Origin: an uncultured Opitutales bacterium
GTDB lineage: Bacteria; Verrucomicrobiota; Verrucomicrobiia; Opitutales; Seribacteraceae
Direction of reading: 5' to 3'
NCBI GenBank assembly: GCA_905478775.1
Contig: CAJQKB010000038.1
Coordinates: 1-43,535 of the forward strand
Length of the DNA stretch: 43,535 nt
This document shows positions 1-43,535 of this stretch, in pieces; within the stretch, counting starts at the first letter, position 1; each line of letters starts with the position of its first letter. The notes beneath the pieces were generated by a model that was given only the letters and a program-made list of their open reading frames with translations, had not been told where the DNA came from and ran no database searches. Made by a program: the position numbers and the translations under genes.

Positions 1-348
1 GCTTTCTTTTCTGGTTTAACTTCCTCCGCTTTCGCTTCTGGTTTGTCGGCAGGTACTTCTTCCTTCTTGTCTTCTTTTACCTCTGCGACTGCCTTCTTTT
101 CTGGTTTCGCTTCTTCCGCTTTCGCTTCTGGTTTGGCAGTAGGTGCTTCTTCCTTCTTGTCTTCTTTTACCTCTGCGACTGCCTTCTTTTCTGGTTTCGA
201 TTCCTCCGCTTTCACTTCAGGTTCGGCAACAGGTGCTTCTTCCTTCTTGTCCTCTTTTACCTCTGCGACTGCCTTCTCTTCTGGTTTCGATTCCTCCGCT
301 TTCGCTTCGGGTTCGGCAACAGGAGTTTCTTCCTTCTTGTCTTCCATC
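1..348 (-). repeat. 90-bp in-frame tandem repeat in the rpsP tail
   Basis: About 3.8 copies of a 90-bp unit lie in frame with rpsP and continue off the left edge. The marker ctctgcgactgcc recurs at about 81, 171 and 261. Each copy encodes roughly KEDKKEEAPVAEPEAKAEE followed by SKPEEKAVAEV. Copies differ by only a few bases, so the array looks young or homogenised by slippage or recombination. The repeat degenerates at MEDKKEE, next to the S16 core. Confidence 0.93.
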
Positions 349-671
349 TGAGGTGCAACATCACTCTTCTGAGCACGTGCTAATCGTTTAGCGGCTTCTC
401 GCTCTGATTTCTTCAACCATTCCTCTGGAGTAAGACGACCTTGGCGAATCAAACTTTTAGCAGTGTCAGTGGGTTGTGCACCCACGCCTAACCAATGATC
501 GATGCGATCCATCTTCAACTTGAGTTCTTCGGAACGAGCATGTGCCTTCGGACTATAAGTTCCGAGAACTTCAATAAACTTTCCGTCACGACGGGTGGTA
601 GATGGAGTGACTACCATACGATAAAATGGGGAGTGGCGGGCTCCGTGTCTTTGCAAGCGAATCTTAATCAT
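1..671 (-). CDS. rpsP: 30S ribosomal protein S16 with long repetitive C-terminal tail (3' end outside window)
   Basis: S16 is a small-subunit ribosomal protein that binds 16S rRNA during 30S assembly. The N-terminal ~80 residues match the family: an opening MIKIRLQRHGA, then HSPFYRMVV, a GTYSP turn, and IDHWLGVGAQPTDTA ahead of a short LTPEEWLKK helix. Typical S16 is 80-100 residues. This one continues past 223 residues without a stop, as a highly charged tail of Lys, Glu, Ala, Pro and Val built from 30-residue repeats, and leaves the window at the left edge. The ATG at 671 is the natural S16 start; upstream there is only a weak AAGAAG. In many bacteria rpsP leads an operon with rimM, trmD and rplS, which would lie off the left edge (inference). 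The tail is probably disordered. Identity is certain; the role of the tail is unknown. Confidence 0.95.
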   Translation of the reverse strand, partial: MIKIRLQRHGARHSPFYRMVVTPSTTRRDGKFIEVLGTYSPKAHARSEELKLKMDRIDHWLGVGAQPTDTAKSLIRQGRLTPEEWLKKSEREAAKRLARAQKSDVAPQMEDKKEETPVAEPEAKAEESKPEEKAVAEVKEDKKEEAPVAEPEVKAEESKPEKKAVAEVKEDKKEEAPTAKPEAKAEEAKPEKKAVAEVKEDKKEEVPADKPEAKAEEVKPEKK

Positions 672-859
672 AATCTTCTTAGTAAATGAAGGGGTGCGAA
701 ATAAGGAAAAAGCTAAAAGAAAAGAATATTATTAACACTCTGTCAATGAAAAACCCCTTAATTATCGGGCATATCCACACCTTGAACTCAATGAATTTCG
801 GTTACCAATTGTAAAGCAATCTTGTCTTTCTTCAAACGATTGTTTAAATAGCCTCAATC
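672..859. promoter_or_regulatory. Divergent intergenic region between rpsP and the tetR pump operon
   Basis: This 188-bp AT-rich stretch separates two divergent transcription units, so it must hold promoters for both. On the minus strand a perfect TTGACA (complement of 741-746) sits about 70 bp upstream of the rpsP start, but no good -10 element lies 16-18 bp beyond it. I do not see a long palindrome that would be a clear TetR-type operator. The sites themselves are not resolved. Confidence 0.3.
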
Positions 860-1531
860 ATGGTTTGTTCCTCCATTCTTACTCGTGCCAATGGGCAAGA
901 AACAAAAGCAAGGCTTTTACGAACTACTGAAACATTATTCGCTTCAAAGGGTGTGGCCGGCGTTACGATGAGGGTCGTAGCCAAGAAAGCCAAAACGAAT
1001 CTCGCATCTGCTCATTATCACTTTGGTTCGAAAGAAGCCATGGTCTTAGAAATGATCAAATCCAAGATAGAACCGATAAACTTAAAAAGGAGGAAAAGAT
1101 TAGACGAGGCTAAAGTAAAATTCGCAGACAAACCATTGCCCAATATAGAAATTTTCCGGGCTCTGATTCACCCCGTGGGAGAGGAAGTGGAGAAACAGAT
1201 CACTAATCAAAACGGCATCATCGAAATCATTGCTCGTAGTTTTACAGAGCCAGCAGAATTTCTTGATAAAATACAAAAAAGATTTTTCGGAGAATTATCT
1301 CAGGTTTTTATGACTGAACTGAAAAACTCCAATCCCGATGCAAACGAGGAGGATTTATATTGGAATTACCATCTGGCCGTTTCATCAATGTTAGGTACAT
1401 TGGCACAACATCGTCGAATGATTGACTTTTCAGTAGGCAAATATAATGAAAATGCTGTCAGTGCCATGATCGATCGACTTATAATTTTTGTATCCAATGG
1501 TTTCGAGGCAGGTATTCAAATTAAACAATGA
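860..1531 (+). CDS. TetR/AcrR-family transcriptional regulator of the adjacent RND pump
   Basis: Predicted one-component repressor of 223 residues. The N-terminal helix-turn-helix is clear at about residues 15-60 (ETKARLLRTTETLFASKG, then VTMRVVAKKAKTNLASAHYHFGSKEAM). The C-terminal half, with YWNYHLAVSSMLGTL near residue 175, resembles the ligand-binding domain of PsrA/CecR-like TetR regulators, which often sense lipids or amphipathic compounds (family knowledge; the ligand is not readable). An internal ATG near 890 is out of frame, so the start is 860 or a nearby non-ATG codon; there is no Shine-Dalgarno. The stop overlaps the next start (ATGA), so it is co-transcribed with the efflux genes and probably autoregulates them. 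Confidence 0.9.
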   Translation: MVCSSILTRANGQETKARLLRTTETLFASKGVAGVTMRVVAKKAKTNLASAHYHFGSKEAMVLEMIKSKIEPINLKRRKRLDEAKVKFADKPLPNIEIFRALIHPVGEEVEKQITNQNGIIEIIARSFTEPAEFLDKIQKRFFGELSQVFMTELKNSNPDANEEDLYWNYHLAVSSMLGTLAQHRRMIDFSVGKYNENAVSAMIDRLIIFVSNGFEAGIQIKQ

Positions 1532-2943
1532 AAATTCACCCTATTTGTATCTTAATTCCTTTTTTTGCCCTTTTGTCGTGTCGGTCGACAAAAAAGGAAA
1601 TATCAAATTTAGAGAAAAATTTAATTCCCGCCCAATGGAACTCCGATTTCGAGGTTAGATCAGCGGACCGCAATATAACCTACTGGACAGATTCTTTTGA
1701 AATCCCCCCGCTTACTCGTTTGATTTCGCAAGCGAATCAAAATAATTCTGAATTAGCATCCATGTATGAACGAATGGTTGCCAAGGGGGAAGATGCCACA
1801 ATTGGGGGAGCCAATCTCTTACCATCTGCTAATGCAAATGTTACTGGAGCCAGAAATAAAAGAAATTTAATTGGGTTCAATTTTCCAAACAGTGAAACCT
1901 CATTTACTTCGAGCAGTTTCAATTCCGGAATAAATGTAAGCTGGGAAATAGATTTATGGGGAAAGATTAAAGATTCCCGTAATTCTGCTAAAAAGAGATT
2001 TGAATCAAGCTTAGCAGATTACCAAGCAGCCCGATTGTCACTAAATGGTCAAGTCGCGAAGGCGTGGTTCAATTTAGTCGAGAATTCTTTTCAGATAGAA
2101 CTAGTTGAAAAAACAATTGAAACCTATTCCAAGAATCTCTCCTTTATTAATGACCGATACCAAACAGGACTGGCCACTGCACTGGAGCAAAAACTTGCGG
2201 AAGCCAGCTACCTTTCGTCTCAGGCAAACTTAGCCCAGAGAAAACGTTTGGCAATGAACTTAACCCAAACTCTTCAAGAATTAATCGGTGATTACCCGGA
2301 TGGAAAAATGGATCTTAATTCTTCCATGTCTCTTCCTGACCTGGTCCTCCCTCCCCTTCCCCCCACTCCTGCAGAAGTGATCGAATCACGTTATGATTTA
2401 AACTCGGCTCGGTTAAAAGTTCAATCAACTGGATTGGATTTAAAGGTGGCGAATAAAAACCTACTCCCCTCCTTTACACTAACTGGTGCTCCAGGAAGCC
2501 GTTCGGATAATTTTAGTGATTTGGTCGATCAGAAATTTCGAGTATGGGATATTTCCGGTGCCGTAAGTCAACCGATCTTTCAGGGAGGAAGACTGCGGGC
2601 AGGAATAAGAAAATCAGAAGCCTTACAAAAATCTGCTCTTTTCGAACTGAAAGCGGTTATCCTTCGGGCATTTTTTGAAGTGGAGAATTCACTCTCTGCT
2701 GAAATCCACCTTGCAAATGAAGAAACGAAGTTACAACAGTCGTCCATTGCCTATGCAAACGCAGCTGAGTTGAGTTGGAAGAGATATCAGCGTGGAGTGG
2801 AGGGAATTTTTAATGCCCTTGATACAAGAAGGCGTTCATTTGAAGCAGAAAGTCGATTTTTACTCCTTAAAAAAGAAAGAATTCTGAACCGAATAAACCT
2901 TTACCTAGCAATTGGCATGGAAGCCATCGCCACAGAATCATGA
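1528..2943 (+). CDS. Outer-membrane efflux lipoprotein (TolC/OprM/NodT family)
   Basis: Outer-membrane channel of a tripartite efflux pump, 471 residues. The N-terminus is a lipoprotein signal: a hydrophobic run ending in LLSC with the acylated Cys at residue 18. Two outer-membrane-efflux repeats follow. The first has GINVSWEIDLWGKI and a helical hairpin; the second has DLNSARLKVQSTGLDLKVA, then SQPIFQGGRLRAGIRKSEA. These are the signatures of the OprM/NodT branch. The start overlaps the tetR stop by 4 bp and the end overlaps the adaptor gene by 4 bp. Placing the outer-membrane gene before the adaptor and pump is less common than adaptor-pump-channel order. Substrate unknown. Confidence 0.93.
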   Translation: MKIHPICILIPFFALLSCRSTKKEISNLEKNLIPAQWNSDFEVRSADRNITYWTDSFEIPPLTRLISQANQNNSELASMYERMVAKGEDATIGGANLLPSANANVTGARNKRNLIGFNFPNSETSFTSSSFNSGINVSWEIDLWGKIKDSRNSAKKRFESSLADYQAARLSLNGQVAKAWFNLVENSFQIELVEKTIETYSKNLSFINDRYQTGLATALEQKLAEASYLSSQANLAQRKRLAMNLTQTLQELIGDYPDGKMDLNSSMSLPDLVLPPLPPTPAEVIESRYDLNSARLKVQSTGLDLKVANKNLLPSFTLTGAPGSRSDNFSDLVDQKFRVWDISGAVSQPIFQGGRLRAGIRKSEALQKSALFELKAVILRAFFEVENSLSAEIHLANEETKLQQSSIAYANAAELSWKRYQRGVEGIFNALDTRRRSFEAESRFLLLKKERILNRINLYLAIGMEAIATES

Positions 2944-4154
2944 AGAAGTTCAAAATGTTGATTATATGCGGGGTTATTATTACTTCTGCAATTTTGATTG
3001 GAAAATATCTGATCGAAAGTAAGCCCCAGTCGAAACCAAAAGAAATTGTTAAACAACTTCCCTTTGTCGACATCGTCGAAGCAAACCTGGTATCCCAAAG
3101 AGCAACAATAGAGGCATTTGGAACCGTACAGGCACGCACTCTTACCAATTTAATTGCCGAGGTGCCTGGATTGATTGAAGGAGTGGCACCGTTTAAAAAC
3201 GAAGTAAATCAATCGATTGCATCCTTTCAAAATGGAGGCTTTTTCGAAAAGGGAGATTTGTTGGTCAAAATTGTCGATATTGATCTCCTTGCTCGAGAGG
3301 CAGAAACATTGGCAAACCTGAGACGGACGGAGTATCAATTAGCACAGGAACGGGCACTTGCAGACCAGGCAAAAACGGAATGGGGTGACCGGGATTGGAA
3401 ACTCGCCACGGCTTTAGTAAAAAGACAGCCCCAAATCTTAAAAGCAGAGGCCGAAGCAAAGGCAGCAGAAGCACTACATAACCAGGCCAAAAAAAATGTG
3501 CTTAAAGCAAATGTACGGGCTCCATTCAGAGGCAGAATCCTAAATATTTTAGCCGATGTGGGGCAACAGGTTGGTTCAGGTTCTTCCTCTGCACTCGCAA
3601 AAATCTATTCAATTAAAAAAGGGGAAGTTCAACTCGCACTTAGTAGGAAAGAACTTTCATTTCTTAATTTTAATGAGGGTTCTCCTCATGGAGAAAACCA
3701 AATTGCAGTCAAAATTGTAAATGAGGAAGGAAAGACAATCCATTCTGGCGTGATTGATCGATCTCAGGGAATAATCGATCCGCGCACTCGTCTGCACAAC
3801 TTGGTTGCTCGTTTCGATAATTGTTTCACCGATCCTTTTAACCAAATTTCTAAAGTTGAAAACCCGTTAAGCATTGGACAATTTGTGAAACTAAAACTCA
3901 TTGGACCAAAGATTGATGTATTCATAATCCCTATCTCTGCATTCAGAGAACAAAATACGATTCTTGTTTTAGACCAGGAGGATCGTTTGACTGTGCGGAA
4001 AGTTAAAAGTGTCAAGAGAGATGGACTGGAAGTGTGGGTTGTGGGTGGGATTCAAGAAGGGGAGAGAGTTTGCATCACACCGATGGATATTATTGCGGAA
4101 GGAATGAAAGTTAAAATTTCGTCTTCCACCGCAGACCAAAACAAGACACAGTAA
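2940..4154 (+). CDS. RND efflux periplasmic adaptor (HlyD/AcrA family membrane fusion protein)
   Basis: Periplasmic adaptor joining the inner-membrane pump to the outer-membrane channel, 404 residues. A single N-terminal membrane anchor (about residues 5-23) is followed by a barrel-sandwich half motif, a long Ala/Glu/Lys-rich helical hairpin at about 115-180, and the returning lipoyl half with VRAPFRGRILNILADVGQQV. The C-terminal beta-barrel and membrane-proximal domains follow. There is no lipobox, so it is anchored by the transmembrane helix and not by a lipid. It overlaps the upstream gene by 4 bp and shares one base with the pump gene (TAATG). A dedicated partner of the flanking genes. 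Confidence 0.93.
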   Translation: MKKFKMLIICGVIITSAILIGKYLIESKPQSKPKEIVKQLPFVDIVEANLVSQRATIEAFGTVQARTLTNLIAEVPGLIEGVAPFKNEVNQSIASFQNGGFFEKGDLLVKIVDIDLLAREAETLANLRRTEYQLAQERALADQAKTEWGDRDWKLATALVKRQPQILKAEAEAKAAEALHNQAKKNVLKANVRAPFRGRILNILADVGQQVGSGSSSALAKIYSIKKGEVQLALSRKELSFLNFNEGSPHGENQIAVKIVNEEGKTIHSGVIDRSQGIIDPRTRLHNLVARFDNCFTDPFNQISKVENPLSIGQFVKLKLIGPKIDVFIIPISAFREQNTILVLDQEDRLTVRKVKSVKRDGLEVWVVGGIQEGERVCITPMDIIAEGMKVKISSSTADQNKTQ

Positions 4155-7100
4155 TGATTGCCTGGTTTGCCAAAAATGGGGTAGCAGCCAATTTACTCGC
4201 CGGGATTATTTTACTCGCCGGGATCATTTCTATTCGAGGTTTAAAAATGGAGCTATTTCCTGATTTCGATCTCGATATAGTTACAGTCTCAGTAATCTAC
4301 CCGGGAGCTGCTCCACTTGAGGTTGAAGACGGAGTTTGCAAACAAATAGAAGAAAAAATTTGGGATCTTGTAGGCATCAAGGAAATGACTTCCTTTGCCC
4401 GAGAAAATACCGGTGTCATTAGCATCCAGGTTGAGAAAGGAAAAAGTGCCAAAGTTCTTGCTGATGAGATTAAAGTTCGAGTTGATGCGATCAATAACTT
4501 CCCCGAAGAGGCAGAAAAACCTATTGTTGAAGTTATGACTGCGAAACGAAGGGTTCTCGCCCTTGCGATACATGGACAGTCTGACATTCAATCAATTCGA
4601 AGGCTTGCCGAAAAAACACAGGATGACCTCACCAATATTGCAGGCATCACCCAGGTCGAAATATCAGGAATCAGAAACCCAGAAATCGGAATCGAACTCT
4701 CCGAGCAGGCAATGCGTGAACATGGGTTAAGCTTTGATTCCGTTTCCCAAGCTTTAAAGAGAAATTCAGTCGATATTCCAGGCGGAGTGGCTCGAACTAC
4801 TGCCGGAGAAACACTTCTGCGCACGACTGGGAAAGCAAGGGAAGGCCGACAATTTGAACAGATTGAAATTGTATCATCTACCAATGGTTCTTCCGTACAA
4901 CTTCAAGATATTGCATGGGTAAAAGATGGATTTGAAGATAAGGTTTTATATACCACATTTAAAGGTCAACCTGCAGTAACCTTACGAATTTTTAGAGTAG
5001 GAAAACAAAGCCCACTTGATATATCCGAAAAGGTCTCAGACTATGTTGAGAAGCAAAAGCTCCTATTACCGGAGGGGATCAGCATGACGATTTGGCAGGA
5101 CAGTTCCTATTACCTCCAAGGTCGATTAGATATGATGATCAGAAATGCCCAACATGGTCTAATTCTCGTATTTCTTGTTTTATCATTTTTCCTTCGTCCA
5201 TCGCTGGCCTTCTTTGTTGCTCTCGGCTTGCCGATTTCCTTTATGGGTGCGTTTGCAACTATGGGAGTCATTGGCGCATCGATCAATTTGGTCTCTCTTT
5301 TTGCATTTATTGTGGTTCTCGGAATTCTCGTAGATGATGCCATTGTCGTGGGGGAGTCTGTTTACACACTGGGAAAGAAAGGTCTCTCCCCCGTGGATGC
5401 GTCAATCAAGGGAACTCAATTAGTCGCGATACCTGTGACCTTTGCCATTCTTACCAGTGTAGTGGCATTCGTACCCCTGCTTTTTTTACCAGGCTGGTTA
5501 GGGAAACTGATGAAAGATATCCCACTTGTTGTAATCCCTGCGTTGTTATTTTCACTGGTGGAATCAAAGTTTATTCTACCTTACCACCTCACCTTTTGTC
5601 GATTTAACCGGGGTGGAAAAAATTGGTTTTCTCGAATACAGGAATCAATTGCAGATGGTCTCGAGCGCTTTATAGAAAAAGTCTATTCCCCATTTCTCTT
5701 TAGGTGCCTCCGTTTGCGATGGCCCGTAGTGGCAGGATTCCTAGGCATATTGATAATAACCTTTGCCCTCATAATCGGTGGCCATGTTAAGTCTGTGCGC
5801 GGTGTACCGCCGGTACCTTCTGACTATATATCGGTCAAATTAACAATGCAGGATGGAGTCCCCGCTGCTACCACCGAGCACTCCATAAAACTAGTAGAGA
5901 ATGCAAGGATTGAAGTGATCCAGTATTTGAAATCGGTCGGCGAGCCCAATCCCTTTCGATACGATATGATTACAATGGGTGCACAGCCATTTTCTGGTGG
6001 GCCGAAAAGTTCCTCCAATATTGTAAGCGGTTCCAATATCGGGGAAGTTAGTGTGGAGCTTATTAAATCGGAGGATCGCACCAGGAGTGCTCCCCAAATT
6101 TCCGCTCTTTGGCGCGAAAGAATTGGTCCACTTCCAGGAGTTAAACAAATTTATTTTGGTGATGTGGCAGCCGGGGGAAGTAAAACTGCATTGGATATAG
6201 AAATTTCCGGACAAAATTTAGAAACCATGAAAAAAGCGGCCCACCAGCTCAAAGAACATTTTAAAAAGTATCAGGGGCTGTTTGATATTTCTGATTCCTA
6301 TTCCGGTGGAAAAAGAGAATTAAAATTAAAACTCAATTCGGCAGGTCGGGCACTAGGCTTGACCGAATCTGACCTTGGTCGACAAGTCAGGCAAGCTTAC
6401 TACGGGGAAGAGATTCAAAGACTTCAACGGGATCGCGAAGAGTTGAAAGTAATGCTTCGATATCCGCTGCAAGACAGAAAAAGTCTCAGTGCATTAGAAA
6501 GCCTCCGAATTCGAACCCCGCAGGGCATTGAAGTTCCTTTGGAAGAAATTGCCCAGATATCGTACGGTCAGGGTTATCCCACAATTAAAAGATCGGATCG
6601 TGCCCGTATCATTAATGTGCAATCATCGGCAGACAAATTAATTGCTGATATACCCAGTATAGAGAGGGATTTGGATCAATCTTTTCTACCATCAATCCGC
6701 AAGGATTTTCCCTCCTTGCGCTTCTCATTTGTGGGAGAAAGAAAAGAGCAAAATGAAAGCGACTCAAGCCTTGCTCAGTCCGGTTGGATTGCCCTTTTTA
6801 TAATATACGCATTATTAGCAATTCCATTTCGTTCTTATTTCCAGCCTCTTTTAGTAATGTCTGTGATTCCATTTGGATTAATTGGGGCAGTATTGGGACA
6901 TTTGCTTTTCTCAATTCCTCTGAGTCAGTTGTCGATGTTTGGAATTGTTGCATTAACTGGAGTAGTAATAAACGATAGCCTAGTCCTGGTTCACTATGTA
7001 AATCAAAAAAGTAAAAATTCAACTTTGCTTGAGGCCGCTAAAAGTGCAGGAATGGCAAGATTCCGGCCCATTCTTCTGACCTCGCTGACTACCTTTGTTG

Positions 7101-7333
7101 GATTACTCCCCATTCTTTTTGAACGTAGCCTTCAAGCTCAATTCTTAAAACCGATGGCAATTGCGATCGGGTTTGGCGTGTTATTTGCCACATTTATCAC
7201 CCTCATTATGGTGCCCTGTTTATATCTAATCTTAGAGGACATCTTACGGACCCTCAAAAGACCGCTCAAGTGGTTTGGTATATCGCAAGATACCCAACCC
7301 GATGCAATTATGCGAACTGAAGATTCTGCTTAA
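4154..7333 (+). CDS. RND-family efflux pump, inner-membrane transporter (AcrB/HAE type)
   Basis: Proton-driven resistance-nodulation-division transporter of 1059 residues, the usual family size. Twelve transmembrane segments are expected: one at the N-terminus, a cluster at about 335-480, one near 525 and a second cluster near 870-1030. The TM4 proton-relay pair is present as GILVDDAIVVGESV (Asp394, Asp395). The N-terminal LFPDFDLDIVTVSVIYPGAA is typical. TM10 carries GVVINDSLVLVHYVN, as in a divergent AcrB-like branch, in place of the Lys940 of E. coli AcrB. Two large periplasmic loops carry the porter and docking domains. It is the last gene of the tetR operon, and its stop overlaps the convergent ArsR-methyltransferase stop by 4 bp. 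Substrate class not predictable. Confidence 0.95.
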   Translation: MIAWFAKNGVAANLLAGIILLAGIISIRGLKMELFPDFDLDIVTVSVIYPGAAPLEVEDGVCKQIEEKIWDLVGIKEMTSFARENTGVISIQVEKGKSAKVLADEIKVRVDAINNFPEEAEKPIVEVMTAKRRVLALAIHGQSDIQSIRRLAEKTQDDLTNIAGITQVEISGIRNPEIGIELSEQAMREHGLSFDSVSQALKRNSVDIPGGVARTTAGETLLRTTGKAREGRQFEQIEIVSSTNGSSVQLQDIAWVKDGFEDKVLYTTFKGQPAVTLRIFRVGKQSPLDISEKVSDYVEKQKLLLPEGISMTIWQDSSYYLQGRLDMMIRNAQHGLILVFLVLSFFLRPSLAFFVALGLPISFMGAFATMGVIGASINLVSLFAFIVVLGILVDDAIVVGESVYTLGKKGLSPVDASIKGTQLVAIPVTFAILTSVVAFVPLLFLPGWLGKLMKDIPLVVIPALLFSLVESKFILPYHLTFCRFNRGGKNWFSRIQESIADGLERFIEKVYSPFLFRCLRLRWPVVAGFLGILIITFALIIGGHVKSVRGVPPVPSDYISVKLTMQDGVPAATTEHSIKLVENARIEVIQYLKSVGEPNPFRYDMITMGAQPFSGGPKSSSNIVSGSNIGEVSVELIKSEDRTRSAPQISALWRERIGPLPGVKQIYFGDVAAGGSKTALDIEISGQNLETMKKAAHQLKEHFKKYQGLFDISDSYSGGKRELKLKLNSAGRALGLTESDLGRQVRQAYYGEEIQRLQRDREELKVMLRYPLQDRKSLSALESLRIRTPQGIEVPLEEIAQISYGQGYPTIKRSDRARIINVQSSADKLIADIPSIERDLDQSFLPSIRKDFPSLRFSFVGERKEQNESDSSLAQSGWIALFIIYALLAIPFRSYFQPLLVMSVIPFGLIGAVLGHLLFSIPLSQLSMFGIVALTGVVINDSLVLVHYVNQKSKNSTLLEAAKSAGMARFRPILLTSLTTFVGLLPILFERSLQAQFLKPMAIAIGFGVLFATFITLIMVPCLYLILEDILRTLKRPLKWFGISQDTQPDAIMRTEDSA

Positions 7334-8265
7334 ATACCCTTTTCGCCTGTAGCAAGCAGGGTCTCAAAAAATGGTTCGGTATTTTCCTTCGCAACAATTT
7401 CAACTTTAGCCTTTTGAAATCCTGACTCTTTGATTAAAGAATAAAGTTCGTTTTCAGCGAAGCCCAACCATCGATCGCTGTATAATTGTCGGGCTTTTTC
7501 AAATTGATGCTGCTTCAAATCAATTACAATTAATTGACCACCGGGTTTTAAAATCCTAAACGCCTCTTGCAGTGCTACATTTGGACGTTCTGCATGATGT
7601 AATGATTGACTCATTAAGGCTAAATCAACGCTATTATCTTGAAGGGGAACTTTCTCTAAATCACCGAGTTTGTAATTCAAGTTGGACAGTCCATTTTTCT
7701 TTGCCAGTTCTAGACCGAGTCTCACCATGCTTTTTGAGCGATCAATACAATACACTTTTTGTGCTCTCTCGGCTAATAATTGAGAGATCATTCCTTCGCC
7801 AGCACCCAAGTCAGCAATAATAATTTTAGGAACTAAACGAAGTAGGAAATGTCCGATCGCATCCCACGATCGTCCCGGTACATAATTTTTTCCTAATCGC
7901 CCGGCAACTTCATCAAAATATTGTTCGCTTGCCCGCATTCTTCTTTCAATGATTCGTTGCAATGCAGATTGATCCGTATTCCAAAATTCTTCATCTGAAT
8001 CTACTTCTAAGGCGATTCTCACAAGTTCAAATTGTTTCGAACCTCCCAGAATTAAAGTATAGAAAGTTTTCTTTCCCTCCTTTCGGTCACTTACCATCTC
8101 ATACCTTCTGAGTAACGAAAGGTGACTGGAAATACGAGATTGTCCCATTTCTAAGATTTCTTGCAATTCGGCAACAGACAGTTCTTCCTGCCCGAGTAGT
8201 CGTAACATACGCAGACGGGTGCTATCAGACAGTACCTGTAGTACCTCGGTGACCTTCATTGTCAT
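7330..8265 (-). CDS. ArsR-type winged-helix regulator fused to class I SAM methyltransferase
   Basis: A 311-residue fusion. Residues 1-75 form an ArsR-like winged helix (LSDSTRLRMLRLLGQEELSV, then MGQSRISSHLSLLRRYEMV). The C-terminal two thirds are a Rossmann methyltransferase with motif I DLGAGEG at residues 152-158, the acidic strand-2 residue in YCIDRSKSMV, and LKPGGQLIVIDL. The ArsR helices lack the Cys-rich metal site of SmtB/ArsR sensors, so it is not expected to sense metal. Fusions like this are known in bacteria beside methionine-cycle genes such as metF or ahcY; none is here. Probably a SAM/SAH-responsive regulator (inference). Substrate and targets unknown. The upstream region has no Shine-Dalgarno. 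Confidence 0.88.
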   Translation of the reverse strand: MTMKVTEVLQVLSDSTRLRMLRLLGQEELSVAELQEILEMGQSRISSHLSLLRRYEMVSDRKEGKKTFYTLILGGSKQFELVRIALEVDSDEEFWNTDQSALQRIIERRMRASEQYFDEVAGRLGKNYVPGRSWDAIGHFLLRLVPKIIIADLGAGEGMISQLLAERAQKVYCIDRSKSMVRLGLELAKKNGLSNLNYKLGDLEKVPLQDNSVDLALMSQSLHHAERPNVALQEAFRILKPGGQLIVIDLKQHQFEKARQLYSDRWLGFAENELYSLIKESGFQKAKVEIVAKENTEPFFETLLATGEKGI

Positions 8266-8312
8266 ATACTAGTAGGAATTGCCGAATAGAAACAATTAAG
8301 CAAAACTAATAT

Positions 8313-8343
8313 TTGTGGTTTTGAAAATCAAGACAAACCACAA
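8313..8343 (-). terminator. Inverted repeat between the greA-like gene and the ArsR-methyltransferase gene
   Basis: Perfect 9-bp arms TTGTGGTTT (8313-8321) and AAACCACAA (8335-8343) with a 13-nt loop. It starts 13 nt past the stop of the greA-like gene on the same strand and lies 48 nt or more upstream of the ArsR start. There is no strong U-run on the minus strand, so it may be a Rho-assisted or weak terminator, or an operator for the ArsR-type regulator. Confidence 0.35.
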
Positions 8344-8355
8344 CACAGAAAATAA

Positions 8356-10239
8356 CTACTTCTTATCCAACCAACGAGATAATCCCTTGACCTTCCAAGT
8401 TTGGATATTTCCTGCTACATCAGTTTCGACAATATCACTAATTTTCTTCCCAAGTAACATTTGCCCTAAGGGAGTTAAATAAGAGAGGACATTGTTCTCA
8501 GGATCACTATCCCAAGCACCTAAAACCGTGTAAGTCTGTGACTTCGAATCAGATTGATCTTCCAATTCAACGATCGAGCCAATTCCAATTGAATCAGTGG
8601 GAGCATCCGCAAAATCAGTGGGCTTTGCGCGCATGATATCGGCTTGTAATTCCGATTGTCTGGCAAGAAGAAATTTTTGTTCGTCCTTCGCCATGTGGTA
8701 TTCTGCGTTCTCACGCAAATCACCGTGTTCCCGTGCCGCTTCGATCGCCAAGGAATTTTCAGGGATTTTGACTTTCGTTAATTCATCAAGATCGCCCAAC
8801 TTTTGATCATAGCTTGGTTGAGAGACAATTAACGAATCATCCGTCACGGTAGCACGATTGGATGAATCTGAATTCGCACTGCCATCAATGAGACTTTGGA
8901 TCTCAGGAAACATTTTAATAAAACGGGCCAGTAACGAACGTTTACTTAAATCTTCAAACCCAGGATTTAATAAGAGGGCTTGGGCTAAATCCTGTGCATT
9001 TTCAGCACTTCCCTTGCACAAGATGTCAGGTAATAATTCCCGATCATCTGACAAAATCTCAGCAAGTGGAATTCTTCGAGTCGTTGCATTTTGCAAAGAC
9101 TCATAGTCAATAGCGGAAAACACAGCAGTGAGGAGTTTAGGATTAATTAGTCCTTTCAGTATATCTTTAAATTTTACCAGTTCACGAAATTTTAACATCC
9201 ATAATAGAACAGGTGCCTTTAAAGTCTGTTCATCTAGCCAGTTTGATAAGGATTTGATTAGAAGCTTCGTTTCGTCACGATCAATAAGAAAATGAGCACA
9301 TTCTCCGGAAAACTTAACCGAGGAATGTTGCAATAAATTTACCACGACTGCTTTCCAATTGTCTGGATAAACTCGGGTTACGAGATCGAGAAAACGGGAA
9401 TGAAATTTGGTGGGAAGCAAATTGGCAAGCCTAGGAAGGTCTGCTTCACATTCATGCAGTATGGACGCGGAAGTGGGTTCAAGCTTCTCCACATCCTCTT
9501 CAACGTCACGCGCCAAGTTATTTCTGACCCAAATACCATGTAAACGATCCGCTTCACTGAGATTGCGGGCTTCGAGAATCGCATTGGTTAAGTCCGCTAA
9601 GACTTGAGGCAAATCGGCTTGAAGGTCCTCTTTTTCAGAAGCTAAATCAAAAAGCTTTTCTGCAAGAGCAATTTTTACTTTAGATCTTTTCTCATCAAAA
9701 AAGTCTTGCAGGATTTCTTGTTCAGGCTTCACCGGTTCGTCACGCAAGACATAGGGTTCTGTCTTTTTGTTAGGAACTGCAACACGAGGGTCTTTCACCA
9801 AAAGTTTCTTCGTAGCAGTCCACCATTTCTTGCCTTTAGCTGAGCCAAACAAATAACCTAATATCCTCTCGATATCACGACTTGCGGCACAACCGTCCTC
9901 AAATTTTACTAAAATTTCAATTATTAAATTAACTGGTTCTTTTTTGGCTAGTGTATCGATTTCAGCCGGGTTTGAACGATGACGGGAGATAATGTGATCA
10001 TCCTCTAAAAATTCGATTTTACCGAGGCAAAAGACTGGATCCATCGCATGGCTTTTTCTATCATCCTCTTCGAAGTCGATTAATAACATACCACGATCCG
10101 TGTCAAAACCGGTTATTTTGCCAAGACCCCAACTTTTATGGATGCAAGAAGCACCTTCATTCATAGCCTCGAGGGCTGGGCGTGAAGATTCTAGGGAAGG
10201 ATCTTGTTCAATCAATTGATCGATTATTTCAACATTCAT
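8356..10239 (-). CDS. greA: Long GreA/GreB-type transcript cleavage factor with large N-terminal extension
   Basis: Gre factors insert a coiled coil into the RNA polymerase secondary channel and stimulate cleavage of backtracked RNA. The last ~150 residues carry the Gre domains: AREHGDLRENAEYHMAKDEQ at 502-521 holds the tip acidic residues (Asp507, Glu510), and the FKBP-like C-terminal domain ends in LTPLGQMLLGKKISD. Ordinary GreA has about 158 residues; this protein has 627. The extra ~470 N-terminal residues start with a small beta-rich Tudor/KOW-like segment (GASCIHKSWGLGKITGFDTD) and continue as mainly helical, possibly HEAT-like sequence. Chlamydiae carry a similarly long GreA of about 715 residues, so the architecture looks like a PVC-group form. 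Function of the extension unknown. Confidence 0.88.
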   Translation of the reverse strand: MNVEIIDQLIEQDPSLESSRPALEAMNEGASCIHKSWGLGKITGFDTDRGMLLIDFEEDDRKSHAMDPVFCLGKIEFLEDDHIISRHRSNPAEIDTLAKKEPVNLIIEILVKFEDGCAASRDIERILGYLFGSAKGKKWWTATKKLLVKDPRVAVPNKKTEPYVLRDEPVKPEQEILQDFFDEKRSKVKIALAEKLFDLASEKEDLQADLPQVLADLTNAILEARNLSEADRLHGIWVRNNLARDVEEDVEKLEPTSASILHECEADLPRLANLLPTKFHSRFLDLVTRVYPDNWKAVVVNLLQHSSVKFSGECAHFLIDRDETKLLIKSLSNWLDEQTLKAPVLLWMLKFRELVKFKDILKGLINPKLLTAVFSAIDYESLQNATTRRIPLAEILSDDRELLPDILCKGSAENAQDLAQALLLNPGFEDLSKRSLLARFIKMFPEIQSLIDGSANSDSSNRATVTDDSLIVSQPSYDQKLGDLDELTKVKIPENSLAIEAAREHGDLRENAEYHMAKDEQKFLLARQSELQADIMRAKPTDFADAPTDSIGIGSIVELEDQSDSKSQTYTVLGAWDSDPENNVLSYLTPLGQMLLGKKISDIVETDVAGNIQTWKVKGLSRWLDKK

Positions 10240-10353
10240 TCTAGTTTGAAGTGTAAGGTATGAACTGGCGATTATTTACTAACAGAAGAGCTGATCATAA
10301 TAGGGTAAACTGATCGAATAGCGAGATAAAACGAGAGGAAGACCGAAGGATTT

Positions 10354-11691
10354 TTATTGATTCGTCTTGGGTTGAGGGACACGAAACAAGATCCAAGCCG
10401 GAAAGAGCAAAAATAATGCACCAGCTAGGTATGCAATCGAGGAGCCATATTTAAAATAAATCAATCCTGCAATTAATGGACCGATTGCCCGTGCCATTGA
10501 ACCCGACGATCGGAATACTCCCAAATGAAACCCCTGATCCTGTTCACTGGAATAAAGGGAAGTAAGGGAAGTTAAGGTCGGGCTTATAAATGCCACTCCA
10601 GTTGACATTAAAAATAGGGCAAAGAAAAACCAGTTTTCACCTTGGATACTAGAAAGCATCGCGAAGGCAAAAAGACCTATGAAAATTCCCATTAATGCCA
10701 TTCTTTTCTCCCCTATTTTCCCCACAAATCTCCTTACAAAAAATCCTTGGGCAAAAATTAGAGTAACTCCGATAAGAAGAAACATTTTTGCAATTTGTAT
10801 GGGGTCGTAAGAAAATCGTTCCACCGCCAAAAAGGTAAGTGTAAATTCCATTCCAGAGAACGAAATCATGTAGCACAGATAGGCGAGACAGGTATTGGAT
10901 ACCGCGGCACTTTTAACACTTCTTAATTGAAAGATGGCCGGTCTTGGTTCATGTCCACTTCCCCGTTTTTCCTTGGGCAGGGTTTCTTTAAATGAAAAGG
11001 CAAGCCAAAGCCAGTTAATCAATGCCAGGCAAAAACTAATTAACGCGGCTAATGAAAATGGGTTCAGCCCAAAGACCGCGTCTTCTCCATTGCCCCAAGA
11101 CCATTGAGATGCAAAACCGCCCAAAGCAGGACCTATTATAAAACCTAACCCAAAAGCAACCCCAACGAATGCCATGCCCTTAGATCGGGACTTCCTAGAT
11201 GTAACATCGGCGATCGAAGCAGTTGCAACGGAAAGATTGCCACTAGCCATACCACCGAGGATTCGGGAAAGTACCAAAATCCAGAATCCTCCGGCAAAAA
11301 TCCATAATCCATACCCTAAGCATGTACCGGCAAGGGTAAACATCAAGACAGGCCTTCTTCCAATTTTATCCGATAATCGTCCCCATATTGGAGCAAAAAA
11401 GAATTGTAAAATCGCGTACAAGGAACCCAATGCACCTCCAAAAATAACCGTTTCAAAACGAAAAGCTTCATTTTGACTATTCCCTTCAAATGCAAGTCCC
11501 TGAAGTGACAAAACAAAATCAGTGAGCATTCCCCCACCCAGTGCACTTTCCCGGGCCAAATAATGATCGAGCATTGCCGGAAAAAGGGGAAAGATAACCG
11601 AAAATCCAACCATATCTAAAAATATGGTAAGGAAAACCACCCCAAAAGTTGCCCGTTTTCTTTTTGCTGCTGCTTTTTCTGTTTCGCTCAC
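10354..11691 (-). CDS. MFS transporter (DHA1/TetA-like drug:H+ antiporter group)
   Basis: Twelve-helix major facilitator of 445 residues. The first helix has VVFLTIFLDMVGFSVIFPLF, the cytoplasmic loop motif A appears as GRLSDKIGRRPVLM, and LGGMASGNLSVATASIADVT fits TM5/motif C of the TetA/DHA1 group. A central loop (KETLPKEKRGSGHEP) divides the halves. The start is GTG, supported by a textbook AAGGAGG nine nucleotides upstream, inside the end of coaD. The two genes are one nucleotide apart, so they are co-transcribed. Substrate cannot be read; drug or metabolite export is the default for this family. Confidence 0.88.
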   Translation of the reverse strand: MSETEKAAAKRKRATFGVVFLTIFLDMVGFSVIFPLFPAMLDHYLARESALGGGMLTDFVLSLQGLAFEGNSQNEAFRFETVIFGGALGSLYAILQFFFAPIWGRLSDKIGRRPVLMFTLAGTCLGYGLWIFAGGFWILVLSRILGGMASGNLSVATASIADVTSRKSRSKGMAFVGVAFGLGFIIGPALGGFASQWSWGNGEDAVFGLNPFSLAALISFCLALINWLWLAFSFKETLPKEKRGSGHEPRPAIFQLRSVKSAAVSNTCLAYLCYMISFSGMEFTLTFLAVERFSYDPIQIAKMFLLIGVTLIFAQGFFVRRFVGKIGEKRMALMGIFIGLFAFAMLSSIQGENWFFFALFLMSTGVAFISPTLTSLTSLYSSEQDQGFHLGVFRSSGSMARAIGPLIAGLIYFKYGSSIAYLAGALFLLFPAWILFRVPQPKTNQ

Positions 11692-11692
11692 T

Positions 11693-12196
11693 TTAAAGTT
11701 CCTCCTTCGATTGGTTTTCGAGCGAAAGCTGACGTAATGCTATGGAAACATTTTCAGGAACTAATTTCGTATCACGATTCCCAAAAAGATGTACCTGCTT
11801 AATTAGGCTGGAACTGGTGTAAAAGTATTTTTCGTTAGGCATTAGGAAAATAGTCTCGAGTTCAGAATCTAAATGTCGATTCATTTGGGCCATTTGAAAT
11901 TCGTATTCAAAATCGGAAACTGCTCGTAGGCCTCTGACCACAGCACTTGCACCGCAATCTTTCGCATAGTCCACCAGTAGTCCACTAAAGGAATCAATCC
12001 GTACATTCGAATAATTGGTAGTATTTTCAAGCAAAAGTTTGACCCTGGTATTACAATCAAATGCAGTTTTTTTATCCGAATTATCGGCAGAAACAGCCAC
12101 AATTACTTCGTCAAAAATCTTGGATGCACGTTCTAACACATCCAAATGTCCGTTTGTAACCGGATCAAAAGTACCAGGGTAAATAGCTATGCTCAT
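11693..12196 (-). CDS. coaD: Phosphopantetheine adenylyltransferase
   Basis: Transfers AMP from ATP to 4'-phosphopantetheine, giving dephospho-CoA, the penultimate step of CoA synthesis in the cytosol. At 167 residues it has the family length. The nucleotidyltransferase signature is plain: [16 protein letters not shown] with TNGH at 14-17, [19 protein letters not shown] in the middle, and [12 protein letters not shown], equivalent to the family's SSSxIK motif. The start ATG faces pgsA across a 105-bp divergent gap, where a TATAGT/ACTATA inverted repeat (12196-12213) sits just upstream of the start. Co-transcribed with the downstream MFS gene. Confidence 0.96.
11701..11707 (-). promoter_or_regulatory. 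Strong Shine-Dalgarno for the MFS gene
   Basis: AAGGAGG on the minus strand, nine nucleotides before the GTG at 11691 and overlapping the last codons of coaD. It decides the GTG start. It stands out because very few other starts in this window have such a motif. Confidence 0.8.
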
Positions 12197-12301
12197 ATAG
12201 TAAAGAGACTATAATAGCTAAGAATCGAAACAAGTCCACAACCAAGGATGCCGTTGAGATTGCAAATGAGTTCGAACCATGAAATGATTAGATTTAATTA
12301 G

Positions 12302-12913
12302 ATGAACCTACCAAACCTTCTCACTCTCTCAAGAATACCTTTAATGCTGGTAGTCATTGCCTTACTATATCCGGCCTCCGATACCTCTCTGCCATGGATA
12401 AGAACCGGCGCACTTGTTGTTTTTCTCTTTGCCGCCCTCACTGACTGGCTTGACGGATGGCTTGCCCGAAAATTTGGACAGGTATCTGAGTTTGGTAAGT
12501 TTATGGATGCACTTTCGGACAAGGTTCTCACACTGGGAATGTTTATTAGTCTATTAGCTCTGGATGAAATTGCACGATGGGCACTTTTTCCAATTTTGCT
12601 GATTCTTTCTAGGGAATTTCTAATTACTGGTTTAAGATTAGTAGCAGCTGCACGCGGAAAAACTTTAGCCGCAGAAAAAATCGGTAAATTAAAAACAGTC
12701 ATTCAACTTACTTGTATTTGCTTATTCCTTGGCAAAATTGCGGTGGAAGATGATTTTACTGGAATTTTTGCAACGGAGCTCCAAGAAAGTCTGATTCATA
12801 TTCTTTTGCTGTCTGGGCGAATCACTCTGATAGCCGCTACTCTCATTACGGTTATTTCTGGTATTATTTATTTATCCAAGTATTGGAGATTTTTTATCGA
12901 AGAAGATCAGTAA
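12302..12913 (+). CDS. pgsA: CDP-diacylglycerol--glycerol-3-phosphate 3-phosphatidyltransferase
   Basis: Membrane enzyme that makes phosphatidylglycerol phosphate from CDP-diacylglycerol and glycerol 3-phosphate. The CDP-alcohol phosphotransferase motif is complete: Asp48, Asp51, Gly52, Ala55, Arg56, Gly65, Asp69 and Asp73 within TDWLDGWLARKFGQ and FGKFMDALSDK. It has 203 residues and several transmembrane helices, opening with NLPNLLTLSRIPLM as usual for PgsA. Its stop overlaps the pgpA start (TAATG), so the two consecutive steps to phosphatidylglycerol are translated as a pair. Confidence 0.95.
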   Translation: MNLPNLLTLSRIPLMLVVIALLYPASDTSLPWIRTGALVVFLFAALTDWLDGWLARKFGQVSEFGKFMDALSDKVLTLGMFISLLALDEIARWALFPILLILSREFLITGLRLVAAARGKTLAAEKIGKLKTVIQLTCICLFLGKIAVEDDFTGIFATELQESLIHILLLSGRITLIAATLITVISGIIYLSKYWRFFIEEDQ

Positions 12914-13407
12914 TGGATTTTTTCATTCGAAATTTATCCACCCTTGGCCCCGTGGGTACAAACTTACCTGCACCCGGGACATTTGGTTCGCTTGCAGGCC
13001 TAGTTGTCTTCTGTTTTTTATTTTGGTTCTCCCCTCTTTCTCCGATAGGAATTATGATCCTATTTTCAATTCTTTTTATTGCAGGAATCCCTCTGTGTAC
13101 ACGTGCTGAAGTTCTTTTGGGAAAAGAAGACCCACCAGAAGTAATATGGGACGAATTTACCGCAATTCCTTTAGTATTTGTTTTCTGCCTAGATGAATTA
13201 AATTCCTTCTCTATTACTAAAGTTTTATTCTTTTTAACGATCGGGTTTATTCTTTTTCGTATTTTTGACATCGCGAAACCTATTGGAATTAAAAAGCTTC
13301 AAAATTTACCCAATGGGATGGGAGTGATGATTGATGACCTTGCCGCGGCACTTGCTTCCGCCTTGCTTCTTTTTGTAATCAAAACTTTTCCTTTGTCTTT
13401 TTTGTAA
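12913..13407 (+). CDS. pgpA: Phosphatidylglycerophosphatase A
   Basis: Removes the phosphate from phosphatidylglycerol phosphate, finishing phosphatidylglycerol synthesis begun by the upstream pgsA product. Family signatures are NLPAPGTFGSLAGL near the N-terminus, VIWDEFTAIPLVF in the middle, and FRIFDIAKPIGIKKL followed by GMGVMIDDLAAAL at the end. Several membrane helices are present. An in-frame ATG 30 bp further upstream exists inside pgsA, but the start at 12913 begins the protein at MDFFIRNLSTLGPVG and forms a one-base stop/start overlap, so I prefer it (164 residues). Confidence 0.93.
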   Translation: MDFFIRNLSTLGPVGTNLPAPGTFGSLAGLVVFCFLFWFSPLSPIGIMILFSILFIAGIPLCTRAEVLLGKEDPPEVIWDEFTAIPLVFVFCLDELNSFSITKVLFFLTIGFILFRIFDIAKPIGIKKLQNLPNGMGVMIDDLAAALASALLLFVIKTFPLSFL

Positions 13408-13431
13408 TTTCCTCTTCTAATTTATCTTGTA

Positions 13432-13731
13432 ATGAGTGATTCGGATGAAAACAGTTCGGCAGAAAACTTCTCTTTTACCCTTGAAGTTTCGAACAAAATG
13501 GGGATTCATGCCCGCCCTGCGGCCATGATCGTTCGGATTGCGTCTCGATTCAACGGAGATATTTGGGTCGAAAAAGAAGGTGAAAAAGTAAACGCTAAAA
13601 GTATCATGGGAATCATGATGCTCGCTGCGGCGAAAGGCACGATCCTTACTTTTTTTACTAAGCCAAAAGAAGGAAGTGAGTTTCAGAAAGAAATGTCTGA
13701 ACTATTCGCTTCCAAGTTTCAAGACGAGTAA
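13432..13731 (+). CDS. HPr-like phosphocarrier protein
   Basis: HPr accepts phosphate from enzyme I on a His and passes it to sugar-specific EII proteins. The active-site motif MGIHARPAAMIV places the phospho-His at residue 26. The regulatory serine region NAKSIMGIMMLAA (Ser57) matches the HPr-kinase target of other HPr proteins. At 99 residues it is slightly longer than the usual 85-90, with an acidic, Ser-rich N-terminal lead (MSDSDENSSA). It follows pgpA by 24 bp on the same strand. Enzyme I lies tail-to-tail just downstream and not in the same operon. No EII genes are visible, so a regulatory role is as likely as sugar uptake. Confidence 0.93.
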   Translation: MSDSDENSSAENFSFTLEVSNKMGIHARPAAMIVRIASRFNGDIWVEKEGEKVNAKSIMGIMMLAAAKGTILTFFTKPKEGSEFQKEMSELFASKFQDE

Positions 13732-13739
13732 ACTTGATC

Positions 13740-15500
13740 CTACTTGATCAAATCGGAAATCCGGTCGTCATAGAAATCTTTTAAACAAACCTTAATCTCA
13801 GAAGGCCGTTTCATTGGCTTAATTCGTTCGGCTAAACTTTGTGCTTCTTGCAATGTAAATCTTCGACCATAAAACTTAAGTTCGGGTAGTAGGATTCCCG
13901 TGGCACTTACAGTATCCAAACCCAAACCAATTAATAAAGGCAGAAAATGAGGATCACCAGCAATTTCACCACATAAAGTAACCTCCACATTCTTCTCTTT
14001 TGACACATCAAAAATGTGCTTCAATGAACGAATAACTGCTGGGTGATGGGGCTCATAAAGATAAGCAATTTCATTATTAATCCGATCTACTGCTAGTAAA
14101 TATTGAACGAGGTCATTGGTACCGACACTAAAAAAATCAACTTCATCGGCCAACATATCACAAATGGTAACCGCAGATGGAGTTTCTATCATACACCCAA
14201 CCTTGATCTCATTATCAAAACTGACTCCCTTCTCACTCAGTTGTCTCTTTGCGGTAAACAAGAATTCTTTTGCGCGAACAAGCTCCTCTACCCCACTAAT
14301 CATAGGAAACATTATTTTCACAGAACCAAAAGCACTCACACGCAAAATTGCACGTAATTGATCCAAAAAGATCGATGGATTACGAAGGCAATAACGAATT
14401 GCTCGAAATCCCATAAATGGGTTTTCCTCTTTTTCGCGCCCAATTGAATCTAAAATTTTATCTCCACCCAGATCGAGGGTTCGTATAGTAACAGGTTTTC
14501 CGTCCGCTGCCATAACAAGTTTTTGGTATTCCTCAAACTGTTGATCTTCGCTGGGAATTTGATTTCTGCTCAGGAATATTGATTCTGTACGGAAAAGCCC
14601 TACCCCGACGCACCCGTTTTCAATTCCGCTTTTTACTTCTTCAGAAGTATCAGCATTTGCAAGGAAATGAATTTTTAGACCATCTTGAGTTTCGGGTGGT
14701 AAGGAAATTTCTCCAGCAAATAAATCCTTTATTTTATTTCTCTGTAATCCCACCTTTCCATACCGAAAAAGAGTACTTTCAGAAGGATTGATAATCGCAA
14801 TACCTTCAAATCCATCAATTAATATGGTATCTCCTTCAGCTAATTTCTCGGTAAGCCCTCTTACCCCAACCACTGCAGGAACACCGCTCGCTCGAGCCAT
14901 TATTACTGCGTGACTAGTACGACCGCCTGTATCTGTGGCAATACCGAGGATCTTAGATCGATCTAAAGAGGCAGTATCCGAAGGGCTTAAATCTTCAGAG
15001 ACTAAAATTCTCGGCTCTCCTAAAAAAGCAGTACCTGCCGCAGTTTCTCCAATCAAATTTCGAAGTAACCTCTTCGATATATCTTTTAAATCTGCCGCTC
15101 GCTCACGTAGATATTCATCCTCAAGTTGATTAAAATAATCATGGTAACGCTGGGTTACTCGATAAACACATTGTTCGATATTATCGCCTGTTTTTTTAAT
15201 TTCTTTTTCGATATCGACAAAGAGTGCTTTATCTTCAAGCACGAGGATATGGGCGTCAAAGATACCCGCCTCTTTTTCACCTAAATTTTTCGCAACTTCA
15301 TTTCTAATTCCCTCGATTTGAGTTCGAGTAATTGCGACTGAATCTTTGAAACGTTCGAGTTCAGACTCTTGCTCGGACTCACTTACCTGATATTGGGGAA
15401 CTTCTACATCTCCATGCAAAAACCGAAACACCGGTCCATGTGAAACCCCCGGAGAGCCAGGAATTCCATAAAGAGCGATTTCTTTATTTAATTGAGACAT
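13740..15500 (-). CDS. ptsI: Phosphoenolpyruvate-protein phosphotransferase (PTS enzyme I)
   Basis: Takes phosphate from phosphoenolpyruvate and passes it to HPr. It has 586 residues (typical 570-590). The swivelling domain holds the active His197 in TDTGGRTSHAVIMARASGV. The PEP-binding barrel includes NPFMGFRAIRYCL, GCMIETPSA and VGTNDLVQYLLAVDR, and the catalytic Cys510 lies in LCGEIAGDP. The start ATG at 15500 gives the usual N-terminus (GIPGSPGVSHGPVF). It is convergent with the HPr gene, with eight bases between their stops, so the two partners are under separate promoters. ispE lies 81 bp upstream on the same strand. Confidence 0.96.
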   Translation of the reverse strand: MSQLNKEIALYGIPGSPGVSHGPVFRFLHGDVEVPQYQVSESEQESELERFKDSVAITRTQIEGIRNEVAKNLGEKEAGIFDAHILVLEDKALFVDIEKEIKKTGDNIEQCVYRVTQRYHDYFNQLEDEYLRERAADLKDISKRLLRNLIGETAAGTAFLGEPRILVSEDLSPSDTASLDRSKILGIATDTGGRTSHAVIMARASGVPAVVGVRGLTEKLAEGDTILIDGFEGIAIINPSESTLFRYGKVGLQRNKIKDLFAGEISLPPETQDGLKIHFLANADTSEEVKSGIENGCVGVGLFRTESIFLSRNQIPSEDQQFEEYQKLVMAADGKPVTIRTLDLGGDKILDSIGREKEENPFMGFRAIRYCLRNPSIFLDQLRAILRVSAFGSVKIMFPMISGVEELVRAKEFLFTAKRQLSEKGVSFDNEIKVGCMIETPSAVTICDMLADEVDFFSVGTNDLVQYLLAVDRINNEIAYLYEPHHPAVIRSLKHIFDVSKEKNVEVTLCGEIAGDPHFLPLLIGLGLDTVSATGILLPELKFYGRRFTLQEAQSLAERIKPMKRPSEIKVCLKDFYDDRISDLIK

Positions 15501-15581
15501 ACAAATAATAACTTCTTAAATAATTCTAAAAGAGCATATTATGACTCAAACTGATCAAAATTGAAAACAAAAACCATGCCC

Positions 15582-16487
15582 CTAGTTCAGCCTTATTCGG
15601 GATACCCAAAAACTAGCTTCAAGTCCAAGGGATCGAGAAATAAAATTCCGGACTGGTCTCTCGTCCACACCTTCAGAAACAAAACAAAAGCACGAAGATC
15701 CACTCCCAGAAACCTGAAAAGATAATCCAAAACAATCCCTTAATTCTTCGAAAATCGGCTTGAGGAACAAATACTTGGAAAGAAGTACTGATTCAAAATC
15801 GTTGTGACAAAAATCAGGAACACTTCGTTCTCCAGCTTCCCATTCTTGTACCACTTTATTGGCCCAGCAAGGGTCTGAATAAGATCCATTTTCTGCTAAG
15901 GCTTTGTAAATTAAAGGAGTAGAAAAACCAATCGGAGGTTGGAATAAGAATATTCTCTGTCCATTTATCTCATTTTGCTCGGTTCCCGGAATAATCCTTA
16001 CTTTCTCGCCTCGACCAATTGCATGTCCAATACCATCATGAAGGAAAAACGGACAATCTGAACCCAGTTTTTCTGCCACTACGGCAAGATCCTCGTTGGT
16101 GTAAGGTTGGCCATGATATAAGTTAAGTCCACGAAGTGTGGCCACGGCATCACTACTTCCTCCGCCAAGTCCGGCCATTGCCGGGATTCTCTTGGCTATT
16201 GTTACCTTCATTCCCGTTCGGTCACCTGTAAACCTACGCCATTCTTCAATTGCCTTGTAGGCAAGATTATTGCGACCTGACAGTGTTTCATTTCCACTAC
16301 AAACACATTGGATCTCATCTTGCTTGTCCGTTCTTTCCAATATGACTTGGTCACTTAACTCTAATTTAGCAAGTACTGTGTTAATTTCATGAAAGCCATC
16401 TTTTCTCTTCCCGGTAACGGCAAGAAATAAATTTATTTTAGCAGGTGCAGGAACGGAAATTCGACTGATCGCATTTTTAGCTTTCAT
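15582..16487 (-). CDS. ispE: 4-diphosphocytidyl-2-C-methyl-D-erythritol kinase
   Basis: GHMP-family kinase of the non-mevalonate (MEP) isoprenoid pathway; phosphorylates CDP-methylerythritol on the 2-hydroxyl. Signatures: PAPAKINLFLAVTGKRKDGFH with Lys17, the ATP loop PAMAGLGGGSSDAVA (106-112), and LGSDCPFFLHDG in the substrate region. It has 301 residues. It is divergently transcribed from pyrF-ispD-ispF, with a 95-bp gap, so three MEP-pathway genes sit together on opposite strands. No Shine-Dalgarno is visible before the ATG. Confidence 0.95.
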   Translation of the reverse strand: MKAKNAISRISVPAPAKINLFLAVTGKRKDGFHEINTVLAKLELSDQVILERTDKQDEIQCVCSGNETLSGRNNLAYKAIEEWRRFTGDRTGMKVTIAKRIPAMAGLGGGSSDAVATLRGLNLYHGQPYTNEDLAVVAEKLGSDCPFFLHDGIGHAIGRGEKVRIIPGTEQNEINGQRIFLFQPPIGFSTPLIYKALAENGSYSDPCWANKVVQEWEAGERSVPDFCHNDFESVLLSKYLFLKPIFEELRDCFGLSFQVSGSGSSCFCFVSEGVDERPVRNFISRSLGLEASFWVSRIRLN

Positions 16488-16567
16488 CTGATTGGATTAG
16501 TTTATTTAACAAACAAAATTATAACAGGCGATTAGAAAGAATAGGATTGGCTCAATGAATCGACCCA

Positions 16568-16586
16568 CCATGATGTCAATTCATGG
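16568..16586. promoter_or_regulatory. Inverted repeat over the pyrF start codon
   Basis: CCATGA (16568-16573) and TCATGG (16581-16586) are perfect 6-bp arms around a 7-nt loop; the pyrF ATG at 16583 lies in the right arm. An RNA hairpin here would cover the start. It could equally be a protein-binding site or chance. Confidence 0.25.
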
Positions 16587-17284
16587 ATGATTCAAAAACA
16601 AAAGTTATTCTCGCACTCGATGTTGAAAGCCGTACAAAAGCAGAATCAATACTGGAAGCGACTGGGGAAAGTCTCCAATGGGTCAAAATTGGATTGCAAA
16701 CTTATTTAAGAGACGGCCCTGAATTCCTGCATGATATTGCCTCAATTGGAAAATCAATATTTTTGGATTTAAAATTACATGACATTCCCAATACCATGGC
16801 AAAGGCGATTGAAAGCCTTGCCTCATTACCAATCAAAATGCTGACTCTCCATTCCACTGCAGGACCAGAAGCACTTGCCAGGTGTGCCCAAGCCTCTGCT
16901 GAATTTCTTCCTGATACCCAATTACTTGCGGTCACCGTGTTAACTTCAATGAATCAAGAAAACCTCAACTCGATTGGGGTGGAATATAAAATCCCGGATC
17001 AAGTGGATAAACTAGCAAAAATGTCCACAAACTCTGGGATTAATGGAATTGTATGTTCTCCGCATGAACTTGTCAGGTTGAGGGATGCCCTGCCTCATTC
17101 CACCACATTCGTTACTCCAGGAATTCGTCCAAGGGGTTCTGCGACTGGCGATCAAAAACGAATTATGACGCCAAGCCAGGCAAGTCAGGCAGGTGCAAAC
17201 TTTCTTGTCATTGGAAGACCCATTCTCGCTGCAGAAAATCCACAACAAGCACTCGCGGATATTCAACAAGAACTAGCCGAATGA
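16583..17284 (+). CDS. pyrF: Orotidine 5'-phosphate decarboxylase
   Basis: Last step of UMP synthesis: decarboxylation of OMP. The catalytic stretch IFLDLKLHDIPNTM carries the conserved Asp62, Lys64 and Asp67 array. The phosphate-binding end VTPGIRPRGSATGDQKR and the closing FLVIGRPILAAENP are typical. It has 233 residues, the size of the bacterial type I enzyme. The stop overlaps the ispD start by 4 bp, so a pyrimidine gene leads an isoprenoid operon. IspD uses CTP, which gives a loose metabolic link (inference). Confidence 0.96.
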   Translation: MDDSKTKVILALDVESRTKAESILEATGESLQWVKIGLQTYLRDGPEFLHDIASIGKSIFLDLKLHDIPNTMAKAIESLASLPIKMLTLHSTAGPEALARCAQASAEFLPDTQLLAVTVLTSMNQENLNSIGVEYKIPDQVDKLAKMSTNSGINGIVCSPHELVRLRDALPHSTTFVTPGIRPRGSATGDQKRIMTPSQASQAGANFLVIGRPILAAENPQQALADIQQELAE

Positions 17285-18003
17285 AACATTGTGCAATCCT
17301 TCTCGCTGGGGGAAGCGGGTCCAGAATGAACGCACAGGGAGAGGACAAACTTCTTTACCCGATCCATTCTACAAATTCTTTTCGTTTAAGTTATGAGGCA
17401 TTTCTAAATACAAATAAAATTAATAATGTTGTAATAATTTACCGAGATCGCGAACAACTGAAACTATTAAAAAAAGAAATCGATATTGCCCATCAAACAG
17501 GAAATAGAAAATTCGATCCGATTTTAGTAAAAGGAGGAACAGAAAGAAAAGATTCAGTCCTCAATGGTCTAGCAAATTGCCCATCAACTTGTGAATTTGT
17601 CTATGTCCATGATTGTGCTAGGCCAATGATTCAAACCAAGACAATTAATCAACTCCATGAAATCGTCTCTCAAACGGGAGCGGTTGCAATTGCAAGACCG
17701 TTACGAGACACCATCAAGATTATCGAAGAAAAAGATACTGAAGATTGGAGAGCACCGTGCACTACAAAATCAATTGACCGATCGAATATTTGGATTATGG
17801 AAACACCGCAAGTCGCTCGAAAAGACTGGCTTCAAGAGGGAATGAACTTTGCTCTAGATCAAGATCTTCTTACTACCGATGAAGTCTCTGTACTAGAACT
17901 CATTCAAAAAAAAGTAACGATGCTCGAAACAGAATATCCAAATCCAAAAATTACATCGCAGGCTGACTGGCCATACCTTACCTTTTTACTGTCCTCAAAA
18001 TGA
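17281..18003 (+). CDS. ispD: 2-C-methyl-D-erythritol 4-phosphate cytidylyltransferase
   Basis: Joins CMP from CTP to methylerythritol 4-phosphate in the MEP pathway. The nucleotide-binding N-terminus is AILLAGGSGSRM followed by DKLLYPI. Further signatures are GGTERKDSVLNGL, FVYVHDCARPMI and WIMETPQVARKDWL. The length of 240 residues fits. The usual PKQ motif after the glycine loop appears here as EDKLLYP, a mild divergence that keeps the Lys. Overlaps pyrF and ispF by 4 bp each, so the three are translationally coupled. Confidence 0.93.
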   Translation: MKHCAILLAGGSGSRMNAQGEDKLLYPIHSTNSFRLSYEAFLNTNKINNVVIIYRDREQLKLLKKEIDIAHQTGNRKFDPILVKGGTERKDSVLNGLANCPSTCEFVYVHDCARPMIQTKTINQLHEIVSQTGAVAIARPLRDTIKIIEEKDTEDWRAPCTTKSIDRSNIWIMETPQVARKDWLQEGMNFALDQDLLTTDEVSVLELIQKKVTMLETEYPNPKITSQADWPYLTFLLSSK

Positions 18004-18491
18004 CCGATCCTTTACCCATTCGAATTGGCCATGGCTATGACTTACATCGCTTGGTTTCTGAAAGAAAACTAATTTTAGGGGGAGTAGAGATTCCTTTTCA
18101 CCTAGGATTACTAGGACATTCAGATGCAGATTGCCTCACTCATTCTCTAGCAGATGCTATTTTGGGAGCACTATCACTTCCTGATATCGGTCATTACTTT
18201 CCAGATAATGACCCTGCAAATAAAGACTTGGATTCCAAAATTATCCTATCAAAGGCACTTTCCGAGACCGACAGACTCGGGTATCAAGTTGGAAATATTG
18301 ATCTCACTATAATTGCAGAGAAGCCTAAAATCTTACATTATATCGAAAAAATAAAAACATCACTTTCCAACACAATGAACATTCCAAAAGAAAGAATTGG
18401 GATTAAAGCAACCACCAACGAACAAATTGGCGCAATCGGTAGAATGGAAGGAATTGCGACTTTTGCAGTCTGCAGCCTGATTAAGAAATAG
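18000..18491 (+). CDS. ispF: 2-C-methyl-D-erythritol 2,4-cyclodiphosphate synthase
   Basis: Cyclises CDP-methylerythritol 2-phosphate with release of CMP. Metal ligands are visible as Asp14 and His16 in RIGHGYDLHRL, and His48 in HSDADCLTHSLADAI. The GDIG-type loop reads PDIGHYFPDNDP, and the C-terminal IGIKATTNEQIGAIGRMEGI is diagnostic. It has 163 residues. It overlaps ispD by 4 bp, and its stop lies two bases from the convergent ndk stop. Confidence 0.96.
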   Translation: MTDPLPIRIGHGYDLHRLVSERKLILGGVEIPFHLGLLGHSDADCLTHSLADAILGALSLPDIGHYFPDNDPANKDLDSKIILSKALSETDRLGYQVGNIDLTIIAEKPKILHYIEKIKTSLSNTMNIPKERIGIKATTNEQIGAIGRMEGIATFAVCSLIKK

Positions 18492-18493
18492 TT

Positions 18494-18910
18494 CTAAGCG
18501 ACAATCTGGTCGGCTTCAAAAAAGCGATTGATTTCAGCCAATGCAGAATCAGGGCTGTCCGACGCATGAACTACATTCTTCATTCGGTCAGTACCAAGGT
18601 CTCCCCGAATGGTCCCTTTGGGAGCTGCGGTGGAATCAGTCGGACCAATAAGATCACGAACACCCTGGATTACATTTTCTCCTTCTAACACAAGTGCCAT
18701 CACGGGGCATGAACTCATGAATTCAGCGATTTCCGGGAAAAATGGCAAATCAGCCACATGGGCATAATGCTCGTTTAACAAGGAATCATCCAACTGTACT
18801 AACTTACTACCAATAATCGAGTAACCAGCACCTTCAAATCGGCTAATCACTTGGCCCACAATGGCTTTTTGTATACAATCAGGTTTTAGGAGAATAAGGG
18901 ATCTTTGCAT
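18494..18910 (-). CDS. ndk: Nucleoside diphosphate kinase
   Basis: Transfers the gamma phosphate between nucleoside triphosphates and diphosphates through a phospho-His. It has 138 residues, the family norm. Signatures: SLILLKPDCIQKAIVG at the start and KNVVHASDSPDSA with the catalytic His115; the family's usual HGSDS is HASDS here. RGDLGTDRMKN matches the nucleotide-binding region. Two inverted repeats separate it from clpC upstream, so it may have its own promoter or be read through from clpC. Confidence 0.95.
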   Translation of the reverse strand: MQRSLILLKPDCIQKAIVGQVISRFEGAGYSIIGSKLVQLDDSLLNEHYAHVADLPFFPEIAEFMSSCPVMALVLEGENVIQGVRDLIGPTDSTAAPKGTIRGDLGTDRMKNVVHASDSPDSALAEINRFFEADQIVA

Positions 18911-18914
18911 AAGA

Positions 18915-18930
18915 ATAAACTATGGTTTAT
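18915..18930. promoter_or_regulatory. Inverted repeat just upstream of the ndk start
   Basis: ATAAAC (18915-18920) and GTTTAT (18925-18930) are perfect arms with a TATG loop, five nucleotides before the ndk start on the minus strand. The AT-rich short stem makes a terminator unlikely; it could be an operator or leader hairpin, or chance. Confidence 0.25.
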
Positions 18931-18935
18931 GGAAT

Positions 18936-18956
18936 ACAAAACCAATTCGGTTCTGT
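18936..18956 (-). terminator. Possible terminator hairpin downstream of clpC
   Basis: Read on the minus strand, ACAGAACC and GGTTTTGT form an 8-bp stem (one G-U pair) with a 5-nt loop, eleven nucleotides past the clpC stop. The following sequence has only a short U-poor tail, so termination would be weak and read-through into ndk is possible. Confidence 0.35.
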
Positions 18957-18967
18957 GTGGTAATGAA

Positions 18968-21505
18968 TTAAGAATCAGATTCTTTATCTTCTTCTTTGGA
19001 AGAAGGCGACACAGAAACTTTTTTATCCGTCTCATCCTGAGAAAAATACAAAGAGGGTTCTTCATCTTCGGTCAAGAGTACACGAATAGATTTATTCTTT
19101 CTAAGACTGCCCGAGAGTACTTCCTCAGCAAGGCTGTCTTCTAGATATTTCTCAACAGCACGCCTAAGTGGGCGAGCACCCAGTTTACTATCGTATCCCT
19201 TCTCGATAAGAAATTCTTTTACATCGTCAGAAATATGGAGCTTGAGTTTCTTATCCTTAAGACGATCAGTAACTTTTTTGAGCTCCAAATCGACAATAGC
19301 ACGCATACTTTCCTTTATCAACGGACGGAAGATGACAATCTCAGTTAATCGATTAAGGAACTCAGGCTTAAAAGATTTCTTCGCCTCGTCCTTAATTTTG
19401 TCTTTGATTTTATCAAAATCATCATCAGCGTTGCCGGCTGAAAAACCAAGAGAGCTATTTCGTTGTAGGATATGTGCACCTACATTTGAAGTCATGATGA
19501 GAATCGTGTTACGAAAATCAACTTTTCTCCCTAAACTATCAGTAAGTCTACCATCCTCTAAAATTTGAAGTAGAATTTGAACCACATCTGGATGTGCTTT
19601 TTCAATCTCATCAAAAAGTATAACGGCATAGGGCTTGCGTCGGATTGCTTCAGTTAACTGACCACCCTCTTCGTGCCCAACATAACCGGGGGGAGAACCA
19701 ATCATGCGCGAGACTGCATGCTTCTCCATGTACTCGGACATATCGATTTGAATCAAGGAATCTTGATCGCCAAAAATTCGTTCCGCAAGGACCTTGGCAA
19801 GGTGGGTTTTTCCAACTCCTGTCGGCCCTAAAAACATAAAAGAACCAATTGGGCGCTTGGGATCTTTCAAGTCAGCTCGTGAACGTCGCAGCGCTTTTGA
19901 CACCACTTCAGTAGCAAAATCCTGTCCAATAATTAACTTTCGAAGTTCTGATTCAAGTTTGAGGAGTTTCTTCGATTCCTTCGCTTCCATGCGATTCAAT
20001 GGAATGCCTGTCCAATCTGCAATTACTTGAAGCATATCATCTTCATCGACAGAAGCGCGTTTTTCGTCCCGACTTTTTTTCCAACTTTCTAATACTCGTT
20101 CTCTTTTGGCACGAAGCTTTTTTTCTTTATCTCGAGCTTCCGCTGCTTCTTCGAAATTTTGGTCTGAAATTGCGGATTCTTTTGCCGCACAAATTTCTTT
20201 GATTTCATCGGATAAATTTTCAATCTCAGGGGGTCTCTTCAATGTCTCCATCCGAGAACGTGCACCCGCTTCATCAATTGCATCAATCGCTTTGTCAGGA
20301 AGAAATCGTCCAGTAACATAACGGTCTGTCAGCTTGGCGGCAGCGGCCAATGATTTATCAGTGAAATTTACATTGTGGTGCTCTTCATACTTGGGACGGA
20401 TTCCCTTGAGTATAAGGATTGTATCTTCGACAGAAGGAGCCTCGACCTTAACAGACTGGAATCTACGATCCAATGCACTGTCTTTTTCGATATACTTACG
20501 ATACTCAGCAAGAGTAGTTGCACCGATGCATTGCAATTCGCCACGACTGAGTGCAGGCTTAAAAATATTGGACGCATCCATCGCACCTTCCGCTGCGCCA
20601 GCCCCTACAATTGTATGGAGTTCGTCAATAAAGATAATAATGTTTTTCGCCTTTCTAAGCTCATCCATTACTGCCTTGATCCGTTCTTCAAACTGGCCAC
20701 GGTATTTGGTGCCCGCGACCATAAGAGCGAGGTCAAGAGTGACCACACGCTTATCTAAAAGATTCTCCGGCACCATACCAGAAGCAATTTGTTGGGCCAG
20801 TCCTTCCACGATTGCAGTTTTTCCAACCCCCGCCTCACCGATCAATACAGGATTGTTTTTTGTTCGTCTGCAAAGAACCTGAGTCATCCGGCGAATTTCA
20901 TTTTCGCGTCCAATCACAGGGTCCATTTCACCCTTCTTTGCAATTTCAGTAAGATCTCTTCCAAAAGCCTTTAGTGCAGGAGTTTTTTGATCTTTACCTT
21001 TTTCCTCGGGTGCACCAGCTCCAACTACTGAAGCTTCGGACTCATCAGAGGAAGAAAAATTAGGGTCAAGCTCGGACAAAATTTCATTCCTGCACCGCTC
21101 GACATCGATATCTAAAGACTTTAAAACTCTTGCAGCAACGCCTTCACCTTCACGAAGTAAACCAAGCAATATGTGTTCGGTACCGACATAGCTATGATTC
21201 AAAGACTTCGCTTCTTTACCTGCTAATGCTAAGACTTTCTTAACCCGTGGGGTGTAAGGAACATTACCGGAGGGTTTGGCTTCAGGTCCAAGGCCCACCT
21301 GTTCATCTACAGCCTGTCTAACCGTGTCAAGATCAAGCCCCATTTTTTGGAGAACATTGACCGCCACTCCCTGCCCAAGATTGATCAAACCTAAAAGAAG
21401 GTGCTCAGTACCAACATAATTGTGGTGAAAACGGTCTGCCTCTTTTCTGGCAAGAGCAAGTACTTGCTGTGCACGAGGCGTGAAATTACTCATCGGTTCA
21501 GACAT
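18968..21505 (-). CDS. clpC: ATP-dependent Clp protease ATPase subunit ClpC
   Basis: Hsp100 unfoldase that feeds substrates to ClpP. It has 845 residues. Two Clp-N repeats (about 5-70 and 80-145, each with YVGTEH and LLLGL) precede the first AAA+ module with Walker A GEAGVGKT (223-230) and Walker B IFIDE. A middle UVR motif lies near 434-469, and the second AAA+ module has GPTGVGKT (560-567). The UVR motif and double N repeats mark ClpC and not ClpB or ClpA. The C-terminal tail is acidic and Ser-rich. It follows mcsA and mcsB on the same strand, the arrangement of the Firmicutes ctsR operon without ctsR. Confidence 0.95.
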
Positions 21506-21537
21506 AATAAATATTTATAACCTTCTATTTAACAAAG

Positions 21538-22611
21538 TCAACTATGGCTAGATAGATCCAGGAGGGGGGCTCGTAAAAATTGATTGCGTAAAAGCTCTGC
21601 CCGTAATTCATCGCGTTGATTTGGCTCAATTGCCTCTCCGGCAGATAATTGTACATGACCAGGTTGTACCTCGATGAACATTCGATCAGCCAAACCGCGA
21701 AATTTATCTGGCATCATTCCAAAATCAGTGGCCAAGCGAACGAGAGAAAGTAAGTCCATCGCTTCTGCACTTTGGATCAAATGACAGGTCTTCAAACTCC
21801 CAATCGCACGACTCATTTTATCAATTAATCGAGTACGATCATCCTGTAACAACTTGTCACGAGCAAAGTTTTCCTGGCGAACAAGGCTTTCCAAAGTACT
21901 GTTTAACCGGTCAATAATCGCAGATTCAGACTCCCCCAGGGTTTGCTGGTTAGAAATTTGAAAAATACTTCCATTCGCATCTGATCCCTCGCCAAATAAG
22001 CCCCGCACGGCAATGCCCAATTGATTAACTGCATTTATCACCTTGTCCATATTCTTGGACATTACCAAACCCGGAAGATGCATCATAACAGACGCTCTCA
22101 TTCCGGTGCCTAAATTAGTGGGACAGGCAGTCAAAAAACCTAATTCTCCATCGTACGCATAGTTAATGGCCGATTCAATTCCGGAGTCAACCTCATCGGC
22201 ATGTTTCCATACCGAACTAAAATCCAAACCGGGGCGCAGTACCTGAATTCGCAAATGATCTTCCTCATTAATCATTATACAACAGGAACGGTCTTGGGTT
22301 AAAACAATGCCCGAACCCTCTTCCACCTGAGAGAGCTCAGGGCTGATCAAGTGTTGCTCCACCAATATTTGGCGATCTAGTTCACTTAAATCGTCTACCT
22401 CAACCGAAATCGAGTTATTAAGACCCTTTATTCCGCTCATCGCGTCAATACACTTCGATAATACCGCACGTTTCTGAGCCACTTCAGCACGGCCGGGGAA
22501 AGGGAACTGCCTCAAGTTTCTTGCCAAACGAATCCTGGTGCTCAAAGTCACAGGAATTGCCTTGGGTTGTTTTTTACCTCCCGATTCTTTACTCAATATT
22601 TTGTGAAACAT
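21538..22611 (-). CDS. mcsB: Protein arginine kinase McsB
   Basis: Phosphagen-kinase-fold enzyme that phosphorylates arginines on proteins, marking them for ClpC-ClpP in Bacillus. The signature TLSTRIRLARNLRQFPFPGRA and the nucleotide-binding region VRGLFGEGSDANGSIFQISN followed by QTLGESE are those of McsB and not of creatine kinases. I start it at MFHKILSKES (357 residues), 10 bp past mcsA; an in-frame ATG at 22656 would overlap mcsA by 35 bp and add residues not typical of the family. The adjacent mcsA and clpC support the role. No Shine-Dalgarno is visible. Confidence 0.93.
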   Translation of the reverse strand: MFHKILSKESGGKKQPKAIPVTLSTRIRLARNLRQFPFPGRAEVAQKRAVLSKCIDAMSGIKGLNNSISVEVDDLSELDRQILVEQHLISPELSQVEEGSGIVLTQDRSCCIMINEEDHLRIQVLRPGLDFSSVWKHADEVDSGIESAINYAYDGELGFLTACPTNLGTGMRASVMMHLPGLVMSKNMDKVINAVNQLGIAVRGLFGEGSDANGSIFQISNQQTLGESESAIIDRLNSTLESLVRQENFARDKLLQDDRTRLIDKMSRAIGSLKTCHLIQSAEAMDLLSLVRLATDFGMMPDKFRGLADRMFIEVQPGHVQLSAGEAIEPNQRDELRAELLRNQFLRAPLLDLSSHS

Positions 22612-22621
22612 ATAGAAAAAA

Positions 22622-23110
22622 TTAAACCGTCGCCTTGGATTCGTTCTGTAAATCACGGAGTTGATCTCTTAATTCCGCCGCTTTTTCAAAATCTTCTTTC
22701 TCAACTGCTTCCTGCAATTTCTTTTTCAAAGAACCCATTGACTGTTCAAAGTGAATTCTGGACTCGGAACCAGCCGGTACTTTCCCTAAATGCTTAATTC
22801 CTGCATGCATGCCATCGAGCAAAGGATCTAGTACAGGACGAAATACATGATAACATGCTTCACAACCGAGACGCCCCCCTTTCTTAAACTCTTGATGGGT
22901 CGTGCCACAACTTTCGCACACCATTGATGTGTTAGCGGTATCGACCTCCATTTCTACCTTATCCATCAAATTGCTAATAGAAAGGTTCTCTGGATTGGTG
23001 ACGCCTTTTGCCTGTGCACAAGTCTCGCACAAATCCATTTTGTGCATTTGTCCGTTCAAAATTTGTGTGAGATGAACGGTGGCTTGGTTATCGCAATGGT
23101 GACATTTCAT
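22622..23110 (-). CDS. mcsA: McsA-type zinc-finger activator of the arginine kinase
   Basis: In Bacillus, McsA activates McsB and binds ClpC substrates. It has 162 residues. Two four-Cys zinc sites are visible: Cys3, Cys6, Cys28, Cys31 and Cys65, Cys68, Cys83, Cys86. A C-terminal UVR motif (SLKKKLQEAVEKEDFEKAAE, residues 127-146, ending about 158) matches the ClpC middle domain. It opens the mcsA-mcsB-clpC run. The upstream neighbour is a branched-chain aminotransferase, not ctsR, and no CIRCE-like repeat is visible before it. Confidence 0.93.
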   Translation of the reverse strand: MKCHHCDNQATVHLTQILNGQMHKMDLCETCAQAKGVTNPENLSISNLMDKVEMEVDTANTSMVCESCGTTHQEFKKGGRLGCEACYHVFRPVLDPLLDGMHAGIKHLGKVPAGSESRIHFEQSMGSLKKKLQEAVEKEDFEKAAELRDQLRDLQNESKATV

Positions 23111-23147
23111 TTGTAGTGATGATTGTTGGCTTGATTACATACTAGTA

Positions 23148-23153
23148 ATTATA
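23148..23153 (-). promoter_or_regulatory. Possible -10 element for mcsA-mcsB-clpC
   Basis: A perfect TATAAT on the minus strand lies 37 bp before the mcsA start, within an AT-rich stretch. The -35 region is poor (TCATAT at 17 bp). A short inverted repeat CGCAT-atg-ATGCG sits just upstream. No CtsR-type heptad repeat or CIRCE is recognisable. Confidence 0.28.
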
Positions 23154-23208
23154 ATTAAAAAACTCAACGCATATGATGCGCGAAGTTAATAATGTGTGGG
23201 ACAGCTGT

Positions 23209-24087
23209 TTAATCTTGTTCATTCAAATGCACACCGTCAGACAGAACCATCTTCCGGAAAAGGTCAATTAATCGACGAGTCATAACACCAGGGGTGCCGT
23301 CTCCCACCTGTCGATGGTCCACTTCCACGCATGGGATAACTTCAGCTGCCGTACCGGTTAAAAAGCATTCGTCCGCAGTCCAAAGATCATATCGAGTTAG
23401 TGCCTGCTCGCGGCAAGGTAGTTCCAACTGGGCCGCTAAATCAATTGCCGCACCCCGTGTGATACCTCGCAAAGATCCGGCATCCAGGGGAGGGGTATAG
23501 AGAATGCCCTTTGCTATTATGAAAACATTATCCCCAGTACATTCGGCAATCTCTCCTTTATCATTGAGCATTAAGGCTTCCTGAAAGCCCACTTTCTTGG
23601 CCTCGATCTTGGCTAATATATTGTTAAGATAATTTAAACTTTTAATTGCTGGCGGGAGAGCAGAAGAATTAATCCGACGAGTGGGAACTGAAATAATTTT
23701 GAGACCTTTCTCATATAATTCCTCCGGATAAAGCTGTATATCGTCAGCAATGATAATTACATTTCCAGGACCGCAACCATCTGGAGTTAATCCGAGGTGG
23801 CCAGGACCACGAGTCACTACAAGTCGAACATATCCATTCTGCATGTCATTTATTCGACAGGTATCGCAAACGGCTTTTTTCATTTGCTCGCGATTCAATG
23901 GTAATTCAAGAAGAATTGCCTTGGCAGAATACTCCAACCGTTCGAGATGTTCATCTAGCTTAAAAACACAGCCGTCATATAACCGGATGCCTTCAAACAC
24001 TCCGTCTCCATAAAGTAAACCATGATCAAAGACAGATATCTTAGCATCTTCCTTCGCTACAAAATCTCCATTCAAATAAATTTTCAT
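23209..24087 (-). CDS. ilvE: Branched-chain amino acid aminotransferase (class IV)
   Basis: PLP enzyme that moves amino groups between glutamate and branched-chain 2-oxo acids. It has 292 residues. The PLP lysine is Lys149 in AIKSLNYLNN. Other signatures are HGLLYGDGVFEGIRLY near the start, ALMLNDKGEIAECTGDNVF, and GTAAEVIPCVEVDHRQVGDG, which fits IlvE better than D-amino-acid transaminase or aminodeoxychorismate lyase. Those two remain alternatives within the same fold. It stands between acs and mcsA on the same strand with gaps of 60 and 98 bp. Confidence 0.87.
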   Translation of the reverse strand: MKIYLNGDFVAKEDAKISVFDHGLLYGDGVFEGIRLYDGCVFKLDEHLERLEYSAKAILLELPLNREQMKKAVCDTCRINDMQNGYVRLVVTRGPGHLGLTPDGCGPGNVIIIADDIQLYPEELYEKGLKIISVPTRRINSSALPPAIKSLNYLNNILAKIEAKKVGFQEALMLNDKGEIAECTGDNVFIIAKGILYTPPLDAGSLRGITRGAAIDLAAQLELPCREQALTRYDLWTADECFLTGTAAEVIPCVEVDHRQVGDGTPGVMTRRLIDLFRKMVLSDGVHLNEQD

Positions 24088-24147
24088 TTCTATAATATTA
24101 CATGAATGAAAATTTTGAAATTGGCGAGCGCCAAGAAAAAAGGTTAT

Positions 24148-26130
24148 TCACCTATTCGCAATTAAGTGCTCCACCACACTTGGATCGGCCAGGGTTGACA
24201 CATCTCCAATTTGATCGGTTTCATTCGTTGCAATTTTCCTTAAGACCCTTCTCATAATTTTCCCCGAACGAGTCTTGGGTAATGCAGGAGCCCAATGAAT
24301 TTGATCGGGAGTGGCAATTGGACCAATTACGGTACGAACCTGCTTTTTTAATTCTGCTCTCAGTTCTTCCGAATACTCGACCCCTGAGTTTAAGGTGACA
24401 AAAGCGTAAATTCCTTCTCCCTTTACCTCATGAGGAAATCCAACCACTGCCGATTCAGCGACATCCTGATGAGCAACCAGGGCACTTTCCACCTCTGCCG
24501 TGCCCATCCGATGTCCGGATACATTAATTACATCATCCACCCGACCAGTTATCCAGTAATAACCATCTTCATCCCGCCGGCAGCCATCACCCGTAAAATA
24601 ATATCCTTTGTATTGTTGAAAATAGGTACTTTCAAAACGATCGTGGTCTCCATAAATAGTTCGCATTTGTCCCGGCCATGGCTCTTCTATGGCAAGTACT
24701 CCATTTACGCCATTCCCCTTTATTTCTTCTCCGGACTGAGGATCCAGTATAACCGGCTTGACGCCAAAGAAGGGAAATGTGGCAGAACCCGGCTTCAGGG
24801 GGGTTGCGCCGGGTAGAGGTGAGATAAGAATGCCCCCGGTCTCTGTCTGCCACCATGTGTCTACAATTGGGCATCTCTCTTTTCCCGCATTTCGGTGATA
24901 CCAGCGCCAAGCTTCCGGGTTAATCGGTTCGCCTACGCTCCCCAAAATCCGTAAACTTTCCATTTTATACTTACTGGGCCAATCTTCTCCCGCAGCAGCA
25001 ATTGCACGAATCGCGGTGGGTGCAGTATAAAATTGATTGATCCTCCACTTTTCAATTACCTGCCAATAACGATCAGGATTGGGATAAGTGGGAATACCCT
25101 CAAACATTGTAGTGGTCGCTCCATTTGCGAGCGGACCGTAGACAATGTAGGAATGCCCAGTAATCCAACCGATATCAGCGGCACAAAAATAAATATCATC
25201 TTCGTGGTAATCAAAAATATACTTGTGAGTGGTTGCAGTATATACCAAGTAACCGGCACTGGTATGCAGGACACCCTTGGGTTTCCCCGTAGATCCAGAA
25301 GTGTACAAAATAAATAACGGATCTTCCGCATCCATTTCTTCACATGGGCAATCAGCACTCGCATTTTGCATCTCTTCATCCCACCAAAGATCGCGCCCCT
25401 CTTTCATCTCGCACTCAATTCCAGATTCCTCCCCTACCCGCTTCACGACGATACAGGTTTCCACATTCTCTTCCATCTGTTCTGATGCCCGTGCCATTGC
25501 CGTGTCTGCATTTGGCTTCATCGGGATTGCTTTCGCACCACGAAAAGTCCCATTTGCGGTAATGAGCGTTTTGCAAGTCGAGTCCACGATTCGGTCGGCT
25601 AATGCCTCTGCTGAAAAACCACCAAATACAACCGAATGGATCGCACCAATTCGGGCACAGGCAAGCATTGCCACAGTAGCTTCAACCACCATTGGCATAT
25701 AAATTGAAACTCGGTCGCCTTTTTTTACTCCCCTACTCTTAAGAACATTTGCAAATTTACTAACCTGTACATGCAGTTCTTTGTAACTTACCGTCTTATC
25801 TTCTCCCGGTTCATTCCCCTCCCAAATAATTGCAGTCTTGTTGGATCGATATTCGAGGTGCCTATCCACGCAATTATAACAAACATTTGTTTTTGCCCCC
25901 TCGTACCACTTAATATCGATCGGTGCATTCTCACTATTGTAGTTAAAAGACCGAACTTGATCCCATTTTTTATACCAATAAAAGTTTTCCGCCACTTCAG
26001 ACCAAAAATCTTCAGGATCATTTATACTTCTTTCATATTGTTTGAAATATTCTTCCATGCTTCCCACATGGGCTTTCCTGGAAACTTTTTCGGGAGGATT
26101 AACTAAGTCAACTGGCTTATTTTCACTCAT
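24148..26130 (-). CDS. acs: Acetyl-coenzyme A synthetase
   Basis: Activates acetate to acetyl-CoA through acetyl-AMP. It has 660 residues, the usual size. The N-terminal ACAS region has YWYKKWDQV; the P-loop-like motif is [20 protein letters not shown]; acetate-binding and core motifs include WWQTETGGI and [20 protein letters not shown]. Lys624 in [10 protein letters not shown] is the residue controlled by acetylation in other bacteria. It is divergent from queA across a 77-bp gap. No Shine-Dalgarno is visible. The downstream ilvE may be co-transcribed. Confidence 0.96.
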
Positions 26131-26207
26131 AATATCTATGGATTAAGGTTGTAAAGAAGTTTTAGGCGATTGCACTTCGCTTGTCGATGCGTTTTAAAGA
26201 GTGACTC

Positions 26208-27266
26208 ATGCTCACGAAAGAATTGGAGTACCCCTTACCCAAAGAATTGATTGCTCAAACGCCAACCGATCAGCGCGACCAGTCTCGCCTGCTTGTATTT
26301 AACCGTTTATCCCAAGACCTCACCCATCACCACTTTCACGAGTTACCAAAGCTTCTTCCGCCTAATCTTTCTATTCTGCGCAATGATGTTTCGGTACTAA
26401 AAGCACGACTCGCCGGGAAAAGGCCCGGTGGTGGATCTGTGGAATGCCTTTTGCTTCGCCCAACCTCTCAACCCGAAACTACCTGGCGATGCCTTTTAAA
26501 ACCAGGAAATAAAACCGCGAAAGCGGGGAGATTTGGACTGGAGAACGAATATTCTGCCGAAATTATTGAAAGTCTTCCTTCGGGAGAATATGTGGTCCGC
26601 TTCCAACTCCCCCAAGACAACGACCCAGCCTCCCTTGCCCAAAGAATCGGATCTCTTCCCTTGCCCCCCTATGTTCGTCGCCCTGCTGACCAGGCAGACG
26701 CGGAGCGCTATCAAACCGTTTATGCGAACCAAGGAAACCGTTCCGCGGTAGCGGCCCCCACCGCGGGACTGCATTTTACACCTGAATTACTCAAGAAACT
26801 TCAAGTAGAGGGACATACCATCCACGACCTTACTCTCTCAGTTGGATTGGGGACCTTCCGCCCGGTTGAAACCGAACGAATTGAAGATCACCCCATGCAT
26901 GCAGAGAAATATTTTCTTTCCCCGTCTACTCAGGCCATCCTATGCGACTCTCAGAAAACCAAGCTTGCAATTGGCACAACCTGTGTCCGGGCGATCGAGC
27001 ATTACCTAAGTAATGAAGAACGAAAAACGACCCAACCTATGGAATCTGAGGCCGAGCTATTCATCCGCCCCCCCTATCATTTTCTCGGAGTGGATCACCT
27101 GCTTACTAATTTCCACCTTCCTGGATCTACGCTCATGTGCTTGGTCGGTGCTTTTCTTTCCCCAGGCAAAAATAATGGAGTGACTAAGCTTAAGGAAATC
27201 TACAACGAAGCAGTTGAAAAAAAGTACCGCTTCTTTTCCTACGGAGATGCGATGCTTATTCTCTAG
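26208..27266 (+). CDS. queA: S-adenosylmethionine:tRNA ribosyltransferase-isomerase
   Basis: Adds the ribosyl moiety of SAM to preQ1 in tRNA, giving epoxyqueuosine. It has 352 residues, the usual length. Signatures: YPLPKELIAQTPTDQRDQSR at the start, LAGKRPGGGSVECLLL, AAPTAGLHFTPELLKKL, VGLGTFRPV, and the C-terminal TNFHLPGSTLMCLVGAF. It stands alone on the plus strand; no tgt or queG is nearby. It is convergent with the secreted protein gene 48 bp away. Confidence 0.96.
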   Translation: MLTKELEYPLPKELIAQTPTDQRDQSRLLVFNRLSQDLTHHHFHELPKLLPPNLSILRNDVSVLKARLAGKRPGGGSVECLLLRPTSQPETTWRCLLKPGNKTAKAGRFGLENEYSAEIIESLPSGEYVVRFQLPQDNDPASLAQRIGSLPLPPYVRRPADQADAERYQTVYANQGNRSAVAAPTAGLHFTPELLKKLQVEGHTIHDLTLSVGLGTFRPVETERIEDHPMHAEKYFLSPSTQAILCDSQKTKLAIGTTCVRAIEHYLSNEERKTTQPMESEAELFIRPPYHFLGVDHLLTNFHLPGSTLMCLVGAFLSPGKNNGVTKLKEIYNEAVEKKYRFFSYGDAMLIL

Positions 27267-27275
27267 AAAGGCAAA

Positions 27276-27291
27276 GGTTGAACGAACAACC
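27276..27291. terminator. Short hairpin between convergent queA and secreted-protein genes
   Basis: GGTTG (27276-27280) and CAACC (27287-27291) enclose a 6-nt loop, ten nucleotides after the queA stop. The arms are short and there is no long T-run on either strand, so it is at best a weak bidirectional terminator. Confidence 0.3.
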
Positions 27292-27314
27292 AAAATGATC
27301 GGAACCAGTAACCC

Positions 27315-28106
27315 CTATTGGGAATGTTCCATTTTCCTGGAGGATTGATTGAAAAATACCTTTTGTGGATGAGCTTCAACAATGTAATAGATCCATGTCC
27401 CGTCTCGGTTACGGAACAAGTGGGGATATACTCCTGGCCCAGTCCACATCCACTCTTGCGAGGAAGACCAAATCCAAAGCGAGGACGGTTGTTCTGTTGT
27501 GGTGTAAAGCCATCCAAGCTTTGCATGATGAACCCAATCGTTTCCTCCTTCATAGTAATTCCCAAACCAAGGGGAGCTTTTCCAACCTGCCTGGGGAAGA
27601 TCAACGGAATCAGAAAAAACATTCTTCGGGGAATCAATCGGGTCTTGGGAGGGAGTGGAATCTGAAGTATTATTTTTCAGGCGAATAAAAAATACTGCGG
27701 TCATACCTTCTGCGGTTGCTTTGATTGATACCCTCGAATTGGCCGAGATATTTTTGGCCGTGGCGAAGTCATCCTTAATTAAAAGTTCTGTACTGGTACT
27801 TTCCCACTGGGTTGAACGGGTAGGCAGTTGGGTTATTGTGCCATCATCTAAAGAGATCGACGCCGTAAGCTTTGTAAATTCACCTGAGAGCAATGAACTT
27901 AATTCCGAACGAACATTCAATTTTGTGGGAACCGAAAACTCAGCATTGGGACCCACTTGATTTACGATTAAGCCAGAAGAATCAGCATTTACTCCGTAAA
28001 ACGAATCACCGATGAAACCTTCGTTTTTAATGTCTGCAAAAGAAGAGTTAGTAAAACCAAATATAAAGAGAGCTAACTTAAGACAAAGAGTATGTGTGAT
28101 TTTCAT
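27315..28106 (-). CDS. Secreted protein of unknown function with W/Y-rich C-terminal domain
   Basis: I do not recognise an enzyme here. The 263-residue protein has a signal peptide (hydrophobic residues 7-18, likely cleavage after SFA at residue 24). Residues about 40-155 look beta-rich, perhaps Ig-like (SVPTKLNVRSELSSLLSGEF, then SISLDDGTITQLPT). After a Ser/Pro/Asp linker the last ~90 residues are unusually rich in Trp and Tyr: SSPWFGNYYEGGNDWVHHAK, LGWLYTT, WIWSSSQEWMWTGPGVYPH and DGTWIYYIV. I recall similar W/G/Y modules at the C-termini of many secreted Verrucomicrobiota proteins (memory, not searched). They may be anchoring or sorting domains. Divergent from the YceI-like gene. Confidence 0.75.
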   Translation of the reverse strand: MKITHTLCLKLALFIFGFTNSSFADIKNEGFIGDSFYGVNADSSGLIVNQVGPNAEFSVPTKLNVRSELSSLLSGEFTKLTASISLDDGTITQLPTRSTQWESTSTELLIKDDFATAKNISANSRVSIKATAEGMTAVFFIRLKNNTSDSTPSQDPIDSPKNVFSDSVDLPQAGWKSSPWFGNYYEGGNDWVHHAKLGWLYTTTEQPSSLWIWSSSQEWMWTGPGVYPHLFRNRDGTWIYYIVEAHPQKVFFNQSSRKMEHSQ

Positions 28107-28221
28107 ATTGAATTGTTACATTAAAATGATGCAATTTAAGTACCGGTCAAGTAAAAATTAACCCCTTAATGAGAAGACGAATCGACAAGCCAACTCCTTT
28201 TATCTACATTGGTGATTCGTG

Positions 28222-28881
28222 ATGTTCATAAAGAAAATAGTAAAATTCTATCTTTGGTGCTTATTAATATTCGCCCATTTTGCTTTCGGTGTGACTGAGT
28301 TTGATCTCCAACCATTGGGAAAACTTAGCCAAATTGATGTCAGACTGCAAAAAGGTGCGCTATTTGGGGTTGGTCAAGTCAGAGGTTCTTTCGATAGAGT
28401 GAGGGGAAGAATCCAATTTTCAACAAAATCTCCTTCGAAAACAGTGGGTTCAGTCCACTTAGATGCAAGAGCACTTCATTTTGGATACCATAAAGTAGAC
28501 GGGGATGCCCATCAACCCATATGGCTTAATTCAATGAAGTATCCTAAGATTGTCTTCAAACTAGAAGGATTACGGAATGCCCATTGGCAAGGTGATGCCC
28601 TGAACGCAGATGCTTTTGGTTCGCTACTACTGAAGAATAAAACCTCTCCTATTACCCTCCCGGTAACAATTAAATATCTTCGAAATGGCCGAAAAAAGTA
28701 TGATCGAAAACCGGGGGATTTAATTATTCTTAAAGGACAATTATCACTGAGTAGGGAAAAATTTGGAATAAACCCTGGTTCTATGCTAGATGTAATTCAG
28801 GACGGAATAGTCGTGCATGTGACTCTAGTGGGGTGCTCCAGTGGAAAACGCCCTCTTTTGCCGTCCCGGTTGTTTATTTAA
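28222..28881 (+). CDS. YceI-family exported protein
   Basis: YceI proteins are small periplasmic lipocalin-like barrels that bind polyisoprenoids or similar lipids. A signal peptide is evident (FIKKIVKFYLWCLLIF, with AFG before the likely cut near residue 23). The body fits: VRGSFDRVRGRIQFSTKSPS, SVHLDARALHFGY, NSMKYPKIVFKLEGL and LKGQLSLSREKFGINPGSM. A GTG directly precedes the ATG; I chose the ATG at 28222 (219 residues). The gene stands alone, convergent with ruvC eight bases away. Function beyond the family is unknown. Confidence 0.82.
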   Translation: MFIKKIVKFYLWCLLIFAHFAFGVTEFDLQPLGKLSQIDVRLQKGALFGVGQVRGSFDRVRGRIQFSTKSPSKTVGSVHLDARALHFGYHKVDGDAHQPIWLNSMKYPKIVFKLEGLRNAHWQGDALNADAFGSLLLKNKTSPITLPVTIKYLRNGRKKYDRKPGDLIILKGQLSLSREKFGINPGSMLDVIQDGIVVHVTLVGCSSGKRPLLPSRLFI

Positions 28882-28889
28882 TACTTCTT

Positions 28890-29468
28890 CTAGCCTGGGT
28901 GCCAAGTTAAAGCATGGCATAAAGCAAGTCCAAGGGCATCCGATTGGTCGTAAGGCAAAGGCTGGGGCAAATGTAGCATTTGTGCAAGTGTCTGCGACAT
29001 TTGTTCCTTACTCGCCCTTCCAAAACCAACTACCGCCTGCTTGACCCGAAGAGGAGCATATTCAAAGACAGGAACATCCCGGATTGCCGATGCAGATAAT
29101 GCCGCTCCCCGGGCGGCACCCATAATTTGAGCAGTCTTAAAATTCTGCACATAAATGGTTGCCTCGCAGGACAAATGATAAGGTTTCCAAAGATCAAGTA
29201 ACCGTGAAACCGCCTGATGAATCATTCCTAGGCATGCAATAGAATCAATCTTAGGTTTTAATTCGAGAGTTTCTGAATAAAGTAGCTTAAAACTGCTTCC
29301 TTCACATTCTAATACCGCCAACCCAGTGCCACGAAGGCTGGGGTCAACTCCGAGGATTCTTCCTTTAAATGGGGTTTTTCGCAATAAAGTTTTGGTATCA
29401 ACTTGTGTTGATCGGGTAGATCTTCCCGCCAGATGATCGGCCCATAATTTTCGAGAACTTTTACTCAT
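28890..29468 (-). CDS. ruvC: Holliday junction resolvase RuvC
   Basis: Endonuclease that cuts four-way DNA junctions. The four acidic catalytic residues are present: Asp42 in ILGVDPSLRGTG, Glu102 in SCEATIYVQN, and Asp174 and Asp177 in LPYDQSDALGLALCHA. The usual glycine after DP is Ser here (DPSL). It is 192 residues long, with about 37 extra basic, Ser/Thr-rich residues before the core; a later start cannot be excluded. One of the few genes here with a Shine-Dalgarno-like AAGGA before the ATG. ruvA and ruvB are not beside it. Confidence 0.92.
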   Translation of the reverse strand: MSKSSRKLWADHLAGRSTRSTQVDTKTLLRKTPFKGRILGVDPSLRGTGLAVLECEGSSFKLLYSETLELKPKIDSIACLGMIHQAVSRLLDLWKPYHLSCEATIYVQNFKTAQIMGAARGAALSASAIRDVPVFEYAPLRVKQAVVGFGRASKEQMSQTLAQMLHLPQPLPYDQSDALGLALCHALTWHPG

Positions 29469-29481
29469 ATATTTCCTTTAA

Positions 29482-30282
29482 CTAAAGAATCATCCGAATT
29501 CCCGCAAGTACGATGAAAAACCAAACCATTCGTTCAAATAAAGTTTGGTTGATATACTGTACAATCAACGGAGCAATTGCTGCTCCTATCATCGCGGGAA
29601 TAAACATCCACCAACTCACGGACATTGAATCAAGAGTAATAATTTCGAGATCGATCATAAATGGAATCTTGATCACATTTACGATGAGAAATAACCAGGC
29701 GGATGTTCCAATAAAGGCATATTTTGGAAGGGCCATTGCTAAAAGATAAAGTTGAGCAATGGGTCCAGCGGCATTGGCTAACATAGTAGCAACCCCTCCA
29801 AGCAAGCCAAAAATAAGACCGAGCACAATTGAACCTTTGGGTATTTCTCCTTGCTCTTTTTGCTTATTTCTTGTCATCCCTTTTCGAATTTTGACGAAAA
29901 AATGAAGTGCAGTCATACTCAGCAAGATACCTCCAATTACATACTTCAATTGCCTAACTCGATCATCTCCACCTTGAAAATAATCAAAGACCCACCAACC
30001 AATAATTGTACCAATAATAAAACAGGGGAGTAAGCGAATAATAAAATTCCAATCAGTATGCTTTCGATAAACCAGCGTGGCAGTGAGATCGGCCGATATG
30101 AGAACAGGAAGAAGCAATCCAACCGACAAAGGGACCCCGATTGGACCCAATGCGTCCTCTAATACCAGGGCATAGATTGCCACCGTTAGATTTCCAGCGC
30201 CGGGCAAGCCTCCTTTACTCATGCCCATAATGAGGGAGCCTAAACCTAACAGGGACCAATGGGTGATTGTAAGGACTTCCAT
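29482..30282 (-). CDS. TauE/SafE-family membrane permease
   Basis: Inner-membrane protein of 266 residues with about eight transmembrane helices. The first repeat begins LGLGSLIMGMSKGGLPGAGN, typical of the family, and the second half repeats it as LGLIFGLLGGVATMLANAAG, with WLFLIVNVIKIPF near residue 205. Members move sulfite, sulfoacetate, taurine-derived organosulfur anions or similar, usually outward. There is no sulfur-metabolism neighbour except a cysteine desulfurase two genes upstream, so the substrate is open. It is 13 bp upstream of ruvC on the same strand. Confidence 0.88.
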   Translation of the reverse strand: MEVLTITHWSLLGLGSLIMGMSKGGLPGAGNLTVAIYALVLEDALGPIGVPLSVGLLLPVLISADLTATLVYRKHTDWNFIIRLLPCFIIGTIIGWWVFDYFQGGDDRVRQLKYVIGGILLSMTALHFFVKIRKGMTRNKQKEQGEIPKGSIVLGLIFGLLGGVATMLANAAGPIAQLYLLAMALPKYAFIGTSAWLFLIVNVIKIPFMIDLEIITLDSMSVSWWMFIPAMIGAAIAPLIVQYINQTLFERMVWFFIVLAGIRMIL

Positions 30283-30346
30283 AAATATTAATTCACTTTA
30301 CGAAACATCAAACATTTAGGAAATCAAGAAAATGGAGTTTTTTTGG

Positions 30347-30363
30347 AAAAAACCTAGTTTTTT
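30347..30363 (-). terminator. A/T-rich inverted repeat across the recF stop
   Basis: AAAAAAC (30347-30353) and GTTTTTT (30357-30363) are perfect arms with the recF stop codon in the loop. A second overlapping partner AAAAAAA follows on the minus strand. The stem is nearly all A-T, so it is a poor intrinsic terminator. A slippery-sequence effect on the final codons is an alternative. Confidence 0.28.
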
Positions 30364-31433
30364 ACAAATTTACCTGCATCTACTTGAAAAGATTCCCAGT
30401 TACTTTTCTCATCAGTAGTTGGAAAACTAGTACCGGTAGCAAAAACCTGTGTTTTGAGGGGAAGAAGGTCTTTAAAATTGGCCTTTCTCTTTTCATCTAA
30501 TTCTCCAAGAACATCGTCGATTAATAAGATTGGTGTACGAGAAAGACTCTTTTTCAAATATTCAAACTCCGCAAACCGTAAGCCCAAGACCAAGCCACGT
30601 TGCTGGCCTTCAGAAGCAAAATTACGAGCATCTTTTCCATCCAAAAGGAATTCGAAGTCATCCCGGTGTGGTCCCCTGCGGGTCGTTCCAAATTGGCGGT
30701 CTTTCATTCGCTCATTCAGCAATCGATTTGAAAAATCTGCCAATGTAGAAAGTTCCAGATCCGGTCGATACAGTACACTCGCCTTTTCCAAGCCGTTTGA
30801 AAGAGATTCGTAGTAAAAAGACAGAGTTTCCGAAATAATCGGTAATGCTTGTAAACGAAATTGGTAAATTCGATAGGCATTTGGAATTAAACTTTGTTCA
30901 AAGGCATCTAATTCCCTATCTCCCCCGCCCTTCTTGAGCAAAGCATTACGTTCGCGTAATGATCGATGATAAATTTTTAAAGCCTCGAAATATTCAGCCG
31001 AGGAGGAGGATAAAAGTAAATCAAGCCATTTTCTCCGATCGGACGGGCCCTCTCGAACTAACCTAAAATCTCTCGAAGAAAAAGTAACTGCAGGAAATTC
31101 ACCCAGGTAATCCGAAAAACGCTTAATTTTCTCTCCATCTACTTCAAGTTGCTTTTCACCTTTATCGTGAAATTGAAATAAGGTTTCTCGGTCCTCTTCT
31201 TTCTCATCTTTAAAGCGAAAGAAAAGCCTACTGGTTTTCGTTCCCACCCGAACCAAGCCATCCATACCAGATTTCCGGAAAGATCTTAAATTCGAGGAAA
31301 TCCCAATTGCTTCTAACAAATTTGTTTTTCCCTGTCCATTTGCTCCAATAAAGAAAACATGATTTCCGGAAAAAGTTAAATTTGCAGATTCAATGTTCCG
31401 AAAATTTTCTAAATTTAAATCAAGAAGGCGCAC
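30354..31433 (-). CDS. recF: DNA replication and repair protein RecF
   Basis: SMC-like ATPase that helps load RecA at gaps. It has 359 residues. Walker A is GANGQGKTNLLEAI (30-37), with NLENFRNI just before it. The ABC signature region RNFASEGQQRGLVLGLRFAE and Walker B PILLIDDVLGELDEKRK are canonical, as is RRGPHRDDFEFLLDG. The start is GTG, eight bases past the cysteine desulfurase stop, with no Shine-Dalgarno. dnaA, dnaN and gyrB, its common neighbours, are absent. A RecO-like gene lies four genes upstream in the same strand block. Confidence 0.96.
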   Translation of the reverse strand: MRLLDLNLENFRNIESANLTFSGNHVFFIGANGQGKTNLLEAIGISSNLRSFRKSGMDGLVRVGTKTSRLFFRFKDEKEEDRETLFQFHDKGEKQLEVDGEKIKRFSDYLGEFPAVTFSSRDFRLVREGPSDRRKWLDLLLSSSSAEYFEALKIYHRSLRERNALLKKGGGDRELDAFEQSLIPNAYRIYQFRLQALPIISETLSFYYESLSNGLEKASVLYRPDLELSTLADFSNRLLNERMKDRQFGTTRRGPHRDDFEFLLDGKDARNFASEGQQRGLVLGLRFAEFEYLKKSLSRTPILLIDDVLGELDEKRKANFKDLLPLKTQVFATGTSFPTTDEKSNWESFQVDAGKFVKN

Positions 31434-31441
31434 TTACTATT

Positions 31442-32596
31442 TTAAAAAGAGATAACAGATGAATACGCCCCTTCCTGATGAAGTTCTTTACTCACTTGCT
31501 CAAAAGCAGAAAGCAGATTGACCCAATCACTTTCCCCGTGCTCCCAATACGAACTTACCCGAATTAACCTTCGAACTTCACTCGTCGACAAACCCATCGA
31601 TTGAGCGATCCCTGAATGCCCTGCCTTACCGGTGGAACAGGCAGACCCCGTGGAAACTGAAAAACCTAGTTTATCTAATTTCCCGACCCAACTTAAATTT
31701 TCGAAATCGGGAAGTACAAACATTGAAGTATTCCAGAGGCGTGGACTATTTAAACCCAGAATTTTCACTGCCGGAATTAAATTGATTAAGCTCTTCTCAA
31801 ATTGATCCCTCCATTCTGTCCGGTTGCCCGGAGAATTTAGCTGAAATCGAACCTCTTTCCACGCGGTAAGCATAGAGGTGATTGCCGGATAATTTTCTGT
31901 TCCTCCACGCTTTGACATTTCCTGCTCTCCTCCTAATTGCATACTGATTGGTTCTTTACTTGCAAACCATCCAACGCCCTTAGGACCTGAAAACTTGTGC
32001 GCACTGACAGAAAAAGAGGAGCATAGATCAAAATCATCACTGGGTAATTTACCAATCCATTGAGTCGCATCACAGTGAAAGAAAACACCTTTTGAAAAAC
32101 AAATCTCTGCCAACTCTTTCCATGGTTGAAGGACGCCAGTTTCATTATTTGCTGCCATAAGAGAAACAAAACAAATATTATTTTCACTCAAAAGATTTTC
32201 AATATTTTCAAGCACCACCCTTCCCTCCTGATCAATGGGAAGGTATCTTATTTTGTCCTTAAACCAATACCTTGCAGGTTCAAGAATGCTGGGGTGTTCA
32301 AAAGGTGAAACGAGGCAGCATAAACCAGCATTCGCTTGGGTCGCAAAATGAGCAAACACTCCATTATTTGCCTCCGTTGCACCAGAGGTAAAAATAATTT
32401 CTTCTTTTTTTAATCCAAGATCTTTCGCCAATTCTTCCCGGTCTAATTCCATCCTCGCACGAATTCGGGCACTCGACCGGTAGGGAGAAGATGGATTATG
32501 CCAATCTTCCGCAAGTGCCCTGCGATAAACCTCTAAAGCATTTTCGCTAATCGAAGTGGTCGCGTTGTTATCAAAATACGCCATTTCAACACTCAT
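31442..32596 (-). CDS. Cysteine desulfurase (NifS/IscS class V aminotransferase)
   Basis: PLP enzyme that takes sulfur from cysteine as an enzyme-bound persulfide. It has 384 residues. The PLP lysine is Lys201 in VSAHKFSGPKG, with the conserved YFDNNATT opening and FTSGATEANN. The catalytic Cys320 lies in the short loop SACSTGK, group I (NifS/IscS-like). The ISC or SUF scaffold and mnmA are not visible here, so it may serve Fe-S clusters or tRNA thiolation. It is three bases past the LysM gene stop and eight before recF, so it is co-transcribed with them. Confidence 0.92.
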   Translation of the reverse strand: MSVEMAYFDNNATTSISENALEVYRRALAEDWHNPSSPYRSSARIRARMELDREELAKDLGLKKEEIIFTSGATEANNGVFAHFATQANAGLCCLVSPFEHPSILEPARYWFKDKIRYLPIDQEGRVVLENIENLLSENNICFVSLMAANNETGVLQPWKELAEICFSKGVFFHCDATQWIGKLPSDDFDLCSSFSVSAHKFSGPKGVGWFASKEPISMQLGGEQEMSKRGGTENYPAITSMLTAWKEVRFQLNSPGNRTEWRDQFEKSLINLIPAVKILGLNSPRLWNTSMFVLPDFENLSWVGKLDKLGFSVSTGSACSTGKAGHSGIAQSMGLSTSEVRRLIRVSSYWEHGESDWVNLLSAFEQVSKELHQEGAYSSVISF

Positions 32597-32599
32597 TAA

Positions 32600-33349
32600 C
32601 TAACGAGAAGGCGGAATTGAGGGAATTACTAAAACTTGGCCTAACTTTAAACTATCCTTACTCGGCAGAGATTTTCGATTGGCTTGAAATATTCGATCAA
32701 TATGGGAGGAATCCCCGTAAAGTTTCCTACTAATTGCATATAAACTATCCCCTTGTTGTACGGTATAGGTTCGTGCTCGAACAGTGGGACTGGTCTTTGG
32801 CTTGGGAGGAAGTGCAATGGGTAGTCTGGGTGTAACATTTTCTGACTTGGTAGTACTAATCTGTCTCGAATTTAATGGAAGCCCTTGACTTGCCCGAAGG
32901 TCTGCGATCTCTCTTGTTAATCGATCATTTTCTTTTTTTAATGATAACGAATCGAGTAGGTCAGAATAAGGTTCGCCGGGAAGTTCTCGAATGATTTCAT
33001 GCTCTGCAGTTACAATTAATTGCCTAACCTTTGGTGCTTCTCGTGACTCGTTTTCAAGTAAGAGAAATCTTCTAAAATGATAAATTGCAGCAATTGGATC
33101 TTTTCGGGAGTCAAGTGTTAGAAATAACCGGCCGGCCTCAAGGTGAGAATTGGGAGAATTCATCGCTCGACGGGTAACAGAGAGGAACTCGTCTAATGCC
33201 TCTTCCTCTTTTCCTACTTTTAAGAAGGAACGACCGCGTTGAAACGCTGCATCTTCTTCCTCATCCACTATTGGACCACTTTGACTGCATGCCCCCACAA
33301 GAAGTGTGAGTAAGATAATGTTTAAAAATTTACAAAAATAATCTCTCAT
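32600..33349 (-). CDS. LysM-domain lipoprotein
   Basis: Envelope protein of 249 residues. The N-terminus is a lipoprotein signal: IILLTLLVGAC with the acylated Cys at residue 21. Residues about 30-115 look like TPR-type helical repeats (FQRGRSFLKVGKEEEALDEF), then a short coiled coil (SLKKENDRLTREIADLRAS), a Pro-rich linker, and a LysM domain at about 196-244 (TYTVQQGDSLYAISRKLYG ... LKLGQVLVIP). LysM binds peptidoglycan, so it probably bridges the membrane and cell wall; detailed role unknown. It has a Shine-Dalgarno (GGAGA) inside the end of the YjbQ gene and follows it without a gap. Confidence 0.88.
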   Translation of the reverse strand: MRDYFCKFLNIILLTLLVGACSQSGPIVDEEEDAAFQRGRSFLKVGKEEEALDEFLSVTRRAMNSPNSHLEAGRLFLTLDSRKDPIAAIYHFRRFLLLENESREAPKVRQLIVTAEHEIIRELPGEPYSDLLDSLSLKKENDRLTREIADLRASQGLPLNSRQISTTKSENVTPRLPIALPPKPKTSPTVRARTYTVQQGDSLYAISRKLYGDSSHIDRIFQANRKSLPSKDSLKLGQVLVIPSIPPSR

Positions 33350-33769
33350 TTATTCTCCAATATAACTAAAGATAAGCGTTCGTGAATGAGGGGCACTGCG
33401 ATGTTCCCACAAAAAAAGCCCCTGCCAAGTACCGAGATCAAGCCTACCATTTGTAAATGGGATAGTTTCACTCGTTCGGGTTAAAGCCATCTTTACATGG
33501 GAAGGCATATCATCTGGACCTTCTAGTGTATGAACAAAGTCAGGATAATCTTCCGGCACAAGGTTCTCCATGAAATTTTCCAAATCCAATCGAGCAGTCG
33601 GGTCCGCATTCTCCATTAGTACAAGACTACAACTAGTGTGTCGGACAAAAACTGAAACGACGCCATCGGAAAGACCTGAATCATTTAACCCAAGTTCTAC
33701 CTCTTCGGTAATTTCATATGTTCCTTTTCCTTTTGTTTTGTAGTTCCAATCTTTTTTATACACTGCCAT
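33350..33769 (-). CDS. YjbQ-family protein (UPF0047)
   Basis: Small single-domain protein of 139 residues. The family motif is clear: VRHTSCSLVLMENADP with its His, then DDMPSHVKMAL and FTNGRLDLGTWQGLFLWEHR. E. coli YjbQ has weak thiamine-phosphate synthase activity in vitro, but the true role of the family is unsettled. It heads the run YjbQ-LysM-cysteine desulfurase-recF on this strand. A 16-bp perfect palindrome lies 18 bp upstream of its start. Confidence 0.9.
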   Translation of the reverse strand: MAVYKKDWNYKTKGKGTYEITEEVELGLNDSGLSDGVVSVFVRHTSCSLVLMENADPTARLDLENFMENLVPEDYPDFVHTLEGPDDMPSHVKMALTRTSETIPFTNGRLDLGTWQGLFLWEHRSAPHSRTLIFSYIGE

Positions 33770-33786
33770 TTTAAAAGAATACTTTC

Positions 33787-33802
33787 CCTTTTCTAGAAAA
33801 GG
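33787..33802. promoter_or_regulatory. 16-bp perfect palindrome upstream of the YjbQ gene
   Basis: CCTTTTCTAGAAAAGG is a loop-less perfect palindrome 17 bp before the YjbQ ATG, in the 150-bp gap after the RecO-like gene. With no loop it fits a dimeric DNA-binding site better than a terminator, and it sits where a repressor would block the promoter. The regulator is unknown. Confidence 0.4.
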
Positions 33803-33919
33803 AAAATACTTTTGGCAAGGGTTGAGAGTGAAGAATGAGATAATGACTTACTTTAACTCTTTCTGCTCAACTTCAATAAACATTGAAAAGAGATTTTTTA
33901 AGCTTCATTGGCTTTACGA

Positions 33920-34534
33920 TTAACAGCGAAGTTCCGTTTCTGAATTCAACCATGCACGCAACGAATGGATTAGGTTTAAAACTAACTCCTTTTTAGGGTC
34001 TTGTTTCGCTAATGAAGTAATCAACACAAAGGTTGCTAGTTCTTTTTCTTTCTGTTCAAGGTTTGCTAACCAATCTTGCTTGACTGGTAATCCTTCTAGC
34101 CTTCCAAACTGAAATAGTGTCTTAAGCCAAATTAAAGTCGGATCTAATCCTTTTTGTAATGCGGTAAGAGAACGAATAAAAAGGGTTCCAAAAGGCAAAG
34201 TGTCCTGAAGGTGAGAACCATTGTCCAAAAATAAACGAGCGAGGGAAGAGGCCACTTGAAAGCGAAAGTGATTGTGTGCGATTTCCGGCCTCTTGGATAA
34301 GATTTGGAAATCCTTTACAAATGGAAGTCCTTGACCATCGCTCGATTGCCTGGTGACCAATTCAACCTCATCAAAAAGGTCGGGGGGCGGTTGAGAAAGT
34401 ACCTTTTTACTCAGCCGAAATAAGACGACTCGCAAGCCATACCGTCCAGAGAATAATGATATTCGAAGATGTGACTCGCCCGTTTCGACTCGGTCAAGTA
34501 TCGTGCCCTCCATTGCTTGGACAGGAGACGGCAT
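33920..34534 (-). CDS. RecO-like DNA repair protein
   Basis: The N-terminal ~75 residues read like the OB fold of RecO (MEGTILDRVETGESHLRISLF, then SGRYGLRVVLFRLSKK, DEVELV). The rest is helical (LARLFLDNGSHLQDTLPFGT), as in the RecO C-terminal domain. At 204 residues it is shorter than E. coli RecO (242), and the Cys4 zinc site of many RecO proteins is absent. In the RecFOR pathway RecO would place RecA on SSB-coated DNA, and recF lies four genes downstream on the same strand. The call rests on fold-like pattern and context, so it is tentative. It follows the DUF502 gene closely. Confidence 0.55.
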   Translation of the reverse strand: MPSPVQAMEGTILDRVETGESHLRISLFSGRYGLRVVLFRLSKKVLSQPPPDLFDEVELVTRQSSDGQGLPFVKDFQILSKRPEIAHNHFRFQVASSLARLFLDNGSHLQDTLPFGTLFIRSLTALQKGLDPTLIWLKTLFQFGRLEGLPVKQDWLANLEQKEKELATFVLITSLAKQDPKKELVLNLIHSLRAWLNSETELRC

Positions 34535-34540
34535 CGCAAT

Positions 34541-35308
34541 TTAATCCTTAGAAACAGGAGGTTTCTTCGTGGTTTTGCGGGTTCCAGAACGAGGAGTATT
34601 TTTCTTCGACGGGCTACTCTTTTTGGACGGCGAAGGTTTTTGCTCTTCCTCCTCTTTTAATGCTTTGACGGTGGAGGGTGGGATAACAGCGCCTCCAGAA
34701 ATTAACATCTTCATCCCATCACCCACTGAAATACTCAATCGGTAAATATCTTCGGGAGGAAGCATAAGTAGAAATCCACTTGTGGGGTTGGGAGTAGTGG
34801 GCACAAAAACATTAGTCAGTGGTTTCCCAATTACTTCAACAGTCTCCCCCGATGCATCGTTGGTTAAAAAACCGAGCACATAGCAGTCAGGTCTGGGATA
34901 CTCAACCAGTACCACTTCTTTAAAAACGGCTCGATTTTCTTTCCCAAAAGTTTCCACGATCTGCTTAACCGAGTGGTAGACAGTATTAATAAAGGGTACT
35001 TTTCCCAGTACTTTTTCAGCCGATGAAATAAAAAACTTCCCTAATACATAATTAGATAAAAAACCAAGGATGGTTAATGATAACACCCCCACAATTAACC
35101 CCAACAATCCAAGTAAGGATTCAAGTCCAAAGAAAAAACTTTCCTCTCCTAAGCCCAACTGGCTAAACAATCGAGTAACCGGCTCCTTAAAAAGGTTTAA
35201 TAAAAAATCGAGAACAAATATTGTTGTTCCCAGGGGTAAGAAAATAAGTAATCCAGTAAGAAATGCGTTCCGGAACTTTCTCGAGAATGGTGCGATTTTA
35301 GTTGTCAC
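34541..35308 (-). CDS. DUF502 membrane protein with basic C-terminal tail
   Basis: DUF502 proteins are small inner-membrane proteins of unknown function. Two membrane segments are clear: about residues 12-34 (NAFLTGLLIFLPLGTTIFVL) and about 55-80 (LLGLIVGVLSLTILGF). The family core follows: GKVPFINTVYHSVKQIVETF, NVFVPTTPNPTSGFLLMLP and ISGGAVIPP. The last ~35 residues are Lys/Ser/Pro-rich (SPSKKSSPSKKNTPRSG), a low-complexity basic tail not part of the usual domain. The start is GTG, nine bases past the ybeY stop. No function is assigned. Confidence 0.88.
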   Translation of the reverse strand: MTTKIAPFSRKFRNAFLTGLLIFLPLGTTIFVLDFLLNLFKEPVTRLFSQLGLGEESFFFGLESLLGLLGLIVGVLSLTILGFLSNYVLGKFFISSAEKVLGKVPFINTVYHSVKQIVETFGKENRAVFKEVVLVEYPRPDCYVLGFLTNDASGETVEVIGKPLTNVFVPTTPNPTSGFLLMLPPEDIYRLSISVGDGMKMLISGGAVIPPSTVKALKEEEEQKPSPSKKSSPSKKNTPRSGTRKTTKKPPVSKD

Positions 35309-35317
35309 TTCTCTTCG

Positions 35318-35788
35318 CTAAACCTCAAAAGATTGGGGTGCGAGAAGAAAATTAGGCCAAAGCGAATCTTTCTCAACAATAGCCAATGCATTTGCCTCCT
35401 CAATACGCATATTTTTTCGATCGGTGTCATTCCGGTCATCAAACCCAACAAGGTGTAACCAACCGTGGATTAAATAAAGGCTGAGTTCTTTCTCTAGAGT
35501 CAGATCACGGCTTTCTGCCTCTTCTCTCGCTTGGTCCACTGACACACATATTTCACCCACCATTTCATTTTCAGGATCTGCCGGAAAAGTAATTACATCG
35601 GTAGGACGATAATCCTGAAGAAAATCACCGTGAAGCTTTGAATGTTCGGCTTTATTTAAAAAAGCTACTGAAAGCACGCCATTCGACATATTTTCGTGAA
35701 TTAAAAAAATTCGTTGAAAAAACTTATTTAACTTATCCTCAGTATATGAAAGTGCAGGATGTAAATTGGTATACTCGATCGTGATCAA
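35318..35788 (-). CDS. ybeY: Endoribonuclease YbeY (rRNA maturation factor)
   Basis: Single-strand endoribonuclease acting in 16S rRNA 3'-end maturation and ribosome quality control. The metal motif is LIHGWLHLVGFDD; the first two His are kept but the third ligand, usually His, is Asp, as also occurs in Bacteroidetes homologues. RPTDVITFPADPE and GEICVSVDQAREEA match the family. I chose a TTG start at 35788 (LITIEYTNLHPA, 156 residues, 7 bp after the PgpH stop), which fits the normal family length. A longer reading from ATG 35878 (186 residues) overlaps PgpH by 83 bp, and GTG 35815 is another option. Confidence 0.88.
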   Translation of the reverse strand: MITIEYTNLHPALSYTEDKLNKFFQRIFLIHENMSNGVLSVAFLNKAEHSKLHGDFLQDYRPTDVITFPADPENEMVGEICVSVDQAREEAESRDLTLEKELSLYLIHGWLHLVGFDDRNDTDRKNMRIEEANALAIVEKDSLWPNFLLAPQSFEV

Positions 35789-35795
35789 AATTTTA

Positions 35796-38300
35796 TCATT
35801 TTTTTGATTGATCACTAAAAGGGGACGAACTATCACGGCCCGGAGACTTTGCATTCTTTTCTTCCTCAGGATATTCAATTCGAGTATGAAGCATATTCAA
35901 TGTGGTTTTGATAAAACTTTTTTTGATTTTAGCGACCTCCTCCAGGGTTAAAGGGCATTCATCTAATTGCCTGTCTTCCAACCGGTCATGGAAAATACTT
36001 TCTAGTAATTCTTCCACACTATGCTGAGTAACTTTAGGCAGACTTCTGGCAGCAGCCTCTACCGAATCAGCAAAGAAAATAATCGCGCTTTCCTTAAAGC
36101 GGGGCTTGGGGCCATCATAGCGATAAGTGGACTCATCGGGTTCTTCGGTATCAAGTTCCCCATAAGGCAGTTTTTCCTGTTTAATTTTTTGCTTCGCCTG
36201 GTGGTAAAAGTATTTCACCAGCGTGGTCCCGTGGTGTTGCCTAATCACATCTCTAAAAATCTTGGGCAGTCCACTTTCCCTTGCCATTTCAATCCCTTCT
36301 TTCACGTGGCTTTTTATGATTAAAGCACTCATGGCGGGATTCTGCCTATTGTGGGGGTTTCCGAATTCACCTTGATTCTCAGTAAAATAATGAGGCTGCG
36401 CCATCTTTCCGATATCATGAAATAGAGAACATGCTCTACATAAAATTGGATTTGCACCTACCGCAACAGCCGCATTTTCCGACAAATTAGCCACCATTAA
36501 GCTATGGTGATAGGTACCCGGGGCTTCGACCTGCATTTTACGAAGAAGCGGATGATTAAAATCAGTTAACTCAAATAAAGTAGCATCGGTCGCAACTTTA
36601 AAAATGTGCTCAATTAAGGGCATTGCAGTGAGCACAAGACCACCGGTGAGAACTCCCATTACTAATGATGCCAACGCATGATTAACCGAAGCTACCCCCC
36701 ATCCTCCCGAGGCAAAGCCAATACCGAGTGCTAAAATCGCCCCCGTTAATCCCGCCATAGCTCCTGCCTTGAGAGCACTTCCCCGAAGCCTGATTTCCCG
36801 GCAGAAAAAAGCACCGACCAAACCCGCACTTAAAGAAATCGCCAAAGCTTCAATCCCTGCATTTTGCATCGTAGCGTGAAAGATACTCGTCATCAGGGCC
36901 GATAGTGCAGCCATTCTCGGTCCCACAGTAATCATCACGATCATCGGTGCAAAAGCAATCGGGATGAGGTAAGGAATTAAGCCGATCAATATAGTGTTTC
37001 CCCCAAACAGATCCGTGGATCCCAATTCTAATATTAGCCTGGACAAACATAAATTGGAAAGTATCGCCACTGCCACGATAGTAGAACGGATAGTATCTCT
37101 CCAAAAATTAGGCAGTACCAAACTGATGTAAAAAATGGCAATAAGGAAGGTTCCTGCAGTAATAAAGATTCTCTTGGGCAAGAGGTCTCGGTCTTCCACA
37201 GTGAGGGAAAGAAATTCTCCAAACTTTTCTAAGTCACTTTCGGTTAATTTACTCCCTTTCTTAAGTATGACATCGCCCTCCTGCACCATCACCACAGGTT
37301 GCTCCATCTCGGCGATGGCACGATTTTGTGCAGCTGTGGTTGCTTCACGATCGATATCTCGTAAGAAAAGACCTTTTTTGACAAATACCGAAAGATTACC
37401 CGCAAGTTCATTACGGAACTGTTGAGCGGAAAAAGAGGCATTTTCATCTACGCTCTCAATAAAGTCTTCCAGTAACAATCCGGTCTCTGGAAAGGGGCCA
37501 TCATTGCTTAAATGTTCTTTTAATTTATTTAAATAAAGGGAAAGTTCGGGGAAATCAGGAGCCAAACTCTCTGCATCAAGATTAAATCGCAAACCGTTTT
37601 GTATGCCTTCGATCACAATAAGGTTATTGGATAGATTCACCATCGTATTATTGATTAAAAGAGTAGCATTCGCCTCGGAATGAAATTTCTGGTCGACAGA
37701 GGGAAACTTGACCACTCCAGTTAGATGAAGTTTACCGAGAAGCTCCTTAATAATCTCGAAAAACGAGGATGGATCAGAAAAGTTACGCCATAAAAAAAGA
37801 CCATCCAGTTCAGCTTGACTCACATTGAGATTAAAATTGGCCTCTAATTCATCCCGCAAGGATTCTCGTGCGATAACCTGGCTTTCCAAATCCATTGAAC
37901 TCAGTAAAACGAGCCCTTCCTCTAAACGAATCATCGCTTTTTTAAAACTTTCCTCGCCCGCAATATTCTGAGAAAACTCACGGGGAGTACTGCTACGAAT
38001 CCATTCTTCCGCGTCCCTTCTTCTAATTTCACTCTGAAAAGAAAAAGCACGATCTGAATAAACATTCTCAGGTGCCACTTCCCCCAATGAGCGCAATCCA
38101 GGTGGATCTTGTCCAACGAAACAGATAAAAACAATGGAGGTGGCAAAAATCAGAGTAAAAAATACTTGCTTTCCCACATTCTCCCAAACTCCTCGAATCC
38201 CAGATGACAATTTTAAATCCTCGCTCCCCTCCTTCAGGCTTTTCCTTCTACGGGCGAGCTTGCGGCCATTCTTTTTTCGTAAAGGTTTATTTTCTTCCAT
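35796..38300 (-). CDS. 7TM-HD family membrane phosphodiesterase (PgpH type, probable c-di-AMP hydrolase)
   Basis: Membrane protein of 834 residues. A basic cytoplasmic N-terminus (LARRRKSLKEG) and one membrane helix near 52-68 precede a large extracytoplasmic domain, then a seven-helix bundle at about 370-560, then a cytosolic HD domain. HD ligands are visible: YHHSLMVANLSENAA near 597, LFHDIGK near 628, IIKSHVKEGIE near 660 and RQHHGT near 688. This is the architecture of Listeria PgpH, which degrades c-di-AMP; the same activity is inferred here. phoH, pgpH and ybeY in this order match the Firmicutes phoH-yqfF-ybeY cluster. Confidence 0.92.
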   Translation of the reverse strand: MEENKPLRKKNGRKLARRRKSLKEGSEDLKLSSGIRGVWENVGKQVFFTLIFATSIVFICFVGQDPPGLRSLGEVAPENVYSDRAFSFQSEIRRRDAEEWIRSSTPREFSQNIAGEESFKKAMIRLEEGLVLLSSMDLESQVIARESLRDELEANFNLNVSQAELDGLFLWRNFSDPSSFFEIIKELLGKLHLTGVVKFPSVDQKFHSEANATLLINNTMVNLSNNLIVIEGIQNGLRFNLDAESLAPDFPELSLYLNKLKEHLSNDGPFPETGLLLEDFIESVDENASFSAQQFRNELAGNLSVFVKKGLFLRDIDREATTAAQNRAIAEMEQPVVMVQEGDVILKKGSKLTESDLEKFGEFLSLTVEDRDLLPKRIFITAGTFLIAIFYISLVLPNFWRDTIRSTIVAVAILSNLCLSRLILELGSTDLFGGNTILIGLIPYLIPIAFAPMIVMITVGPRMAALSALMTSIFHATMQNAGIEALAISLSAGLVGAFFCREIRLRGSALKAGAMAGLTGAILALGIGFASGGWGVASVNHALASLVMGVLTGGLVLTAMPLIEHIFKVATDATLFELTDFNHPLLRKMQVEAPGTYHHSLMVANLSENAAVAVGANPILCRACSLFHDIGKMAQPHYFTENQGEFGNPHNRQNPAMSALIIKSHVKEGIEMARESGLPKIFRDVIRQHHGTTLVKYFYHQAKQKIKQEKLPYGELDTEEPDESTYRYDGPKPRFKESAIIFFADSVEAAARSLPKVTQHSVEELLESIFHDRLEDRQLDECPLTLEEVAKIKKSFIKTTLNMLHTRIEYPEEEKNAKSPGRDSSSPFSDQSKK

Positions 38301-38315
38301 TACAATTACAGGAAT

Positions 38316-39266
38316 TTAGCATTCAGGCTTTTCATAAGCCGAGATTATTTTACTCACGAGCGGATGCCGAACTACATCTCGATGATCAAATTGATGAAAA
38401 TATACTCCATCTACATTCGAAAGCGTTTTGTGGGCTTCCACTAATCCAGATTCCTGCTTGGATGGAAGGTCAATCTGTGTGACATCTCCAGTTACCACCA
38501 TTTTACTGCCTTCCCCCAATCGAGTCAAAAACATCATCATTTGAGAACGAGTTGTGTTTTGAGCTTCGTCAAGGAGTGCAAAGCATTTCCCCAGTGTGCG
38601 TCCCCGCATGTAGGCAAGCGGAGCAATTTCAACCACTCCAGTTTCAATTAATTTACGAGCCTCAATGGGACCAAGTACTTCATCCATTGCATCGTAGAGG
38701 GGTCTTAAGTAAGGTAACAATTTTTCCTCTAAGTCACCCGGTAAGAAACCGAGAGCTTCTCCCGCTTCTACAGCAGGTCGGGCAAGAACAATGCGCTGCA
38801 CATCTCCTCTCAACAATGCATCTAGTGCTAATATCATAGCGAGGAAAGTCTTTCCGGTACCAGCGGGACCGATCCCAAAGACAAGGTCATGTTTAATAAT
38901 CAAATCTAAAAAGTGTCTCTGACTAAGATTACGAGGAACAATCGAAGTTTTTCTTATCTTTAAAACCAATGGTTTTGAAAGTAATTCGCGAAGTTCCTTG
39001 GATTGACCAGTTGCAATTTTTTCTAAAAAACGAATAAAATCGGCTCCTCTCGGTATAAAACCCTGTTCTTGTCCGATTTGGAGAAGAGAAAATAACTCTT
39101 CGCATTGATTGACGCCCTGCTCATCACCACTTATCTGAAGCGAAGAACCTCGAGCAACTAAATGAACACTTAGACTCTTTTCAATGGATCTTAAGTTTTT
39201 CGGCTTTTCTTCGTAGAGCTTGTGAAAATCTCTTTCTGAATCAAATTCTAAGGTACTTTCAGCCAT
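38316..39266 (-). CDS. phoH: PhoH-like NTPase (YbeZ type)
   Basis: Cytosolic P-loop NTPase of 316 residues. Walker A is GIGPAGTGKTFLAMILALDA (133-140 core). Walker B lies in KCFALLDEAQNTTRSQMMMF, and TRLGEGSKMVVTGDVTQIDL matches the PhoH core. The N-terminal ~110 residues include a KH-like segment. E. coli ybeZ is likewise linked to ybeY, and the pair acts in ribosome or RNA quality control. It is the first gene of the minus-strand block; the 272-bp upstream gap to glgA must contain its promoter. Confidence 0.95.
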   Translation of the reverse strand: MAESTLEFDSERDFHKLYEEKPKNLRSIEKSLSVHLVARGSSLQISGDEQGVNQCEELFSLLQIGQEQGFIPRGADFIRFLEKIATGQSKELRELLSKPLVLKIRKTSIVPRNLSQRHFLDLIIKHDLVFGIGPAGTGKTFLAMILALDALLRGDVQRIVLARPAVEAGEALGFLPGDLEEKLLPYLRPLYDAMDEVLGPIEARKLIETGVVEIAPLAYMRGRTLGKCFALLDEAQNTTRSQMMMFLTRLGEGSKMVVTGDVTQIDLPSKQESGLVEAHKTLSNVDGVYFHQFDHRDVVRHPLVSKIISAYEKPEC

Positions 39267-39538
39267 GAAAATTAGAGGACATAAAAATGATCAACTGAGA
39301 TCATAAAGGATGCTTTTTCGGAACGATCAAAGACCAATTTAGCTCACGAGAAAAGCGAGAAAAAAAGTGACGAATGATTGTGGGGAAGAGAAATTCATGG
39401 AAATCGTAATTGAGAGATTACAATACATTACCTGCATAACCAATCGCAAGTCTTGAATAAAGAGTTAAAAACGATTCAAGTTGCCAATCAAACCAGTTAC
39501 CTTTTGTGACATTGGATGAATATAATAAAAAATCATAA
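39267..39538. promoter_or_regulatory. Divergent promoter region between phoH and glgA
   Basis: The longest gene-free stretch in the window (272 bp). On the plus strand a perfect TATAAT (39521-39526) sits 13 bp before the glgA ATG, which would give an almost leaderless mRNA; the -35 is weak (TTACCT, 18 bp away). I see no ORF, tRNA or clear hairpin in the rest. Confidence 0.35.
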
Positions 39539-40999
39539 ATGAATGTTCTTTTTGTTAGTCCCGAAGTGGGTCCATTAGTACGAGCGGGTGGACTAGGAGA
39601 TGTAGTCGGGGCACTTCCACTTGCCCTTCGCCAATTGGGAGTGGATGTAAGAGTTCTCTGTCCATTGCACAGGGAATGCAAGCACTTGGATTCTAAGTTA
39701 TTACCCACTACCATTACTCTTAAATTTGGATTCAAATCATATTTATTTCAATTTTTTGAAACAAGGCTTGGCGATTCAGATATTCCCGTCTATCTGCTCG
39801 AAAATAAATTTCTTTTTGACCGTCCAGGAATTTATGCCGATGAAAATGGCGATTATATTGACAACCCGCTCCGTTGTTTTGCCTTAAGTAAAGCGGCATT
39901 ATCCATAGAAAAGGCGACCGGTTGGAGACCCGATATTTTTCACGCCCACGATTGGATGGCGGCGCCTTTACCTGCCTACTTAAATGCTCAATCATCCCCC
40001 AAAAGAAAGTCTCGATCGGTTCTCACCATTCATAATTTGGAACATCAGGGTTCATTTCCAGAAAAAACTTTTTCACTTTCAGGTCTTCCGAGCATATTTG
40101 GCGGAATTGAAGGTTTTAATCATTACAATGCAATGAACCTCTTAAAAGGAGGTATTCAGCATGCAGACAAGATCACCACGGTGAGTCCCAGTTATTCAGA
40201 AGAAATACGTACTCCACATTATGGTCAGGGCCTTGAAACTTCTTTGCAATACAGAGGTGCCGATCTGATCGGTATTTTAAACGGAATCGATGAAAATAGT
40301 TGGAATCCAGAGACTGACATTGCCCTAAAACATACGATCCATCCAGCCGAACCAGAAAAGGGGAAACGAGCCAACAAAATCGCCCTGCTTCAAGAAATGA
40401 ATTTACAATTTGATGAGAAAACCTCTGTTTTTGGAGCAGTCTCTAGATTGTACCATCAAAAAGGCTTGGATTTATTAGTGGACTCTCTTCCCGATCTCTT
40501 CGCCACACACAGAAACTTTCAATTTATCTTACTCGGTAGTGGAGATAAAAATGAAGAAAACAGATTCAAAAAACTGGCCGAACAATTCCCGCAAAACATT
40601 AGTGTTTTTATTGGGTTTGATGATGGACTTGCCCGCAGAATATTTGCGGGTTCTGATTTCTTTTTAATGCCCAGTCGGTTCGAGCCCTGTGGACTAGCGC
40701 AACAGTATGCTATGAGATATGGCACCATCCCGGTCGCTCGCAAAACAGGAGGCCTTGCAGACACAATCGTAGACCTATCAAGTAACCAGTCTTCCACTCC
40801 CAATGGATTTCTTTTCGAAGAATGCACATCCGCATCACTCAGTGAAGTTATTAACAGAGCTTTAGTACTCTTTAACAATGCAAATTCTTTCCGGCAAATC
40901 CGAAAAAATGCAATTGAGAACCCTTGTTCATGGGATTTAGCGGCCAAAAAATACACCGAAGTATATGACTGGGCATTGCGCGAAGATTTGCATGGGTAA
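39539..40999 (+). CDS. glgA: Glycogen/starch synthase (GT5 family)
   Basis: Extends alpha-1,4-glucan from ADP-glucose. It has 486 residues, the family length. The N-terminal glucan-binding signature is VSPEVGPLVRAGGLGDVVGA; the common Lys of KxGGL is Arg15 here, a conservative change at the ADP-glucose contact. HAHDWMAAPLPAYL and ILNGIDENSWNP are kept, and the C-terminal domain ends with PSRFEPCGLAQQYAMRYG and RKTGGLADTI. No glgB or glgC is nearby. The next gene is the unrelated SNF2 helicase. Confidence 0.94.
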   Translation: MNVLFVSPEVGPLVRAGGLGDVVGALPLALRQLGVDVRVLCPLHRECKHLDSKLLPTTITLKFGFKSYLFQFFETRLGDSDIPVYLLENKFLFDRPGIYADENGDYIDNPLRCFALSKAALSIEKATGWRPDIFHAHDWMAAPLPAYLNAQSSPKRKSRSVLTIHNLEHQGSFPEKTFSLSGLPSIFGGIEGFNHYNAMNLLKGGIQHADKITTVSPSYSEEIRTPHYGQGLETSLQYRGADLIGILNGIDENSWNPETDIALKHTIHPAEPEKGKRANKIALLQEMNLQFDEKTSVFGAVSRLYHQKGLDLLVDSLPDLFATHRNFQFILLGSGDKNEENRFKKLAEQFPQNISVFIGFDDGLARRIFAGSDFFLMPSRFEPCGLAQQYAMRYGTIPVARKTGGLADTIVDLSSNQSSTPNGFLFEECTSASLSEVINRALVLFNNANSFRQIRKNAIENPCSWDLAAKKYTEVYDWALREDLHG

Positions 41000-41027
41000 G
41001 TCTGTGTGTATAACTTTCTTCTAAAAT

Positions 41028-41043
41028 CAAGGGTTTCCCCTTG
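41028..41043 (+). terminator. Weak terminator-like hairpin after glgA
   Basis: CAAGGG (41028-41033) and CCCTTG (41038-41043) are perfect arms with a TTTC loop, 28 nt past the glgA stop. No T-run follows, so it is a weak candidate. It lies within the 104-bp gap before the SNF2 gene. Confidence 0.35.
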
Positions 41044-41103
41044 CGAACTAACATCTAGAAAAATTAAAATGTAGCATTTATTTTGTAATTTCTCTCTCTA
41101 TTT

Positions 41104-43535
41104 ATGATCTCTAACGGCCCTGCACGAACATTCACCCGAAATGCGGTGGAAGCATGGCTATTTCGTCTCTCCGAATGTGATTGGGAAAAATTCATAAATA
41201 AAGATCATCTTAAAATCGGCCGATCCTTTTATCGAGAAGGCACTCTTTCCTCACTTGATATCCAAACAAGTCAAATCATTGTGACCCGCAAGGTGAATCG
41301 GGTAGAAACCTATTCCGTGATTGAATGGAACGAGCAAAGACCTGAAATTCGAACCTCTTCCCCCGACGATACACTCGGAATCGCCCTCGGAACCGCCGGC
41401 CTTTATGAAATTGAAGAATTGGTGGCCGAGATCCATGAGGAAGATCCTCTTCTTGAACAACTCACTCCCTCGGAGATGGAGATACCGAAGGAACCAGAAG
41501 AACTCGAAGAAGAACCTGCTCCTAAACCCACCTTTACTAAGAAGCAGGTATCTACTCTTATTCCAATCACTGTCTTAATCGAGGTCTCAACTTCTAAAGG
41601 GTTAACGGCAACCCCACTATGGCAGATATCAAAAAAGAATCAACAGCGAGCCTATGGTTTGCCCATTACCTCGAAGCTTGAAAATACTGACCGCCCCACT
41701 CTAATGAACTTCGTTGCAGAAGCGGGGAGAAAAGGTTTTTTGTTTGAAAAAACCAAAGGCCTCTTTCGGCTAAAAGATTGGAAAAATGTAGCCTTATTTG
41801 CAGAAGAAGTCCTACCCCATTGGGAGAGAAGCTTTACTCTTCAATTTGAAGGGGATGCCAAATTACTTCGGCATGGGCAAAGAAAACTGAGCTGGGAAAT
41901 TGAGGCACGGAGTAATAATGAGCAGGAAATGACTCTTCGAGAAAGCTTTCAGCTTGGCACTCTTCGCCTCGGAAGTGAACATACTAGGAAAATTGCAAGA
42001 GCTCGAAACGGAACGACATATATTAGAGGTCATGGATTGGTTCGTCTCGACCAAGACCAACTGGAAGACTTTGAATGGTGGCAAAGGAATCGGGGGGATA
42101 GCAGAAGAACAAACTGGCCTCGGTATATGCTATTTTCTCTCTTCGCCCGAAAATATTTAAATGCCCGACCAGATGGAAAATTAGCTGATTGGCAAACAGC
42201 GATAATGAACCCAGAGAAAAATGGGATTTCAAAAAAGTTTTCCTTTTTACGACCTTATCAAAAAGACGGAGTGGCTCACCTGAACACCTTGCACAAATTG
42301 GGATGCCATGGGTTACTTGCCGATGAGATGGGCTTGGGAAAAACCATTCAAACTCTCGCAATTCTTGCCGGAAACTCTCAACAAACTCTTTCCGACATTG
42401 TGATTTGCCCCGCTTCAGTCGTTCCAGTGTGGGTGAGGGAAGTAAAAGAACGCTTTTCACAAATTAAAGTTCAAATTTTAAATAAAGAAAATCACTTTGA
42501 AAAAAAGGAAGAGCCATGCCTTTGGGTGGCCAGTTATACCCAACTGAGAAGACATCGCAGTCTGCTTGATGAAAATAAATTTAGGTATGCGATTTTAGAC
42601 GAAGCTCAATTAATTAAAAACCCGAAGGCAAAGGTTACTCAAGCATGCCTATCGATCGAAGCTGATCATAGACTAGCATTATCCGGAACTCCGATCGAAA
42701 ATACTGCCCTTGATTTGTGGACAATTTTTCGCTTTCTCATGCCCGGATTATTAGGGGGAAGAAAAGAATTTGAAAATGAATTAATTGCAGACCCAGAAGC
42801 TACTGCAGTACTTCTTCGTAAACAAGTTACTCCCTTTGTATTACGAAGAATTAAAAGCGAAGTGGCTAAAGAATTGCCTCCAAAACTAGAAAATGAAATA
42901 AGCTGCGTTTTAAACGATGAACAGAGAAAAGAATATCGCAAACTAACTGAAGGTGCGATTGCAGAACATGGAGACAACTTAAAGCAAGCAATTAAGCACG
43001 CTCCCACTCATGTATTTTCCTTACTCACCCGACTCAGGCAAGTGTGCTGTGACCTTGCCTTGCTCCCATGGAGAGAAGGATTACCGCCTACTGGCTCAAA
43101 AGGTGAGATTTTGTTGGAAAAACTCAATGAACTTACCAGTTCAGGGACAAAAATAATCGTATTCAGCCAATTTACCTCCTTTCTCAAAATTTTAAAAAAT
43201 TCGATTACTCAGCAAATTCCAGACCTGCAAATTTTAGAACTGACCGGCTCGACCCGAAATCGCACACTGCCCGTGGAGACCTTTGAAAATTCCTCCGGTC
43301 CAACTGTAATGTTAGCCTCTTTGAAAGCCGCCGGTCTTGGAGTTACCTTAAAATCGGCAGATTATGTATTTCTAATGGACCCGTGGTGGAATCCAGCAAT
43401 AGAGGAACAAGCAATTGACCGGGCACACCGACTAGGCCGGACCAAGCCCACCTTTGTCTATCGGTTGGTGACTAAGGGAACTGTGGAGGAAAGAGTCCGG
43501 GCACTACAAATCTCAAAAAAGGAAACTTTTCAAAA
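41104..43535 (+). CDS. SNF2-family DNA-dependent ATPase/helicase (3' end outside window)
   Basis: An open frame of 810 codons runs off the right edge. The first ~60 residues (KIGRSFYREGTLSSLDIQTS) resemble the region before a SWIM zinc finger, but no CxC...CxH is present. An acidic stretch (EEPEELEEEP-like) and about 200 unassigned residues follow. The helicase core has LRPYQKDGVAHL, Walker A DEMGLGKT near 409, DEAQ at 499-502 and ALSGTPIENTALDLW. The second lobe has VFSQFTSFLKIL, SLKAAGLGVTLKSADYVFLM and DPWWNPAIEEQAIDRAHRLG. Bacterial SNF2 proteins act on RNA polymerase, repair or phage defence; which applies is open. No Shine-Dalgarno is visible. Confidence 0.94.
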   Translation, partial: MISNGPARTFTRNAVEAWLFRLSECDWEKFINKDHLKIGRSFYREGTLSSLDIQTSQIIVTRKVNRVETYSVIEWNEQRPEIRTSSPDDTLGIALGTAGLYEIEELVAEIHEEDPLLEQLTPSEMEIPKEPEELEEEPAPKPTFTKKQVSTLIPITVLIEVSTSKGLTATPLWQISKKNQQRAYGLPITSKLENTDRPTLMNFVAEAGRKGFLFEKTKGLFRLKDWKNVALFAEEVLPHWERSFTLQFEGDAKLLRHGQRKLSWEIEARSNNEQEMTLRESFQLGTLRLGSEHTRKIARARNGTTYIRGHGLVRLDQDQLEDFEWWQRNRGDSRRTNWPRYMLFSLFARKYLNARPDGKLADWQTAIMNPEKNGISKKFSFLRPYQKDGVAHLNTLHKLGCHGLLADEMGLGKTIQTLAILAGNSQQTLSDIVICPASVVPVWVREVKERFSQIKVQILNKENHFEKKEEPCLWVASYTQLRRHRSLLDENKFRYAILDEAQLIKNPKAKVTQACLSIEADHRLALSGTPIENTALDLWTIFRFLMPGLLGGRKEFENELIADPEATAVLLRKQVTPFVLRRIKSEVAKELPPKLENEISCVLNDEQRKEYRKLTEGAIAEHGDNLKQAIKHAPTHVFSLLTRLRQVCCDLALLPWREGLPPTGSKGEILLEKLNELTSSGTKIIVFSQFTSFLKILKNSITQQIPDLQILELTGSTRNRTLPVETFENSSGPTVMLASLKAAGLGVTLKSADYVFLMDPWWNPAIEEQAIDRAHRLGRTKPTFVYRLVTKGTVEERVRALQISKKETFQ

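Follow-up and report, generated by a model that had tools for sequence, protein, structure and literature searches.

A long GreA with predicted Tudor-like, winged-helix and alpha-solenoid domains ahead of its Gre module in Verrucomicrobiota

Textbooks present GreA as a small protein of two domains, the E. coli factor (1grj) having 158 residues. Two NCBIfam models describe longer forms, namely NF011309 / PRK14720 ('transcription elongation factor GreA', 906 positions), which we take to be spirochaetal, and NF004969 / PRK06330 ('transcript cleavage factor/unknown domain fusion protein', 718 positions), which is presumably chlamydial. Among the matches listed from the searched literature, a collection that leaves most subscription journals outside, no paper dealt with the long GreA, its domains or its function; the matched passages place 'GreA C-terminus' among chlamydial clusters (PMC3899948), give CT636 as greA (PMC5575166) and name TP0019 only as merged with TP0018 (PMC3265458).

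The other described systems that bear on this locus are domains that grip RNA polymerase. In passages of PMC5397179, residues H681, W684, K712 and L714 of the PcrA Tudor domain are reported as needed for polymerase binding and the barrels of Mfd and CarD as binding beta1, while a passage of PMC8318588 has the PcrA barrel binding a motif in a beta insert. The N-terminal domain (NTD) of the delta subunit sits between the beta-prime shelf and jaw according to part of PMC7749165, and the same text describes in HelD a Gre-like coiled coil in the secondary channel together with further polymerase grips. We use HelD only as a comparison of how such a protein might work.

In the window (the whole 43,535-nucleotide stretch analysed, from an uncultured Opitutales bacterium) we find a GreA of 627 residues, a reading based on the ORF list, the Pfam Gre domains and homologues. 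As the preliminary description had claimed, the frame occupies 8356..10239; it lies on the minus strand and runs uninterrupted from 10239 to 8356. The protein is about four times as long as the usual GreA, with approximately 465 extra residues of other domains N-terminal to a complete GreA. One flank of the gene holds an RND (ACR_tran) transporter and an ArsR-HTH/methyltransferase protein, and the other an MFS transporter, a CTP_transf_like protein (coaD-type in our reading), CDP-OH_P_transf, PgpA and HPr; none of these neighbours accounts for the extension. The ArsR-type HTH is fused to the SAM methyltransferase in a single frame (7330-8265, minus strand) that lies downstream of the long GreA and is read in the same direction.

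Gre module and database families

On sequence grounds the protein is a Gre-family factor, with both Pfam domains over cut-off and an acidic tip at the turn of the coiled coil. GreA_GreB_N (PF03449) matches residues 472-539 (E 1.9e-17, 63.6 bits against a cut-off of 24.5) and GreA_GreB (PF01272) matches residues 547-619 (E 3.7e-18, 65.7 bits against 26.9); N-terminal to these, no Pfam family exceeds its cut-off in the 627-residue protein. From Pfam and structure comparison, together with the AlphaFold2 model in the case of the coiled coil, we place the Gre N-terminal coiled coil at residues 468-541 (8617..8838, minus strand) and the Gre C-terminal domain at residues 546-622 (8374..8604, minus strand). 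Read from the sequence and the alignment, the cleavage tip is HGDLREN at residues 505-511 (8707..8727, minus strand). It contains Asp507 and Glu510, exactly the two residues that had been named as an intact Gre tip; both are invariant in 41/41 aligned homologues and identical on alignment to the D and E of E. coli GreA. The pattern GD[LFI]xE[NS] is present in all 41 rows of that alignment and GD[LF]xEN in 39/39 long frames from deep relatives. In structure comparison of the model, GreA folds match the Gre part at Z 16.2 and 15.6, the latter being E. coli GreA, whose fold is common to residues 468-623 (2.8 A over 150 residues).

The Gre coiled coil would enter the secondary channel of a backtracked RNA polymerase, where the Asp/Glu tip, with its residues intact, would help to cut RNA, an activity that we infer. 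It had been asked earlier whether the Gre domain of so long a protein could reach this channel at all. In the AlphaFold2 model the extension enters at a short strand (residues 470-473) close to strand 538-541, where the coiled coil has its base, and the tip is at the far end; a junction so placed suggests that the extension need not block entry.

Turning to the named families, the protein scores 124.2 bits (E 4.4e-36) against the NCBIfam greA model TIGR01462, where the cut-off is 139. NF011309 is matched by the full protein at E 4e-67 and 227 bits (cut-off 714) in one collinear match of residues 29-622 to model positions 309-902, and by the extension alone (residues 1-460) at E 3.2e-19 over residues 29-439; approximately 280 N-terminal model positions have no counterpart in the long GreA. 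For NF004969 the corresponding values are E 1e-45 and 156.3 bits (cut-off 697), with residues 23-606 matching model positions 134-702, the extension alone matching at E 4.9e-18 over residues 23-358, and about 110 N-terminal model positions lacking a counterpart. All three NCBIfam cut-offs are missed, and we therefore file the protein as a Gre factor by Pfam and its tip and regard it as a relative, not a member, of the NCBIfam families. Both long models are matched by 41/41 aligned homologues (E 1e-5 or better). Furthermore, the extension without Gre matches both in 4/4 of the proteins that were tried (E 6e-17 to 4e-26); in the most distant of them the match spans just the first ~180 residues. 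Because the extension alone matches these two models, the long form is one that is already catalogued by name, in one case as an 'unknown domain fusion'.

Predicted architecture of the extension

An AlphaFold2 model of the full protein, built with 41 alignment rows, has a mean pLDDT of 88.9 and a pTM of 0.56, so that the placement of the domains is unsure; residues 1-180 modelled alone give 93.6 and 0.82. The predicted order of domains, all on the minus strand, is as follows: two short N-terminal helices at residues 1-24 (10168..10239; DSSP of the models), a Tudor-like barrel at residues 25-80 (10000..10167; model of residues 1-180, fold searches, conservation and weak Pfam matches), a winged-helix domain at residues 81-170 (9730..9999; fold search, conservation and charge), an alpha-solenoid at residues 171-453 (8881..9729; AlphaFold2 and structure comparison) and a flexible linker at residues 454-467 (8839..8880; pLDDT below 50). 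The preliminary description had a small barrel-like segment continuing into helices. The barrel is there at about residues 25-80, preceded by the two short helices, but a winged helix comes between it and the helical solenoid. The linker is the only stretch with a pLDDT below 50, and its median identity between homologues and the window protein is 0.12. That of the solenoid is 0.20, as against 0.43 for the Gre NTD. Besides Gre rows, the structural matches listed for the solenoid are helical-repeat and other proteins, all at Z 8.6 or below, and for this reason we claim no specific relative for it. A GTG in the linker could in principle serve as an internal start yielding a short GreA; this appears unlikely, as no purine-rich ribosome-binding site is seen before the GTG in the sequence.

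Among the nearest solved folds for residues 25-78 is CarD (4kbm_B, Z 6.9, 1.6 A over 53 residues). Other Tudor matches are mycobacterial UvrD1 (Z 6.3), PcrA (5dma, Z 6.2) and UvrD (7egs, Z 6.2; 7egt, Z 6.1), and in those or related entries these CarD, PcrA and UvrD proteins are bound to polymerase or to UvrB. Spindlin and other eukaryotic, histone-reader Tudors rank in the same Z range as the bacterial ones, and Foldseek gave no match under E 0.01 for either the Tudor or the winged helix. At the sequence level, the Pfam families met by most of the 41 homologous Tudors are DUF3553 (19/41), PcrA_UvrD_tudor (8/41, best E 0.025) and CarD_TRCF_RID (4/41, best E 0.024), all weak, the best Pfam E among these Tudors being 0.00096. 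For the Tudor of the window protein itself Pfam gives nothing at E up to 10, and among PDB sequences the Tudor profile likewise finds no relative at that limit. The earlier claim of a Tudor-like segment is thus borne out at the fold level on a predicted model and is weak in Pfam.

Within the barrel W37, G38, G40 and F56 are invariant in 41/41 homologues and H64 is kept in 38/41. H34 and W37 stand at the spacing of PcrA H681 and W684, the W being present in 41/41 and the H in 26/41, with D or N at position 34 in 15/41. The barrel has in common with the PcrA/UvrD Tudor, CarD and the Mfd interaction domain the fold, the H-x-x-W spacing as seen in PcrA and the weak Pfam matches of some homologues; unlike them, it is not carried on a helicase or on CarD and is without clear sequence homology. 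With regard to possible targets, the TGE helicase-interaction motif of PcrA's partner does not occur in the 987 residues inspected of the genome's 1423-residue RpoB frame. PcrA_UvrD_tudor has no match over cut-off anywhere in the genome, and CarD/RID has one, in a 1133-residue frame that we take to be Mfd from its length.

For residues 81-180 the top-scoring structure is that of the polymerase delta subunit (RpoE NTD) in 9a6y_A, which is an integrative model (Z 8.9, 3.5 A over 90 residues), with a second delta match in 8x6g_E at Z 8.3. Forkhead domains, from Z 8.2 down to 6.1, come within 1 Z unit of delta and are nearly as good, and the likeness to delta is without sequence support. True HARE-HTH identity is not supported: hhalign against 43 rows gives a probability of 0.82%, where the control Tudor and Gre alignments give 0.23% and 0.16% against the same profile, and Pfam has no HARE-HTH match among the 41 winged-helix members. 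Searched against PDB sequences, the winged-helix profile has only matches with E 0.45 or worse. Separately, one contig of another sampled genome (G124, C1) contains at least 13 frames of 130 residues, dispersed along the chromosome, whose HARE-HTH scores are weak and nearly equal; they may belong to a mobile element.

Distribution and descent of long and short Gre proteins

It had been asked whether the extension has homologues in Verrucomicrobiota, and single-sequence and profile searches find them phylum-wide. The extension (residues 1-470) is matched in 37/42 genomes of its family and, by single-sequence search, in 129/194 genomes of the phylum, in open frames of 618-1781 residues. Among the other 65 genomes the extension profile finds 29; 60 of the 65 have a Gre domain in a frame of 486-889 residues, one has only a 145-residue frame and four have no Gre match. 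A long Gre frame is therefore present in 189/194 sampled genomes (129 + 60). That Gre and extension share one frame was confirmed directly for the 41 rows of the alignment; in the 54 genomes that have two or more PF01272 matches it was checked as a Gre N-terminal match in a frame of at least 618 residues. The extension profile also matches 38/39 long frames taken from deep relatives (36 genomes, three of them sampled twice), with E values no higher than 0.0031, the exception (L193) having E 0.38. In many of these frames the match is confined to the solenoid just before Gre, and most of the deepest relatives are matched in the C-terminal part of the solenoid. In the more distant members (L134-L201) Gre mostly starts 70-180 residues later in the stop-to-stop frame; these may extend further at the N-terminus, like the NCBIfam long models.

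By these matches the extension is real, conserved coding sequence; nearly the whole phylum has the long form as its standard GreA, and the gene is an ordinary one there. A chance or frameshifted fusion was ruled out because the same frame recurs in many genomes. The sampled long GreA proteins are related to one another as their genomes are, in keeping with vertical descent: in the 41-row tree of the full protein the order, class and phylum sets of rows are each separated from the rest by a single branch (support 100/100, 89/85 and 95/90), and the total is two changes where shuffling gives a mean of 19.3. Close relatives in sequence records amount to 42 loci, assigned to Opitutales, Opitutia or Verrucomicrobia. 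None of the 59 matching plasmid records covers 80% of the query, the 20 listed being short Gre matches with 22-26% cover, and in all 27 loci on virus contigs the match lies within residues 468-627. One sampled genome (G031) carries two copies of the extension, on contigs C253 and C46, that are 97% and 96% identical to that of the window, perhaps a strain mixture in the assembly.

A second, short GreA had been suggested as something to look for in the genome. None was found: the long GreA is the only PF01272 match at E up to 10 in an assembly that is 95% complete. By hand count over the phylum, 136/194 genomes have one PF01272 match, 54/194 more than one and 4/194 none. Of the extra matches inspected (20 of ~95, plus the short-only case), 0/21 have a GDxxEN tip; most of these 21 short proteins (L196, L202-L221) look Rnk-like in our reading, with a short N-terminal part. 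The Gre N-terminal domain (PF03449) has a single match in 41 of the 54 multi-match genomes, always in the long frame, and more than one in 13. These further matches comprise: (i) in 10 genomes of one family of the order Opitutales, a Gre that is short and divergent and keeps its GDLREN tip intact (L254-L263) in addition to the long GreA; (ii) in two genomes (G177 and G148), a short tip-bearing Gre frame (L264, L265) directly behind the long one, resembling a tandem duplication of the Gre end; (iii) in G192, a second frame of 474 residues with a solenoid end and Gre; and (iv) three weak Gre N-terminal matches with no tip. A short tip-bearing Gre is thus found in 12/194 genomes, always beside a long one, which rules out the statement that the phylum has no stand-alone GreA.

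Possible roles of the extension

Our working model, which is drawn from the predicted folds and which we favor by a slight lean, is that the long GreA, the only Gre-family protein of its bacterium, may be a cleavage factor with a built-in second grip on the polymerase. The Tudor and winged helix would dock on that polymerase at a further surface, the likeliest being either the part of the beta subunit to which the Tudors of CarD, Mfd and UvrD bind or the beta-prime shelf/jaw used by delta, and the alpha-solenoid would span both sites as a brace, making for a tethered cleavage factor that stays long on the enzyme. Consistent with a second grip, H34 and W37 are at the PcrA spacing and W37, G38, G40 and F56 do not vary. 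Counting against it are the weak fold resemblances, the ties with forkhead and eukaryotic Tudor domains, the failed homology to HARE-HTH and the absence of the PcrA target motif from the inspected part of RpoB. HelD differs in carrying NTPase domains, none of which Pfam finds in the long GreA.

It is also conceivable, if rather unlikely, that the extension is a nucleic-acid anchor, in which the winged helix and perhaps the Tudor would hold duplex DNA near the polymerase or the nucleoid and so bring GreA to arrested complexes. The forkhead proteins among the winged-helix matches (Z 6.1-8.2), many of them DNA-bound, point in this direction, as does the charge of the domain: over the 41 homologues the median net charge is +4 for the winged helix, -1 for the Tudor and -7 for the solenoid. 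Position 137 is K in 39/41, and a K or R stands at position 144 in 41/41, at 145 in 37/41 and at 159 in 39/41. A passage of PMC7585439 further indicates that the UvrD Tudor domain also binds DNA. Against an anchor, the winged helix is a common fold for which Z 8 lies near the background of such structure searches, and the most conserved positions of the domain include W140 and P156 (each 40/41) besides K137. Moreover, no Pfam match to a DNA-binding family is convincing, the best being AlkZ-like in 3/41 members at E 0.0052.

We consider it distinctly unlikely that the extension has no second docking site and is an appendage that regulates or stabilises the protein, for instance by restraining the Gre module. 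Such an appendage would fit the faster divergence of the extension, the median identity being 0.20 in the solenoid and 0.43 in the Gre NTD. It would also fit the 12 genomes that retain a short tip-bearing Gre, from which it follows that Gre function can work without the extension. The near-invariance of Tudor and winged-helix residues across the phylum speaks against it, as does the retention of the long form in 189/194 genomes, including those 12. Very unlikely is a coupling of the polymerase to the ribosome or to DNA repair, with the Tudor acting like the KOW domain of NusG toward S10 or like the PcrA barrel toward UvrB; NusG (1npp_B) and T. thermophilus UvrD-UvrB (7egt_B) are among the Foldseek rows, but nothing speaks specifically for coupling and NusG is one among many Tudors.

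Returning to the second polymerase grip, a broader version of it would be that one protein carries, in this phylum and conceivably in Chlamydiae and Spirochaetes too, jobs that are split elsewhere among GreA, a delta-type subunit and a grip of the CarD/Mfd/UvrD type. The long GreA would then be a multi-site factor for polymerase rescue or remodelling, similar to HelD without the ATPase, that replaces stand-alone GreA in most of the phylum. We regard this version as decidedly doubtful.

Nearly the whole phylum has a GreA enlarged by three domains, two of which have folds that grip polymerase in other proteins, and in most sampled genomes this little-studied form of a textbook protein is the only tip-bearing Gre. 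If the second contact is real, these bacteria would differ from others in the residence of the cleavage factor and in the rescue of polymerase; judging from the NCBIfam matches, with the models assigned as we assume, the same would probably hold in chlamydiae and spirochaetes.
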